Part shown: positions 1-64,000 of the stretch, in pieces
Layout: each line of letters begins with the position of its first letter
Numbering within the stretch: the first letter of the stretch is position 1
Source of the DNA: Burkholderiales bacterium 70-64
GTDB taxonomy: Bacteria; Pseudomonadota; Gammaproteobacteria; Burkholderiales; Burkholderiaceae_E
DNA: 64,000 nt
NCBI GenBank assembly: GCA_001898645.1
Contig: MKUQ01000040.1
Coordinates: 52,274-116,273, forward strand
Direction of reading: 5' to 3'
Translations under genes and position numbers: made by a program
The notes under the pieces: model-generated
Database searches by the model: none
What the model saw: only the letters and a program-made list of their open reading frames with translations
What the model was told of the DNA's origin: nothing

Positions 1-319
1 CGGGGCGCGCCACCGCCAGCAGGTGCTCCTCGACGGTGAGCGAGGGGAACATGTAGCGTTCCTGGGGCACCCAGCCGATGCCGGCGCGCGCGCGCTGGTA
101 GGTGGGCATGCTGCCGATCTCGGCGCCCTGCCAGCGAATCGAGCCGCCGTGGCGGCGGGCCAGGCCCATCAGCGTAAGCAGCAGGGTGGTCTTGCCCACG
201 CCGTTGCGCCCGAGCAGCGCCAGGCTGTTGCCGTCCTCGATGGCGAACGAGATCTGCTCGAGCACCACCGAGGCGCCGTAGCCGGCGCTCACCCCATCGA
301 GCACGAGCAGCTCAGACAC
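1..319 (-). CDS. livF: Branched-chain amino acid-type ABC transporter ATPase LivF (partial)
   Basis: Cytoplasmic ATPase subunit of a LivFGHMJ-type importer; the 3' part of the gene lies outside the left edge. The visible N-terminal part has the Walker A motif GRNGVGKT and a Q-loop reading WVPQE. The GTG start at 317-319 (protein begins SELLVLDGV) overlaps the stop codon of the upstream livG, so the two are translationally coupled. It is the last gene seen of a minus-strand operon that runs from the SDR at 6229. The real substrate may be a carboxylic acid and not an amino acid, given the catabolic neighbours. Confidence 0.9.
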   Translation of the reverse strand, partial: MSELLVLDGVSAGYGASVVLEQISFAIEDGNSLALLGRNGVGKTTLLLTLMGLARRHGGSIRWQGAEIGSMPTYQRARAGIGWVPQERYMFPSLTVEEHLLAVARP

Positions 320-1064
320 GCTGCGCCTCCCCGAGGTAGACCTCGCGCACCCGCGGATCGGAGGCGATCTCGGCCGGCGTGCCCTGCATCAGCATGCGGC
401 CGGACACCAGCACCGTGATGCGCTCGGCGAAGCGGAACACCAGCCCCATGTCGTGCTCGATGAAAAGGATCGTGACGTCGCGCGGCAGGCGCGAGATGAC
501 CTCGAACAGCTCGGCGCATTCGCTGGACGGGATGCCGGCGGCCGGCTCGTCGAGCAGCAGGATCTTCGGGTGGGTGGCCAGCGCCAGGGCGATCTCGAGC
601 AGGCGCTGCTTGCCGTACGGCAGGTTGCGGGTGACCGTGGACAGGTCGTGCTCGAGCTGCAGGGAAGCGAGCAGCGCACGCGCCTCGTCGATCTCCTCGC
701 GCTGGCGGGAGAGCCCCGACCACCACACGGCGGCACGCCGCTTGCGCACGCAGATGGCCATGAGCACCGACTCGAGCACGGTCAGGCCGGGAAACAGCGT
801 GTTGATCTGGAAGGTGCGGGTCATGCCGCGCTGCACGCGATGGTGCTGCGACATGTGCGTGACCTTCTCCTCGCCGAGGAACACGTCGCCCGCGGTGGGC
901 GCGAGGAAGCCGGTGAGCAGGTTGATGAAGGTGGTCTTGCCGGCGCCGTTGGGCCCGATGAGGGCGTGGCGCGAGCCGGCCTCGAGGGTGAAGTCGATGT
1001 CGGAATTCGCCTTGAAGCCGCCCCAGTGCTTGGACAGCCCCACCGTGCGCAGCGCGGCGCTCAT
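312..1064 (-). CDS. livG: Branched-chain amino acid-type ABC transporter ATPase LivG
   Basis: Second ATPase of the importer, 250 aa, a normal LivG length. Walker A GPNGAGKT lies at about residues 37-44. The LivG-style signature is LPYGKQR and the Walker B is ILLLDEPAAG, followed by the H-loop FIEHDM. It is embedded in the operon with a 4-bp ATGA overlap with livM and an 8-bp overlap with livF. Compared with the second LivG of this window (18832-19677) it has a different insertion before the signature, so the two systems are old paralogues and not a recent copy. Confidence 0.93.
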   Translation of the reverse strand: MSAALRTVGLSKHWGGFKANSDIDFTLEAGSRHALIGPNGAGKTTFINLLTGFLAPTAGDVFLGEEKVTHMSQHHRVQRGMTRTFQINTLFPGLTVLESVLMAICVRKRRAAVWWSGLSRQREEIDEARALLASLQLEHDLSTVTRNLPYGKQRLLEIALALATHPKILLLDEPAAGIPSSECAELFEVISRLPRDVTILFIEHDMGLVFRFAERITVLVSGRMLMQGTPAEIASDPRVREVYLGEAQRV

Positions 1065-2083
1065 CGCGGCTTGCTCCCGAAGCGCTCGAGCAGCGTCGCA
1101 GCACCGCCCAGGATGCCACCGCGCGCGAACATGACGATCGCCACCAGCAGCAGGCCGATCCAGAACTGCCAGTAGACCGGGTTGATGCCGGCGAGGTAGT
1201 CCTGCGCGAGCATGAACACCGCGGTGCCGATCAGCGCGCCGTACAGCCGCCCGGTGCCGCCGAGCACCAGCATGATCAGCAGCTCGGCCGAACGCGTGAA
1301 GCCGAGCACCTCAAGACCGACGAACTGGGTCGTCTGCGCCAGCAGCGCGCCGGCGACCCCGGCAATGGCGGCGCCGATGGTGAACACCCTCACCTGCAGC
1401 CGCAGCACCGAGGCCCCGATGGCCGGCATGCGCCGGGGCCCCTCGCGCAGGCCGCGCAGGGACAGGCCGAACGGCGAGTTCACCAGCCGGCGCAGCACCA
1501 GGAAGAGCAGGAACAGCACCACCAGGCTGTAGAGGTAGGCGACCTTGCCTGCCAGGCCGAACTCGAACACGCCCAGCAGCTTCCACATCGTCACGCCCGA
1601 CAGGCCGTCGACGCCGCCGGTGATGAAGGCCGCCTTGTTGGCCGCCTCGAACAGCATCAGCCCGATGCCGAGCGTGACCATCAGCTGCGTGAGCTCGTGG
1701 CCGCGCACCACGATGAAGCTGACCACGAAGCCGAGCAGCGCCGCCGCCGCCGCCGCGATCAGCAGGCCCGAGATCGGCTCGCCCCAGCCGTGCACCGCGA
1801 GCAGCCCCGCGACGTAGGCGCCGACCCCGAAGAACGCGGCGTGGCCGAGGGACACGATGCCCGCGTAGCCGAGGATGAGGTCGAGCGAGAGCGCGAACAG
1901 GCCGACGATGAGGATCTGGCTGCCGAGCACCAGGTAGCCCGGGAACAGCGGCACGACGACGAGCGGCAGCAGCCAGAACACGATCTCCAGCGGATGCCAG
2001 CGTTCGCCGGTCAGCTGCGGCCGCGCGGCGCCGGCCTGCGTACGCGCCGGCGCCGGCGCGAGGGTGGCGGTCTTGTCGGCCAT
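1061..2083 (-). CDS. livM: Branched-chain amino acid-type ABC permease LivM
   Basis: Inner-membrane permease of the Liv family, 340 aa. It starts with a polar tail of about 30 residues, then hydrophobic segments typical of LivM. The family stretch DLILGYAGIVSLGHAAFFGVGAY is recognisable near residues 87-110, as is the LVLGGTGRLYGALIG segment near the C-terminus. The start at 2083 gives a 1-base overlap with the stop of livH. It pairs with LivH to form the channel of the transporter encoded at 1-5407. Confidence 0.92.
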   Translation of the reverse strand: MADKTATLAPAPARTQAGAARPQLTGERWHPLEIVFWLLPLVVVPLFPGYLVLGSQILIVGLFALSLDLILGYAGIVSLGHAAFFGVGAYVAGLLAVHGWGEPISGLLIAAAAAALLGFVVSFIVVRGHELTQLMVTLGIGLMLFEAANKAAFITGGVDGLSGVTMWKLLGVFEFGLAGKVAYLYSLVVLFLLFLVLRRLVNSPFGLSLRGLREGPRRMPAIGASVLRLQVRVFTIGAAIAGVAGALLAQTTQFVGLEVLGFTRSAELLIMLVLGGTGRLYGALIGTAVFMLAQDYLAGINPVYWQFWIGLLLVAIVMFARGGILGGAATLLERFGSKPR

Positions 2084-2949
2084 CAGGCTTTCCTTCCGTA
2101 CAGGCCGGCCGGGAACGGGATCAGCAGCAGCACCATCAGCGCGTAGATGATGAAGGCTCCGATCTCGGGCACGTAGTACTTGCCGGCCACGTCGAACACG
2201 CCGAGGATGACCGCGGCCACCAGCGAGCCCTTGATCGAGCCGGCACCGCCGACCGCCACCACCAGCAGGAAGTACACCATGTACTTCAGGGGGAAGGTCG
2301 GGTCCAGCCCCAGCACGTCGATGCCCAGCGCGCCGCCGATCCCGGCCAGCCCCGAGCCGAGGGCGAAGGTGACGGCGAACACCCGGTTGACGTTGATGCC
2401 CATGCCGGCCGAAGCCTGCTGGTTGTCGACCGAAGCGCGGACCTGCGCGCCGAAGCGCGTGCGCTCGAGCAGGTAGCCGAGCGCGAGCGTGATCGCCACC
2501 ACCACCGCGATGAGGAACAGCCGGTAGATGCCGAGATCGATGCCGAGCACGCGCACCTGCCCGATGAGGAACTGCGGCAGGTGCACCGGCTGCTGGCTGG
2601 GGCCGAAGGCGTAGCTCGCCGCTGCCACGGCGATGAAGGTGAGGCCGATCGAGAACAGCACCTGGTCGAGCGCGCTCGCCTTGTACAGGCGCTGGTACAG
2701 GGTGCGCTCGAGCACCATCCCGACCAGCGCCGACACCACGAAGGCGATCGGCAGCGTGAGCAGGAAGGGCACGCCCAGCCGGTTCATCAGGATGACGCAG
2801 GCGTAGCCGCCGACCATGGCGAACGCGCCGTGGGCGAGGTTGACGAAGTTCATCAGGCCCATCGTGACCGACAGCCCGATGCTGATGACGAACATCAGGC
2901 TGCCGTAGGCGAGGCCGTCGAACAGGACGCCGACGAGATTGCCGAACAT
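2083..2949 (-). CDS. livH: Branched-chain amino acid-type ABC permease LivH
   Basis: Inner-membrane permease, 288 aa. It has the LivH hallmark NFVNLAHGAFAMVGGY after the first membrane segment and several further hydrophobic spans. The start ATG at 2949 lies 19 bp downstream of the end of the binding-protein gene, consistent with one transcript. It forms the translocation pore with LivM. Confidence 0.92.
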   Translation of the reverse strand: MFGNLVGVLFDGLAYGSLMFVISIGLSVTMGLMNFVNLAHGAFAMVGGYACVILMNRLGVPFLLTLPIAFVVSALVGMVLERTLYQRLYKASALDQVLFSIGLTFIAVAAASYAFGPSQQPVHLPQFLIGQVRVLGIDLGIYRLFLIAVVVAITLALGYLLERTRFGAQVRASVDNQQASAGMGINVNRVFAVTFALGSGLAGIGGALGIDVLGLDPTFPLKYMVYFLLVVAVGGAGSIKGSLVAAVILGVFDVAGKYYVPEIGAFIIYALMVLLLIPFPAGLYGRKA

Positions 2950-2968
2950 GGGCGCGCGCTCCGCAGCC

Positions 2969-4132
2969 CTACTTCGCAGGGTCCTTGAAGTCCGGGAACT
3001 TGTCGAACTCGATGTTGTACAGATGGCCGTCGCGCCGCTCGACCCGCCGCACGTACACCGTCTGCACGATGTCGCGCGTGGCCGGGTCGATGGAGATGGG
3101 CCCGCGCGGGCTCTCGAACTTCATCTGCTTGAACAGCTCCATGGCCTTGTCGGCGTCCATCTTGCCGCCGAGGCCCTTGACCACCTCGGCGATGGCGCGC
3201 ATGCCGTCGTAACCGGCTACCGCCATGAAGTTGGGCCGCCCCGCCGACGGGTTGGCCTCGGCGAAGGCCTTCAGGAACGCCTTGTTCTCCGGGGAGTCGT
3301 GCGCCGCGGAGTAATGGAAGGTGTTGATGATGCCGAGCACCGGATCGCCCATCGCGTCGATCACGTGGTCGTCGGTGAGGTCGCCGGTGGCGATCACCTT
3401 GATGCCGGCCGCCTTCAGACCGCGCTCCTGGAAGCTCTTCATGAAGGCGATGCCGAGCTCGCCGGCCGGCACGAAGACGAACACCGCATCGGGCTTGGCG
3501 TCCTTGATGCGCTGGATGAAGGGGGCGAACTCGGGGCCCTTCAGGGGCACGCGCACCGAACCGACGATCTCGCCGCCGCCGTCCTTGAAGAACTTGCTGA
3601 ACCAGGTCTCGGAGTCGATGCCCGGGCCGTAGTCGGCCACCAGCGTGTACACGCGCTTGATGTCGTTCTTCACCGCCCACGTGCCCATGGGCGCCGAAAT
3701 TTGCGGCAGCGTCATGGAGAAGCGCACCGCATAGGGCGACCTGGTGGTGATCACCGAGGTGGCCGCATTCATGATCACCATCGGCGTCTTGGCCTGGGTG
3801 GCCACCGGCGCGACCGCCAATGCCTCGGGAGTGAGCCCGAAGCCGGCGAGGAAGTCCACCTTGTCGCGCACCACCAGCTCCTGCGCCAGCCGCTTGGCCA
3901 CCTCGGGCGCCGGCCCGGTGGTGTCGCGCACCAGCAGCTCGACCTTGCGCCCGGCCACGGTGCCGCCGTTCTGTTTCAGCCAGGCCTTCATGCCTCCTTC
4001 GATCTGTTCGCCGTAGTCGGCGAACGGACCCGAGAAGGACGCGACCACACCGATGCGCAGCGGCTCCTGGGCCTGTGCCGGCACCATTGCGGCGGCGGCC
4101 GCGATGCCCAATGCCACGACCAAACGCTTCAT
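2969..4132 (-). CDS. Periplasmic substrate-binding protein of Liv type (copy A)
   Basis: Exported solute-binding protein, 387 aa. The start was chosen at 4132 because a GGGGAG ribosome site sits just upstream and the protein then opens with a clear signal peptide (MKRLVVALG, Ala-rich core, cleavage near AQA-QE). The mature part has the Liv/ANF-type fold, with RIGVVASFSGPFADYG at its start. It is the same length as its tandem neighbour at 4244-5407 and nearly identical over most of its length. Differences cluster at the first ligand-pocket loop (VVASF against LIGPF) and around FVPAGELGI against FLPPGEHTI. The ligand is unknown; context suggests an organic acid. Confidence 0.9.
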   Translation of the reverse strand: MKRLVVALGIAAAAAMVPAQAQEPLRIGVVASFSGPFADYGEQIEGGMKAWLKQNGGTVAGRKVELLVRDTTGPAPEVAKRLAQELVVRDKVDFLAGFGLTPEALAVAPVATQAKTPMVIMNAATSVITTRSPYAVRFSMTLPQISAPMGTWAVKNDIKRVYTLVADYGPGIDSETWFSKFFKDGGGEIVGSVRVPLKGPEFAPFIQRIKDAKPDAVFVFVPAGELGIAFMKSFQERGLKAAGIKVIATGDLTDDHVIDAMGDPVLGIINTFHYSAAHDSPENKAFLKAFAEANPSAGRPNFMAVAGYDGMRAIAEVVKGLGGKMDADKAMELFKQMKFESPRGPISIDPATRDIVQTVYVRRVERRDGHLYNIEFDKFPDFKDPAK

Positions 4133-4243
4133 GATGTCTCCCCTCGATCGATCGGCCGATGTTGCGCAATCCGGCCCCGGCGTGTCAACCCGCCGGAACC
4201 GGACCGCCAACTCGCCGGAGTTGGATTGTCTGCCGCTGCCCGT

Positions 4244-5407
4244 CTACTTGGCAGGGTCTTTGAAGTTCGGGAACTTGTCGAACTCGACGTTGTACAGATG
4301 ACCGTCGCGCCGCTCGACCTTGCGCGCGTAGATATTCTGGACGATGTCGCGCGTGGCCGGGTCGATGGAGATGGGTCCGCGTGGGCTTTCGAACTTCATC
4401 TGCTTGAACAGCTCCATGGCCTTGTCGGCGTCGAGCTTGCCGTTGAGGCTCTTGACCACCTCGGTGATGGCGCGCATGCCGTCGTAGCCGCCCACCGCCA
4501 TGAAGTTGGGCCGTCCCCCCGACGGATTGGCTTCGGCGAAGGCCTTCAGGAAAGCCTTGTTCTCCGGCGAGTCGTGCGCCACCGAGTAGTGGAACGTCGT
4601 GATGATGCCGAGCACCGGATCGCCCATGCTGTCGAGCAGGTGATCGTCGGTGAGGTCGCCGGTGGCGATCACCTTGATGCCGGCCTCCTTCAGGCCACGC
4701 TCCTGGAAACCCTTCATGAAGGCGATGGTATGTTCGCCGGGGGGCAGGAACACGAACACCGCCTCGGGCTTGGCGTCCTTGATGCGCTGGATGAAGGGAG
4801 CGAACTCCGGGTTCTTCAGCGGCACGCGCACGGAGTCGATGATCTCGCCGCCGGCGTCCTTGAAGAACTTGCTGAACCAGGTCTCGGAATCGATGCCCGG
4901 GCCGTAGTCGGCCACCAGCGTATAGACGCGCTTGATGCCGTTCTTGATCGCCCAGGTGCCCATGGGCGCCGAGTTCTGCGGCAGGGTCATGGAGAAGCGC
5001 ACCGCATAGGGCGACCTGGTGGTGATCACCGAGGTGGCCGCGTTCATGATCACCATCGGCGTCTTGGCCTGGGTGGCCACCGGCGCGACCGCCAGCGCCT
5101 CGGGGGTGAGCCCGAAGCCGGCGAGGAAATCCACCTTGTCGCGCACCACCAGCTCCTGCGCCAGCCGCTTGGCCACCTCGGGCGCCGGGCCGGTGGTGTC
5201 GCGCACCAGGATCTCGATCTTGCGCCCGGCATAGGTATCGCCGTTCTGCTTCAGCCAGGCCTTCATGCCTCCTTCGATCTGCTTGCCGTAGTCGGCGAAC
5301 GGACCGGAGAACGGCCCGATCAGGCCGATGCGCACCGGCTCCTGGGCCTGCGCCGGCGCCATTGCGGCGGCCGCCGCGATGCCCAGTGCCGCAACCAAAC
5401 GCTTCAT
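4244..5407 (-). CDS. Periplasmic substrate-binding protein of Liv type (copy B)
   Basis: Tandem paralogue of the gene at 2969-4132, also 387 aa. A strong GGAGGAG site precedes two adjacent ATG codons (5410 and 5407); 5407 is used because it gives the same length as copy A. The signal peptide is nearly the same. The central block of about residues 63-145 is almost identical to copy A, while two pocket-flanking segments differ. It probably feeds the same LivHMGF channel with a related ligand. The 111 bp between the copies contains no other gene. The alternative view is a recent duplication with no change in specificity. Confidence 0.9.
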   Translation of the reverse strand: MKRLVAALGIAAAAAMAPAQAQEPVRIGLIGPFSGPFADYGKQIEGGMKAWLKQNGDTYAGRKIEILVRDTTGPAPEVAKRLAQELVVRDKVDFLAGFGLTPEALAVAPVATQAKTPMVIMNAATSVITTRSPYAVRFSMTLPQNSAPMGTWAIKNGIKRVYTLVADYGPGIDSETWFSKFFKDAGGEIIDSVRVPLKNPEFAPFIQRIKDAKPEAVFVFLPPGEHTIAFMKGFQERGLKEAGIKVIATGDLTDDHLLDSMGDPVLGIITTFHYSVAHDSPENKAFLKAFAEANPSGGRPNFMAVGGYDGMRAITEVVKSLNGKLDADKAMELFKQMKFESPRGPISIDPATRDIVQNIYARKVERRDGHLYNVEFDKFPNFKDPAK

Positions 5408-5482
5408 CATGTAGCTCCTCCTTCGTCGTGGATTCATCCTGCCCGGCTCATTCGATGCCGGGCACCGCACCGCACGCGGGCG

Positions 5483-6229
5483 TCAGCCTACCATCGTCAG
5501 CCCGCCGCTGACGCTCAGGACTTGCCCGGTGACGAAGTCGGCGCGGCCGCTCGCAAAGAACAGCACCGCATCGGCCACTTCCTCGGGCTTGGCGAGGCGG
5601 CGCATCGGGGTGACGCGCACGAACGCCTCCTGATGCTTCTCCGGCACCGCCCGCAGCAGCGGCGTATCGGTGGGCCCCGGGCACACGCAGTTCACGTTGA
5701 TGCCGTAGCGCGCCACTTCGCGCGCGAGCGACTTGGCAAACGCGATCGCGCCGCCCTTGGCGCCCGAGTAGACCGTCTCGCCCATGCTGCCGACGCGCCC
5801 GGCGTCGCTGGCCACCACCACCACCTTGCCGGACTGGCGCTCGATCATCGGCCCGATCAGCGCGTGCGTCACCGCCACCGGCCCCATCAGGTTGAGGTCG
5901 ACCACCTTGCGCCAGAAGTCGGGCTTGTTCTGCATGAACGGCTCGATCCTGCCCCAGCCCGCGACGTTGGCGATGATGTCGACCTGCCCCCCTTCGGCGA
6001 GCGCCCGGTCGCGGAAGGCCGCGATCGAGTCGAGGTCGGTGACGTCGAGCCTGAGCGCGCGCGCGTCGCTGCCGGCGGCGCGCAGCTCCGCGGCCACGGC
6101 CTCGCCGCCGCGTTCGTCGATGTCGCCGATGAGCACGCGCGCGCCTGCCTGCGCCAGGCCGCGCGCCACGGCGCGGCCGATGCCCGAAGCGCCGCCCGTG
6201 ACCACCGCCGTCTTGCCGTCGATTTTCAT
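5483..6229 (-). CDS. Short-chain dehydrogenase/reductase (SDR)
   Basis: Classical SDR oxidoreductase, 248 aa. The NAD(P) motif TGGASGIG is at 11-18, NVAG at 88-91, and the catalytic residues are Ser141 and Tyr154-x3-Lys158 (YSGAK). The start at 6229 is preceded by AGGAAGGA, which favours it over the longer upstream reading. It is the first gene of the minus-strand operon with the two binding proteins and livHMGF, and it diverges from an acyl-CoA dehydrogenase. It may act as a 3-hydroxyacyl-CoA or cyclic-alcohol dehydrogenase in the same catabolic route; the substrate cannot be read from the sequence. Confidence 0.88.
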   Translation of the reverse strand: MKIDGKTAVVTGGASGIGRAVARGLAQAGARVLIGDIDERGGEAVAAELRAAGSDARALRLDVTDLDSIAAFRDRALAEGGQVDIIANVAGWGRIEPFMQNKPDFWRKVVDLNLMGPVAVTHALIGPMIERQSGKVVVVASDAGRVGSMGETVYSGAKGGAIAFAKSLAREVARYGINVNCVCPGPTDTPLLRAVPEKHQEAFVRVTPMRRLAKPEEVADAVLFFASGRADFVTGQVLSVSGGLTMVG

Positions 6230-6272
6230 GACCGTTCCTTCCTCTCGAGGATTGCGCCGGCCGCCTGCCGGC

Positions 6273-6301
6273 TTGACTGAATGAGCATTCATTCATACGC
6301 T
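6273..6301 (+). promoter_or_regulatory. Sigma70-like promoter with embedded TetR/FadR-type operator
   Basis: TTGACT (6273-6278) and TACGCT (6296-6301) are separated by exactly 17 bp. The 18-bp operator TGAATGAGCATTCATTCA (6278-6295) fills that spacer. It is a perfect 7-bp inverted repeat around a 4-bp centre and matches the TGAATGA-N4-TCATTCA form known for Bacillus FadR (TetR family, relieved by acyl-CoA). It sits between the divergent SDR/liv operon and the acyl-CoA dehydrogenase, so one repressor could control both. A weak reverse promoter (TTGATT at 6320-6325, TATAGC at 6299-6304, minus strand) overlaps it. Confidence 0.68.
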
Positions 6302-6358
6302 ATACGTCTCGTGGTGGAAAATCAACCCCCCAGATCAACAGACTTGAAAGAGCGACCC

Positions 6359-7531
6359 ATGCGCGAACGTACGCACTACGACTGGCCCTTCCTCGACGAT
6401 GTCCATCGCGCGCAGGCGAACGCGCTCGACCAGTGGGCCGCCGAGCACCTGAGCGATGCGCACGCCGAGGACGTGGATGCCGCCTGCCGCCAGCTGGCGG
6501 GCGAGCTCGGGCGCGCGGGCTGGCTGCGCTACTGCGCCGGCAAGGCCTGGGGCGGCGCTTTCGAGTCGATCGACACGCGCTCGCTGTGCGTGGCGCGCGA
6601 GACGCTGGCCTGGCACTCGGGGCTGGCCGATTTCGCCTTCGCGATGCAGGGCCTGGGCAGCGGCTCGATCTCGCTGGCGGGCACGCAGGCGCAGCAGCGC
6701 AAGTACCTGCCCGACGTGGTGACCGGACGCCGGCTGGCCGCCTTCGCGCTCTCGGAGCCCGATGCCGGCTCCGACGTGGCGGCGATCGCCACCACCGCGC
6801 GCCGCGACGGCGCGCACTACGTGCTCGACGGCTGCAAGACCTGGATCTCGAACGCCGGCATCGCCGACTTCTACTGCGTGTTCGCGCGCACCGGCGAGGC
6901 GCCCGGCAGCCGCGGCATCTCGGCCTTCGTGGTGGATGCGGACACGCCGGGGCTGGAAGTCGCCGAGCGCATCCCGGTGATGGCGCCGCACCCCCTGGGG
7001 ACGCTGCGCTTCACCGGCTGCCGCGTGCCGGCCGAGGCGATGCTGGGCGCCCCGGGCGAAGGGTTCAAGATCGCCATGCGCAACCTCGACGTGTTCCGCA
7101 CCAGCGTGGCGGCGGCCTCGCTCGGCTTCGCGCGCCGCGCGCTCGACGAGGCGCTCGGGCGCGTCACGCGCCGGCGCATGCTCGGCCAGACCCTGGCCGA
7201 CTTCCAGCTCACCCAGGCCGCCCTGGCCGACATGGCCACCGGCATCGACGCGGCGGCCCTGCTCACCTACCGTGCCGCCTGGGTGCGCGACTGCAAGGGC
7301 CAGCGAGGCACGCGCGAGGTGGCCATGGCCAAGATGGTGGCCACCGAGACCGCCCAGCAGGTGATCGACAAGGCGGTGCAGCTCTTCGGCGGGCTGGGCG
7401 TGAAATCGGGCATGGCGGTCGAGCACCTCTACCGCGAGATCCGCCCGCTGCGCATCTACGAGGGCGCCACCGAGGTGCAGAAGCTGATCATCGGCCGCGA
7501 CCTGATCAAGGCTGCGCGGCCAGCGGAGTGA
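6359..7531 (+). CDS. Acyl-CoA dehydrogenase
   Basis: FAD-dependent acyl-CoA dehydrogenase, 390 aa, the usual family length. The signature [10 protein letters not shown] is at about 129-138. The C-terminal block [12 protein letters not shown] carries the expected catalytic Glu at 368, in the position used by short-chain enzymes. The start at 6359 is preceded by GAAAGAG; a longer in-frame reading from 6281 would run through the operator and was rejected. It is driven by the promoter at 6273-6301. Its last 26 bp overlap the end of the convergent formate dehydrogenase gene. Substrate chain length is not determined. Confidence 0.92.
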
Positions 7532-10292
7532 CGCGCACCGCGCAGTACTTGAACTCGGGGATCTTGCCGAAGGGATCGAGCACGGGATTGGTGAGCAGGT
7601 TGGCCGCGGCCTCGGCGTAGGCGAACGGCACGAACACGCTGCCTTCGGCCACCCCCCGGTCGGCCCGCACCCGCAGCGCGATCTCGCCGCGCCGCGAGGC
7701 GATGCGCGCCGACTCACCGGCGCGCAGGCCGAGACGCGCCAGCTCGCGCGGGTGCAGCGAGGCGGTGGCCTCCGGCTCGATGGCGTCGAGGGCCTGGGCC
7801 CGCCGCGTCATCGCGCCGGTGTGCCAGTGCTCGAGCTGGCGGCCGGTGATCAGCACGAGGGGGTAGTCCGCATCGGGCTGCTCGTCGGGCGCCACCAGCG
7901 CAGCCGGCACCAGGCGCGCGCGCCCGTCCGCGGTGGGAAAGCGCTCGATGAACACCACCGGCTGGCCGGGATCGTCCTCGCTGGCGCAGGGGTAGGTGAC
8001 GCTGCCCTCGCGCTCGAGCCGCTCCCAGGAGATGCCGTGGATGGAGGCCATGCCGCTGCGCATCTCCTCGAACACCTCGCGCGGATGCTCGTAGCGCCAG
8101 TCGAGGCCCAGCCGGCGCGCCATCTGGACGATGATCCACAGGTCCTGGCGCGCCTGCCCCGGCGGCTCGACGGCCTGGCGCGCCAGCTGCACCATGCGAT
8201 CGGTGTTGGTGAACGAGCCGGTCTTCTCGGGGAAGGCCGAAGCGGGCAGGATCACGTCGGCGAGGTAGGCCGTCTCGGTGGGGAAGACGTCCTGCACCAC
8301 CAGCAGCTCGAGCCCGGCCAGCGCCCGGCGCGCGTGGTGCAGGTCGGGGTCGGACATCGCCGGGTTCTCGCCCATGACGTACATGCCGCGGATCGTGCCG
8401 GCGATCGCCGCGTGCATGATCTCCACCACCGTCAGGCCCGGGCGCCGGTCGAGCCGGGTGTTCCACAGGCGCTCGAACTTCGCCGCCGCGCGCTCGTCGT
8501 CGACGCGCCCGTAATCGGGCAGCATCATCGGGATCAGGCCCGCATCGGAAGCCCCCTGCACGTTGTTCTGCCCGCGCAGAGGATGCAGGCCGGTGCCGGT
8601 CCGTCCGATCTGGCCGGTGACCAGCGCCAGCGCGATCAGGCAGCGCGCGTTGTCGGTGCCGTGCTTGTGCTGCGACACGCCCATGCCCCACAGCAGCATC
8701 GAGGCACGGCTGCGCGCATACAGCCGCGCGACCTCGCGGATGGTGGGGGCGGGGATGCCGCACACCGGCGCCATCGCCTCGGGCGAGAAGGCGGCCACGC
8801 GCTCGCGCAGCGCATCGAAGCCGGTGGTGCGCGCGGCCACGAACGCCCGGTCGACCAGGTCCTCGGCGATGATGGTGTGCAGCATCGCGTTGAGCAGCGC
8901 GACGTCGGAGCCGGAGCGGAACTGCAGGACATGCGTGGCGTAGCGCGCGAGATCGGTGCGCCGCGGATCGGCCACCACCAGCCGTGCGCCGCGGCGCACG
9001 GCGTTCTTGATGAAGCTGGCGGCCACCGGATGGTTGGCGGTGGGATTGGAGCCGATCACGAACACCACCTCGGCCTCGAGCACGTCCGAGACCTGATTCG
9101 ACACCGCTCCCGAGCCGATGCCCTCGAGCAGCGCCGCCACCGAGGAGGCGTGGCACAGCCGGGTGCAGTGATCGACGTTGTTGGTGCCGAAGCCCACGCG
9201 CACCAGCTTCTGGAAGAGATACGCCTCCTCGTTGCTGCCCTTGGCCGAGCCGAAGCCAGCCAGCGCCGAGGGGCCCAAGGTGTCGCGCAGGCGCGCCAGC
9301 CCGTCGCCGGCGACGGCGAGCGCCTCGTCCCACGAAGCGGGGCGGAAATGGCTGCGCCAGTCGGGCGGCACGCGCGCGAAGTCGGGGTCCTTCGGCGCGC
9401 CCGGGCGACGGATCAGCGGCACGTCGAGCCGCTCGGGGCTGGCTGCGTAATCGAAGCCGAAGCGTCCCTTCACGCACAGCCGGCCGTGGTTGGCCGGCCC
9501 GTCGCGGCCCTCGACGAAGCGGATGCGGTTGTCCGATACGTGGAAGGTGAGCTGGCACCCCACGCCGCAGAACGGACACAGCGAATCGACCTGGCGCTGG
9601 CTGGCGCGCGGCGCGACGCGCCCGGCCTGCGGCGCGGCCACGCCGAGCAGGCGCGGCATGAGCGCGCCGGTCGGGCAGGCCTGCACGCACTCGCCGCAGC
9701 CGACGCAGCTCGAAGCGCCCATCGGGTCGTCGCAGTCGAAGACGATCTTCGCGTGCTCGCCGCGCCAGGCGTAGCCGATGACGTCGTTGACCTGCTCCTC
9801 GCGGCAGGCGCGCACGCAGCGCCCGCACTGGATGCAGGCATCGAGCTGCACCGCGATCGCCGGGTGGCTGAGGTCGGGCGCGGTCTGCTCGCGCGCGGCG
9901 AAGCGCGACGCGCCCACGTCGAGCCGCTGCGCCCAGCGGCGCAGCTCGGAGTCTTCGCGGTGCCCGCCCTGCGGCGCGTCGGCGCTCAGCAGCTCGAGCA
10001 CCATCCGCTGCGCGGCCAGCGCGCGCTCGCTGCGCGCGTGCACCTTCATGCCGGCGGCGGGCGCGCGACAGCACGAGGGCGCCAGCACGCGCTCGCCGTC
10101 GATCTCGACCACGCAGGCGCGGCAGTTGCCGTCGGGCCGGTAGCCCTCGTGATAGCACAGGCGGGGAATCTCGACGCCGTGGCGCTGCGCCGCCTGCAGG
10201 ATGGACTCGCCGGCGCGCGCCTCGATGCAGCGGCCGTCGAGCTCGAACTCGACCACGGTGGGCGCGACCGGCGCCGGCAGCGGAGCGTTCAT
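7506..10292 (-). CDS. fdsA: NAD-dependent formate dehydrogenase, alpha (catalytic) subunit
   Basis: Cytoplasmic molybdenum/tungsten-bis-MGD enzyme oxidising formate to CO2, 928 aa. Domains in order: NuoG-like [2Fe-2S] (Cys46, 57, 60, 74); two ferredoxin-type [4Fe-4S] sites ([11 protein letters not shown] from 153, [11 protein letters not shown] from 196); a further cluster at Cys239/242/246/273; then the molybdopterin domain with the catalytic Cys380-His381 pair in DHCTRLCH. The start at 10292 overlaps the beta-subunit stop by 4 bp. No fdhD/fdsC or fdsD gene lies beside it, so maturation factors must be elsewhere. The gene symbol follows the Cupriavidus enzyme; the two-subunit arrangement resembles Methylobacterium FDH1. 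Confidence 0.92.
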
Positions 10293-12010
10293 CGCGAGGC
10301 TCCCGCGGCCGGAGCGGCCGGGGTGGGCACGTCCGGCGCGAGCTCGTGGGGGAAGTAGCGCATCACCGTGGCCACCGGATTGGGGGCGGCCTGGCCCAGG
10401 CCGCAGATCGAGGCGTCCATCATCACCGCCGACAGCTCGCGCAGCAGCCCGGTGTTCCAGCGCGCGCCGGCGATCTCGCCCAGCGCCTTGGCCGTGCCGA
10501 CGCGGCACGGCGTGCACTGCCCGCAGGATTCGTCGCGGAAGAACGCCATCAGGTTGCGCGCGGCATCGACCGCGCTGTCGTGCTGCGAGAGCACGACGAT
10601 CGCCGCCGAGCCGATCAGCGCGCCGTGCCGCTGCAGGGTGTCGAAGTCGAGCGGCTCGTCGGCCAGCGAGGCCGGCAGGATGCCGCCCGAGGCCCCTCCC
10701 GGCAGGTAGGCGTAGAGCTCGTGCCCTTCCGGCATGCCGCCGCAGTATTCGTCGATGAGCTCGCGCACGCTGATGCCCGCCGGGGCCAGCTTCACGCCGG
10801 GCTCGCGCACCCGGCCCGAGACCGAGAACGAGCGCAGGCCGTGGCGCCCGCGCCGGCCGTGCGAAGCGAACCAGGCGGCGCCGCGATCCAGGATCTCGGG
10901 GATCCAGTAGAGCGTCTCGACGTTGTGCGACAGCGTCGGGCGCCCGAACAGGCCGACCTGGGCCACGTAGGGCGGGCGCAGCCGCGGCATGCCGCGCTTG
11001 CCTTCGATCGATTCGATCATGGCGCTTTCCTCGCCGCAGACGTAGGCGCCTGCGCCGCGGCGCAGGTGGATCTGCGGCAGCGCCATGCCGGCCACCGGCG
11101 GCGCGGCGCGCAGCGCCTCGAGCTCGCGCCCGAGCAGCGCGCGCACGCCGGCGTATTCGTCGCGCAGGTAGACGTAGCATGCCTCGCAGCCGACCACCGT
11201 GGCGGCGATGAGCATGCCCTCGAGCATGCGATGCGGGGCGCGCTCGAGGTAGTGGCGATCCTTGAACGTGCCGGGCTCGCCCTCGTCGGCGTTGACCACC
11301 ATCAGCCGCGGCCCCTCGTAGCCGGCCACGGTGCGCCACTTGCGCGCCGCCGGGAACCCGGCGCCGCCGAGCCCGCGCAGGGTGGAGGCCTCGAGCTCGG
11401 CGAGCACCTGCTCGCGCCCGAGCGAGCCGTCGAGCACGCGCGCCAGCTGCGCGTACCCCCCCGCGGCGCGGTAGGCGTCGTAGTCCTGGGCCGCCGGCAG
11501 CGGACACTCGCGGCGGCCGTCGTCGACGGCCGCCGCCACGGCCTGCACGGTGGCCGGCGCCACCGGCCGGCGCCCGACCACCGCGACGGGCGCCTCGGCG
11601 CAGCGCCCGACGCACGGCACGCGCTGCACCCGCACCTCGGCGCCGAGACGCGCGGGCAGCCCGGCGATCAGCGCTTCCGCGCCGGCGAGCCGGCACGACA
11701 GCGAGTCGCACACCCGGACCGTCAGCGCGGGCGGACGCCGGTCGCCCTCGCGCACCACGTCGAAGTGGTGGTAGAAGGTGGCAACCTCGAACACCTCGGC
11801 CTGCGACAGGCCCATGAGCTCGGCCAGCGCGGCCAGCATCGGCGCGGGCAGGCAGCCCTCGGCGTCCTGGATGCGGTGCAGGTGCTCGATCAGCAGGTCG
11901 CGGCGCAGCGGTCGGCCGGCGAGCAGCGCGCGCACGCGCTGGAGAGCGTCCTCGCCGGCTTGCCGGCCCTTCTTCTGGCCGACGGGTCTGCGGAACTGTT
12001 CGGCTTGCAT
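10289..12010 (-). CDS. fdsB: NAD-dependent formate dehydrogenase, fused NuoE-NuoF type beta subunit
   Basis: 573-aa electron-transfer subunit that combines two parts often encoded separately (fdsG and fdsB). Residues about 20-160 are a thioredoxin-like [2Fe-2S] domain with Cys101, 106, 133 and 137. Residues from about 175 are NuoF-like, with the FMN/NADH-site motifs GLGGAGFP (213-220) and GAGAYVCGEESA, and a [4Fe-4S] site in ESCGQCTPCR. It passes electrons from the alpha subunit to NAD. The start at 12010 (MQAEQF) lies 63 bp from the stop of the nuclease gene upstream. The fusion has the same plan and length as the beta subunit of Methylobacterium FDH1. Confidence 0.92.
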   Translation of the reverse strand: MQAEQFRRPVGQKKGRQAGEDALQRVRALLAGRPLRRDLLIEHLHRIQDAEGCLPAPMLAALAELMGLSQAEVFEVATFYHHFDVVREGDRRPPALTVRVCDSLSCRLAGAEALIAGLPARLGAEVRVQRVPCVGRCAEAPVAVVGRRPVAPATVQAVAAAVDDGRRECPLPAAQDYDAYRAAGGYAQLARVLDGSLGREQVLAELEASTLRGLGGAGFPAARKWRTVAGYEGPRLMVVNADEGEPGTFKDRHYLERAPHRMLEGMLIAATVVGCEACYVYLRDEYAGVRALLGRELEALRAAPPVAGMALPQIHLRRGAGAYVCGEESAMIESIEGKRGMPRLRPPYVAQVGLFGRPTLSHNVETLYWIPEILDRGAAWFASHGRRGRHGLRSFSVSGRVREPGVKLAPAGISVRELIDEYCGGMPEGHELYAYLPGGASGGILPASLADEPLDFDTLQRHGALIGSAAIVVLSQHDSAVDAARNLMAFFRDESCGQCTPCRVGTAKALGEIAGARWNTGLLRELSAVMMDASICGLGQAAPNPVATVMRYFPHELAPDVPTPAAPAAGASR

Positions 12011-12073
12011 CGCATCAATGTACCAGCCTGCGCGGCGCGCCGGGGCGGAAAGAGGTCTTCGCGGCCGCCGGCT

Positions 12074-13435
12074 TCAGAGCGGCAGATCGACGGTCTCGAG
12101 ATGCTCGGGCACGCGCGCCGGCCAGCCCAGCTCGGTGCCGATGCGCAGCCGCAGCCGGTCGGCCGCGTCGGGCTCGCCGTGGGTGACGTAGACCTGCCCC
12201 GGCGCGACGTGGAAGGCGCGCATCCAGGCCATCAGCTCGTCGCCGTCGGCGTGCGCGGAGAACCCGTCGAGCTGGGTGACCCCGGCGCGCACCGTGTGCC
12301 ACTCGCCATGGATGCGGACCTCGCGTGCGCCGGCCACCAGGTGCGCGCCGCGCGTGCCGCCGGCCTGGAAGCCGGCGAACAGAACGTGGCTGTGGGGATC
12401 CGGGAGGATGCGCTTGAGGTGGTGCAGGACGCGCCCGCCGGTGGCCATGCCGCTGGCCGAGATGATGATGGACGGCACGCGCAGGCCGGCCAGCCGCTTC
12501 GACTGCTCGGGCGTGGTGACCATGGCGGCCGAACGATACATGGCCGCGCACTGCTCGCGCGTGAGGCGATGGTCGCGCTCGAAGCGGACGTACAGGCGCG
12601 TGGCGTCGACGGCCATCGGGCTGTCGAGGAACACCGGTATCTCGGGGATGGCATTGCGCTCGCGCAGCCGGTACAGCGCGTAGAGCAGCGTCTGGGCGCG
12701 CCCGATCGCGAACGACGGGATGAGCACCGTGCCGCCGCGCGCGGCGGTCTCGCGGATCACCCGCCCCAGCACCTCTTCCGGGTCGCCGTCGCCGTGGCTG
12801 CGGTTGCCGTAGGTGGATTCGACGATCAGCGTGCCGGCCGACTCGACGCGCCGGGGCGGACGCATCACCAGGTCGTCGGGGCGGCCGAGGTCGCCGCTGA
12901 ACAGCACCGTGCGCGAGCCGCGCTGCAGCCGCACCATGGCCGCGCCCAGCAGGTGGCCGGCAGGCAGGAACTGCGCCTCGATGCCCTCGCCGAGCGGGAA
13001 GGTCTCGTCGAACTCGACCACCCGGAAGCGCGACAGGGCGCGCTCGGCATCCTCGCTGGTATAGAGGGGGCGCGCCGGGGCGTGCTTAGAGTAGCCGTGC
13101 CGGTTGGCGAAATCGGCCTCCTCTTCCTGCAACCGTGCGCTGTCGCGCAGCAGGATCTCGCACAGCTCGCGCGTGGCCGCGGTGGCGACGATCTCGCCGC
13201 GAAAGCCGTCGCGCACCAGCGCCGGCAGGTAGCCGCTGTGGTCCAGGTGCGCGTGGGTGAGCACGACGCGCTCGATGGTCTGCGGCGCTACCGGGAATCG
13301 CGCCCAGTTGCGCTCGCGCAGCTTCTTGAAGCCCTGGAACAGGCCGCAGTCGACGAGGATGTGCCGCTGGCCGGTGTCGAGCACGTAGCGCGACCCGGTG
13401 ACCGTGTCGGCAGCCCCGGCAAAGGTGAGCCTCAC
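12074..13435 (-). CDS. Beta-CASP metallo-beta-lactamase-fold RNase (CPSF/Ysh1-like)
   Basis: Probable zinc-dependent RNA-processing nuclease, 453 aa. The metallo-beta-lactamase HxHxDH motif is THAHLDHSG (His61, His63, Asp65, His66). A beta-CASP domain follows, with [16 protein letters not shown] and [15 protein letters not shown]-terminal [15 protein letters not shown] segment supplies the last metal ligands. The GTG start at 13435 overlaps the dnaJ stop (GTGA), so it is probably translated with the heat-shock operon. Its RNA targets cannot be predicted. Confidence 0.88.
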
Positions 13436-14559
13436 TGGAAGAACTCTTTCACCCGGTCCATCCAGCCCTTGGTCTGCGGGCTGTGCTTGGGATCCTTCAG
13501 CGAGGCGTCGAGCTCGCGCAGCATCTGCTTCTGCTTGTCGGTGAGGCGCACCGGCGTCTCGACGACGATGTGCGCATAGAGATCGCCCGGGTAGCTCGAG
13601 CGCAGGCCCTTGATCCCCTTGCCGCGCAGCCGGAACTGCTTGCCCGACTGCGTACCCTCGGGCAGGTCGATCTCGGCGCGCCCGTTCAGCGTCGGGATCT
13701 CCACCGTGCCGCCGAGCGTCGCGGTAGTGATGCCGATCGGCACCTGGCAGTGCAGGTCGTCGCCGTCGCGCTGGAACACCGGGTGCTCCTTGACGTGGAT
13801 CTCGACGTAGAGATCGCCGTTCGGCCCCCCGTTGATGCCCGGCTCGCCGTTGCCGGCCGAGCGGATGCGCATGCCCTCGTCGATGCCGGCCGGAATCTTG
13901 ACTTCCAGGGTCTTGTTGCGCTTCACGCGGCCGATGCCGTCGCAGCTCGGGCAGGGATCGGGAATGACCTTGCCGCTGCCGCGGCAGGTGGGGCAGGTCT
14001 GCTGGATCGAGAAGAAGCCCTGCTGCACGCGCACCGCCCCCTGCCCGCCGCAGGTGTGGCAGGTCTTGGGCTTGGTGCCCGCCTTGGCGCCGCTGCCGTG
14101 GCAGGTCTCGCACGACTCCCAGCTCGGCACGCGGATCTCGGTGGTGTGGCCGCGGGCCGCCTGCTCGAGCGTGACCTCCATGGCGTAGCGCAGGTCGGCG
14201 CCGCGGTAGACGTTGCTGCGCCCGCCGCCGGCGCGCTGGCCGCCGAAGATGTCGCCGAAGATGTCGCCGAACACGTCGGCGAAGCCGCCGAAGCCCTGGC
14301 CGCCCGCGCCGCCAGGAAAGCCGCCGGCGTTCGGATCGACGCCGGCGTGGCCGAAGCGGTCGTAGGCCTCGCGCTTGGCCGGATCGCTGAGCATCTCGTA
14401 GGCTTCCTTGGCCTCCTTGAACTTCGCCTCCGCGTCCTTGTTGTCCGGATTGCGGTCCGGGTGATGCTTCATCGCGAGCTTGCGATAAGCCTTCTTCAGC
14501 TCCTCGTCGCTCGCGTTCTTGGCAACGCCCAGGATCTCGTAGTAGTCACGCTTGGCCAT
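13432..14559 (-). CDS. dnaJ: Chaperone protein DnaJ
   Basis: Hsp40 co-chaperone of DnaK, 375 aa. The J-domain has HPD at 33-35. A Gly/Phe-rich linker follows, then the four zinc-finger repeats ([32 protein letters not shown]) and a complete C-terminal substrate-binding region. It follows dnaK on the minus strand after a 205-bp gap that holds a dead gene fragment, and it overlaps the downstream beta-CASP nuclease by 4 bp. Confidence 0.97.
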
Positions 14560-14596
14560 TTTTCCGGGGGAAGGGAGAAGTGGGAAGGGAGAAGGG

Positions 14597-14764
14597 TCAG
14601 GGCAGCCGCTTGCGCAGCGAAGCCTGCAAGCCCATCAGCATTCCGCTCACATCGTCCAGTGTCTTCCGCAACTCCTCTGTCACGTCGAAATAGCCAAGTC
14701 GCTCTCCGATCTCGATCAATGTGTCGAGTTCGGAGAGCGACCCGGCGGAGATGCTTCTCTTCCC
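14597..14764 (-). pseudogene. C-terminal remnant of a four-helix-bundle (rRNA intervening-sequence type) protein
   Basis: Translating the minus strand just after the dnaK stop gives an open frame of about 55 codons ending at a TGA (14597-14599). It reads [20 protein letters not shown] and then [15 protein letters not shown]. This resembles the C-terminal half of four-helix-bundle proteins related to those encoded in 23S rRNA intervening sequences, which carry GSxxELxT and VGxMLxGLIxSLR-like segments. There is no start codon and the N-terminal half is missing. Purine-rich repeats (two copies of GGGAAGGGAGAAG, about 14568-14597) follow it. Family assignment is from memory of the motif. Confidence 0.6.
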
Positions 14765-16741
<1,977 letters not shown>

Positions 16742-16828
16742 GCTATTCAGTCCTCGATGAAGGAAATGGTCGATTTTCCAGATGCGATCCGGCCGGCGGA
16801 ATTCAAGCGCTGGCGCCCTGCCCGGCCT

Positions 16829-17413
16829 TCAGCCCTGCACGACCGTGACCAGTGCCGGACGCAGCACGCGGTCGTTGATCATGTAGCCCTTCTGCAGCAC
16901 GTGGGCCACGTGGTTGGCCGCCACCGGAGGCTGGGTGGCCGACGGCGGCACGGTGGAGATCGCCTGATGCAGGTTGGGGTCGAACTTCTGGCCCTGCGGG
17001 TCGATTTCCGTCAGGCGGTTCTTCTCGAAGGCGCCGCCCAGCAGGCGCAGCGTGGCCTCCACGCCTTCCCTGAGGTTCTCCACCGAGGGCGTTTCGGCCT
17101 TGAGCGCCATCTCGAGGCTGTCCTTGACCGCCAGCAGGCTCTCGGCGAACGCCTCGATGCCGTACTTGTGCGCCTTGGCGACGTCTTCGTGGGCACGCCG
17201 GCGCGCATTCTCCGCATCGGCCACGGCGCGCACGTACTGGTCATAGAGCTCGGCGGCCTTCGCCTCGGCCTGCGCCAGCTTCTGCACCAGCGCCTGATGG
17301 TCCTCGCCCGTCCCGCCGCCGTTGGCCGGGGCCGTTTCCGCACCCGCCTGCGCACCGCCGGCCGGCCTCGCCTGGTCCGCCGTGCCCGGTGGAGTCGGCC
17401 GTTCTGGGTTCAT
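16829..17413 (-). CDS. grpE: Nucleotide exchange factor GrpE
   Basis: 194-aa GrpE that releases ADP from DnaK. The Ala/Gly/Pro-rich first 35 residues are followed by a long coiled coil ([20 protein letters not shown] onward) and the conserved [23 protein letters not shown] and HQAISTVP...[20 protein letters not shown] blocks. It is the first gene of the grpE-dnaK-dnaJ set on the minus strand. A CTCGAAA at about 17465-17471 (minus strand) faintly resembles a sigma32 -35 element, but no matching -10 was seen. Confidence 0.96.
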
Positions 17414-17601
17414 TCCCTGGATCTCCCAATCGAATCAAATACTTGTGTTGATCTTCAGGCTCCGTTTCGAGCCCGCGGTGTTGCATTTCAGGGCGCCGGC
17501 GTAAATTTCAACGGGGCGCGGCGCCGAGGCCGCCCGACGCGGGCCGGCGCCAGCTCCGATAGACTCCCAACTGCTTGTCCAACAGCGAAGGAGGAACGAC
17601 C

Positions 17602-18075
17602 ATGGGGCTGCTTTCTTTCATCAAGGACGCCGGCGAGAAGCTCTTCGGCTCCGGCACCGCCCAGGCGGCCTCCGCGCCGGCCGACGCCAACGCGGCCGCA
17701 GCCGCGGCGATCAAGACCTACATCGGGGCGATGAAGCTCGACGCCGAGGGGCTGGGGGTGGCCTTCGACGGCTCCAGCGGCACGGTCACGGTGTCGGGCA
17801 CGGTGAACGACCAGGCCACGCGCGAGAAGATCGTCCTGTGCTGCGGCAACGTGGCCGGCGTCGAGAAGGTGATCGACAACATGACGGTGAAGAACCCGGT
17901 GCCGGAAGCGAAGTTCTACACCGTGGTGCGCGGCGACACCCTGTCGAAGATCGCCAAGGAGCAGTACGGCAACGCCAACGCCTACATGACGATCTTCGAG
18001 GCCAACAAGCCCATGCTCACCCACCCGGACAAGATCTACCCGGGCCAGGTGCTGCGCATCCCGCCGCGCACCTGA
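17602..18075 (+). CDS. LysM/BON-domain protein (Kbp/YgaU-like)
   Basis: 157-aa protein with a short amphipathic N-terminus, an Ala-rich linker, a BON domain (about 40-100, GSSGTVTVSGTVNDQATREK) and a C-terminal LysM domain (about 107-155, YTVVRGDTLSKIAKEQYG). This is the architecture of E. coli Kbp (YgaU), a potassium-binding protein. It has no signal peptide. The start at 17602 follows GAAGGAGGAAC, a strong ribosome site. It is transcribed alone on the plus strand, away from grpE. The K+ role is inferred from the family. Confidence 0.88.
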   Translation: MGLLSFIKDAGEKLFGSGTAQAASAPADANAAAAAAIKTYIGAMKLDAEGLGVAFDGSSGTVTVSGTVNDQATREKIVLCCGNVAGVEKVIDNMTVKNPVPEAKFYTVVRGDTLSKIAKEQYGNANAYMTIFEANKPMLTHPDKIYPGQVLRIPPRT

Positions 18076-18124
18076 AGCGCCGGGCCTGCCCTCGCTCGGG
18101 CGGGCCCGCCCGCTGCGGGATCGC

Positions 18125-18831
<707 letters not shown>

Positions 18832-18835
<4 letters not shown>

Positions 18836-19677
18836 CGCGGGGGCTCCGGCCGCGCGCCCGCGGCACCGGCACCGGCACCGGCACCGGCGTCGGCGGGAGC
18901 GTCGGATTCGTCCTCGCGCCCCAGGTAGGCCTCGATCACGCGCTCGTCGTTGCGGATGTCATCGGGCGTCCCGCAGGCGATGATGCGGCCGAAGTTGAGC
19001 ACCGCGATGCGTTCGCACAGGCCCATCACGAAGCGCATGTCGTGCTCGATGATGAGGATGGTGTAGCCGCGCCCGCGGATGGCCTCGATTTCGCGCATCA
19101 GCTCGGCCCGCTCGCCGGTGTTCATGCCCGCCACCGGCTCGTCGAGCAGCAGCAGCCTGGGCTCGGTGGCCAGCGCGCGCGCCAGCTCGAGGCGGCGCTG
19201 CTGCCCGTAGGAGAGGTTGTCGGCCAGCTCGTCGGCCTTGGCATCGAGCTTCATCCAGGCGAGCAGCTCACGGGCGCGTTCGCGCGCGCGCCTCTCCTGG
19301 CGGCGGAACCCGGGCAGGCCGAACAGCAGGCCGGGCACGCCGTAGTCGGCGTGCCGGTAGGCGCCGACCACCACGTTCTCGAGCAGCGTCATCTCCTTGA
19401 ACAGGCGGATATTCTGGAACGTGCGCGCGATGCCCAGCCGCGTGATCTGGTGCGGCCTGCGCTGCAGCAGGTCGGCGCCTTCGAAGCGGATGCTGCCGCC
19501 GGTGGGCGTGAGCAGGCCGGTGACGAGATTGAACACGGTGGTCTTGCCGGCGCCGTTGGGCCCGATCAGCCCGAAGATGGCGCCGCGCGGCACCGAGAGG
19601 TCGACCCCGTGCAGCACGTTCAGGCCGCCGAAGTCCATCGACAGCGAGGAGATCTCGAGCATGGCCTCGCCGCTCAT
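18832..19677 (-). CDS. livG: Branched-chain amino acid ABC transporter ATPase LivG (second system)
   Basis: 281-aa ATPase. Walker A GPNGAGKT is at 39-46, the LivG signature is LSYGQQRRLE and Walker B is LLLLDEPVAGMN. The start at 19677 overlaps livM by 4 bp; an internal ATG at 19662 is a possible alternative. The C-terminus after YLGRED is an unusual Ala/Gly/Pro tail of about 25 residues encoded by a run of GCACCG repeats near 18862-18890, absent from the LivG at 312-1064. The tail is likely an unstructured repeat expansion. Confidence 0.94.
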
Positions 19678-20531
19678 GCCGCCCGCGCCCGCACGGTGCG
19701 GCGGAAACGCGCCGGATCCCAGATGCCCTTGGGCAGGAACAGCACGATCAGCACCAGGATCACGCCGTTGACCACCAGCCGGAAGCCGCTGAAGCCGCGC
19801 AGCAGCTCGGGCAGCACGGTGACGATGGAGCTGCCGAGCACCGGCCCCGCCAGGCTGCCGATGCCGCCGAGGATCGCCATGGTGAGGATCTCGACGGCGC
19901 GATCGAAGCCGTATTCGCTCGGGCCGATGAAGAAGGTGAGGTGCGCGTTGAGCGCGCCGGCCAGCCCGGCGACCGCGCCGCCCAGCACGAAGGCCAGCAT
20001 CTTGTTGGCGCGCACGTCGATACCCATCAGGGCGGCCGCGGTCTCGTCGCCGCGGATCGCCTCGAACGCCCGGCCGATGCGCGAGACGCGCAGCCGCCAC
20101 AGCACCAGCAGCACCAGCGCCACGGCCAGCGCGACGTGCCACCACTGCGTCAGCTGCGGGATGCCGTTGAGGCCCAGCGCGCCGCCGGTCACCGAATCGA
20201 GGTTGAGCACGATGATGCGCACCACCTCGCCGAAGGCCAGGGTGGCCATCGCCAGGTACACGCCCGACAGGCGGATGGTGGGCAGGCCGATGAGCGCGGC
20301 CGCCAGCGCCGGCGCCGCCATGCCGCCGGCCAGGGCGACGGCGAACGGCGCCCCGTAGTTCATGGTGAGCAGCGCCGAGACGTAGGCGCCGATGCCCATG
20401 AACGCCGCATTGGCGATGGCGAGCATGCCGCAGGCCAGGGTGAGCCAGATCGACAACGCCAGCAGCGCGTTGGTGCCCAGCGTGAGCACCAGGTTGCCGT
20501 AGATTTCCCAGAAGTTCGTCAATGCACCCAT
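19674..20531 (-). CDS. livM: Branched-chain amino acid ABC permease LivM (second system)
   Basis: 285-aa inner-membrane permease with multiple hydrophobic spans. Family segments include AIANAAFMGIGAYVSALL near residues 38-55, AIRGDETAAALMGIDV, and ILGGIGSLAGPVLGSS near the C-terminus. The start at 20531 is just downstream of livH, with a 5-bp gap. It is shorter at the N-terminus than the first LivM, which has a long polar tail. Confidence 0.93.
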   Translation of the reverse strand: MGALTNFWEIYGNLVLTLGTNALLALSIWLTLACGMLAIANAAFMGIGAYVSALLTMNYGAPFAVALAGGMAAPALAAALIGLPTIRLSGVYLAMATLAFGEVVRIIVLNLDSVTGGALGLNGIPQLTQWWHVALAVALVLLVLWRLRVSRIGRAFEAIRGDETAAALMGIDVRANKMLAFVLGGAVAGLAGALNAHLTFFIGPSEYGFDRAVEILTMAILGGIGSLAGPVLGSSIVTVLPELLRGFSGFRLVVNGVILVLIVLFLPKGIWDPARFRRTVRARAA

Positions 20532-20536
20532 GTGGC

Positions 20537-21418
20537 CTAGGCCTTGCGCTGCACCACCTTGCCGAACAGCCCCTGCGGGCGCACCAGCAGGATCAGGAAC
20601 AGCAGGCCGAAGGCGACGGCGTCGCGCATGGTCGAGCCGACGTAGGCCACCGACAGCACCTCGGCGAAGCCGAGGAACAGGCCGCCCAGCATGGCGCCGC
20701 GGATGTCGCCCATGCCGCCGAGGATGATGACCGCGATGCCCTTGTGCAGCATCGACTGGCCCATGAGCGGGAACACGGCGTTGGAATAGAGGCCGATCAG
20801 CACGCCGGCGACCCCGCCCAGCGCGCCGGCGGCGAAGGTGGTGACGCGGAACATGCGCTCGACGTCGATGCCGAGCAGCGCGGCGGCCTTGGGCGATTCG
20901 GCCACCGCGCGCAGGGCGCGGCCGAACTGGGTGCCGCGCATCACGTAGATGAGCACCAGCATCAGGGCGAAGGAGAGGAAGATGATGCCCAGCTCGATCA
21001 CCGTGACGTGCAGGCCGGCCAGCTGCAGCACCTCGTCGGGCACGCTGCCCTGCGGAAAGCGCAGGTTGGCCGCGCCGAAGATGCCCTGCACGCTGTTGTT
21101 CAGGATGATCGCCACGCCGATCGTGGCGATCATCGGGATGAGGTGCGGCGCGCCGCGCCGGCGCAGCGACTGCAGCACCAGCCGGTCGGTCAGCACGCCG
21201 CACAGCCCGCCGGTGAGCAGCGCCGCGATCAGGCCCGCCCACATCGGCAGCGCCAGCCAGTCGACCGCCACGATGGCGGCATAAGCGCCGACCATGAACA
21301 CCGCGCCGTGCGCCAGGTTGATCACGCCGAGCACGCCGAAGATGAGCGTGAAGCCGAGCGCGAACAGGGCGTAGACGCAGCCCAGCGACAGCGCGTTGAC
21401 GAATTGCTGCTCGAGCAT
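20537..21418 (-). CDS. livH: Branched-chain amino acid ABC permease LivH (second system)
   Basis: 293-aa permease. The LivH motif GVINLAHGAVFMVGAY follows the first membrane helix, and AVIILGGMGDIRGAMLGGLF lies in the last third. It is in the same operon as the binding protein upstream (45-bp gap) and livM downstream, and with LivM it forms the channel of the second transporter. Confidence 0.94.
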   Translation of the reverse strand: MLEQQFVNALSLGCVYALFALGFTLIFGVLGVINLAHGAVFMVGAYAAIVAVDWLALPMWAGLIAALLTGGLCGVLTDRLVLQSLRRRGAPHLIPMIATIGVAIILNNSVQGIFGAANLRFPQGSVPDEVLQLAGLHVTVIELGIIFLSFALMLVLIYVMRGTQFGRALRAVAESPKAAALLGIDVERMFRVTTFAAGALGGVAGVLIGLYSNAVFPLMGQSMLHKGIAVIILGGMGDIRGAMLGGLFLGFAEVLSVAYVGSTMRDAVAFGLLFLILLVRPQGLFGKVVQRKA

Positions 21419-21463
21419 CCGTTCCCGAGAGTGGTGCCTGGCGGCCGGCGGCGGCGCTGGCCG

Positions 21464-22624
21464 TTACTTCTCGATCACGTACTTGCCGTCGCGGGTCACG
21501 CTGACGATCGGCGTCTGCTGGGCGTCGTAGCCGGCCGGCTTGCCGGCGCGGTCCTTGGCCTGGCGGAACTGGAACGCCCCGGTGGCGCCGGTCCACTTGA
21601 CCGCGGGCAGCGCGTTGCGCAGGGCGGTGCGGTCGGCGGCGAGGTCGCCGCTCAGCTTCACGGTCTTGAGCGCCTCGACCAGGATGTGCAGCGCGTCGTA
21701 CGACTGGGCGGCGAACTGGTCGGGCGCAGCGCCGAACTTCGCCCGGTAGGCCTCGATGAAGCGGGAGTTCTCCGGGGTCTTGTTCTCGATCGACCACGGG
21801 CTGCCGATCCACAGGTCGTTGGAGGCCGCGCCGGGGGCGAGCTCGAACACCTTGACCGAGTTCATGCCGTTGCCGCCGATGACCGGCACGTTCAGGCCGA
21901 GCTGGCGGGCCTGCACCATGATCGGCGCGCCTTCGGCGAGCAGGGCCGAGAGCACGATGGCGTCGGGGTTGGTGCCCTTGATCTTGGTGAGCTGGGCCTT
22001 GAAGTCGACGTCGCCCTTGGCGAAGGTCTCGGTGGTCGTGACCGGGATCTTCTGGTCTTCGAGCGCCTTGCGGAAGTTGTCGTAGCCGCTCTTGGTGAAC
22101 ACGTCGTCGTTGCCGTACATCACGGCGACCTTCTTCAGGCCGGTGCGGCGCTTGACCGTGGCCAGGGTCTCGGGTAGCACGTCGGCCTCGGTGACCGAGT
22201 TGCGGAACACGTAGTCGCCGATGGAGGTGATGCCGTCGGCCGTGTTGGAGGTGCCGAACACCACCGTCTTGGCCCCCTGCGCGATCGGGTCGGCCGCCTG
22301 GGCCGAGTTCGACAGCGTCGGGCCGAAGACCATGAGGACCTTGTCCTGGAAGATCAGCTTCTTGAAGACGTTGATGGCCTCTTCCTTCTTGCCCTGCTCG
22401 TCCTCGATCACCAGCATCAGCTTGTTGCCGTTGACGCCGCCGGCGGCGTTGATCTGGTCGGTCGCGAGCTGGAAGCCGTTGCGGATCGAGGCGCCGTACT
22501 GGGCCGCCCCGCCCGACAGGGCCTCGGCCACGCCGAGCTTGATGTCGGCCGCATGGGCGGCGGGGAGCAGGGCCGCTGCCGCCAGCGCCGCCAGCAGGGT
22601 GCCGAAACTACGCTTGCTGTTCAT
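21464..22624 (-). CDS. livK: Branched-chain amino acid ABC substrate-binding protein (second system)
   Basis: 386-aa exported binding protein. The start at 22624 has GAGG upstream and gives a signal peptide (MNSKRSFG, hydrophobic Ala/Leu core, cleavage near AHA-AD). The mature start DIKLGVAEALSGGAAQYG is typical of Liv-type receptors, as is the segment FKAQLTKIKGTNPDAIVLSA. It is only distantly related to the tandem pair at 2969-5407, which suggests a different ligand. It heads the livKHMGF operon and lies 34 bp from the end of hemH. Confidence 0.92.
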   Translation of the reverse strand: MNSKRSFGTLLAALAAAALLPAAHAADIKLGVAEALSGGAAQYGASIRNGFQLATDQINAAGGVNGNKLMLVIEDEQGKKEEAINVFKKLIFQDKVLMVFGPTLSNSAQAADPIAQGAKTVVFGTSNTADGITSIGDYVFRNSVTEADVLPETLATVKRRTGLKKVAVMYGNDDVFTKSGYDNFRKALEDQKIPVTTTETFAKGDVDFKAQLTKIKGTNPDAIVLSALLAEGAPIMVQARQLGLNVPVIGGNGMNSVKVFELAPGAASNDLWIGSPWSIENKTPENSRFIEAYRAKFGAAPDQFAAQSYDALHILVEALKTVKLSGDLAADRTALRNALPAVKWTGATGAFQFRQAKDRAGKPAGYDAQQTPIVSVTRDGKYVIEK

Positions 22625-22658
22625 CGGATTGACCTCGTGGCTGTCCAAAAGGCGGCCA

Positions 22659-23756
22659 TTATCCACCCTGCGCCCGGTCCGCCGAAATACGCTCTTCCCC
22701 TGATGGGGTCGTCGTCGCGGCGGCGTCACAGCGCGTCGGCCAGCCGCCCAGGTGCCGCCCGGCGAGCCGGGCCAGCGCCTCGATGAAGGCCGCCGCATCG
22801 TTCGGGCAGCCGATGTAGCGCAGGGCCCGGCCGCCCGCGTCGAGGAAGGCCTGGCGCGCCTCGATGGCGATCTCCTCGAGGGTCTCCAGGCAATCGGCGA
22901 CGAAGCCGGGGCAGACCACGTCGACCTCGCGCACCCCCGAGCGCGCCAGCGCCGCGAGCGTGGGCGCGGTGTAGGGCTGCAGCCAGCGGGCGCGGCCGAA
23001 GCGCGACTGGAAGGTGGCGATCCACTCCCCCTCGCGCAGCCCGAGCCGGGCGGCCAGCCGCCGCGCCGTGTCCAGGCACTCGGCCGGGTAGGGATCGCCC
23101 AGCTCGCCGCTGCGCTGCGGCAGGCCGTGGAAGCTCATCACCAGCCGCTCGCCGCGGCCCTCGCGCTGCCAGGCCGCACGCACGCCCGCGGCCAGCGCGT
23201 CGAGGTAGCCGGCATCGTCGTGGAAACCGCGCACCATGCGCAGCTCGGGCAGGGCGCGCCAGCGGGCGAGCTCGCGCGCCAGCGCATCGAAGGCGCTGGC
23301 GGTGGTGGAAGCGGCGTACTGCGGGTACAGCGGCAGCACCAGCACGCGCGCCGCATTGCGCTCGCGCAGCTCGCGCAGCACCGACGGGATCGAGGGGCGC
23401 CCGTAGCGCATCGCGAACGCCACGTCGACGTCGTGGCCGTGCTCGCCCAGCGCCCCACGCAGCAGCAGCGCCTGGCGGCGGGTGTGCACCAGCAGCGGCG
23501 AGCCCTCCTTGCTCCAGATGCGGCGGTACTTGGCCGCCGAGCGCGCCGGGCGCAGCGGCAGCACGAAGCCGTGCAGGATGGGCACCCACAGCGCGCGCGG
23601 GATCTCGACCACGCGCGGATCGGACAGGAACTCGCGCAGGTAGCGGCGCAGCGCCGCCGGCGTCGGCTCGTCGGGCGTGCCCAGCTGCACCAGCAGGACC
23701 GCGGTGCGGGCGGGCGTGGCGGGATCGGACGGGGAGGCGGAGGAGAAACGGGGCAT
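22659..23756 (-). CDS. hemH: Ferrochelatase
   Basis: Last step of haem synthesis, inserting Fe2+ into protoporphyrin IX; 365 aa. Conserved blocks: LLVQLGTPDEPTPAALRRYL near the start, the metal-site His in MSFHGLPQR, and the acidic VCPGFVADCLETLEEI with the conserved Glu. The C-terminus after LGGWP is a polar extension. Only 6 bp separate its start from the stop of hrcA upstream, so the two are probably co-transcribed. Confidence 0.96.
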   Translation of the reverse strand: MPRFSSASPSDPATPARTAVLLVQLGTPDEPTPAALRRYLREFLSDPRVVEIPRALWVPILHGFVLPLRPARSAAKYRRIWSKEGSPLLVHTRRQALLLRGALGEHGHDVDVAFAMRYGRPSIPSVLRELRERNAARVLVLPLYPQYAASTTASAFDALARELARWRALPELRMVRGFHDDAGYLDALAAGVRAAWQREGRGERLVMSFHGLPQRSGELGDPYPAECLDTARRLAARLGLREGEWIATFQSRFGRARWLQPYTAPTLAALARSGVREVDVVCPGFVADCLETLEEIAIEARQAFLDAGGRALRYIGCPNDAAAFIEALARLAGRHLGGWPTRCDAAATTTPSGEERISADRAQGG

Positions 23757-23762
23757 GGGCGC

Positions 23763-24782
23763 TCAGCCATCACGGCTGAGCGCGGACGATACCAGCTTCG
23801 CGGTGATGTCGACGATGGGAATCACGCGCTCGTAGGCCATGCGGGTCGGACCGATCACGCCCAGCGTGCCGACGATGCGGCCGTCGGCATGGTAGGGCGC
23901 GACGACCACGCTGAGCTCGTCCACCGGCACCAGATCGGACTCGCCGCCGATGTAGATCTGCACTCCCCGGCCCTGGCTGGAGGCGTCGAGCAGCTGCAGC
24001 AGGCTGGTCTTCTGGTCGAAGAGATCGAACAGGCGGCGCAGCCGCTCCATGTTGTCGGAGAGATCGGCCACCCCGAGCAGGTTGCGCTCGCCGGAGATCA
24101 CCACCGGCTCGGCCTCCTCGGTGAGCGCGCGGTTGCTGGCCTCGACCGCCTTCTGCATCAGCAAGGTGATGTCGTCGCGCAGGGTGGCGAGCTCGGAATG
24201 CAGGTGCTGGCGGATCTGCTCGAAATCGAGGCCGGCGAAGTGCGCGTTGATGTAGTTGGCGGCCTCGACCAGCAGCGACGGGGTGTAGTCGCGCTCGGTG
24301 GACAGGATGCGGTTCTGCACGTCGCCGTCGGCGGTGACGATGATCAGCAGGATGCGCCGCTCGGACAGGCGCAGGAACTCGACCTGCCGGAACAGCGACA
24401 GCCGGCGCGGCGTGGTCACCACCCCGGCGAAGCGCGAGAGGTTGGACAGCAGCGCCGCGGCCGCCGAGCGCAGGCGCTGCGGTTCGTCGACCTGCAGGCG
24501 GCCCTGGATGGCCTCGGCCTGGTTCATCTCGAGCGGCTCGACCGTGAGCAGCGTATCGACGAACAGGCGGTAGCCGCGCGGCGTGGGGATGCGTCCGGCC
24601 GAGGTATGCGGGCTGGCGATCAGCCCCATTTCCTCCAGCTCGGCCATGACGTTGCGGATGGTCGCCGGGGACAGGTCGAGCCCCGAATGCCTGGAGAGCG
24701 TGCGCGAGCCGACCGGGTGTCCATCGGCGATGTAGCGCTCGATCAGCGTCTTGAGCAGCGTCTGGGCGCGGGCATCCAGCAT
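23763..24782 (-). CDS. hrcA: Heat-inducible transcription repressor HrcA
   Basis: 339-aa repressor of heat-shock genes that normally binds CIRCE elements. The N-terminal winged helix contains [20 protein letters not shown] and [15 protein letters not shown]. The middle and C-terminal GAF-like part includes [12 protein letters not shown] and [19 protein letters not shown]. The start at 24782 gives the usual [18 protein letters not shown] opening; the longer upstream reading has no support. No CIRCE repeat was spotted ahead of grpE or dnaK, so its targets may be elsewhere. Confidence 0.96.
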
Positions 24783-24992
24783 GCTTCCATTGTATTGGGT
24801 GGCGGCGCCGGCGCAAGCGCCGCCCGCTGGCCCCGGATGCCCGCCGGCCGGCTCCGGACCGGGTCCGCTCCGGTCTTCTCCTTCCCGGCCGGCACGGGAC
24901 CGGCCTGCCCGGCACCGGCCGGGTGCCATCGGCCGCCAGGCCGAGCCGTACGGCGTGCCGGCCGCCATCCCCTTTGTGCTCTAATCCCTGCG

Positions 24993-25886
24993 ATGAGAAA
25001 CCTGTTCACGCGGGTGGCGCTGATGAGCCGCCCCCAGACCGAGAGCGTCGGCGACGCCGTGCGTGCGATCGCCGCCTTCCTGCGCGAACGCGGCGTGGCG
25101 GTGATGCTCGAGGAGCGGGCCGCCGAGGCCCTCGGCGTGCATGAGGCGGAGGTCGCGAGCCTGGCGCGCATCGGCGCCGAGGCCGACCTGGCGATCGCCA
25201 TCGGAGGCGACGGCACCATGCTCGGGGCCGCGCGCGCGCTGGCCCGGCACGAGATCCCCCTCATCGGCATCAACCACGGACGGCTCGGCTTCATCACCGA
25301 CATCGGGCTCGACACCTGGCGCCAGGCGCTGTCGTCGATCCTGGAAGGCCACTACGCCTCGGAGGAGCGCACGCTGCTCACCGCCCGCGTGGTGCGCAAC
25401 GGCGAGACCGTGTGGAGCGAGCTGGCGCTCAACGACGTAGTGGTGAACCGCTCCTCGCGCACCGGCATGATCGAGATGCAGGTGCACGTCGACGACCTGT
25501 ACATGTACAGCCAGCGCGCCGACGGCCTGATCGTCGCCACCCCCACCGGCTCGACGGCCTACGCGCTGTCGGCCAACGGACCGATCCTGCACCCGCAGGT
25601 CAAGGGCATCGTGCTGGTGCCGGTGGCGCCGCAATCGCTGTCGAACCGCCCGATCGCGCTGCCGGACGACGTGACCGTCACCATCCGCGTGCTCGAGGGA
25701 CGCGAGCCGCGCGTGGCCGGCGACATGCAGGTGTTCAGCGACCTGCAGGTCGGCGACGACATCATCGTGCAGCGCGCGCCGTTCATGACCCACTTCCTGC
25801 ACCCGCCCGGCTACAGCTACTTCGCGACCCTGCGCGGCAAGCTGAACTGGCACGAGCTGCCCAGCCTGCGGGCGATCCAGCGCTAG
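24993..25886 (+). CDS. nadK: NAD kinase
   Basis: Phosphorylates NAD to NADP; 297 aa. The GGDGT motif is at 71-75, followed by LNDVVVNR and the ATPTGSTAYALSANGPILHP block. The start at 24993 (MRNLFTRVAL) is chosen because it gives the normal family N-terminus; the upstream open frame is antisense readthrough of hrcA and hemH. It diverges from hrcA across 210 bp with no other gene visible and is followed 35 bp later by recN. Confidence 0.96.
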   Translation: MRNLFTRVALMSRPQTESVGDAVRAIAAFLRERGVAVMLEERAAEALGVHEAEVASLARIGAEADLAIAIGGDGTMLGAARALARHEIPLIGINHGRLGFITDIGLDTWRQALSSILEGHYASEERTLLTARVVRNGETVWSELALNDVVVNRSSRTGMIEMQVHVDDLYMYSQRADGLIVATPTGSTAYALSANGPILHPQVKGIVLVPVAPQSLSNRPIALPDDVTVTIRVLEGREPRVAGDMQVFSDLQVGDDIIVQRAPFMTHFLHPPGYSYFATLRGKLNWHELPSLRAIQR

Positions 25887-25921
25887 GGCCTGTTCACACT
25901 ACGATCGGCCGTCCCGTCGCG

Positions 25922-27571
25922 ATGCTGCTCAGCCTGCGCCTGGAGAACTTCGTCATCGTCGACGCCGCCGAGCTCTCGTTCGGCCCGGGCTTCACCGTGC
26001 TCTCGGGGGAAACCGGCGCCGGCAAGTCGATCCTGCTCGATGCGCTGGCGCTCGCCATGGGAGGCCGCGCCGATGCCGGGGTGGTGCGCGAGGGCAGCGC
26101 GCGCGCCGACATCGCCGCGCTGTTCCGCACCGACGCCGCGCTCGAGGCGTGGCTGGCCGAGCGCGAGCTGCAGGGCGACCCCGGCACCGTCCTGCTGCGC
26201 CGGGTGATCGACGCCGACGGCCGCTCGCGCGCGCTGATCAACGGCCATCCGGCCACCGCGGCGCTCGCGCGCGAGATCGGCGAACGGCTGGTCGACATCC
26301 ACGGCCAGCACGCGGCGCAGTCGCTGCTGCGCGCCGACGGCCAGCGCCTGCTGCTCGATGCCTACGGCGGCCTGGAGGCACCGGCGCGCGCAGTGGCCGA
26401 GGCCTACGCCCAGTGGCGCGCGCTGGCGCGCGAGCTCGAGGCGGCCGAGCGTGGCGGGCGCGAGCAGGCGCTCGAGCGCGAACGCCTCGAATGGCAGGCC
26501 GACGAGCTGGCGCAGCTGCGCCTGCAGCCCGACGAGTGGGAGCACCTGAACCTGGAGCAGAAGCGCCTCGCGCATGCCGCCGCCCTGATCGAGGGCGCCA
26601 GCGGCGCGGCCGACGCGCTCGCCGAGAGCGACCAGGCCCTGGCGGCGCAGCTGCACCCGATCGTGCAGCGGCTGCGCTCGCTGGCGGCGATCGATGCGCG
26701 GCTGGCCGACGCGCTGGCGATGCTCGAGAGCGCCGCCATCCAGATCGAGGAAGCCGCCTCTGCCCTGCACGATTACGCCGAACGCATCGACCTCGACCCG
26801 CAGCGCCTGAACGAGGTGGAAACCCGCATCGGCGCGATCTTCGCGGCTGCCCGCAAGCTGCGCCTGGCGCCCGAGGCGCTGGCGCCGGAGCTCGAGCGCC
26901 TGCGCGCGCGCCTCGAGACGCTGCGCGCGGCGCAGGACATCAAGGCGCTGCGCGCGCGCGCCGAAGCCGCGCACGAGCGCTACCGGCAGGCCGCGGCGGG
27001 CCTCTCGCGCGAGCGCCGCAAGGCCGCGGCACGCCTGGCCAAGGGGGTCACGGCGCACATGGCCGCGCTGGGCATGGCCGGCGGGCGCCTGGAAGTAGCC
27101 TGCGAAGCCGCCGAGCCGGCCGCCTCGGGCATCGACGCCATCGAGTTCCGCGTGACCGCGCACGCCGGCACCACGCCGCGCCCGCTGGCGAAGGTCGCCT
27201 CCGGAGGCGAGCTGTCGCGCATCGGGCTGGCGATCGCGGCGCTGGCCGCGCAGGCCAACCCGGTTCCCACCCTGATCTTCGACGAAGCCGACGCCGGCGT
27301 GGGCGGCGCAGTGGCCGACGCGGTCGGCGAGCTGATGCGCCGCCTCGGCGACGAGCGCCAGGTGCTGTGCGTGACCCACCTGCCGCAGGTGGCGGCCAAG
27401 GCCCATCGCCAGTGGCGCGTCAGCAAGGACACCGTCGATGGCCGTGCGGTCAGCCGCATCGAGGCGCTCGACCGCGGCGAGCGGATCGAGGAGATCGCGC
27501 GCATGCTGGGCGGCGCCGACATCACCGCGACCACGCGCAAGCACGCGCGCGAGCTGCTCGCCCAGGCTTAG
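25922..27571 (+). CDS. recN: DNA repair protein RecN
   Basis: SMC-like ATPase acting in double-strand-break repair, 549 aa. Walker A GETGAGKS is at 29-36. A long coiled-coil middle is rich in Glu, Arg and Ala. The C-terminal part has the signature KVASGGELSRIGLAIA, Walker B TLIFDEADAGVGG and VLCVTHLPQVAA. It starts 35 bp after nadK, likely in the same transcript. Its 3' end faces the palindromic element and fur. Confidence 0.96.
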   Translation: MLLSLRLENFVIVDAAELSFGPGFTVLSGETGAGKSILLDALALAMGGRADAGVVREGSARADIAALFRTDAALEAWLAERELQGDPGTVLLRRVIDADGRSRALINGHPATAALAREIGERLVDIHGQHAAQSLLRADGQRLLLDAYGGLEAPARAVAEAYAQWRALARELEAAERGGREQALERERLEWQADELAQLRLQPDEWEHLNLEQKRLAHAAALIEGASGAADALAESDQALAAQLHPIVQRLRSLAAIDARLADALAMLESAAIQIEEAASALHDYAERIDLDPQRLNEVETRIGAIFAAARKLRLAPEALAPELERLRARLETLRAAQDIKALRARAEAAHERYRQAAAGLSRERRKAAARLAKGVTAHMAALGMAGGRLEVACEAAEPAASGIDAIEFRVTAHAGTTPRPLAKVASGGELSRIGLAIAALAAQANPVPTLIFDEADAGVGGAVADAVGELMRRLGDERQVLCVTHLPQVAAKAHRQWRVSKDTVDGRAVSRIEALDRGERIEEIARMLGGADITATTRKHARELLAQA

Positions 27572-27621
27572 TCAGAAAAGAGCGGCCGAAGTCTAGCCGC
27601 AGCTAATCGGACCCGCGATCC

Positions 27622-27742
27622 GAACGTGTGAAGGAACCGTAGCGAGCGGCCCGAGGTCGCGCCGAGAAGCGCAGCTGTACGGGAGTACAGCGAGCATCAC
27701 AGGCGCGAGATCGGGCCGCGCAGTAGGTTCCTTCGCACGTTC
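27622..27742 (-). repeat. 121-bp palindromic 3'-end element, copy 1 (fur)
   Basis: Imperfect palindrome that folds into one long hairpin. Read on the minus strand its outer arms are GAACGTGCGAAGGAACC and GGTTCCTTCACACGTTC, with a GCTGTAC-TCCC-GTACAGC tip. Its first two bases on that strand are the GA of the fur TGA stop. It lies between the convergent ends of recN and fur. Homologous copies of the same length lie at 44918-45038 and 54244-54364. It may serve as a terminator or 3'-end stabiliser for fur. Confidence 0.88.
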
Positions 27743-28166
27743 ACCGGCGGTGGTCGCAGTCGGGCTTCATGCAGCGGCCGTACAGCGACAGGGCGTGATC
27801 CTGGAGCACGAAGCCGTGCTCCTTGGCGATGACCTGCTGGCGCTTCTCGATCTCGGGGTCGTAGAACTCCTCGACGCGCCCGCACTGCACGCACACCAGG
27901 TGGTCGTGGTGCTGGCCGTGATCGAGCTCGAACACCGCCTTGCCCGATTCGAAATTGCTGCGCTTGAGCAGCCCCGCCTGCTCGAACTGCGTGAGCACGC
28001 GATAGACCGTGGCCAAGCCGATGTCCTGGTGCTCCGCGAGCAGCTCGCGATAGACGTCCTCGGCGCTCATGTGGCGCTGCTTGCCCTGCTGGAAGATCTC
28101 GAGAATCTTCAGGCGCGGCAAGGTCGCCTTCAAACCCATGCTCTTCAGTTCGTCGGTGCCTGTCAT
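27741..28166 (-). CDS. fur: Ferric uptake regulator Fur
   Basis: 141-aa iron-responsive repressor. It has an N-terminal winged helix ([36 protein letters not shown]), the [10 protein letters not shown] metal and dimer motif at 86-95, and a second Cys pair at 132 and 137. The start at 28166 (MTGTDELK) fits the usual N-terminus; ATG at 28172 is two codons earlier. It diverges from bamE, the common arrangement in Burkholderiales. Its stop codon is fused to the palindromic element at 27622-27742. Confidence 0.97.
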
Positions 28167-28248
28167 ACGCATCGGCTGCAGCCGCCGGAGTGGAGTTCTC
28201 TGGACGTATGATAGCGGCTTTCGCATTGGCCCCGTCACCGACCTCACC

Positions 28249-28791
28249 ATGGCCCAGGTTCCCATTCTCCCCCTCGTGCTCGCCGCGGCCCTGCTGGCCG
28301 GCGGCTGCGCGGCGCGCGATCCGAACCGCACCGGGCTGCTGCAGCCGTATCGCACCGACATCCCGCAGGGCAACTACCTGACGCGGGAAACAGTCGACCA
28401 GGTCAAGGAGGGCATGACGCGCGAGCAGGTGCGCTTCCTGCTCGGCACGCCCTTGCTGCGGCACGTCTTTCATCCGGATCGCTGGGACTACGTGTTCCGC
28501 TACCAGTTTCCCGACGGAAGCTCGGAGCTGCGCAAGGTGACGGTGCTGTTCCGCAGCGACCAGGTCGCCTCGATCGAGGCCGACCCGCTGCCGGCCAAGG
28601 AAGACCTGTCCGATCCGGCCCTGCCCGGTTACCGGCCGCCGCCGGTCGCGGAGAAGCCTGCACCGGCTGCGGAGAAGTCGCCGCCCGCGGGAGAGAAGTC
28701 CCCGTCCACCACGGAGGCGTCCCCGCCGGCCGCGGAGCAGTCCCCGCCGGTGGCCGAGAAATCCCCGCCGGCCGCGGAGAAGTCTCCGTGA
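28249..28791 (+). CDS. bamE: Outer membrane assembly lipoprotein BamE with repeat tail
   Basis: Lipoprotein of the Bam complex, 180 aa; the core family is about 110-130 aa. The signal peptide ends in LLAGGC, so lipidation is expected at that Cys. The BamE core includes [37 protein letters not shown] and DRWDYVFRY. From about residue 128 the protein continues with Pro/Ala/Glu/Lys repeats of the AEKSPP type to the stop. The GTG start proposed for dapB overlaps its stop codon. Confidence 0.92.
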
Positions 28792-29636
28792 GCGAGCCGA
28801 CGGCTTCCCGTCCCGCCATGAAGATCGCCGTCAAGATCGCCGTCGCCGGAGCCTCCGGACGCATGGGTCGCATGCTCGTCGAGGCAGTGCTGGCGGCGCC
28901 CGACGCGCAACTGTCGGGCGCCCTCGACGTCACGGGGAGCCCGGCCGTCGGCCGCGACGCCGCCGAGTTCCTCGGCCGCGCGAGCGGAGTGGCAGTCACC
29001 AGCGACATCCCGGCCGGCCTCGCCGGGGCCGATTTCCTGATCGACTTCACCCGTCCCGAGGGCACCCTGGCGCACCTGCGGGCCTGCGTCGAGCGCGGCG
29101 TCGGCATGGTGATCGGCACCACCGGCTTCGACGAGGCCGGACGCGCGGCCATCACCACGGCGGCTGCGCGCATCCCGATCGTGTTCGCTCCCAATATGAG
29201 CGTCGGGGTCAACGTCACGCTGAAGCTGATCGAGCTGGCGGCGCGCATCCTCGACACCGGCTACGACATCGAGATCATCGAGGCGCATCACCGGCACAAG
29301 GTGGACGCGCCCTCGGGCACCGCGCTGGCCATGGGCGCCGCGGCAGCGCGCGCGCTCGGGCGCGACCTCGACCAGGTGGCGGTCTACGGGCGCCAGGGCG
29401 TGACGGGCGAGCGCGACCCCTCCACCATCGGCTTCGCGACGGTGCGCGGCGGCGACATCGTGGGCGACCATACGGCGCTCTTCGCGGGCACCGGCGAGCG
29501 CATCGAGATCACACATCGGGCCTCCAGCCGCGTCACCTATGCGCAGGGAGCGCTGCGCGCCTGCCGCTTCCTGTCGGGCCGCGCCAACGGCCTGTACGAC
29601 ATGCAAGCGGTGCTCGGCCTGGACACCGCGCGCTGA
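28788..29636 (+). CDS. dapB: 4-hydroxy-tetrahydrodipicolinate reductase
   Basis: Lysine and diaminopimelate synthesis enzyme. It has the N-terminal NAD(P) motif [11 protein letters not shown], the IGTTGF block, [18 protein letters not shown] with the catalytic His and Lys, and the C-terminal [15 protein letters not shown]. The start is uncertain. GTG at 28788 (282 aa) overlaps the bamE stop. ATG at 28818 (272 aa) gives [14 protein letters not shown], which already has a doubled KIAV compared with the usual MKIAIAGASG. The family length is about 265-270 aa, which favours 28818. Confidence 0.95.
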
Positions 29637-29660
29637 ACGAACGCGCACGCCCTGCCCTGC

Positions 29661-29748
29661 GCTGAACGGCCCCCGCGCTGAACGGCCCCCGCGCTGAACG
29701 GCCCCCGCGCTGAACGGCCCCCGCGCTGAACGGCCCCCGCGCTGAAGG
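29661..29748. repeat. 16-bp tandem repeat (minisatellite)
   Basis: Five perfect copies of GCTGAACGGCCCCCGC (29661-29740), followed by a partial sixth (GCTGAAGG). They fill most of the 124-bp gap between the convergent ends of dapB and the ChaN-like gene. The unit length is not a multiple of three and no gene reads through it. Copies are identical, which suggests recent slippage. Confidence 0.95.
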
Positions 29749-29760
29749 CGCCGCGCCGAA

Positions 29761-30696
29761 TCACCTGCGCGCGCGCAGCTCCGCGCAGGGATCCTCGCGC
29801 GGCGCCACGGGCACGCGCACGAAGCGATCGAACGCCGGCGCCGGCTCCTCGTCGGACTCGGGCAGCCCGATGCTGACCACGCGCGCTGCCGGGGCCCGCT
29901 GCGCGAGGTAGCTCGGCACGCCGATGTCGCGGCGCACGTGGCCGTTGCCGGCCAGCAGCAGCACCGGCAGGCCGCTGCGGCGGTGCGCCGCCAGCAGCGA
30001 GTCGGCCAGCTGCGCATCGCGCGTACGCTGCGCCGCGGCCATGGGCTCGATCATCGACTCGGGCAGCATGCCGCAGTGGCCGTCGCGGATCGCCTCGCTC
30101 AGGGCCGCGCGCTGCGCCGGTCCCCAGCCCGGCGGCTCGGGGGTAGGAGACGTTTCGCCGCGCGCCACGCGGGCGGCATCGCGGCGCGACAGGTTGGCCG
30201 CCACCAGCGGCAGGTCGCGGCGCAGGGCCAGCTCGACCACCGGCGCGTAGAACGCCCAGTCCCAGCCGCGGAAATCGAATCCGGCCGCTTCGGCCAGCGC
30301 GCGGGCGCGCTCGGGGAGATCGCGCGCGCCGGCGGGGGTCCGGCTCGCCGCGTCGAGCTGGGGCTGGCGCGCGGCATCGAACTGCTCGAGCGCCACGGCC
30401 ATGCGCCGCTTCGCGGTCAGCGCCTCGATCCAGCCCAGCCGGATGCGGTGCGCCGTCGCGTTGTCGTGCACCTCACCGATCAGCACGAAGTCGGCCGTGA
30501 AGGCTTCCGGCGGCAGCGCATCGACGGACGCCGCCGCCCCGGCCGGGCCGTCGCGCCCGTCGGACCCGGCGCGCTGCCGGGGGCCGCTACAGCCGGCGAG
30601 CGCGAAGACGACCGCCAGCGCGATGCCGCACACTGCCGCAGCGCGAAGCGAACGTGCTGCGGCGGGCGGGCGTTCGGCTGCTGTTTCGTGGTCCAT
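29761..30696 (-). CDS. ChaN-like haem-binding lipoprotein (DUF399)
   Basis: 311-aa predicted lipoprotein. A long N-terminus leads to a signal segment ending in ALAGC (Cys36). The body contains the family motif IGEVHDN (about 73-79) and GNGHVRRDIGVP near residue 240. Related proteins (Campylobacter ChaN) bind haem iron at the outer membrane. It diverges from tonB, with 100 bp between the starts, which fits a role in iron or haem uptake. The function here is inferred. Confidence 0.82.
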   Translation of the reverse strand: MDHETAAERPPAAARSLRAAAVCGIALAVVFALAGCSGPRQRAGSDGRDGPAGAAASVDALPPEAFTADFVLIGEVHDNATAHRIRLGWIEALTAKRRMAVALEQFDAARQPQLDAASRTPAGARDLPERARALAEAAGFDFRGWDWAFYAPVVELALRRDLPLVAANLSRRDAARVARGETSPTPEPPGWGPAQRAALSEAIRDGHCGMLPESMIEPMAAAQRTRDAQLADSLLAAHRRSGLPVLLLAGNGHVRRDIGVPSYLAQRAPAARVVSIGLPESDEEPAPAFDRFVRVPVAPREDPCAELRARR

Positions 30697-30796
30697 GGAG
30701 CCATCGTAGCGTGAGCACGCCTCCGATGCCCCTCGCGGCGGCGCTTGCGGCGTGCGCGGCGCCCGCCCACCTTCGGGCGCCTTCTATAATCGCATC

Positions 30797-31585
30797 ATGG
30801 ATTTTCCTCGGCTGTCGGCGGCGTGCGCTTCGCTGGCGCTGCACGCCGCCGCGCTGACCGCCGTGCTGGCCGTGGTGCTCACGCCGCCGGTCCTGCAAGC
30901 CCCGCAACCGCTCGAGGTGTCGCTGATCGCACCGCCCGTGCCGCTGCCCGTCGCGAGGGTGCCCGCGGACGCCGTACCGCCCGCGCCCGCCCGTGCCGCG
31001 CCCCCCGCCGCGCCGCCACCGCCGCCCCGGCAGGCACCGGCACCCAGGCCGCCGCGCCCTCATCTCGCTGCACCGGCACCCGCGCCTGCGCCGCGGCCGA
31101 CAGCGGACGAGCCGCCATTGCGCCCGCCCTCTCGCGAACCGGTGGCCGAAACGGCACCGGCCCCGGCTGCGCCCGCCCCGGCCGCTTCCCGCGACGGCGC
31201 GGCATCGCAGCCGACGGCCGAAACGCCGGCGCCGGCGGGCCAGCCGACCGGCGGCCTGGCCGCCGCCCGCACCGCGACGCAGCCGGCCGGGCCGGTGCGC
31301 AGCGGTCCGCACGTCGACGCCTCGTGGGCCGGGAACACGCCGCCGCCCTACCCCGGGATGGCCAGACGCATGGGCGAACACGGCGAGGTGCGGCTCGACG
31401 TGCGCGTGGGCGCCGACGGGCGGGTGACCGAGATCCGGCTCAAGCAGTCGAGCGGCTCGGCGCTGCTCGATCGCACCGCCATCGATACGGTGAAGAAATG
31501 GCGCTTCAATCCGGCCACCGTGGATGGACGGCCGGTGGCGGAGTGGTACCACGACTGGCGATGGGTGTTCCGACTCGAAGGATGA
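30797..31585 (+). CDS. tonB: Energy transducer TonB
   Basis: 262-aa periplasm-spanning protein. A single membrane anchor (about 12-30) is followed by a long Pro/Ala-rich spacer (about 31-180). The C-terminal TonB domain includes YPGMARRMGEHGEVRLDVRV, LLDRTAIDTVKKWRFNPA and a Trp-rich end. A TATAAT at 30785-30790 lies only 6 bp before the ATG, with no ribosome site between them. It forms an operon with exbB (4-bp gap) and exbD. Confidence 0.95.
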   Translation: MDFPRLSAACASLALHAAALTAVLAVVLTPPVLQAPQPLEVSLIAPPVPLPVARVPADAVPPAPARAAPPAAPPPPPRQAPAPRPPRPHLAAPAPAPAPRPTADEPPLRPPSREPVAETAPAPAAPAPAASRDGAASQPTAETPAPAGQPTGGLAAARTATQPAGPVRSGPHVDASWAGNTPPPYPGMARRMGEHGEVRLDVRVGADGRVTEIRLKQSSGSALLDRTAIDTVKKWRFNPATVDGRPVAEWYHDWRWVFRLEG

Positions 31586-31589
31586 AAAG

Positions 31590-32333
31590 ATGCCGACGCA
31601 GACGCAGCAGCTGGGCTTGATGCATTTCTGGCAGGCAGGTGACGCGGTGACGCATGGCGTCGCTTACCTGCTGCTCGTGATGTCGGTGGTGAGCTGGTAC
31701 TTCATCCTGTCCAAGGCGTGGAGCACCTGGCGCCTGCGCCGCGGCGCACGGGCCGCCCTCGAGCAGTTCTGGAACGCGCGCTCGATGGACGAGGCGATCG
31801 CGACGCTGGAGCGCGCCGACACCGAGAAGGTGTTCGCGCCGCTGGTGCAGAAGGCGCGCGCGGCCGCGACCATGCAGCCCGACAGCTCGCTGGCCGCCTC
31901 GATCGATCGCGAGGAGATGGTCACGCGCGCCCTGCGCGGCGAGATCACGCAGGCCTCGGCGCGGCTGGAGAGCGGCCTGGCCTTCCTCGCCTCGGTGGGC
32001 AGCACGGCGCCCTTCGTCGGCCTGTTCGGCACCGTCTGGGGCATCTATCACGCGCTGCTGGCGATCGCCTCGAGCGGCCAGGTGATGATCGACAAGGTGG
32101 CCGGCCCGGTGGGCGAGGCGCTGGTGATGACCGCGGCCGGCCTCGCCGTGGCGATCCCGGCGGTGCTCGCCTACAACGCCTACGTGCGCGCCAACCGCAT
32201 CGTGCTGGCCGAGCTCGACGGCTTCGCCCACGACGTGCTGGGGCTGGTGCTCACCGGCCGCCGGCTGCGCGACCACGAGGACCGGCTGCGCAGCGGGGTG
32301 ACGCCGCTGACCACCAGCCAGGTCGTGCGCTGA
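31590..32333 (+). CDS. exbB: TonB-system proton channel subunit ExbB
   Basis: 247-aa inner-membrane protein with an N-terminal helix (VTHGVAYLLLVMSVVSWYFI) and two further helices. Characteristic ExbB segments are LAFLASVGSTAPFVGLFGTV and GEALVMTAAGLAVAIPAVLAYN. The start at 31590 is 4 bp after tonB; an internal Met a few codons later is possible. It works with ExbD to couple the proton gradient to TonB. Confidence 0.96.
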   Translation: MPTQTQQLGLMHFWQAGDAVTHGVAYLLLVMSVVSWYFILSKAWSTWRLRRGARAALEQFWNARSMDEAIATLERADTEKVFAPLVQKARAAATMQPDSSLAASIDREEMVTRALRGEITQASARLESGLAFLASVGSTAPFVGLFGTVWGIYHALLAIASSGQVMIDKVAGPVGEALVMTAAGLAVAIPAVLAYNAYVRANRIVLAELDGFAHDVLGLVLTGRRLRDHEDRLRSGVTPLTTSQVVR

Positions 32334-32362
32334 AGCGCCCTCTCGCGACAGGAGCCCCCACC

Positions 32363-32821
32363 ATGGCATTCGGCGGCCTCGAACCGACCAGCAACCCGCA
32401 ACCGATGGCCGAGATCAACACGACGCCGCTGGTCGACGTCATGCTGGTGCTGCTGGTCATCTTCATCATCACCGCCCCGCTGCTCACGCATGCCATCCGG
32501 CTCGATCTTCCGAGTGCGCAGGCGCCCGTGGCCGCCGAGAAGCCGGACACCATCTCGCTGTCGATCGACCGCTCGGGCGCGCTCTTCTGGAACGAGGAGG
32601 CGCTCGACGGGCTGGATGCGCTCGATGCGCGCCTGGCACAGGCCGCGGCACGCCAGCCGCAGCCCGAGCTGCACCTGCGCGCCGACGCCGACACCCGCTA
32701 CGAGCGCATCGCCGCGGTGATGGCCAGCGCACAGCAGGCCGGCATCGCGAAGATCGGCTTCGTCACCGATCCGCACCGGCGATCCCGCGAGCAGCCGCGC
32801 CAGGAGCCGGCCAGGCGCTGA
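32363..32821 (+). CDS. exbD: TonB-system proton channel subunit ExbD
   Basis: 152-aa protein with one N-terminal helix. The motif EINTTPLVDVMLVLLVIFII contains the essential membrane Asp. A periplasmic domain follows, ending in YERIAAVMASAQQAGIAKIG and a basic tail. An AGGAG site precedes the ATG. It is the last gene of tonB-exbB-exbD; the 67 bp after it contains no evident hairpin terminator. Confidence 0.95.
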   Translation: MAFGGLEPTSNPQPMAEINTTPLVDVMLVLLVIFIITAPLLTHAIRLDLPSAQAPVAAEKPDTISLSIDRSGALFWNEEALDGLDALDARLAQAAARQPQPELHLRADADTRYERIAAVMASAQQAGIAKIGFVTDPHRRSREQPRQEPARR

Positions 32822-32888
32822 CGGCGGCGAGGCTCGCTCCGGACCCTGAAGAGGCGCCCAGGCTCCGCCCTGAAGGGTCTGAAGAGTT

Positions 32889-34226
32889 CTAAAGAGTCAG
32901 CCGCAGGGCACCCACCAGCGCCGCCGGCGCGCGCACGCCGCCGGGCTCGCGTCCGTACCAGGTGCCGGTCTCGGGGCTGGGCAGCGCGGCATCGCCGAGC
33001 GCCAGCAGCTGGTCGCCGAACAGCCGGTACAGGCTGTCGTCGATGCGCATGGTCGCGACCGGCGCCACCGGCTCCCCGTCCTCGACCCACAGCGTCGCGA
33101 AGCGCGTCAGGCCGGTGACGCGGCAGGCGCCGCGGTCGGAGAAGTTCAGGTACCACAGATCGGCGATGGCCAGGCCGGTGCCGAGCGCAGCGAGCGCCGC
33201 CGGCGCGGCCAGGGTACCGGGGGCGACGCACGGCGCGAGCGGCCGCTCGTCATCGCCGGCGCCGTTGGTGGCGAGGCCGAACTCGCGCGCGCTGCGCGGC
33301 GAGACCAGCCGCTCGGCCGGCTGCCCCGCTTCGATCAGCGGCACCCGCTCGGGACGCTCGAAACCTTCGGACTGGAAGCGCGGCACCGCAAGCGCCCCGG
33401 CGTCGTCGACGATCGAGAAGCCGGGATGGAAGCGGGCCTGGCCGCTGCGGGCCAGCGCGAGCGGCGACTGGCCGCTGCGCTGCGCGCGCTCGGAGAAGCC
33501 GCCCCAGCCGAGCAGGCGCACCAGCTCGGCCACCGCGCGCGGCGACAGCAGCGCCCGGTAGGCGCCAGGATCGATGCGGCGCACCGGCCGGCGCAGGATC
33601 TGCGCGTGCCCGCGCGCCGCGCCGATCGCCTCGCGCAGCGCGCGCGCATCCCAGTCGCCGGACCACCAGACGTCCTTCACGGCACGATCGCCGCCCGCCT
33701 GCACCGAGAAGTCGAAGCTCGACGACACGCTCTGGTGATAGTGGCGATGACCGGGGCTGCCCGCCAGCGCGCGCACCAGCGGACCGGCCGCGTACAACCC
33801 GACCACGTCGTCCTCGCCGGCCGCCTCGACGATGACCTCGAGCGCCTCGCGCGGATCGGCGAGCCGGCCATGCCCGACGTGCTCGCTCGCGCCCGGCTGC
33901 GCCTGCCAGTGCGCGAACGGATCGGCCGGCGCGTGCGCGATCAGCTCGCGCAGCGCCGCGAGCGCCGCGGCAAGCGTGGTACGCACGCGCCGCCGTGCGC
34001 CGAGCGTGCACGCGAAGCGCGCCTGGCGCCCCGCGTCGATCAGATGCAGCGTGACCTCCGAGCATTCGACGGTGCCGGCCTGGCGTACCCGCGCGCGATC
34101 GAAGCGCACGTAGTCGGCGCGTTCGGCGCGCAGCTCCGCGAAGAGGACCTCGGCGCCCCTGGGCGCACCGGCGACGAAGGCCGAGATCTCGGCGAACTGC
34201 GCCGCGAAGACGGGATCGATCGTCAC
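32889..34226 (-). CDS. PmbA/TldE-like metallopeptidase-family partner
   Basis: 445-aa member of the TldD/PmbA family, without a HExxH motif, as in TldE/PmbA subunits. Recognisable parts are VGLYAAGPLVRALAGSPGHR near the middle and the C-terminal block IADLWYLNFSDRGACRVTGL followed by RFATLWVEDGEP. The GTG start at 34226 overlaps the tldD-like stop (GTGA), so the two are made together. The pair resembles the TldD/TldE protease but is divergent enough that substrate identity (gyrase inhibitor or modified peptide) is unknown. Confidence 0.85.
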   Translation of the reverse strand: MTIDPVFAAQFAEISAFVAGAPRGAEVLFAELRAERADYVRFDRARVRQAGTVECSEVTLHLIDAGRQARFACTLGARRRVRTTLAAALAALRELIAHAPADPFAHWQAQPGASEHVGHGRLADPREALEVIVEAAGEDDVVGLYAAGPLVRALAGSPGHRHYHQSVSSSFDFSVQAGGDRAVKDVWWSGDWDARALREAIGAARGHAQILRRPVRRIDPGAYRALLSPRAVAELVRLLGWGGFSERAQRSGQSPLALARSGQARFHPGFSIVDDAGALAVPRFQSEGFERPERVPLIEAGQPAERLVSPRSAREFGLATNGAGDDERPLAPCVAPGTLAAPAALAALGTGLAIADLWYLNFSDRGACRVTGLTRFATLWVEDGEPVAPVATMRIDDSLYRLFGDQLLALGDAALPSPETGTWYGREPGGVRAPAALVGALRLTL

Positions 34227-35686
34227 GACTCGCCCCCGAACACGTCGACGGCGCGAAACAGGCATGCCGGCGAGGCGTGGCCGACGCGCGCGAGCTGCCC
34301 CGGTTCGCCCTTGCCGCACGTGGGCGTGCCGAGCCGCTGCAGGGTGCTGCGGTCGCCGACCATGGCCAGGCTGCGCCAGAAGGTGGCCGAGACGCCGCGA
34401 TAGTTGGGATTGCGTACCACCGCGCCGAGCCGTCCGTCCTCGATCAGGCGGCCCCATTCGCAGCCGAACTGGAACTTGTTGCGCGCATCGTCGATCGACC
34501 ACGACGCGTTGGTCTGCATCCAGATGCCGCGCTCGACGGCGGCGATCATCGCCTCCATGGTCGATGCGCCGGGCTCCAGGTCGAGATTGCCCATGCGGTC
34601 GATCGGCGGCCGCTGCCAGCCGCTGGCGCGCGCAGCGGCGGCGCCCTCGATCGGCCAGCCGCGGGCGCGGGCGCGCGCCTGCGACAGGGTGCCGCCGAGC
34701 GCGCGCTTCAGGACACCCCGCTCGATGAGCGGCACGCGGCGCGCCGGCATGCCCTCGTCGTCGGCGCCATAGCTCGCGTATTCGCCGGGCACGCCCGGAT
34801 CGAAGCTCACATTCAGCAGCGGCGAGCCGAACTGGTAGTGGCCGAACATGTCGGGAGTGACGAAGCTGGTGCCGGCGAAATTGCGCTCGTCGCCGAGGAT
34901 GCGGTCGAGCTCGAGCGGATGCCCGATCGACTCGTGGATCTGCAGCATCATCTGGTCGGGCGACAGCAGCAGGTCGCGCACGCCGCTCGGGCAGTTCGGC
35001 GCGGCGAGCAGCTCCAGCGCCTCGGCGGCGACGCGCGCCCCGCCGCCGGCGAAGCCCGAGTCCCGCAACGCCTGCAGTCCGCCCTGCCGGCACACGCCGT
35101 TGTACTGGCCGCCCAGCGTGCGGGTCTGCGAGCGCGCGCCGTCGGCAGCGGTGGCCTCGAGCCCGGGCTCGACGAAACGCAGGCGCTGCGTGCCGGCATC
35201 CTCGCCGTCGAGCCACAGGCGCTGCACGCGCTCGGCGATGCGCAGCGAGGCTGCCCAGTGCACGATGCGCGCGTCGCGTTTCATGGCGGCCGCCTCCTCG
35301 TGCAGCATGGCGACCAGATCGGCGCGCGCCGGCAGGGCGTCGTCGCGCACGCTGTCGAAGCGGATCGGCGCGTCCGGCGTACGCCAGGGCGGCTCGGGCA
35401 GCGCCAGCCCGCGCCCGTGCGCCGCGCCCGCCCAGTGCGCCGCGCGCTCGGCGGCCGCGCTCAGCCCGCGCGGCGAGAGGTCGGCGGTGGCGCAATAGCC
35501 GGTCTCGCCGTCGAGCCACACGGTGAGCATGGCGCCGCGATCGGACTCGAGCAGCACCGGCTGCAGCACGCCGCGCACGACGGCGAGCGCCTCACGACGC
35601 TCCTCGACGTACCGCAGCGAAACGCGCGCGCCGGGTCGCGGCGGCGCCGGACAGCGCAGGCGGACGCGGCTCAGTGGATGAGCCAC
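34223..35686 (-). CDS. TldD-like metallopeptidase subunit
   Basis: 487-aa TldD-family protein with the zinc motif HESIGHPLE in the middle (about residue 255-265), preceded by DLLLSPDQMMLQI and followed by FGSPLLNVSFDPGVPGEYAS. The GTG start at 35686 lies inside the parA 3' end (16-bp overlap). With the PmbA-like partner it should form a heteromeric periplasm-independent protease. It is not the canonical tldD by context and looks like a paralogue system. No peptide substrate gene was found beside it. Confidence 0.87.
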   Translation of the reverse strand: MAHPLSRVRLRCPAPPRPGARVSLRYVEERREALAVVRGVLQPVLLESDRGAMLTVWLDGETGYCATADLSPRGLSAAAERAAHWAGAAHGRGLALPEPPWRTPDAPIRFDSVRDDALPARADLVAMLHEEAAAMKRDARIVHWAASLRIAERVQRLWLDGEDAGTQRLRFVEPGLEATAADGARSQTRTLGGQYNGVCRQGGLQALRDSGFAGGGARVAAEALELLAAPNCPSGVRDLLLSPDQMMLQIHESIGHPLELDRILGDERNFAGTSFVTPDMFGHYQFGSPLLNVSFDPGVPGEYASYGADDEGMPARRVPLIERGVLKRALGGTLSQARARARGWPIEGAAAARASGWQRPPIDRMGNLDLEPGASTMEAMIAAVERGIWMQTNASWSIDDARNKFQFGCEWGRLIEDGRLGAVVRNPNYRGVSATFWRSLAMVGDRSTLQRLGTPTCGKGEPGQLARVGHASPACLFRAVDVFGGES

Positions 35687-36294
35687 TGCAAGAGCGGCTC
35701 CCAGGTGCTGCGGTCCTTCTCGACGCGCTGCGACGGCACGTCGAAGACGGTCAGGCCGTGGGCGGCCAGGTGGACGTAGTTCTGCGTGTCGCGAAGATAG
35801 CCCGCCACCGGCAGGCCGACGCTGTTGACGAAGCGCGCCAGCTGCTCGGCGGCGCGGGTGCGGGTGTCGACCCGCATGCCGACGATGCCGACCGTGTCCT
35901 CGAAGCTGCGGCCGTTGCGGAACTCGGCCCGCAGCTCCTCGAGGAAGCGCCGCGTGGCCATGACGTCGAACATCGAAGGCTGCAAGGGCACGACGATGCG
36001 GTCGGCCACGCGCACGACCTCGGACAGGCGCTTGCCGGTGATCTGCGCCGGCGTATCGAGCACCACGTGCGTGACGCCGCGCGGCGGACGCGCGATCTCG
36101 CCGTTCATCTCCCAGGTGTCGATCGGCGCCACGCCGGCCGGGCGCAGCGCGAGCCAGTGCCGGGCCGACTGCTGGCGATCGAAGTCGCCGAGCATCGTGC
36201 GGTTGTCACTCGAGGCGAAGTGCCCCGCCAGGTTGGTGGCCAGCGTCGTCTTCCCGACGCCTCCCTTGGGATTCACCACGGCGACCACGGGCAT
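35671..36294 (-). CDS. ParA/MinD-family partitioning ATPase (orphan)
   Basis: 207-aa P-loop ATPase. The deviant Walker A is NPKGGVGKTT at about 8-17, Walker A' is LGDFDRQQSARHW and Walker B is HVVLDTPA. The start at 36294 follows AAGGAG. No ParB or parS-like site is next to it, so it is not an obvious chromosome-partition gene. Small orphan ParAs can position other cargo. It overlaps the tldD-like gene downstream and lies 58 bp after the btuF-like gene. Confidence 0.88.
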   Translation of the reverse strand: MPVVAVVNPKGGVGKTTLATNLAGHFASSDNRTMLGDFDRQQSARHWLALRPAGVAPIDTWEMNGEIARPPRGVTHVVLDTPAQITGKRLSEVVRVADRIVVPLQPSMFDVMATRRFLEELRAEFRNGRSFEDTVGIVGMRVDTRTRAAEQLARFVNSVGLPVAGYLRDTQNYVHLAAHGLTVFDVPSQRVEKDRSTWEPLLQWLIH

Positions 36295-36352
36295 GCAGGA
36301 ACTCCTTGGCTGTGCTGGGGATTTCTTGACGTCTGGTTGTGCCCCGATGTTA

Positions 36353-37225
36353 TCAGCCTGGAGGACGCGCCGCATCGATGACGGTGCACAGGTGCGCGAG
36401 CGCATCGATCGCGCGCGGGCCCGGACGCTCGATCACCGTTGCCTCGAACGCCGCGAACCGCGCCGTGCCGCGCGGCTCGAGCAGGCCGAGCTCGCGCCAG
36501 CGCTGCGCCGACGCGGGCCCGTCGGCGGCGAGGACGAGTTGCGGACGAGCGGTGATCACCGCCTCGGGATCGACCTGCGGCGCGGCGATCGGCAGATCTC
36601 CGAACACGTTGACCGCGCCGCAGCTGCGCAGCGCATCGCCGATCAGGTCGCGATCGCTCAGGGTGAGCAGCGGCGTGGAGGAGAACTGCACGAACACGCG
36701 CAGCGGCCGCAGTCCGGCGTGATCGGCGCGAATGGCCGCCAGGCGGCGGCGAAATTCGCGGGCGGCCGCATGGCCGGTTCGCGGCGTGCCCGACAGCGGC
36801 GCGAAGGCATCGAGCGCCGCGGCCACGTCGTCGAGCGTGCGCGGCTCCGAGACGAACACCGCGAGCCCGAGCGCCGCCATGCGGTCCACCCTGGCGCGGG
36901 TCACGCCCGGCCCCCACACCACGACCAGGTTCGGCATGAGCGCCAGCAGCCGCTCCAGGTCGAGCTGCGGATAGCCGGTGACGTGCGGCAGCGTGCGCGC
37001 CGCGGGCGGGAAGTCGCTGTAGGGATCGACGGCGACGATGCGCGGGCCGGCGCCCACCGCGAACAGCAGTTCCGTGGCGTGCGGCGCGAGCGACACGATG
37101 CGCGCCGGCGGCCCGGGAAGCGCGATGCGCCGCCCCCAGTCGTCGCGCAGGTCGAGGGTCGCGGCGAACGCCTGCCCGTACAGCGCGAGCGCCAGCCAGG
37201 CCACCAGGGAGAGGAGCGGCTTCAC
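36353..37225 (-). CDS. BtuF-like periplasmic binding protein (cobalamin/metal-chelate type)
   Basis: 290-aa protein with a signal peptide (VKPLLSLVAWLALALYGQAFA) and the helical-backbone receptor fold: RIVSLAPHATELLFAVGAG near the start, then LPHVTGYPQLDLERLLALMP and VITARPQLVLAA. This family binds cobalamin, haem or siderophores. No btuC or btuD partners are nearby. The GTG start at 37225 is 5 bp after the dsbD stop. The ligand is not determined. Confidence 0.85.
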   Translation of the reverse strand: MKPLLSLVAWLALALYGQAFAATLDLRDDWGRRIALPGPPARIVSLAPHATELLFAVGAGPRIVAVDPYSDFPPAARTLPHVTGYPQLDLERLLALMPNLVVVWGPGVTRARVDRMAALGLAVFVSEPRTLDDVAAALDAFAPLSGTPRTGHAAAREFRRRLAAIRADHAGLRPLRVFVQFSSTPLLTLSDRDLIGDALRSCGAVNVFGDLPIAAPQVDPEAVITARPQLVLAADGPASAQRWRELGLLEPRGTARFAAFEATVIERPGPRAIDALAHLCTVIDAARPPG

Positions 37226-37230
37226 CCCCT

Positions 37231-39579
37231 TCAACGATTTGCGAGCCGGCCCGCCGGCGCGGCGGCCACGCGCGACAGGGCGTCGATCACGATGCCGCCG
37301 GTGAGCAGCTCGGGCAGGATCTGCGGCTCGGGCTCGCCGGGGCGATAGAGGAGATACAGCGGCACGCCGTTGCGGCCGAAGCGCGCCAGCTCGGCGGTGA
37401 TCGCCGGATCGCGCAAAGTCCAGTCGGCCTGCAGCCGCAGCACGTCGCGACGCGCCATCTCCGTCACGATCGCGGTGCGTTCGAGCACCAGCCGCTTGTT
37501 GGCCTGGCAGCTCACGCACCACGCCGCGGTGAAGTCGACGAACACCGGGCGCCCGCTGGCCAGGGCCTCGGCCACGCGCGCCTGCGACCACGGCTGCCAG
37601 GCTGCCGGATCGGCGTCGGCCGGCGCGCGCGCGCTCCCGGGCGCCGGCGTGCCGCCGCCGTTCACCTCCATGTACCGCGCAGGCCAGGCCGTGAACGCGC
37701 CGAGGGCCAGCGCAAGCGCCGCCAGCGCCCCGGTCCAGGTGCGCCGCGCCGAGGCGCCGGGCTGCACGAAGCGCCCGAACAGCCAGGCAGCCAGCGCGAG
37801 CAGGACCGCGCCGATCGCCAGCGCGAACACCGCATCGATGCCGGCCTGGCGGCCCAGCACCCACGCCAGCCAGGCCGCGGTCGCGTACATCGGGAAGGCG
37901 AGTACCTGGCGAAACGTCTCCATCCACCGGCCCGGCCGCGGCAGCCAGCGCAGCCAGGCGGGGAAGAAGCCCAGCAGCAGGTAGGGCAGCGCCATGCCGA
38001 CGCCGATGGCGGTGAACACCACCAGCGCCTGCGGCGCCGGGCTGCCGAGGGTGTAGCCCAGCGCCGAGCCCATGAACGGCGCCGTGCACGGCGTGGCCAC
38101 CAGCACCGCCAGCACGCCCGAGCCGAACGAGGAAGCGAGCGGATGCGCGCTGCCCCCCTCGCGCTCGACGCGCCCGAGGCGGGTCATCGACAGGCCGATC
38201 TCGTAGACGCCGGAGAAGTTCAGCGCGATCGCCACGAACAGCAGCGCCATGGCGGCGACGAACGGCGGCGATTGCAGCTGGAACCCCCAGCCGGCGGCCT
38301 CGCCGGCCGCGCGCAGGGCGAGCAGCAGACCGGCCAGCACCCAGAACGAGCACACCACGCCGGCGGCGAAGGCGAGCGCGCCGGCACGCGACGCCGCGCT
38401 GCCCTCGCTGCCGTGGCGCACGAAGCCGAGCACCTTGAGCCCGATCACCGGGAACACGCAGGGCATCAGGTTGAGGATCAGGCCGCCCAGGGCGCCGAAC
38501 AGCGCCGCCAGCCACAGGCCGCCCGGCATCGCGGCAACCCCCGCGCCCGGTACCCCGGAGCGCGCGACGGGCGCCTCGGGCAGCGTGCTCATCGCGTCGC
38601 TGCGAAACGATCCGCCCAGGCCGGGCAGGTCGAGCCCGCGGCGCGCCACGGGGGCGGCGGCCGACGACGCGCCGGCGATGCGCGAGATCTCCGGGCCGGC
38701 GGCGAAAGGCTGCGCGGCCGCCGACACCGCCAGCTCGCGCACCTGCCCGTCGAGGATCACGATGCCCTCGGCCGTCGACAACAGGCCCTCGCCGCCCTGC
38801 GCGGCGGCGCGCGCGCCGTCGGCGCTCAGCCGCAATGCAAGCCGGGCACCGGTGCCGCCGCCTTCGCTCGCATAGAGCACCTGCTCGGCAGCGTTGTCGA
38901 GCAGCCCCTCGCGATACGGGAAGAACTCCGCCCCGCCGGGCCGGCCGGGCACGCCGATCGACAGCGTGTCGCCCTGCGAGAAGGCACGCACGGCGAGCCG
39001 CTCGCGCGGAATGCGGCGATCGGCCGTCTGGAACAGGCCGGCGAAGCGCGACGGCGCCGCCGTTCCGGAGCGCTGCACCGGCAGCTCGAGGGCGACCTCG
39101 GCCTCGCCGGGAATGCACACCTCGCGGCACATCAGCCACGACGCCTTGCCCGCGAACGCGACGCGCTCGCCCGCCACCGCGGCCGGCACCTGCAGCGGCA
39201 GTGGCAGGACGATCTCGCCCTCGTAGCCGTAGTTCGCCAGCGGCGGGATGAACAGGCGCTGCGGCGCCGGCCACTCGATGGCCCCGGCCTGGAAGCCTGC
39301 CGGCAGGTCCAGGCTCAGCCGGGTGGCCAGCCCCGAATCCCCGGGGTTGCGCCAATAGGTGTGCCAATCGGGATCGTGGCGGATGCGCAGGCCCAGGCGC
39401 ATCGGCCGGCCCGGCACCACCGCGGCTGCCTCGCTGACCAGCTCCACCTCGACCGCATCGACGCGCACCGGGGCGGCAGCGGCCGGCCATGCGCAGGCCA
39501 TGGCGCCCAGCGCCAGCATCCCCATCGCGCCTCGCGCCAGCCCGGCGCGCCACGCGCGCCACCATCGGTCCACGCTCAT
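37231..39579 (-). CDS. Thiol:disulfide interchange protein (DsbD/ScsB-like)
   Basis: 782-aa membrane reductase. After a signal peptide there is a periplasmic domain containing DWHTYWRNPGDSG and CREVCIPGEAEV. About eight hydrophobic spans follow, holding the redox Cys pair in LMPCVFPVIG and ATPCTAPFMG. The C-terminal thioredoxin domain has AAWCVSCQ. The N-terminal domain resembles ScsB more than E. coli DsbD. It passes cytoplasmic reducing power to the periplasm, for example for cytochrome c maturation. The start at 39579 is preferred because it precedes the signal peptide. Confidence 0.92.
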   Translation of the reverse strand: MSVDRWWRAWRAGLARGAMGMLALGAMACAWPAAAAPVRVDAVEVELVSEAAAVVPGRPMRLGLRIRHDPDWHTYWRNPGDSGLATRLSLDLPAGFQAGAIEWPAPQRLFIPPLANYGYEGEIVLPLPLQVPAAVAGERVAFAGKASWLMCREVCIPGEAEVALELPVQRSGTAAPSRFAGLFQTADRRIPRERLAVRAFSQGDTLSIGVPGRPGGAEFFPYREGLLDNAAEQVLYASEGGGTGARLALRLSADGARAAAQGGEGLLSTAEGIVILDGQVRELAVSAAAQPFAAGPEISRIAGASSAAAPVARRGLDLPGLGGSFRSDAMSTLPEAPVARSGVPGAGVAAMPGGLWLAALFGALGGLILNLMPCVFPVIGLKVLGFVRHGSEGSAASRAGALAFAAGVVCSFWVLAGLLLALRAAGEAAGWGFQLQSPPFVAAMALLFVAIALNFSGVYEIGLSMTRLGRVEREGGSAHPLASSFGSGVLAVLVATPCTAPFMGSALGYTLGSPAPQALVVFTAIGVGMALPYLLLGFFPAWLRWLPRPGRWMETFRQVLAFPMYATAAWLAWVLGRQAGIDAVFALAIGAVLLALAAWLFGRFVQPGASARRTWTGALAALALALGAFTAWPARYMEVNGGGTPAPGSARAPADADPAAWQPWSQARVAEALASGRPVFVDFTAAWCVSCQANKRLVLERTAIVTEMARRDVLRLQADWTLRDPAITAELARFGRNGVPLYLLYRPGEPEPQILPELLTGGIVIDALSRVAAAPAGRLANR

Positions 39580-39687
39580 CCGGCCATCCCGCTGCAATCC
39601 CCGGCATGCTACCGGAAGCGGACGAGCCGCCCGGCAATTCCCGTCGCGCCGGCGCCCCAGGAGCCTGTCTTCATATACCATTTCGCC

Positions 39688-39897
39688 ATGGACGAGGAAG
39701 TGAACCAGCTCGGCGAGCACATCGAACGCATGCTGCAGTTCGTGCGCAGGCTGGCCGAAGAGAACGCGAGCCTGCGCGAGCAGCTGGCCGCCAGCCGCAG
39801 CGCCAACGAACGGCTGCAGCAGCGCATCGGGGAAGCGCGTGCGCGCGTGGAATCGGCGCTGGCCCGCCTGCCGCTGGCGGCCGACGGCAGCGAATAG
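39688..39897 (+). CDS. zapB: ZapB-like small coiled-coil protein
   Basis: 69-aa protein that is almost entirely coiled coil (LGEHIERMLQFVRRLAEENA, then LREQLAASRSANERLQQRI). Small coiled-coil genes of this type commonly precede zapA in betaproteobacteria and are annotated as cell-division ZapB-like. It lies 61 bp upstream of zapA on the same strand. The divisome role is inferred from position and the coiled coil, not from a specific motif. Confidence 0.78.
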   Translation: MDEEVNQLGEHIERMLQFVRRLAEENASLREQLAASRSANERLQQRIGEARARVESALARLPLAADGSE

Positions 39898-39958
39898 CCG
39901 CATCGCGTCGCAAGGCATCCCACCGAACCGCATCCCGCGCGCGAGCACGGATCACGCC

Positions 39959-40261
39959 ATGGAACAGATCGACGTCAGGATTCTCGACCGCGAGTACCGG
40001 CTGGCGGTCAGCGGCGACGCCAAGCCGCAGCTGCTCGAAGCGGTGCAGATGGTCGACGAGAAGATGCGCTCGATCCGCGATGCGGGCCGCATCTCCGGCG
40101 TCGACCGCATCGCCGTGATGGCGGCGCTGCAGCTGGCGCACGAGCTGCTGGGGGCGCAGCATCCTCCCGAGGGCACGCCGAAGGCGGAGCTGCTCCGGCG
40201 CATCAGGAAGATGTCCGACGACCTCGACGCCGAGATGAAGCGCCAGGAAAGCCTGTTCTGA
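39959..40261 (+). CDS. zapA: Cell division protein ZapA
   Basis: 100-aa FtsZ-associated protein. The N-terminal globular part is VRILDREYRLAVSGDAKPQL; a coiled-coil C-terminus runs through KAELLRRIRKMSDDLDAEMK. The length and the zapB-zapA-6S RNA order match the family. The start at 39959 (MEQIDVRILD) is the conserved one; the longer upstream reading is not supported. The 6S RNA begins about 55 bp after its stop. Confidence 0.93.
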   Translation: MEQIDVRILDREYRLAVSGDAKPQLLEAVQMVDEKMRSIRDAGRISGVDRIAVMAALQLAHELLGAQHPPEGTPKAELLRRIRKMSDDLDAEMKRQESLF

Positions 40262-40316
40262 AGCCGTTCGCCGGCCCGCTCCGGTGCGTGCAGGGTTCCA
40301 CGCTACAATGGCGGCG

Positions 40317-40494
40317 ACCCTGCAGTGTTCGACAAGGCCATATATTCCTTGAACCAATGCTCTGCATCCAGGTCGCGGCTTCATGCGCACCGCTGTTGCG
40401 ATCGTCCCTCGTCGGACGAACCTGATGTGGTGCCTGCTGCGGCCGAACTGAACTGAACGGTTCAGGATGCCGGTCTGCCGGCACATGCGGGGTC
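40317..40494 (+). ncRNA. ssrS: 6S RNA
   Basis: About 178 nt located between zapA and the EVE gene, the standard place for 6S RNA in this group. A TACAAT -10 box at 40304-40309 places the start near 40317. The 5' end GACCCTGC pairs with GCGGGGTC at 40487-40494, giving the closing stem. A largely unpaired centre with flanking helices (around 40395-40435) fits the open-promoter mimic. 6S RNA binds the sigma70 RNA polymerase holoenzyme. Ends are approximate. Confidence 0.85.
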
Positions 40495-40531
40495 CCCTCC
40501 CTCCGGGCCTCCTCCCTTCCTCCCCGCGACG

Positions 40532-41023
<492 letters not shown>

Positions 41024-41135
41024 GCGCGCCGCGTCGGCGGCGCCTTCGGCAAGACCGCTGCCGGCGTCGCCGGTGCCCTGCCTGCCGCCCATGCGGCGAC
41101 GGCGCGAGCTCGATTCGATTCCGGCGCGCTCCCGG

Positions 41136-41939
41136 ATGGACCCGGTCCTGATCGCCGGGTTCCTGCTGCTGGGCGCGGTCACCGGCTTCGCCGCCGGGCT
41201 GCTCGGCATCGGCGGCGGCATGCTGATGGTGCCGTTCATCACGCTGCTGCTCGGGCATCAGCACTTCCCCGCCGAGCACGTGGTGAAGGTGGCGATCGCC
41301 ACCTCGCTCACCACCATCCTGTTCACCTCGATCTCGAGCGTGCGCGCGCACGCCCGGCGCGGCGCGGTGCGCTGGGACATCGCGAGGACGCTCGCGCCGG
41401 GCATCGTCGTGGGCTCGATCGCCGGCGCGCAGATCGCCGCGGCCCTGCGCGGCAGCGTGCTGGCGATCGGCTTCGGCGCGTTCGTCGCCCTCATGGCCAC
41501 GCGCATGCTCATCGGCAGCCGCCCGCGCGCCGGCCACGCGCTGCCGGCGACGGCCGGCAGGCTGGCGATGGGCGCGGCGATCGGCGTGGTCTCGGCGATC
41601 GTCGGCGCAGGCGGCGGCTTCATCACGGTGCCCTTCCTCACGCGCGCCAACGTGAAGATCCACGAGGCGGTCGCCACCAGCGCGGCGTGCGGCTTCCCGA
41701 TCGCGCTGGCCGGCACGCTGGGCTACATCTATGCCGGCTGGCATCTCGACATGCCGGCAGGCACGCTCGGCTACATCTACCTTCCCGCCCTGGTATCGAT
41801 CGTGGCCACCAGCGTGCTGACCGCGCCGCTGGGCGCGAAGGCGGCCCATGCGATGTCGGTCGAGCGGCTGCGCAAGGTGTTCGCCGGGCTGCTCTACGTG
41901 CTCGCGGCGTACATGCTCTGGAAAGGCCTGGGTGCGTGA
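41136..41939 (+). CDS. TSUP-family membrane permease (sulfite/anion exporter type)
   Basis: 267-aa integral membrane protein with about eight helices. The two TSUP repeats each contain a Gly-rich motif: AAGLLGIGGGMLMVPFI near residue 20 and VSAIVGAGGGFITVPFLT near residue 160. The start at 41136 (MDPVLIAG) was chosen because the 21 residues before it are highly basic and not membrane-like. Members move sulfite, taurine or other anions; the substrate cannot be told here. Confidence 0.9.
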   Translation: MDPVLIAGFLLLGAVTGFAAGLLGIGGGMLMVPFITLLLGHQHFPAEHVVKVAIATSLTTILFTSISSVRAHARRGAVRWDIARTLAPGIVVGSIAGAQIAAALRGSVLAIGFGAFVALMATRMLIGSRPRAGHALPATAGRLAMGAAIGVVSAIVGAGGGFITVPFLTRANVKIHEAVATSAACGFPIALAGTLGYIYAGWHLDMPAGTLGYIYLPALVSIVATSVLTAPLGAKAAHAMSVERLRKVFAGLLYVLAAYMLWKGLGA

Positions 41940-41951
41940 GCAGGCCCCGGC

Positions 41952-43472
41952 TCAGCTCTCCTGATACTGCGCACGCAGCACGTTCTTCTGCACCTTGCCC
42001 ATGGTGTTGCGCGGCAGCTCGTCGACGACGTGGATGCGCCTGGGCACCTTGAAGGCGGCGATGCGCTCACGCAGCGCCGCGATCAGCGCGGCCTCGTCCA
42101 GCACCGCCCCGGGCTCGCGCACCACCACCGCGGTGACCGCCTCGCCGAGGTCGCGGTGCGGCAGGCCGATCACCGCCGACTCGGCCACGCCGTCCATCTC
42201 GTCGAGCAGCGACTCGATCTCCTTCGGATAGACGTTGAGCCCGCCGGTGATGATGAGGTCCTTGCTGCGCCCGACGATCGAGAGGTAGCCGTTGGCGTCC
42301 CGGCAGCCGAGGTCGCCGGTGCGGAAGAAGCCGTCGGCGGTGAAGGCCTCGCGCGTCTGCTGCGGCATGCGCCAGTAGCCGGAGAACACGTTCGGCCCGC
42401 GCACCTCGATCGCTCCGGTCCCGCCCACGGCGCAGGGCCGGCCGGCATCGTCGACGACGCGCACCTGCACCCCGGGCAAGGGCAGCCCGACCGTGCCGGC
42501 CACGCGATTGCCGTCGTAGGGGTTGGAGGTAAGCATCACCGTCTCGCTCATGCCGTAACGCTCCAGGATGCGCCGGCCGGTGCGCGCCTCGAACTGCCGG
42601 AACGTCTCGGGCAGCAGCGGCGCCGAGCCCGAGACGAACAGCCGCATGTCGCGGCAGACCGCGGCATCGAAGCCGGGCTCGTCGAGCAGCCGCACGTACA
42701 TCGTCGGCACGCCCATGAACACCGTGGCCTGCGGCAGCAGCGCGATCGCCTCCTTCGCATCGAACCGGGCGCGCCAGATCATCCTGCTGCCCGAGAGCAG
42801 CGCGCCGTGCACCGCCACGAACAGCCCGTGCACGTGGTAGATCGGCAGCATGTGCAGCAGCACGTCACCGCTGCGCCAGCGCCAGTAGTGGTGCAGCGTG
42901 AGCGCGTTGCTGCCGATGTTGGCGTGCGAGAGCATCGCGCCCTTGCTGCGGCCGGTGGTGCCCGAGGTGTACACGATGCAGGCGAGGTCGCCGGCGGCGC
43001 AGCGCACCGTCTCGAAGCGCGTCGCCTCGCCCGCGGCCGCCTCGAGCAGGGTGCCGCGCCGGTCGGCGCCCAGCGTGAACACGTGCGCCACGCGATGGCG
43101 GCGCGCCAGCGGCTCGAGGCGGCCGAGGTTGGCCGGGCTGCACACCAGCACCGAAGGCTCGGCGTCGCCGAGGAAGTAGTCGATCTCGGCCGGCTGGTAG
43201 GCGGTGTTCAGCGGCAGGTGGACATGGCCGGCGCGCAGGGTGGCGAGATACAGCAGCAGCGCCTCGGGCGACTTCTCGACCTGCACCGCGATGCGCGCCC
43301 CGCGGGGCAGGCCGAGGCGCGCGAACAGGTTGGCCAGCGCCGCGCTGGCATGCTCGATGTCGTCCCAGGAGTAGAGCAGGCCGTCTCCGGCATCGAGCGC
43401 GCAGGCGCCGCGATCGCGCGGAAAGCCGCGGGCCAGCAGCGCGTAGAGATTGCAGTCGTCGCGAGTGTCCAT
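41952..43472 (-). CDS. matB: Malonyl-CoA synthetase-like AMP-forming acyl-CoA ligase
   Basis: 506-aa adenylate-forming enzyme. The P-loop is IVYTSGTTGRSKGAMLSHAN. The core has LPIYHVHGLFVAVHGALLSG, then ERYGMSETVMLTSNPYDGNR, GDLGCRDANGYLSIVGRSKD and LIITGGLNVYPKEIE. The C-terminal Lys is in NTMGKVQKN. The YHVHGL and TSNPY segments match malonyl-CoA synthetase MatB. It would activate malonate or methylmalonate to the CoA thioester. No matA or matC gene is adjacent. Confidence 0.85.
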   Translation of the reverse strand: MDTRDDCNLYALLARGFPRDRGACALDAGDGLLYSWDDIEHASAALANLFARLGLPRGARIAVQVEKSPEALLLYLATLRAGHVHLPLNTAYQPAEIDYFLGDAEPSVLVCSPANLGRLEPLARRHRVAHVFTLGADRRGTLLEAAAGEATRFETVRCAAGDLACIVYTSGTTGRSKGAMLSHANIGSNALTLHHYWRWRSGDVLLHMLPIYHVHGLFVAVHGALLSGSRMIWRARFDAKEAIALLPQATVFMGVPTMYVRLLDEPGFDAAVCRDMRLFVSGSAPLLPETFRQFEARTGRRILERYGMSETVMLTSNPYDGNRVAGTVGLPLPGVQVRVVDDAGRPCAVGGTGAIEVRGPNVFSGYWRMPQQTREAFTADGFFRTGDLGCRDANGYLSIVGRSKDLIITGGLNVYPKEIESLLDEMDGVAESAVIGLPHRDLGEAVTAVVVREPGAVLDEAALIAALRERIAAFKVPRRIHVVDELPRNTMGKVQKNVLRAQYQES

Positions 43473-43514
43473 GGGGTCGATGAAGAGCGAGGCGCGACCG
43501 CGCAGTGCGGCCGT

Positions 43515-44363
43515 TCAGGCGCGGCCCCGCGGCCCGGCCGGCTGCTGCGGGTCGGCAGCGCGCCGCGAATCGGCCGGCCGCCTGCGGTAGGCCCAGACGA
43601 GCAGCGCCAGCCCGGCGGCGAACATCGGCAGGCACAGCCACTGGCCCATGGTGAGACCGAGCGAAAGCACGCCGAGGAAGGCATCCGGCTCGCGGGCGAA
43701 CTCGGCGAGGAAGCGCAGCACCGCATAGCCCGCCAGGAACAGGCCCGAGACGGCGCCCGCCGGCCGTGGCCTGGCCGAGAACCACCACAGCAGCGCGAAG
43801 AGCGCCAGCCCTTCGCCGGCGAACTCGTAGAGCTGCGAGGGATGCCGCCCGAGGCTGTCGACGCGCGGAAACACCATTGCCCAGGGCAGGTCGGTCGGCC
43901 GGCCCCACAGCTCGCCGTTGATGAAGTTGCCCAGCCGGCCGGCGGCCAGGCCGATCGGCACCAGCGGCGCGCAGAAGTCGATCACCGGCCAGAAGCTGCG
44001 GCCACGCCGTTGGCAGTACAGCCACACCGCGGCGATCACGCCGATCAGCCCGCCATGGAACGACATGCCGCCGTGCCACACCGCGAACACCTCGAGCGGG
44101 TGCGCGACGTAGTAGCCGGGCTTGTAGAACAGCACGTAGCCGAGCCGCCCGCCCAGCACCACGCCGATGGCCCCCCAGAAGAGCAGGTCCTCCAGCTCGC
44201 GCTGCGCCAGGCCGCTGGCCTGCGCGAACTGCGGCTTGGCGAGCCGCGCCCGCCCGAGCAGGAAGAAGGCGGCGAAGGCGACCAGGTACATCAGGCCGTA
44301 CCAGCGCACCGCGATCGGCCCCAGCGTGAAGGCGATCGGATCGATTTCGGGATGAATGAGCAT
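43515..44363 (-). CDS. lgt: Prolipoprotein diacylglyceryl transferase
   Basis: 282-aa inner-membrane enzyme attaching diacylglycerol to lipoprotein Cys residues. It has seven hydrophobic spans. The Lgt signature [17 protein letters not shown] is present, as are the catalytic-region [12 protein letters not shown] and [15 protein letters not shown] at 44363 ([12 protein letters not shown]) gives the usual N-terminus; a GTG three codons upstream is possible. It lies close behind the ligase gene on the same strand and diverges from bfr. Confidence 0.96.
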
Positions 44364-44439
44364 TGTTTGCACCGGGTTCTTGTGTCTATTCTTGCATTAC
44401 CCGCGAAACACAGGCACGGTGCACGAACGGAGGTGCCCC

Positions 44440-44919
44440 ATGAAAGGCGACAAGAAAGTCATCGAGTGGCTGAACAAGCAGCTCAAGAACGAACTGACCG
44501 CGATCAACCAGTATTTCCTGCATGCGCGCATTTTCGGCCATTGGGGGCTGCCCGGCCTGCAGAAGTTCGAGTACGACGAATCGATCGGCGAGATGAAGCA
44601 CGCCGATGCGCTCATCAAGCGCATCCTGATGCTCGGCGGACTGCCCAACCTGCAGGACCTCGGCAAGCTGAACGTCGGCGAGAACACCGAGGAGATTCTC
44701 AACAGCGATCTCGCCCTCGAGCGCTCGGTGCTCGATACGCTCAAGAAGGCGATCGCGTACTGTGAGAGCGTGGGCGACTACGTCTCGCGCGAGATCTTCG
44801 TCGAGATCCTCGACGACTCGGAAACCCACGTCGATTTCCTCGAGACGCAGCTCGAGCTGATCGGCCGCGTCGGCCTGCAGAACTACCAGCAGATCCACAT
44901 GACCGAAGAGGCCGCGTGA
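44440..44919 (+). CDS. bfr: Bacterioferritin
   Basis: 159-aa haem-containing iron-storage ferritin. Ferroxidase ligands are in place (Glu18, Glu51, His54) and Met52 is the expected haem ligand in GEMKHAD. The start at 44440 has CGGAGG upstream. A possible promoter is TTGTTT (44363-44368) with TATTCT (44387-44392). It is convergent with its partner bfd. The last two bases of its TGA stop begin the second copy of the 121-bp palindrome. Confidence 0.97.
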
Positions 44920-45038
44920 ACGTGTGAATGAATCTACTGCGCGGTCCGATCTCGCGCCTGCGACGCTCGCCGTACCCCAGTACGGCTACGCTTCTCGGCG
45001 CGACCTCGGGCCGCTCGCTACGATTCCTTCACGCGTTC
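44918..45038 (+). repeat. 121-bp palindromic 3'-end element, copy 2 (bfr)
   Basis: Same family as 27622-27742. The first bases GA are the end of the bfr TGA stop. Outer arms are GAACGTGTGAATGAATC and GATTCCTTCACGCGTTC; the tip is GCCGTAC-CCCA-GTACGGC. It sits between the convergent bfr and bfd genes. The remaining 131 bp up to bfd is GC-rich and shows no gene. Confidence 0.88.
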
Positions 45039-45169
45039 AAAAGCGATACACGGAGGCGGGCGAGCGGCGGTGCGAGCGCGGTGTGAGGAAGGCGGAGCGG
45101 CGGCGGGAAAGTGGTACAACGGCGCGGAGGAAGCGGCGTGGCGCGCGCGCCCGCCGCCGCCGGGGCCGA

Positions 45170-45388
45170 TCAGGCGGCCAGCGCGCAGGCGCAGGCAGCA
45201 CCCACTGCTTGGCCGCACTGCTGCGCGGCGCTGTGCTCCTCGATGAGCTCGCGGACCTGGCGGGTGCACTTGCCGCAGCACCCACCCGTGCCGAGCTCGG
45301 CACGAACCTGGGCCATCGAGTGGGCGCCCTGGCTGACCACGGCACGGATCTGGCGGTCGGACACTGCGCGGCAGATGCAGATGATCAT
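45170..45388 (-). CDS. bfd: Bacterioferritin-associated ferredoxin
   Basis: 72-aa [2Fe-2S] protein that reduces bacterioferritin iron for release. The cluster ligands fit Cys4, Cys6, Cys38 and Cys41 (ICICR and GGCCGKC). The C-terminus past residue 55 adds three more Cys (58, 66, 68) in an Ala-rich tail, which is unusual. A Fur-box-like site lies 45 bp upstream. It converges on bfr with the palindromic element in between. Confidence 0.92.
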   Translation of the reverse strand: MIICICRAVSDRQIRAVVSQGAHSMAQVRAELGTGGCCGKCTRQVRELIEEHSAAQQCGQAVGAACACALAA

Positions 45389-45433
45389 GGCGTCGACGAA
45401 GAAGAAGGTTCGAAGGAGCCTGAATCTTTAAAC

Positions 45434-45449
45434 GACAATCGTTCTTATT
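45434..45449. promoter_or_regulatory. Fur-box-like site upstream of bfd
   Basis: GACAATCGTTCTTATT on the plus strand matches 12 of 16 positions of the Fur-type pattern GATAATGATTCTCATT. It lies in the only AT-rich stretch of the bfd-ilvD gap, 45 bp before the bfd start, where iron repression of bfd is known in other proteobacteria. Fur itself is encoded at 27741-28166. Confidence 0.58.
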
Positions 45450-45621
45450 CATATTAGCGTATGAATTCCGGGTAGGCAAGCACCCGGAGGCTCCCGGCGG
45501 GAGGGTGCGGTTGATGCATCGCCAGATTCCGGTATCGGAATGCGGGAATCGGCCGCCCCCTGTGGGCCGTTTGCTACACTCGTCCTGCCCTCCAACCTTC
45601 CGCCCCTCCCACTCCGACACC

Positions 45622-47301
45622 ATGGCCGCCAATCGCCGCAGCCGGAACATCACCGAGGGCGTCGCCCGGGCCCCCAATCGCTCGATGTACTACGCGATGG
45701 GCTACAAGCGCAGCGATTTCGCCAACCCCATGATCGGCGTGGCCAACGGCCACAGCACCATCACCCCGTGCAACTCCGGGCTGCAGGTGCTGGCCGACGC
45801 CGCGGTCGAGGCGATCCAGGCGGCCGGCGCCAACGCCCAGGTGTTCGGCACGCCGACCATCTCCGACGGCATGGCGATGGGCACCGAAGGCATGAAGTAT
45901 TCGCTGGTGTCGCGCGAGGTCATCTCCGACTGCGTCGAAACCTCGGTGCAGGGCCAGTGGATGGATGGCGTGATCGTGATCGGCGGCTGCGACAAGAACA
46001 TGCCCGGCGGGATGATGGGCATGCTGCGCGCCAACGTGCCGTCCATCTATGTGTACGGCGGCACGATCAAGGCCGGCCACTGGAAGGGCAAGGAGCTCAA
46101 CATCGTCTCGGTGTTCGAGGCGGTGGGCGAGTTCTCGCGCGGCCGCATGACGCAGGAAGACTTCTGCGGCATCGAGGAGAACGCCATCCCCGGCACCGGC
46201 TCGTGCGGCGGCATGTACACCGCCAACACCATGTCGTCCTCCTTCGAGGCGCTCGGCATGAGCCTGCTGGGCTCCTCGACCATGGCCAACCCCGACGTCG
46301 AGAAGGTGCACTCCACCGCCGAGTCGGCGCGGGTGCTGATCCGCGCGGTGCAGAACGACCTCAAGCCGCGCGACATCGTCACGCGCGAGTCGATCGAGAA
46401 CGCGGTGGCGCTGATCATGGCGGTCGGCGGCTCGACCAACGCGGTGCTGCACTACCTCGCCATCGCCCACGCCGCGGAAGTCGAGTGGACGATCGACGAC
46501 TTCGAGCGCGTGCGCAAGCGCGTGCCGGTGCTGTGCGACCTCAAGCCTTCGGGCCGCTACCTCGCTACCGACCTGCACGGCGCGGGCGGCATCCCGCAGG
46601 TGCTCAAGATCCTGCTCGAGGCGGGGCTCGTCCACGGCCACTGCATGACGATCACCGGGCGCACCCTGGCCGAGGAGCTCGCGAACGTGCCGGCCACGCC
46701 GCGCACGGACCAGGACGTGATCCGCCCGATCGACAACCCGATGTATCGCGAAGGCCACCTGGCCATCCTCAAGGGCAACCTGTCGCCCGAAGGCAGCGTG
46801 GCCAAGATCACCGGGCTGAAGAATCCGGCGATCACCGGGCCGGCGCGCGTCTTCGACGACGAGCAGAGCGCGCTGCAGGCCATCCTCGACGGCAAGATCG
46901 TCGCCGGCGACGTGATGGTGCTGCGCTACCTGGGCCCGCGCGGCGCGCCCGGCATGCCGGAGATGCTGGCGCCCACCTCGGCGATCATCGGCGCCGGCCT
47001 GGGGGAATCGGTCGGCCTGATCACCGACGGCCGGTTCTCGGGCGGCACCTGGGGCATGGTGGTCGGGCACGTCGCCCCCGAGGCCGCGGTGGGCGGCCCG
47101 CTCGCCTTCGTGCATGAGGGCGACTCCATCACCATCGACGCGCGCCGGCTGGTGCTGCAGCTCAATATCGACGATGCTGAGCTGGCACGGCGCAAGGCAG
47201 CTTGGCGCGAACCGGCCCCGCGCTACCGGCGCGGCGTGCTGGCGAAGTTCCACCGGCTCGCCAACAGTGCCAGCCGCGGCGCGGTGCTCGACGATTTCTG
47301 A
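45622..47301 (+). CDS. ilvD: Dihydroxy-acid dehydratase
   Basis: Iron-sulfur enzyme of isoleucine, valine and pantothenate synthesis, 559 aa. Cluster and active-site motifs: TPCNSGLQ near 50, [10 protein letters not shown] near 125 and [14 protein letters not shown] near 195. The C-terminal [12 protein letters not shown] and GHVAPEA blocks follow. The start at 45622 ([13 protein letters not shown]) is standard; earlier in-frame Met codons lack support. It supplies 2-ketoisovalerate, a precursor used by panB at 55.8-56.7 kb. Confidence 0.97.
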
Positions 47302-47341
47302 TCGACCGCGGACGCCCTGCCGGTCCGGGGGCGCCCGGCGC

Positions 47342-47602
47342 TCAGGACTTGGCGCTCGAGCGGCCCGCGGGTTTGGCGCCGCCCGGGCGGAAGTTCGCCT
47401 CGATGCGCTCCTTGCGCATCCTGGCGTACTCGTCCTCGACCTTCCGGCGCCGGTCCAGCCCGAACAGGGGCTCGATCAGCTCGAACCAGGCGAAGGCCAG
47501 CGCCAGCGGCAGCAGTATCCACCACCACGACCATTGCGCGAGCGGGCCGACCTCGAGCCACTTGAGCACGATGAGCAAGGCACCAATCCAGACGAACGGC
47601 AT
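47342..47602 (-). CDS. Small Trp-rich membrane protein
   Basis: 86-aa protein: a membrane segment (FVWIGALLIVLKWLEVGPLA), a Trp cluster (WSWWW), a second hydrophobic span, then a charged tail (RRKVEDEYARMRKERIEANF). It matches a small Trp-rich family seen in betaproteobacteria, of unknown function. The start at 47602 lacks a ribosome site; ATG at 47620 would add six residues. It converges on ilvD, with 40 bp between the stops. Confidence 0.75.
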   Translation of the reverse strand: MPFVWIGALLIVLKWLEVGPLAQWSWWWILLPLALAFAWFELIEPLFGLDRRRKVEDEYARMRKERIEANFRPGGAKPAGRSSAKS

Positions 47603-47782
47603 AGGGGAGACCGGCTCCATTCGGAGTGGCCCAATGTGCCGCAAGCCGCGTGCCGGCGTCTGCGCCGGCCGGTCGGACGGCGCACGGCACGGTGTCAACG
47701 GCATCCACCAAGGCACGTTGATTCGTCAGGCAGGCCGATGCGGCCTTCTGGTTTCTTCCCCTCCCCCTCCCCCGGAGCGTCC

Positions 47783-48094
47783 ATGAAATCGATTCCCGCC
47801 CTGTGCCTGGTCCTGGCGCTCGCATCCGCCTCGGGTGCGGCACTGGCCAGCGGTGAGCTGGCCAAGGCCAAGAACTGCACCGCCTGCCACTCCGTCGACA
47901 AGAAGCTGATCGGGCCAGCCTACAAGGCCGTAGCTGCCAAGTACGCCAACGACAAGGAGTCCGTGGCCAAGCTCACGAAGAAGGTGCGCGAAGGCGGCGT
48001 CGGCGTGTGGGGGCAGATCCCGATGCCGGCCAACCCGCAGGTGTCGGCCGAGGAAGCCGAGACGCTGGTCAAGTGGGTGCTGTCGCAGAAGTGA
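47783..48094 (+). CDS. Class I cytochrome c (c-551/c5 type)
   Basis: 103-aa periplasmic monohaem cytochrome. A signal peptide (cleavage near ALA-SG) is followed by the haem motif CTACH at about residue 35-39 and a distal Met in IPMPANP near residue 80. It fits a small soluble electron carrier that links respiratory complexes. The start at 47783 follows CCGGAGCG. A strong hairpin terminator lies 19 bp after its stop. Confidence 0.93.
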   Translation: MKSIPALCLVLALASASGAALASGELAKAKNCTACHSVDKKLIGPAYKAVAAKYANDKESVAKLTKKVREGGVGVWGQIPMPANPQVSAEEAETLVKWVLSQK

Positions 48095-48112
48095 CCGGAC
48101 GCGCACGGCGGC

Positions 48113-48140
48113 AAGGGGCGCCTGCGGGCGCCCCTTTGCA
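48113..48140 (+). terminator. Rho-independent terminator of the cytochrome c gene
   Basis: AAGGGGCGCC pairs with GGCGCCCCTT across a TGCG tetraloop, followed by a short T-containing tail. It lies directly behind the cytochrome gene. Confidence 0.85.
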
Positions 48141-48433
48141 TTTCCGGCGCCGGAAACAGGCAGATACACGGCCCGTTTCCGGCACCTGCTTCCGTTTCCG
48201 CCGCCCGCCGTTCGGGGGGCCGCACCGCCCCGTTCATCCGACGGCCGCAGCCGCCGATCGCCGGGTGCACGCCCGCCTGCCGGCGTGCCCCTACAGTGGT
48301 CCGGCGAAGCGACCCACTCCCTTCGCATCAGGCCTCCTCTGCCAGCCACGTACCGATTTTTTCCTCCCTGGCTGGTTTGCCCCGGTTCCTCCCGGGGCTC
48401 TTTTTTTCCGGCTCCAGCCGCGTGGGCGGGCAC
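48141..48433. other. 293-bp intergenic region with terminator-like structures
   Basis: No open reading frame with support. It contains an inverted repeat CCGGAAAC/GTTTCCGG (about 48150-48185), a CCAGCCA/TGGCTGG pair (about 48343-48375), and a strong plus-strand terminator at 48380-48407. Because the cytochrome transcript should already end at 48113-48140, the second terminator suggests a separate short transcript. Confidence 0.5.
48380..48407 (+). terminator. Rho-independent terminator with no gene in front
   Basis: CCCCGG and CCGGGG pair around a 6-nt loop, followed by CTC and seven T residues (48401-48407). It points in the plus direction, facing the convergent reductase gene. It may end a small RNA from 48141-48380 or act as backup for the cytochrome transcript. 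Confidence 0.8.
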
Positions 48434-49498
48434 TCAGGCAGACAGGGTCGTCGTCGTGCCGTCAGGCACCACATCGGCGGCGCTGGTGAAGGCATCGGCG
48501 AAGAACTCTTCACCCGGCAGCGCGCAGCGGGCGGTGAAGTCGCGCCGCGCCGACTCCACCATGACCGGTGCGCCGCAGGTATAGACCTGGTATCCGGACA
48601 GGTCGGGGAAATCGGCCATCACCGCCTGGTGCACGAAGCCGGTGCGGCCCTGCCAGGCGTCCTCGGGCAGGGCGTCGGAGACCACCGGCACGTAGCGGAA
48701 ACCGGGAATCTCGCGCGCCCACTGCTCGCACAAGGCGTTCATGTACAGGTCGCGCGGGCGGCGTCCGCCCCAGTACAGGGTCATCGGGCGCCGGCAGCCC
48801 TCGAAGCGCGCATGCTCGACGACCGCCTTGATCGGCGCGAAGCCGGTGCCGCTGGCCAGCAGGATGATCGGCCGATCGCTGTCTTCGCGCAGGAAGAAGG
48901 TGCCCAGCGGACCTTCGAAGCGCAGGATGTCGCGCTCCTTGATGGCCGGCTGCACCAGCCCGAACAGGGTGTCGGTGAACCTGCCGCCCGGCATGTGCCG
49001 CACGTGCAGCTCGAGCTGGTCGGCCTGGTCGGGCGCGCCGGCCAGCGAATAGGCGCGGCGCGTGCCGTCCTTGAGCAGCAGCTCGATGAACTGGCCGGCG
49101 AGATACTGCAGCCGCTCGTTGGCCGGCAGCTGCAGGCGCAGCACCGCGACGTCGGGCGCCGGCCGCTCGATCGAGGCGATGCGGCACGGCATCTTGCGCA
49201 CCGGGATGTCGCCCACGCCGGACACCACGCGGCACTCGATGGTCAGGTCGGAAACGGCGCGCGCACAGCAGAAGAGCGCGTATCCGCTCGCAGCCTCCTG
49301 CGACGGCAGGGCGCTGGCCGAGTGTGCACGCTGCTCCACGCGGCCCTCGATCACCTTCCCCTTGCATGAACCGCAGGCGCCGTCCTTGCAGCCATAGGGC
49401 AGCACCACGCCCTGACGCAGCGCGGCGTCGAGGATGTACTCGTCGGGCTCGGCGCCGAACTGCCTGCCGGCGGGCGTGACGGTGATGGTGAAGGTCAT
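48434..49498 (-). CDS. Ferredoxin-domain NAD(P)H:flavin oxidoreductase (AscD/CDP-6-deoxyglucoseen reductase-like)
   Basis: 354-aa flavoprotein reductase. The N-terminal plant-type [2Fe-2S] ferredoxin domain has CKDGACGSC and a later Cys in LFCCARA. The FAD-binding segment is RAYSLAGAP and the NAD(P) segment is LLASGTGFAPIKAVVEH, ending in YTCGAPVMV. The domain order matches AscD/RfbI-type reductases and the reductases of ring-hydroxylating oxygenases. Burkholderiales commonly carry one copy outside any oxygenase cluster. The electron acceptor is unknown. Confidence 0.88.
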   Translation of the reverse strand: MTFTITVTPAGRQFGAEPDEYILDAALRQGVVLPYGCKDGACGSCKGKVIEGRVEQRAHSASALPSQEAASGYALFCCARAVSDLTIECRVVSGVGDIPVRKMPCRIASIERPAPDVAVLRLQLPANERLQYLAGQFIELLLKDGTRRAYSLAGAPDQADQLELHVRHMPGGRFTDTLFGLVQPAIKERDILRFEGPLGTFFLREDSDRPIILLASGTGFAPIKAVVEHARFEGCRRPMTLYWGGRRPRDLYMNALCEQWAREIPGFRYVPVVSDALPEDAWQGRTGFVHQAVMADFPDLSGYQVYTCGAPVMVESARRDFTARCALPGEEFFADAFTSAADVVPDGTTTTLSA

Positions 49499-49617
49499 GG
49501 GGGAAAGTGCTCGCGGAACCGGAGCGGCTATTATCGCCTGCGGGTCGGCGCCGACCGGCCCGATACCCTGCCATCGCCGCCGTCACCGCCGTCATCGCCA
49601 TCGCCGCCCTCACCGTC

Positions 49618-50639
49618 ATGAAACCCTGCTCCCGGCCCAGGCCACGCGCGCTGCCGCGCCGCTTTCGCCGGCCTCGCCTGCTCGTGGTCGGCTGCGGCGA
49701 CGTCGGGCTGCGCCTGCTCGCCCAGCTCGCGCCGCGCCTGCGCCGCTCGCTCGACGTGCTGGCGCTCTCGCGGCGCCCGGCGCAGCGCGAAGCGGCCCGC
49801 GCGCTGGGCGCGCGCGCGCTCGCCGCCGATCTCGATGAAACGCGCTCGCTGCGGCGGCTGGCCGCCTTCTGCGACCGGGTCGTCTATCTCGCGCCCCCGC
49901 CGGGCAGCGGCGACGACGATCCGCGCATCGCGCGCTTCATCGCCGCCTGCCGCACCCACCTGCGGCGCGAGCGCAGGGATCGCGGCATGCCGCCCGCGCG
50001 ATGGACCTATGTGGGCACCACCGGCGTATACGGCGACTGCGCCGGCGCATGGGTCGAGGAGTCGCGCCCGGTGGCCCCGCTCAGCGCACGCGCCCGGCGC
50101 CGCGTGGCCGCCGAGCGGCGCGTGCGCGCCCTCTCGGCCGCGGGGCTGGCGCGCGTGGCGCTGCTGCGCGCGCCGGGCATCTACGCGCACGACCGGCTGC
50201 CGCTGCGGCGCCTGCGCGAAGGCACCCCGGCACTGCGCGAGGCCGACGACGTCTATACCAACCACGTGCATGCCGACGACCTCGCCCGCGCGGCCTGGCT
50301 GGCGCTGGCGCGCGGACGGCCCGGGCGCGTCTACAACGCTGTCGACGACAGCGCGCTGAAGATGGGCGACTACTTCGACCTGGTCGCGCGCGCGCTCGAC
50401 CTGCCGCCGCCGCCGCGCCTGTCGCGTGCAGCGATCACCGAACAGGTGGGCGCCGCGACGCTGTCGTTCATGAGCGAATCGCGCCGGCTCGCCAACCGAC
50501 GGCTGGTGCGCGAGCTGCGCTGCGGGCTGCGCTGGCCGACGGTCGCCGACACGCTGGCCGATGTCACGCGCGGCAGGAGCGCTCTGCTATACTCCTGCCC
50601 TCTCCCGCCCGGGCAGGATCTTCCGGGCCGTGGAACCGT

Positions 50640-50649
<10 letters not shown>
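49618..50649 (+). CDS. NAD-dependent epimerase/dehydratase-like SDR
   Basis: 343-aa extended SDR. After a basic N-terminus the Rossmann start LLVVGCGDVGLRLL has the glycine motif GCGDVG. The segment YVGTTGVYGD supplies the catalytic-region Tyr, and VYTNHVHADDLARAAWLALA lies near the C-terminal third. The ATG at 49618 was chosen; the longer reading adds a hydrophobic stretch without a ribosome site. The stop TAG (50647-50649) lies inside the tRNA-Thr gene. Substrate unknown. Confidence 0.82.
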
Positions 50650-50715
<66 letters not shown>

Positions 50716-50859
50716 GCGAAATCAGAGACTTACAGCACCGCGGCGTGCCGGCCGTTTCCTGACGGCGAATCGTGTAAGCGCTGGTGTAAGCAGATTTTCC
50801 GAGTTCCATGCCGTAGCATTGGCGCTGTAGGCATCCCTGCCGTCCCGGCGTTCGCCGCT
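50716..50859. other. Start of accessory region behind tRNA-Thr, no gene seen
   Basis: This 144-bp stretch has no supported coding frame. It includes a partial repeat of TGTAAGCGCTGG/TGGTGTAAGC (about 50772-50790). It may be the edge of a lost integrative element, but no integrase was found and no second copy of the tRNA 3' end was seen in the window. Confidence 0.5.
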
Positions 50860-50871
50860 GACCGCACCGCG

Positions 50872-51065
50872 GTGAGCCCGCACATCCGCAAGGACGGCAC
50901 CTTCGTGCAGGGTCACATGCGCTCTGCGCCCAACAGCGTGCGCTACGACAACTACGGCGAGCGCAACGGCATCTACGGGCGAATCCCTACACCGGGCAGC
51001 GCGACGAGTTCGGCACGCCGCCGGCGTACAACCAGCCGCGGCAGCAACCAGCAAGGCCGCGCTGA
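50872..51065 (+). pseudogene. Frameshifted fragment of a small exported protein gene
   Basis: From GTG at 50872 the frame reads SPHIRKDGTFVQGHMRSAPN and continues with DNYGERNGIYG. A shift near 50978 then moves the sensible continuation (ANPYTGQRDEFGTP, Pro/Gln-rich, stop TGA at 51063-51065) to another frame. The xxRKDGTxVxxHxRxAPNSxxxDN pattern is typical of small exported or mobile-element-linked proteins. In-frame upstream codons (AVPAFAAD) look like the end of a signal peptide, but no start codon remains. I read it as a broken gene. Confidence 0.55.
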
Positions 51066-51102
51066 CGCGCCAATTCTGACGGATGCGGCTATGGACTGCA
51101 GA

Positions 51103-51139
51103 ATGCATAGCGCCATGTCAAGCAAGATGCATAGCGCCA
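51103..51139. repeat. Direct repeat ATGCATAGCGCCA, two copies
   Basis: The 13-bp sequence occurs at 51103-51115 and 51127-51139, spaced by 11 bp (24-bp period). It lies in the gene-poor accessory stretch between the broken gene and hicB. It may be a regulatory repeat or debris; nothing else supports a function. The rest of 51066-51383 shows no supported gene. Confidence 0.6.
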
Positions 51140-51383
51140 GGGTTTTCACTAATCGAGAAATGCCGCAGGGGCGGAAAAAGCAAGCTGGCAGGCCCCTGCC
51201 AGGACCTGCCGGCGAGAGCGCGGAAAGCCCCGCTTGTGGATTCCGTGGGCCGCCCGAAATGATGGATCGTGGCACCATCGGGGGCGACGCATTGCGTCGC
51301 TGACGGCACCGACAAGGAGAGGGCACATGGCACTGGCAGCGCGACCGACCTAGCCGGGCTGGCGGACGCTGGCTCGATGGGGT

Positions 51384-51611
51384 ATGCCGGTGGAGGTTCA
51401 GGTCGAGATCCGCTTCGATCAAGAGGCCGGCATCTACTTCGTGGCCAACTCCAATCTGAAGGGGCTGCATGTCGAGGCAGCGACGCTCGACGAGATGAAG
51501 CAAGAGATCCTCGCCGCGACGCGCGAGCTTCTTCAGTCCCGATTTAGCGGCGACCCGCCCAAGACCAACACCAAGATCATCATGCACAGCGCAGCGCACT
51601 GCGCGGCATGA
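51384..51611 (+). CDS. hicB: HicB-like antitoxin (DUF1902 type)
   Basis: 75-aa protein: VQVEIRFDQEAGIYFVANSN, then LKGLHVEAATLDEMKQEILA, typical of the DUF1902/HicB antitoxin fold. The C-terminus (PPKTNTKIIMHSA) is duplicated 307 bp downstream. Its TGA (51609-51611) overlaps the ATG of hicA (ATGA), the usual coupling of a toxin-antitoxin pair. Because the toxin is broken, it may be an orphan antitoxin. GTG/ATG choice: ATG at 51384. Confidence 0.78.
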   Translation: MPVEVQVEIRFDQEAGIYFVANSNLKGLHVEAATLDEMKQEILAATRELLQSRFSGDPPKTNTKIIMHSAAHCAA

Positions 51612-51798
51612 ATGGGTACTACGAGCAGTAACCAAGCTTCTGCGCGAAGCCGGCTGGCGGTTTCTTCGGCCAGGCAAGGGCTCGCACGAGATCTGGCGCA
51701 ACGCCGCCGGTGAAACCATAACGGTCCCGCACAACTGTAGATCGCGCCATACGGCCAACGGCATCCTCAAGGACGCCGGGATCTCGCATCGGTTCTGA
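51608..51798 (+). pseudogene. hicA: hicA toxin gene inactivated by a 1-bp frameshift
   Basis: From ATG 51608 the frame reads MNGYYEQ and stops at TAA (51629-51631). Adding one base there restores VTKLLREAGWRFLRPGKG and SHEIWRNAAGETITVPHN, down to GILKDAGISHRF and TGA at 51796-51798. That is a full-length HicA mRNA interferase of about 63 aa, with the catalytic His in GKGSHEIW. So a single-base deletion near 51628 kills an otherwise intact toxin. A sequencing error is the alternative. Confidence 0.8.
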
Positions 51799-51840
51799 AC
51801 CGATACGTGCGCGCCGGCGCGTCCGCTGTGCGGTGGCGGC

Positions 51841-51933
51841 GATAGCAGCGGCGACGGCATCCCGCCTAGGACCGACACGAGGATCATCATGCACAGCGCA
51901 CTTTCACGCAGATTCCCCGCCTCTAGCTGTTGA
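51841..51933 (+). pseudogene. C-terminal remnant of a second HicB-like gene
   Basis: The frame SSGDGIPPRTDTRIIMHSA, ending at TGA 51931-51933, parallels the hicB tail SGDPPKTNTKIIMHSA. At DNA level 51861-51900 matches 51554-51593 at 35 of 40 positions, including 19 identical bases. No upstream start or DUF1902 core is left. It suggests a former tandem antitoxin gene or a rearrangement around hicA. Confidence 0.55.
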
Positions 51934-52134
51934 CGCGCAGCAGCGACCGGGCTGATGCTCCCTCTGCGCCCGAGGTTTCGGGCGCCCGGGCTTAGCGGCC
52001 TGGTCACATGGCGGGCAACCGCCACAATGGCGGTTTTTCATGTCCACTCGCTGTGCTCCGCTATGGGCGGGCCGGCGGGAGGCCCGCGAGAGCCTGCCAG
52101 ACCATGGGCTGGTCCGCCAACCCGTCGGTTCCGG
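51934..52134. other. End of accessory region, no gene seen
   Basis: This stretch, up to the 3' end of ispH, has no supported coding frame. It contains the hairpin terminator at 52018-52038 and, after it, GC-rich sequence with a CGGGCCGGCGGGAGGCCCG-like fold near 52068-52087. Confidence 0.55.
52018..52038 (+). terminator. Rho-independent terminator
   Basis: ACCGCC (52018-52023) pairs with GGCGGT (52029-52034) around ACAAT, followed by four more T residues. It would stop plus-strand transcripts leaving the hicBA remnant before they enter ispH from its 3' side. Confidence 0.75.
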
Positions 52135-53058
52135 CTAGCGCGCAAGCCCCTTGGGCAGCGGGAACGTCATGTTCTCGCGCACCCCGTCCAGCGGCCGCAC
52201 ACCGTCCACGCCGAGCGTCTTCAGCCGCGCCAGCAGTCCCTCCACCAGCTCCTCGGGCGCCGAGGCGCCGGCCGTGACCCCCACGCAGCGCTTGCCCGCG
52301 AGCCAGGCCGGGTCGAGCTCATCGGCCGAGCGGATCATGCGCGCCTCGCAGCCCATCTTCGCGGCCACCTCGCGCAGGCGGTTGCTGTTGGAGCTGGTGG
52401 GCGAGCCGATCACCAGCACCAGGTCGCACTGCGACACCATCGCCTTGACCGCGTCCTGGCGGTTCTGCGTGGCATAGCAGATGTCCTGCTTCTTGGGCTC
52501 GGCGATCGCCGGGAAGCGCGCCCTGAGCGCCGCGATGATCTCGCGGCAGTCGTCGATCGACAGCGTGGTCTGGGTGACGTAGCCCAGCTGCTGCGGATCG
52601 CGCACCTCGAGCCGCGCCACGTCGTCGACCGACTGCACCAGGTAGATGCCGCCGTCGGCCTGGCCCATGGTGCCCTCCACCTCGGGGTGGCCGGCATGGC
52701 CGATCATGACCAGCTCGCGCCCCTCGCGGCGCATCTTCGCCACCTCGATGTGCACCTTGGTGACCAGCGGGCAGGTGGCGTCGAACACGCGCAGGCCGCG
52801 CTGCTCGGCCTCGGCGCGCACCGCGCGCGACACGCCGTGCGCCGAGAAGATCACCACGGCGCCGTCGGGCACCTGGTGCAGCTCGTCGACGAACACCGCG
52901 CCCTTGTCGCGCAGCGCGCCCACGACGTGCTCGTTGTGCACGATCTCGTGGCGGACGTAGATCGGGCGCCCGAAGGCTTCGAGCGCGCGCTCGACGATCT
53001 CGATCGCGCGATCGACGCCGGCGCAGAACCCGCGCGGCTGGGCAATGAGCGCTTCCAT
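52135..53058 (-). CDS. ispH: 4-hydroxy-3-methylbut-2-enyl diphosphate reductase
   Basis: Last enzyme of the MEP isoprenoid pathway, a [4Fe-4S] reductase of 307 aa. The three conserved Cys lie in [24 protein letters not shown] and [37 protein letters not shown] and [13 protein letters not shown] carry the substrate-site residues. The start at 53058 shares one base with the fkpB stop (TAATG), and fkpB-ispH is a classic pair. Confidence 0.97.
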
Positions 53059-53528
53059 TACAGGATCCCGAGGATTTCGACTTCGAAGCGGATCGGCTGG
53101 CCGGCCAGCGGGTGATTGAAGTCGAACAGCGCATGGCGCTCGTCGATCTCCTTGAGCACGCCCGCGAAGCGTCCGCCGTCGGGCGCGGAGAACTCGACCA
53201 CGTCGCCGGGCTGGTAGTCGGCATCGCGGCGCGTATCGGCCTCGAGGGCGGCGCGGCTGAGCCTTTGCACCAGGGCCGGATTGCGCGCGCCGAAGGCCTG
53301 CTCGGGAGACAGGTCGAAGCGCGCGCGCGCGCCCTCGGCCAGGCCGATCAGGCATCGTTCGAGCGGCTCGGCCAATTGGCCGAGGCCGACCTGAAGGGTG
53401 GCAGGCCGATCGCCGAAAGTACTAATGACGTCCTCCCCGGATTCGGCCAGACTGATCCGGTAGTGCAGCGTCAGATGCGAATCGGCCGCCACCGTTGCAG
53501 GAGCGGCCGCGTCAGGAGTGCTTGTCAT
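53058..53528 (-). CDS. fkpB: FKBP-type peptidyl-prolyl isomerase (FkpB/SlyD-like)
   Basis: 156-aa SlyD/FkpB-type isomerase. [20 protein letters not shown] opens the FKBP fold. [20 protein letters not shown] is the conserved helix region. The insert-in-flap segment and the end [17 protein letters not shown] are also present. The start may be 53528 or 53537 (MTG before MTSTPD); neither has a clear ribosome site. It is co-translated with ispH and diverges from radC. Confidence 0.92.
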
Positions 53529-53564
53529 GCCCGTCATTCTAGTGCGCCCCGGCCGGGTCCGGAC

Positions 53565-54245
53565 GTGGGAACCCCGTTGAGGATCCGTGATTGGCCGATC
53601 GACCAGCGCCCGCGCGAACGCCTGCTGGCCGGCGGCGCCGCGGGGCTCTCCGACGCCGAGCTGCTGGCGGTGCTGCTGCGTACCGGCAGGGCCGGCAAGC
53701 ACGCGGTCGAGCTGGCCCGGGAGCTGCTGGTCGAGTCGGGCGGCCTGCGCGCGCTCATCGACGCCCGCCATCCCCTGCAGGCAGCGGGGCTGGGTCCGGC
53801 CAAGCGCGCGCAGCTGCAGGCCGCGGTCGAGCTCGCGCGACGCAGCCTGCGCGAGGAGCTGTGCAGCCGCGACACCCTCGCCTCGCCGGCCACGGTGCGC
53901 GAGTTCCTGTCGCTGTGGCTGCGCGATCGCAGCCGCGAGATCTTCGCGGTCATGTTCCTCGACGCCCAGAACCGGCTGATCGCAGCCGAGGAGCTGTTCC
54001 GCGGCACCCTGACGCAGACTGCGGTCTACCCGCGCGAGGTGGCGCGGCGCGCCCTCGAGCTGGACAGCGCCGCGCTGATCCTGGCCCACAACCATCCCTC
54101 CGGAGTGGCCGAGCCGAGCATGGCCGACCGGGCGTTGACCCAGGCGCTGAAGAGCGCGCTGTCGCAGCTGGACCTGCCGGTGCTCGATCACCTGATCGTG
54201 GCCGGCAATCGCTGCTTCTCGTTCGCCGAGGCGGGCCTGCTCTGA
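53565..54245 (+). CDS. radC: RadC/JAB-domain protein
   Basis: 226-aa RadC-family protein. The N-terminal part IRDWPIDQRPRERLLAGGA and the helix-hairpin-helix-like AAGLGPAKRAQLQAAVELAR precede a JAMM-type metal site HNHPSGVAEPSMAD. It is conserved and mobile-linked, but its biochemical role is unsettled. The start is uncertain: GTG 53565 is used, TTG 53577 is possible, and ATG is absent. The TGA stop supplies the first two bases of the third palindromic element. Confidence 0.9.
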   Translation: MGTPLRIRDWPIDQRPRERLLAGGAAGLSDAELLAVLLRTGRAGKHAVELARELLVESGGLRALIDARHPLQAAGLGPAKRAQLQAAVELARRSLREELCSRDTLASPATVREFLSLWLRDRSREIFAVMFLDAQNRLIAAEELFRGTLTQTAVYPREVARRALELDSAALILAHNHPSGVAEPSMADRALTQALKSALSQLDLPVLDHLIVAGNRCFSFAEAGLL

Positions 54246-54364
54246 AAGTGTGCAGGAATCTACTGCGCGGTCCGATCTCGCGCCTGCGATGCTCGCCGTA
54301 CTCCAGTACGGCTGCGCTTCTCGGCACGACCTCGGGCCGCTCGCTACGATTCCTGCACACTTTC
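54244..54364 (+). repeat. 121-bp palindromic 3'-end element, copy 3 (radC)
   Basis: Third copy. Its outer arms GAAAGTGTGCAGGAATC and GATTCCTGCACACTTTC are perfectly complementary, and the tip is GCCGTAC-TCCA-GTACGGC. It begins at the GA of the radC TGA stop and ends before the rpmB promoter (54423-54452). The arms differ from copies 1 and 2 at paired positions on both sides. It would isolate radC from rpmB. Confidence 0.9.
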
Positions 54365-54422
54365 CGGGACGACTGCAATCCCTGCTCGTCACGAACCCTG
54401 CCTGTCGCGAGCTCTGCCAGCC

Positions 54423-54452
54423 TTGCCCGCTGAGCGGCAACTACGTTATAAT
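54423..54452 (+). promoter_or_regulatory. Sigma70-like promoter of rpmB-rpmG
   Basis: TTGCCC (54423-54428) and a perfect TATAAT (54447-54452) are separated by 18 bp. The rpmB start is 30 bp further on. This is the best-looking promoter of the right half of the window. Confidence 0.7.
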
Positions 54453-54482
54453 TTCAAGCTTTGCTGAGTTTCGGAATCCACC

Positions 54483-54719
54483 ATGGCCCGAGTCTGCCAA
54501 GTCACCGGAAAAGCGCCGATGGTCGGCCACAACGTCTCGCACGCGAACAACAAGACCAAGCGGCGCTTCCTGCCCAACCTGCAGTACCGCCGGTTCTGGG
54601 TCGAGAGCGAGAACCGCTGGATCCGCCTGCGCGTGAGCAACGCGGCGCTGCGCCTCATCGACAAGAAGGGCATCGACGTCGTGCTGGCCGACCTGCGCGC
54701 CCGCGGCGAAGCGGCGTAA
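54483..54719 (+). CDS. rpmB: 50S ribosomal protein L28
   Basis: 78-aa ribosomal protein. [20 protein letters not shown] and [18 protein letters not shown] are the conserved N-terminal half; [14 protein letters not shown] is the end. The start at 54483 is fixed by the conserved MARVC opening. It is followed 56 bp later by rpmG, the standard pair. Confidence 0.98.
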
Positions 54720-54775
54720 GCGCGCGCGAACCCCGACCGAGTCCCGTCCGACCCCGACAGGCAAGGAGCCCGACC

Positions 54776-54931
54776 ATGCGCGACAAGATCAAGCTCGAAT
54801 CGACGGCCGGCACCGGCCATTTCTACACCACCACCAAGAACAAGCGGACCATGCCCGAGAAGATGGAGATCAAGAAGTTCGATCCCGTTGCCCGCAAGCA
54901 CGTGGCCTACAAGGAAACCAAGATCAAGTAG
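54776..54931 (+). CDS. rpmG: 50S ribosomal protein L33 (zinc-independent form)
   Basis: 51-aa protein: [20 protein letters not shown] and [18 protein letters not shown]. It contains no Cys, so it is the C-minus form without the zinc ribbon ligands. AAGGAG precedes the ATG. A strong hairpin terminator follows at 54977. Confidence 0.97.
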
Positions 54932-54976
54932 CGGCAGGCGCGAGCCAGCGCCCTCCGGCGCTGGCCGGAATGCCGG

Positions 54977-55007
54977 AAAGCCCCTCGCCCGAGGGGCTTT
55001 TGCTTTT
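54977..55007 (+). terminator. Rho-independent terminator after rpmG
   Basis: AAAGCCCCTC pairs with GAGGGGCTTT around GCCC, followed by TGCTTTT. It overlaps the stop codon of the convergent SDR gene (55007). The symmetric A and T flanks could also act on the opposite strand. Confidence 0.92.
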
Positions 55008-55795
55008 CATCGGTCGCGGATGTCGTCGATCTCGCGCGCCCCGAAGTCGTCGCCCTCGAGATAGGCGACGATGCGCTGCGCGACCTGCGCGGGCGAAGCG
55101 AGCGCGCCCTCGGCCGCGAGCTTGCGGAAGCGCTCGACCTGCGGAAAGTCGGCCGGGGCGGCCGTGCGGATGGTGGCCTGCATGCCGGTGTCGAGCACGC
55201 CGGGCGCGAGCGAGCACACCCGCGGCGCGTCGGGCCGCCCCGCGTGCTCGGCGGCGATGCAGCGGGTGAACATGTCGAGCGCCGCCTTGGAGCTGCAATA
55301 GGCCGACCAGCCGGCCAGTGGGTGGCGCGCCGCCCCCGACGAGATGTTGAGGATGCGCCGGTCGGCGCCCGCGGCATCGGTGGCCGACAGGAACGCCGCG
55401 GTCAGCAGCATGGCGGCGGCGAGATTAACCTGCAGCGCCCGCGCGAGCGGTGCGGCCGCGAGCGACTCGATGCGCCCGATCGGCTCGATCACGCCGGCAT
55501 TGTTCACCAGCACGAAACGTGAGATCGGCGAGGCCGTACCGGCCGCGGCGGCCTCGCGCAGCGTCTCGCCGAGCGCCTGCGCCAGGCGCGCCGTGGCCTC
55601 GGCGTCGGCGAGGTCGTGCAGGCGATAGTCGAGCGGGGCGCCGCTCGCCTGCGCCTGCGCGGCGAGCGCGGCATTGGGCGAACGCGCGATGCAGATCAGC
55701 CGCCGCGCCGGCGCCAGCAGCTGCGCGGCCAGCGCTTCCCCCAGCCCCCGCGAGGCGCCGGTGACGATGGCGACTTCGGTGACGGGGATGGCCAT
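55007..55795 (-). CDS. Short-chain dehydrogenase (sepiapterin/benzil reductase-like)
   Basis: 262-aa classical SDR. TGASRGLG is near residue 11-18, VNNAGVIEPIG gives the NNAG motif, and the catalytic ISSGAARHPLAGWSAYCSSK has Ser, Tyr and Lys in place. The C-terminal APGVLDTGMQATIR resembles sepiapterin and benzil reductases. The start at 55795 is the first Met before the Rossmann motif. It is convergent with rpmG and lies downstream of panB on the same strand. Substrate unknown. Confidence 0.87.
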   Translation of the reverse strand: MAIPVTEVAIVTGASRGLGEALAAQLLAPARRLICIARSPNAALAAQAQASGAPLDYRLHDLADAEATARLAQALGETLREAAAAGTASPISRFVLVNNAGVIEPIGRIESLAAAPLARALQVNLAAAMLLTAAFLSATDAAGADRRILNISSGAARHPLAGWSAYCSSKAALDMFTRCIAAEHAGRPDAPRVCSLAPGVLDTGMQATIRTAAPADFPQVERFRKLAAEGALASPAQVAQRIVAYLEGDDFGAREIDDIRDR

Positions 55796-55830
55796 GGCGG
55801 CGAACGGGACGCGGCGGCGCGCCGTTCCGT

Positions 55831-56667
55831 TCAGTAGGCGTGCTCGGCGCCCGGGAACGCGCGCGACTTGACCGCGTCCCGGTAGGCCTCGACGGCGGCG
55901 CGCACGCTGCCGGCGCCGTCCATGAAGTTGCGCACGAAGCGCGGCTTGCGCCCGGGATAGACGTCGAGCATGTCGTGCAGCACCAGCACCTGGCCGGAGC
56001 AGCCGGCGCCCGCCCCGATGCCGATGGTGGGCATCGTCAGGCGCCGCGTCAGCTCCTCGGCCAGCGTCGCCGGCACCATCTCGAGCACCAGCATGGTGGC
56101 GCCGGCCTCCTGCAGGGCGAGGGCGTCGGCGATCAGCCGCTCGGCCGCCTCGGGCGTACGGCCCTGCACGCGGTAGCCCCCGAGCGCATGGACCGACTGC
56201 GGCGTGAGCCCCAGGTGCGCGCACACCGGCACGCCGGCACGCGTGAGCACGCGCACCGTCGGGGCGAGCCACTCGCCGCCTTCGAGCTTGACCATGTGCG
56301 CGCCGGCCTGCATGAGCCGCGCGGCGTTGGCGAAGGCGGCATCGACGCTGGTCTGGTAGGTCGCGAACGGCATGTCGGCGATGACCCACGCGTAGCGGCT
56401 GCCGCGAGCCACGCAGCCGACGTGGTAGGCGACCTCGTCGAGCGTCACCGGCAGCGTGGAACGATGGCCCTGCACCACCATGCCGAGCGAATCGCCGATC
56501 AGCAGGCACTCGATGCCGACATCGTCGAGCAGCGTCGCGTAGCTCGCGTCGTAGCAGGTGAGCACGGCGATCGGTTCGCCGCGCGCGCGCAGCTCGGCCA
56601 GCTGCACCTGCGTGATCGGCTTGCGCCGCACATCGGCGGCAGCGGGGTCGACGGGATGGACGCTCAA
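55831..56667 (-). CDS. panB: 3-methyl-2-oxobutanoate hydroxymethyltransferase
   Basis: First committed step of pantothenate synthesis, using 5,10-methylene-THF; 278 aa. Motifs: [33 protein letters not shown] (metal-binding Asp), [29 protein letters not shown] and [20 protein letters not shown]. The panC partner is not in the window. It uses the ketoacid produced by ilvD (45.6-47.3 kb). Confidence 0.97.
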
Positions 56668-56725
56668 CGCAGGGCTCTCCGGTTTCGTGAATGATGACGG
56701 TGGCTCGGCGCCGCGATCCCGCCGC

Positions 56726-57919
56726 TCAGGCGTAGGAGCGCAGCCGCAGCGAGAGGTCCTGCAGCGCGCGGATGCCGCTCGCCTCGGCGCGCTGGCACCA
56801 CTGCTGCAGGTGCGCGAGCAGCTGCTCGCGGCTCAGGTTGGAACGTTCCCACACCGCCGACAGCTCGCGGCGCATCTCGACCAGCCGGCGCAGCCGTTCG
56901 CTGGCCGCGAGCACCTCGCCCAGGCGGGCCTTCTGGTGCTCGGTCCAGCGCGCGGCGTCGCGGTGCAGCCAGCGGCGCGCCGATTCGAGCAGCAGGCCTT
57001 CCGGCCGCTCGAGCACGGCGAGGCGGTGCGCCTCCTCGGCGCACACTCGCCTGAGCGAGCGCGCGTACTGCGCCATCAGGTCGTAGCGGTGGGCGATCAC
57101 CGCCTGCAGGGTCTGCAGGTCGATCGCCGGACGCACCGGGGCGAAGCTCGGCCGGGGGGCGAGGCGGCGCACGGTCGCCAGGCGCAGCAGGGCCAGCAGG
57201 CGGATGTACGTCCATCCGATGTCGAGCTCGTACCACTTCACCGACAGCCGCGCCGAGCTGGGGTAGGTGTGATGGTTGTTGTGCAGCTCCTCGCCGCCGA
57301 TCAGGATGCCCCAGGGCACGATGTTCGTGCTGGCATCGGGGCACTCGAAGTTGCGGTAGCCGCGCGCGTGCCCGAGTCCGTTGACCACGCCGGCGGCGAA
57401 TACCGGGATCCACAGCATCTGCACGCCGAACATGGCGAGGCCGATGGCGCCGAACAGCGCCACGTCGAGGACCAGCACGATGTACACGCCGAGGGTCGAA
57501 TGGCGCGAATACAGCCGCCGCTCGATCCAGTCGTCCGGCGTGCCGTGCCCGTACCTGCGTACGGTGTCGGGGTTGGCCGCCTCGGCGCGGTAGAGCTCGG
57601 TGCCCTGCAGCAGCACCTTGCGCAGGCCCCAGCGCACCGGGCTGTGCGGATCCTCGCCGGTCTCGCAGCGGGCGTGGTGCTTGCGATGCACCGCGGCCCA
57701 CTGGCGCGTGACCATGCCGGTGGTGAGCCACAGCCAGAAACGGAAGAAGTGCGCCACCGCCGGGTGCAGGTCGAGCGCGCGGTGCGCCTGGCAGCGATGC
57801 AGGTAGAGCGTCACGGCGACGATGGTGACGTGGGTGGCGGCCAGCGTCCAGGCGACGATCTGCCACCAGGCCGCGCCGAGCAGCCCGCGATCGAGGAATG
57901 CCAGGATGGAATCCGCCAT
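56726..57919 (-). CDS. Acyl-CoA/fatty-acid desaturase
   Basis: 397-aa membrane di-iron desaturase. Three His boxes are present: HRCQAH (41-46), HRKHH (78-82) and HNNHH about 215. Pairs of hydrophobic spans lie before and between them. The C-terminal 150 residues are helical and charged, longer than in many family members. The start at 57919 follows the rsmB stop by 10 bp. It probably introduces a delta-9-type double bond into membrane acyl chains; position is not proven. Confidence 0.9.
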
Positions 57920-57929
57920 TGCGCCGATT

Positions 57930-59192
57930 CTACCCGCCGACGCGCCCGTCATGCGATTTCGCGTTCGAGCGCGGACGCTCCCAGCGTACCGCGAAGAATC
58001 CGTCGCAGCCGTCGCGCTGCGGCAGCAGGCGCAGCAGCCCGTCGGCCACCGCCTGAGGCCCCGGCTGCGCGCCCTGCGCGGCCAGCACTTCGCCGGCCGG
58101 CCGGCGGCGCCAGGCCGGGTGCATCGCCTCGAACCACGCCGCCTGCTCCTCGTTCTCGGCGGCGAGCAGGCTGCAGGTGGCATAGACGAGGCAGCCGCCG
58201 GGGCGCACCAGGGGCGCAGCCGCCGCCAGGATCGAGCGCTGCGCGGCGACCAGCCGGGCCACCTCGGCCGGACCGGTGCGCCACTTCAGGTCGGGGTTGC
58301 GCCGCAGCGTGCCGGTGCCGCTGCACGGCGCGTCCACCAGCACCGCATCGGCGCGCCCGTGCAGGCGCTGCAGCCGCGCGTCGCGCTCGTCGGCGAGCGC
58401 CAGCGGCTGCACGTTGGTCGCGCCGCAGCGCTCGAGCCGGCGACGCATGCGCAGCAGGCGCTGCGCCGAGACGTCGCAGGCGTACACCTGGCCCGTCGAC
58501 CGCATGGCAGCGGCCAGCGCCAGCGTCTTGCCACCGGCGCCGGCGCACAGGTCGATCACCGTCTGGCCGCGCCGCGGCGCCACCAGCAGGGCGATGAGCT
58601 GGCTGCCCGCATCCTGCACCTCGCACCAGCCGGCCTCGAAGGGCGCGCTGCGCTCGAGCGCCGGCTTGCCGGTGACGCGCAGCGCATCGGGCGCAAGCGC
58701 CAGCGGCTGCGCCTCGATGCCCTCGGCGGCGAGCGCGGCATGCACCTGCTCGCGATCGGCGCGCAGCGTGTTCACGCGCAGGTCGAGCGGAGCCGTCTCG
58801 AGCAGCGCCGCGGCGAGCGCCTGCGCCTCGGCCTCGCCGTAGTGCGCCCACAGCGCCTCGGCGAGCCAGTCGGGCAGGCTCGCGCGCACGGCCGACGCCA
58901 CCGGCGGGATCGCCAGCCGGCCGGCGCGACGCGCCTGCGACAGCGCGAGCAGGCGAGGCTCGATCGGCCCGGCGCCGCCCTGCGCCAGGTGGGCATAGAG
59001 ACGGCGATGGCGCAGCACGTCGAACACCGCCTCGGCGATCTCGCCGCGGTCGCGTCGGCCCAGCTGCGGGTGCGCGCGGAAGAAGGCGCGCAGCACGCCG
59101 TCGGCCGGCGCCTCGAAGCGCAGCGTGCGCGCCAGCACCTCGCGGCACAAGGCGTCGAGGGAGGCGGGCGCGCGCGCACGCGAGCCGCCCAC
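57930..59192 (-). CDS. rsmB: RsmB-like 16S rRNA cytosine methyltransferase
   Basis: 420-aa RsmB/NOL1-family enzyme with an N-terminal NusB-like helical part, then the SAM motif IDLCAGAGGKTLALAAAM. The catalytic Cys lies in YATCSLLAAENE, and DAPCSGTGTLRRNPDLKW contains the second conserved Cys. The start is uncertain: the frame is open into purN without ATG, and GTG 59192 is the first start codon after the purN stop. The preceding codons form a repeat-like Arg/Gly/Pro stretch. It should form m5C967 in 16S rRNA. Confidence 0.85.
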   Translation of the reverse strand: MGGSRARAPASLDALCREVLARTLRFEAPADGVLRAFFRAHPQLGRRDRGEIAEAVFDVLRHRRLYAHLAQGGAGPIEPRLLALSQARRAGRLAIPPVASAVRASLPDWLAEALWAHYGEAEAQALAAALLETAPLDLRVNTLRADREQVHAALAAEGIEAQPLALAPDALRVTGKPALERSAPFEAGWCEVQDAGSQLIALLVAPRRGQTVIDLCAGAGGKTLALAAAMRSTGQVYACDVSAQRLLRMRRRLERCGATNVQPLALADERDARLQRLHGRADAVLVDAPCSGTGTLRRNPDLKWRTGPAEVARLVAAQRSILAAAAPLVRPGGCLVYATCSLLAAENEEQAAWFEAMHPAWRRRPAGEVLAAQGAQPGPQAVADGLLRLLPQRDGCDGFFAVRWERPRSNAKSHDGRVGG

Positions 59193-59260
59193 GCGCGGAC
59201 CGCCGGATGCATGCGTGCGCGGGCCGCCGGGCGCACGCGTACGCGCGCCGGCGACGCGTT

Positions 59261-59908
59261 TCAGCGGGCGTCGTTCCAGAGCCAGCGCGCCTCCCCGGGC
59301 CGCGGATCGGCGAGCGTCACGCGCGTGCCCTGCAGGCGCAGGCGTCCGTCGAGATGCCAGCGCAGCGCCATCGGATAGAGCCGGTGCTCGGAGGCCAGCA
59401 CGCGCGCGGCCAGCGCGTCCTCGTCGTCTTCCGGCATCACCGGCACCGCCGCCTGGGCGATGATGGGGCCGGCGTCGACCTCGGCCCCGACATAATGCAC
59501 GGTGGCGCCGTGCACGGCCACGCCGCCCTGCAGCGCGCGCCGGTGGGTGTCGAGCCCCGGGAAGGCCGGCAGCAGCGAGGGATGGATGTTCAGCAGGCGC
59601 CCGTGGTAGCGCTCGACGAACGCCGCGCCGAGCACGCGCATGAAGCCGGCCAGCACCACCGCGTCGGGCCGGTGCGCATCGATCGTCTCGGCGAGCGCGC
59701 GCTCGAAGTCGTCGCGCCGCGCGAAGGCGCTGCGCTCGACCACCGCCGTGGCCAGGCCTGCCTGCGCGGCGCGCGCCAGCCCCTGCGCCTGCGGCCGGTC
59801 GGCGATGACGCACGCGATGGAGGCAGGCCAGCGCTCCTCGCGCAGCGCCGCGGCGATCGCCGCCATGTTCGAACCGCGCCCGGACAGCAGCACCACGATC
59901 TTCTTCAT
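59261..59908 (-). CDS. purN: Phosphoribosylglycinamide formyltransferase
   Basis: Third step of purine synthesis, using 10-formyl-THF; 215 aa. VLLSGRGSNMAAIAAAL at the start binds GAR phosphate. VLAGFMRVLGAAFVERYHGR and LLNIHPSLLPAFPGLDTHRR hold the catalytic Asn and His, and HYVGAEVDAGPIIAQAAV the Asp. The start at 59908 (MKKIVVLLSG) is standard. It is divergent from ribF and upstream of rsmB on the minus strand. Confidence 0.96.
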   Translation of the reverse strand: MKKIVVLLSGRGSNMAAIAAALREERWPASIACVIADRPQAQGLARAAQAGLATAVVERSAFARRDDFERALAETIDAHRPDAVVLAGFMRVLGAAFVERYHGRLLNIHPSLLPAFPGLDTHRRALQGGVAVHGATVHYVGAEVDAGPIIAQAAVPVMPEDDEDALAARVLASEHRLYPMALRWHLDGRLRLQGTRVTLADPRPGEARWLWNDAR

Positions 59909-59955
59909 CGCCCAATCGTATCATCGGCATCCGCCGACGGCGGGCGCCCGGCCTT

Positions 59956-59961
59956 TATAAT
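59956..59961 (+). promoter_or_regulatory. -10 box of the ribF-ileS promoter
   Basis: A perfect TATAAT lies 57 bp before the ribF start. The 17-bp-upstream hexamer (GCCGAC at 59933-59938) is a poor -35. It is in the purN-ribF divergent gap. Confidence 0.5.
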
Positions 59962-60018
59962 TCAATGTTTTGCGCACGCACTCGGGCACCTGCCGCCCGA
60001 TCCCAGCCCGCTCCTGCG

Positions 60019-61041
60019 ATGGAAGTCTTCCGCCACCTGCCCCCTGCCGATCGACGCGATCCCTGCGCGTTGACCATCGGCAATTTCGACGGGGTGCACG
60101 CCGGGCACCGGGCGGTGCTGGCGCAGCTGCAGCGGCGCGCCGGCGAGCTCGGCCTGCCGACCTGCGTGCTCACCTTCGAGCCCCACCCGCGCGAGTACTT
60201 CGCGGCGCTGGCGGCGAGCGCGCCGCAGGCCGCCGCGGCCGCGGGCCGGCCCGGCGGGCACGCACCCATCCCGCCGCCGGCGCGCATCAGCACCGAGCGC
60301 GACAAGCTCGACGCGCTGGCCGCCTGCGGCGTCGAGCGAGTGTGCATCACCCACTTCAACGCCTCGGTGGCCACGCTGCCGGCCGAGCGCTTCATCGACA
60401 CCATCATCGTCGAGGGCCTGCACACGCGCTACCTGCTGATCGGCGACGACTTCCGCTTCGGCGCGCGGCGCCGCGGCGACTTCGCCATGCTGCGCGAGGC
60501 CGCGGTGCGGCACGGCTTCGAGCTGGCGCGCGTGGAGACGGTGACCCGCGAAGACGGCCAGCGCATCTCCAGCTCGGCGGTGCGCGCAGCGCTGGCCGCG
60601 GGCGACTTCGCCGCGGTGCGCGAGCTGCTCGGGCGGCCCTACTTCATCTCCGGGCACGTCCTGCACGGCCGCAAGCTGGGGCGCACGCTCGGCTTCCCGA
60701 CGCTGAACCTGCCGATCCCGTTCGAGCGGCCCGCCGTCGCGGGCGTGTTCGTGGTGCGCGTGCACGGGCTGGGCGATCGCCCCCTGCCCGGCGTCGCGAG
60801 CCTGGGCACGCGCCCGGCCGTCGAGCGCGACGGGCGGCTGCTGCTCGAAGTGCACCTGTTCGACTTCGACGCCGACCTCTACGGCAGGCTGGTGCGCGTG
60901 GAGTTCCTGCACAAGCTGCGCGACGAAGCCCCCTTCGACTCGATCGAGGCGCTCACCGCGCAGATCGGCCGCGACGCGCAGGCTGCGCGCGACTGGTTCC
61001 GCAGCCACGACGCCGAGGCGGCGGCACCCCGAACCGACTGA
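60019..61041 (+). CDS. ribF: Bifunctional riboflavin kinase / FAD synthetase
   Basis: 340-aa enzyme making FMN and FAD. The N-terminal adenylyltransferase part has [20 protein letters not shown] and [17 protein letters not shown]. The C-terminal kinase part has [31 protein letters not shown] and [20 protein letters not shown]. The start at 60019 (MEVFRHLP) is preferred; the ORF from 59965 starts next to the TATAAT box. ileS follows 14 bp later. Confidence 0.96.
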
Positions 61042-61055
61042 TCCGAGAGACCTCC

Positions 61056-63932
61056 ATGGCCGATGGCAAATCCGACCGTCCCGCGCAAGGCGGGAAGTCG
61101 TACCGCGACACGCTGAACCTGCCCGAGACGCCGTTCCCGATGCGCGGCGACCTCGCCAGGCGCGAGCCGCAGTGGACGCGCCAGTGGCAGGAGAAGCAGG
61201 TGTACCGTCGCATCCGCGAGGGCTCGAAGGGCCGCCCGGTATGGGTGCTGCACGACGGCCCGCCCTACGCCAACGGCGACATCCACATCGGCCACGCGGT
61301 CAACAAGATCCTCAAGGACATCGTCGTCAAGAGCCGCAACATGGCGGGCTTCGACGCGCGCTACGTGCCGGGCTGGGACTGCCACGGCATGCCGATCGAG
61401 ATCCAGATCGAGAAGGCCTTCGGCAAGAACCTCTCCACCGAGGAGGTGCAGGCGCGCTCACGCGCCTATGCCGCCAGCCAGGTGGCGCGTCAGAAGGAGG
61501 GCTTCATCCGGCTCGGCGTGCTCGGCCAGTGGGACGATCCCTACCTCACCATGGCCTCGCGCAACGAGGCCGACGAGCTGCGCGCGCTGGCCACCATCAT
61601 GAGGAAGGGCTACGTCTACCGCGGGCTGAAGCCGGTCAACTGGTGCTTCGACTGCGGCTCGGCGCTGGCCGAGGCCGAGGTCGAGTACGCTGACCGCGTC
61701 GATCCGTCGATCGACGTCGGCTTCCCCTTCGCGCACGGGGAGCTGGCCAGGCTGGCCGCCGCCTTCGGGCTGCCGCAGCTGCCGGTGCAGCGCGGCTATG
61801 CGGTGATCTGGACCACCACGCCGTGGACCATCCCGGCCAACCAGGCGCTCAACCTGCACCCGGACTTCGACTACTCGCTGGTGCGCGTGCAATGGCTGGG
61901 CGAGCCCGCCCTGGTGATCCTGGCCAGCGAGCTGGTCGAGCGCTGCCTGGAGCGCTGGGGGCTGGCCGGCGCAGGCGGCCACGAGATCGTCGCGCACGTC
62001 CCCGGCCGGGCGCTCGACGGCATCCGCTTCCGCCATCCGTTCGCCGACCGGCTCTCGCCGGTCCATCTCGGCGACTACGTGACGCTCGATTCCGGCACCG
62101 GGCTGGTCCACTCGGCGCCGGCCTACGGCATCGAGGACTTCGCCTCGTGCAAGCAGCACGGCCTGCGCGACCAGGACATCCTGCAGCCGGTGCTCGGCGA
62201 CGGCACCTTCGCGAGCTGGCTGCCCGAGTTCGCCGGCCTGTCGATCTGGGAGGCCAATCCCCGCATCGTCGAGCACATCCGCGCCCACGGCTGCCTGTTC
62301 GGCGTCAGCCAGGAGTCGCACGCCTACATGCACTGCTGGCGGCACAAGACGCCCATCATCTACCGCGCCTCGAGCCAGTGGTTCGCGGGCATGGACGTCG
62401 TGCCGGCAGACGGCGGCGAGACCCTGCGCCAGACGGCCCTGCGCGGCGTCGAGGCCACGCACTTCTATCCGGCCTGGGGCAAGGCCCGCCTGCACGGGAT
62501 GATCGCCAACCGGCCCGACTGGACCCTGTCGCGGCAGCGCCAGTGGGGCGTGCCGATGGCCTTCTTCGTGCATCGCGAGACCGGCGAGCTGCATCCGCGC
62601 ACGCTCGAGCTGCTCGAGGAGGTCGCGCAGCTGATCGAGCGCGAAGGCATCGAGGCCTGGCAGCGGCTCGACCCGCAGACCCTGCTCGGCGAGGAGGCCG
62701 CGCTCTACGAGAAGAACCGCGACACGCTCGACGTCTGGTTCGACTCGGGCACCACCCACCAGACGGTGCTGCGCGGCTCGCATGCCGACCAGTCGACCTT
62801 CCCCGCCGACATGTACCTCGAGGGCAGCGACCAGCACCGCGGCTGGTTCCATTCGTCGCTGCTCACCTCCTCGATGATGAACGGCGAGCCGCCCTACCGG
62901 GCGCTGCTCACGCACGGCTTCACCGTCGACGGCCAGGGCCGCAAGATGAGCAAGTCGCTCGGCAACGGCGTCGAGCCCCAGGAGGTGTCCGACCGGCTGG
63001 GTGCCGAGATCCTGCGCCTGTGGGTGGGCAGCACCGACTACTCGGGCGAGATGTCGATCTCCGAGGAGATCCTCAAGCGCGTCGTCGAGGCCTACCGGCG
63101 CATCCGCAACACCCTGCGCTTCCTGCTCGCCAACGTGGCCGACTTCGACCCCGCACGCGACGCCGTGCCGCTCGATCGGATGTTCGAGATCGACCGCTAC
63201 GCGCTGGCGATGACCGCCGCCTGGCAGGCCTCGATCGAGGCCGACTACCAGCGCTTCGAGTTCCACCCGGCGGTGGCGCGGCTGCAGACCTTCTGCTCCG
63301 AGGACCTCGGCGCCTTCTACCTCGACATCCTCAAGGACCGCCTGTACACCACCCCGGCCGGCTCGCTCGCCCGCCGCTCGGCGCAGACGGCACTGCATGC
63401 GATCACCGACACGCTGCTGCGGCTGATGGCGCCCATCCTCTCGTTCACCGCCGAGGAGGCGTGGCCGCTGTTCGCGCCCGAGGCATGGAAGAACGGCGGC
63501 GAGACCATCTTCACGCAGACCTGGCACGTGTTCGCGCCGCAGCCCGATGCCGAGACGCTGCGCGAGAAGTGGGCGACGATCCGCGCGGTGCGCGCCGACG
63601 TGCTGCGCGAGATCGAGGCGGTGCGCGCCACCGGCGCCATCGGCTCGTCGCTGCAGGCCGAGATCGAGGTGCGCGCGAGCGGCGCCCGCTACGAAGCGCT
63701 GGCCTCGCTCGGCGACGACCTGCGCTTCGTGCTCATCACCTCGCAGGCGCGCCTGGTGCGCGCCGCCGGCCCCGAGGACGAGGCGATCGTCGTGACCCCG
63801 AGCGCGCACGCCAAGTGCGAACGCTGCTGGCACTACCGCGCCGACGTCGGCGCCGACGCGCAGCATCCGACCCTGTGCGGGCGCTGCACCGAGAACCTCT
63901 ACGGCGCGGGCGAGCCGCGCCGCTACGCCTGA
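61056..63932 (+). CDS. ileS: Isoleucyl-tRNA synthetase
   Basis: 958-aa class I synthetase. The [20 protein letters not shown] block holds the HIGH motif (77-80). An editing domain ([19 protein letters not shown]) follows. [12 protein letters not shown] is the second class I motif. A C-terminal zinc finger uses CERCWHYR and LCGRCTENL. It is complete. lspA often follows in this group, but the 68 bp after it shows only an ATG at 63995 that runs off the window. Confidence 0.98.
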
Positions 63933-64000
63933 GTAACCGTCTTCCGAGTCAAGCGCCGTGAAGCGAGTTGTTCCAGGGTTGATTGGTGCGGACCATGGCG

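Follow-up and report, generated by a model that had tools for sequence, protein, structure and literature searches.

The window, a 64-kb stretch of DNA from Burkholderiales bacterium 70-64, contains three full copies of a 121-bp element, each joined to the end of a gene. Copy 1 (27622–27742, minus strand) lies 3' of fur (27741–28166, minus strand; PF01475, E 7.5e-47). Copy 2 (44918–45038, plus strand) lies 3' of a gene for a bfr-type ferritin (44356–44919, plus strand; PF00210). Copy 3 (54244–54364, plus strand) follows radC (53112–54245, plus strand; PF04002), with arms at 54244–54260 and 54348–54364 and an apical loop at 54302–54305.

In each case, the first two bases of the element, GA, are also the end of the TGA stop codon of the upstream gene, and the element is oriented as that gene is. 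The coordinates, common length, stop codons and orientation given by a first-pass annotation of this DNA were all borne out, as was the full complementarity of the 17-bp arms of copy 3. The copies form long imperfect hairpins. Four folds, of both strands of copy 3 and of the sense strands of copies 1 and 2, have z values between -9.4 and -11.1.

Two further features were observed in the window. The neighbouring genes at 2969–4132 and 4244–5410 carry identical repeat arms and look like a tandem duplication (2969–5410). The last few bases of a long open reading frame at 49507–50649 overlap a tRNA-Thr gene (50640–50715), so that its end may be miscalled or the arrangement may reflect a tRNA-associated insertion.

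Copies, size forms and layers

The genome to which the window belongs comprises 4.72 Mb in 63 contigs and is 98% complete. It holds 31 near-full-length copies, a set from which the decayed or interrupted copies L031–L038 are excluded. The 121-bp element is one of dozens of dispersed, non-coding hairpin copies found genome-wide. Its terminal inverted repeats are 17 bp long, and 472 of 510 arm pairs are Watson-Crick in 30 copies (L026 left out). Smaller forms also occur. Some are internally deleted, and six model matches at different places share an identical length of 62 bp. Five are shells of 37–40 bp that lack the core. Single arms are numerous, the arm pattern giving 236 matches compared with 24 for its reversed control.

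Covariation was followed in 38 diverse copies. In these, 93.3% of cells pair, and double changes occur in 27 of 45 pairs. Double-change cells number 193, compared with 46.8 in shuffles (none of 500 reaches 193) and 25–45 for slid partners. The pairing is kept, either by selection or by the copying of one arm from the other; the pattern would be expected of RNA and of single-stranded DNA alike. Mismatches in the arms (L026 left out) are G.U in 7 cases and A.C in 15 in this genome, and 2 and 12, respectively, in another genus of the family. These types lean towards the lower strand as the folding strand; since the copies are related, no claim is made from them.

The element has a layered build, in which a 37-bp shell encloses a core that lies between two copies of CTAC; two copies of the element contain further palindromes. 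CTAC flanks the core on the left in 22/31 and on the right in 27/31 copies (GTAG on the lower strand), and none is found at the outer ends of the shell. One locus, L336, consists of a 37-bp shell with CTAC in its loop. Judging from lengths and junctions, the arrangement looks like the result of an 84-bp unit entering the shell at a lower-strand GTAG. Further layers are seen in L031 (1108–1378) and L032 (1308–1689). In both, the apical loop of the core is occupied, at CTAG, by a member of a second palindrome family, e2; in L032 a third family, e3, lies inside e2. A truncated 5' end of e2 (TAGGGCCTGTTCACACTACGATCG) also occurs in the window at 25884–25909 on the plus strand, where its TAG is the stop codon of the gene at 24993–25886.

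The first-pass annotation had suggested that the element might terminate mRNA. An intrinsic terminator of the U-tract type was rejected, because none of the 31 copies is followed by TTTT within 20 nt. A search of eight loci with copies against Rfam 15 gave two weak matches only, both below the gathering score and outside the element.

Contact with stop codons

Copies were oriented by their asymmetric core, and coding-like open reading frames ending nearby were listed on both strands. Genes were called by reading frame together with GC3-GC2 or codon usage, in place of a standard gene caller, and the offset tallies for all genomes were compiled by hand from the listings for each copy.

A same-strand stop codon ends at element position -1 to +2 in 25/31 copies (8 copies at position 0, 3 at +1, 13 at +2 and 1 at -1). 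Five further copies have an open reading frame that reaches +10, using a TGA inside the arm, which brings the number ending at -1 to +10 to 30/31. Sense orientation is fixed in 30/31. The exception, L017, has no sense reading frame ending at its left end, and an antisense one ends at +10. At the right boundary, an open reading frame ending at -1 to +2 was found in 0/31 copies, and no sense reading frame ends 2–250 nt before the element (0/31). Among the reduced forms, a stop lies at -1 to +2 in 9 of 12 short forms (L322 and L323, of family e3, left out) and at -2 to +2 in 11 of 16 solo arms, and three of the five shells adjoin a stop.

The position-specific, oriented placement proposed in the first-pass annotation thus holds for the genome as a whole and, as described below, for several others. 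TGA was also taken there as the starting point of the element. This stands for 23 of the 25 stops here, the other two being TAG, but TGA is not required, since related copies occur at TAG and TAA stops.

Chance placement can be rejected. If the copies are treated as independent, uniform intergenic placement would give 25/31 at stops with p about 7e-42, and 23/31 at TGA stops would arise with p about 4e-10 if extragenic TGAs were used at random. A target consisting simply of TGA or CTGA was likewise rejected. According to a simple gene caller written for this purpose, only 42 of 198 extragenic TGAs in the window (21%) act as stops, and 31% of extragenic CTGAs do; with random use, many copies would be expected away from stops.

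The junctions are of more than one type. Among them are a complete TGA followed by GAAC and a single T followed by GAAC. In this genome TGA follows the right end in 14/31 copies and stands on both sides in 5/31; in the other genus of the same family the counts are 10/26 and 8/26, respectively. Copies with TGA on both sides may reflect a target-site duplication, and most others show no duplication. The right-hand TGA would look the same whether it came from a 3-bp target duplication or from a right end equal to the target. A T directly precedes the element in 13 copies, only 3 of which have a right-hand TGA, so that two junction types have to be explained.

Two of the three host genes in the window, fur and bfr, handle iron, and a special link to iron had been raised. 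Twenty of the 31 hosts were scanned, and 16 had a Pfam family. These include RecA, glyA-type SHMT, GlutR, signal peptidase II (lspA), FlhC, AnmK, PilY1 and NnrS, among others, and the host of L002 is of an iron-sulphur assembly type. SecB is, by eye, the host of the interrupted copy L031. With functions so mixed, the scanned hosts do not support a special link to iron genes.

Empty sites and related genera

The end of radC was fetched from 17 relatives; the gene end is present and the element is absent in 16/16 readable cases (L132 is masked). Ten sites, radC included, were compared with genome G004, and all are empty there. At six of these (L001, L009, L010, L014, L026 and L027) the native stop codon of G004 lies in the same column. 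At L008, L012, L016 and L018 the C-terminus differs from that of G004 by some codons. At L027, the stop seems to be the point where two genes of G004 meet directly, and the insertion would split a tight pair. No obvious hairpin is present at the ten empty sites, as judged by eye only. These comparisons are with relatives, among which there is no near-identical strain pair and no fresh insertion was seen. A regular-expression look at bfr ends in relatives returned none, and an empty site for copy 2 is not part of the evidence; a RadC scan of viral contigs gave nothing of use. The absences at radC and at the ten G004 sites suggest that the element moves or is often lost, and so the signs of mobility implied by the first-pass annotation are present.

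Similar contact is found with other arms. Another genus of the same family is represented by four genomes (main arm GAAGCCGTGAATAAACC), and a sense stop lies at -1 to +2 in 21/26 of the copies scored there. In a third genus, represented by G021 with several arm sequences, it does so in 11/14. Both TGA and TAG serve as stops in these genomes, and the right boundary lies at a stop in 0/40. The scored copies represent 15 of 23 matches in G087, 5 of 15 in G090, 3 of 10 in G092, 3 of 10 in G031 and 14 of 33 in G021; in tandem arrays of G021 the copy adjoining the gene was scored. L282 was counted as a miss, though by eye a TAA lies one base before the element.

Arrays of this kind were seen in G021 3' of one gene, as three head-to-tail copies with a spacing of about 124 bp and differing outer arms (L080, 1239–1609, on G021:C22; L291, on G021:C12).

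The genome collection was searched with a pattern whose gap length did not admit the form present in this genome. Its only matches came from Massilia and Janthinobacterium, and the better-scoring ones were scored in both. Janthinobacterium sp. GW456P has 105 model matches. In three genomes of Janthinobacterium the contact is looser: 17/38 copies are exact and 28/38 fall within -7 to +14, at TAA, TAG and TGA stops, and an antisense stop lies at the right end in 2/38. In two genomes of Massilia the core is the same, the arms are mostly GGGGACCTCGAA, and sense stop contact is found in 0/12, with an antisense stop at the right end in 2/12. Since Massilia combines the same core with other arms and no sense contact, the contact seems to go with the outer shell or its mover and not with the core. 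The first-pass annotation had held that the coupling would be due to chance if most copies were unrelated to stop codons; this is not so in the genome of the window, with 25/31 at stops, but it is so in Massilia.

Other palindrome families were scored by row, with L256 left out. One family, in G004, has another core and shares the layout of the element, with TGA followed by GAGCCTGTGAA at the left end and TTCACAGGCTC followed by TGA at the right, and a stop was scored in 5/8 rows. Family e2 (TAGGGC...), with e3 nested inside, has a TAG stop in 5/16 rows. Seventeen near-identical composites of e2 with e3 were observed in G004 (L245–L260 and L263), several of them in the same kind of flanking repeat.

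The contact is real, general and unusual. Its most likely cause is targeted insertion, which we favour at slightly better than even chances. The evidence for it consists of the sense contact in 25/31 copies with none at the right end (0/31), the short forms (9/12) and solo arms (11/16), the like behaviour of other arms (21/26 and 11/14, right end 0/40), the empty sites, the 62-bp matches, the G004 family (5/8) and the covariation. Against it count the lack of a mover in the searches, the 0/12 of Massilia, the looser contact in Janthinobacterium (17/38 exact) and the two junction types.

The main rival is selection for position, which we consider distinctly less probable though not negligible. 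Hairpins would then insert at many places but persist only if they begin, in sense, at a stop codon, being harmless there or useful for the end of translation or for mRNA stability. The fixed sense orientation (30/31) and the compensatory changes agree with this, as do the effects on translation reported in the available part of PMC12306157 for REPs within 15 nt of a stop. However, the absence of the element at radC in 16/16 relatives indicates no lasting need there, and the hosts are unrelated genes. Moreover, a hairpin 20–50 nt downstream should be equally harmless, yet 0/31 copies have a sense reading frame ending 2–250 nt before them. A further reading can be considered in which the mobile hairpin recognizes the stop codon as such, be it TGA, TAG or TAA, and docks in sense orientation inside that triplet. 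It would then be a mobile element that reads where translation ends, possibly by way of mRNA ends made by the ribosome. This reading is offered tentatively and as unlikely.

Known systems and a possible mechanism

The attC sites of integrons are long imperfect hairpins that lie directly 3' of a stop codon in fixed orientation. The element differs from them in that it lies at dispersed core genes with no cassette array seen, and in that its outer arms are fully paired.

The element is best placed with the REP/MITE kind. It shares several features with the MITEs ERIC, YPAL and RUP, which PMC3733652 describes as short repeats that lack coding capacity, end in inverted repeats, occur in internally deleted forms and are cotranscribed with neighbouring genes. 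It differs from them in that no partner IS was found here. No autonomous partner with the same ends was found around two PF01609 genes or at 20 further arm loci, and an IS5-like parent with these ends was not found at the two PF01609 genes. A review of MITEs (PMC10969869) contains no occurrence of "stop codon" and does not mention placement at stops.

Another relationship is with the GTAG/CGTC REPs and REPINs. According to the portion of PMC3733652 drawn on, these are dispersed palindromes, mostly intergenic, that lie mostly near the 3' ends of open reading frames (<20 bp where these are convergent) and whose ends can serve as TAG stops. One explanation, which we regard as rather improbable, is that a GTAG-tagged, REP-like core was spread by a RAYT since lost here and that contact with stops simply reflects the closeness to gene ends already known for REPs. 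The lower-strand GTAG copies on both sides of the core (CTAC left 22/31, right 27/31) are as this would predict, and the published excerpt on GTAG REPs near 3' ends and their TAG stops (PMC3733652) also agrees. However, the contact here is exact and orientation-locked, not merely within 20 bp, and it follows the outer shell, which has no GTAG tag at its ends. The element is also longer, at 121 bp (shells 37–40 bp) compared with 20–40 bp for REPs. The Y1 transposase of RAYTs (PF01797) had no match in the genome of the window, where a RAYT acting in trans was therefore rejected; 5 of 14 control genomes were positive. Across 74 genomes PF01797 shows no association with the element (7/23 with it, 13/51 without). 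Because this test of the enzyme came out negative, the element is kept apart from the RAYT system.

In E. coli, ribosome stalling is reported for REPs no more than 15 nt from a stop, a distance that applies to 446 of 4,072 predicted REPs (PMC12306157). They resemble the element in being hairpins shortly 3' of a stop, and differ in that contact here is exact in 25/31. IS1272 is described in an excerpt of PMC5678879 as replacing stem-loops, a palindromic element thus interacting with palindromic targets. The palindromes nested in palindromes found here are similar; in contrast, the ten empty stop sites lack an obvious hairpin by eye, and no such transposase with these ends was found at the two PF01609 genes. 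An exact, orientation-locked stop contact across genera is not described in the consulted parts of PMC3733652, PMC12306157 and PMC5678879, and no description of this element was found in the open literature searched.

Copy number, size variants, presence or absence among relatives, orientation, junctions, covarying pairing and layering are direct observations. Together with the signs of mobility, the oriented placement at stops makes the "selfish palindrome that targets stop codons" the best-fitting of the readings first proposed. The element can be described, again with a little more than even confidence, as a REP/MITE-like mobile hairpin that is orientation-locked at stop codons, likely by targeted insertion through an enzyme not found in the searches. 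In such a mechanism, the element would move as a non-autonomous REP/MITE-like unit, and a folded single strand would be joined 3' of a stop codon. The TGA that often follows the right end (14/31) may represent a match of target and right end, as in the single-strand insertion of IS200/IS605 and TnpA-REP, although a 3-bp duplication looks alike. Later deletions would take downstream parts and could not cross the stop codon, leaving solo left arms. Once placed, the element would put a strong hairpin at the very start of the 3' UTR, where it would probably affect the end of translation or the 3' trimming of mRNA, as reported for REPs near stops.

Alternatively, the joining may take place on mRNA. 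Here an enzyme or a ribosome-linked cut would open the message inside the stop codon, the hairpin would be joined at that point and the product would be copied back to DNA. Such a route would account for the like contact with TGA, TAG and TAA, for junctions that fall behind the first, second or third base of the stop codon, for the sense orientation and for the many solo left arms. We consider it very improbable, as it leaves the frequent right-hand TGA unexplained, plain deletions also give solo arms, and e2 entered the loop of the element at CTAG, where there is no stop codon.

Bacteria are known to carry palindromic repeats close to the ends of genes, for reasons that remain open. The contact described here is exact, oriented and common to genera with different arms, and the sister set in Massilia, with the same core and no contact, provides a contrast that makes the cause testable. 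If insertion itself finds stop codons, as targeted insertion would have it, the element would follow a safe-harbour strategy under which all host genes stay intact, recA and lspA among them.
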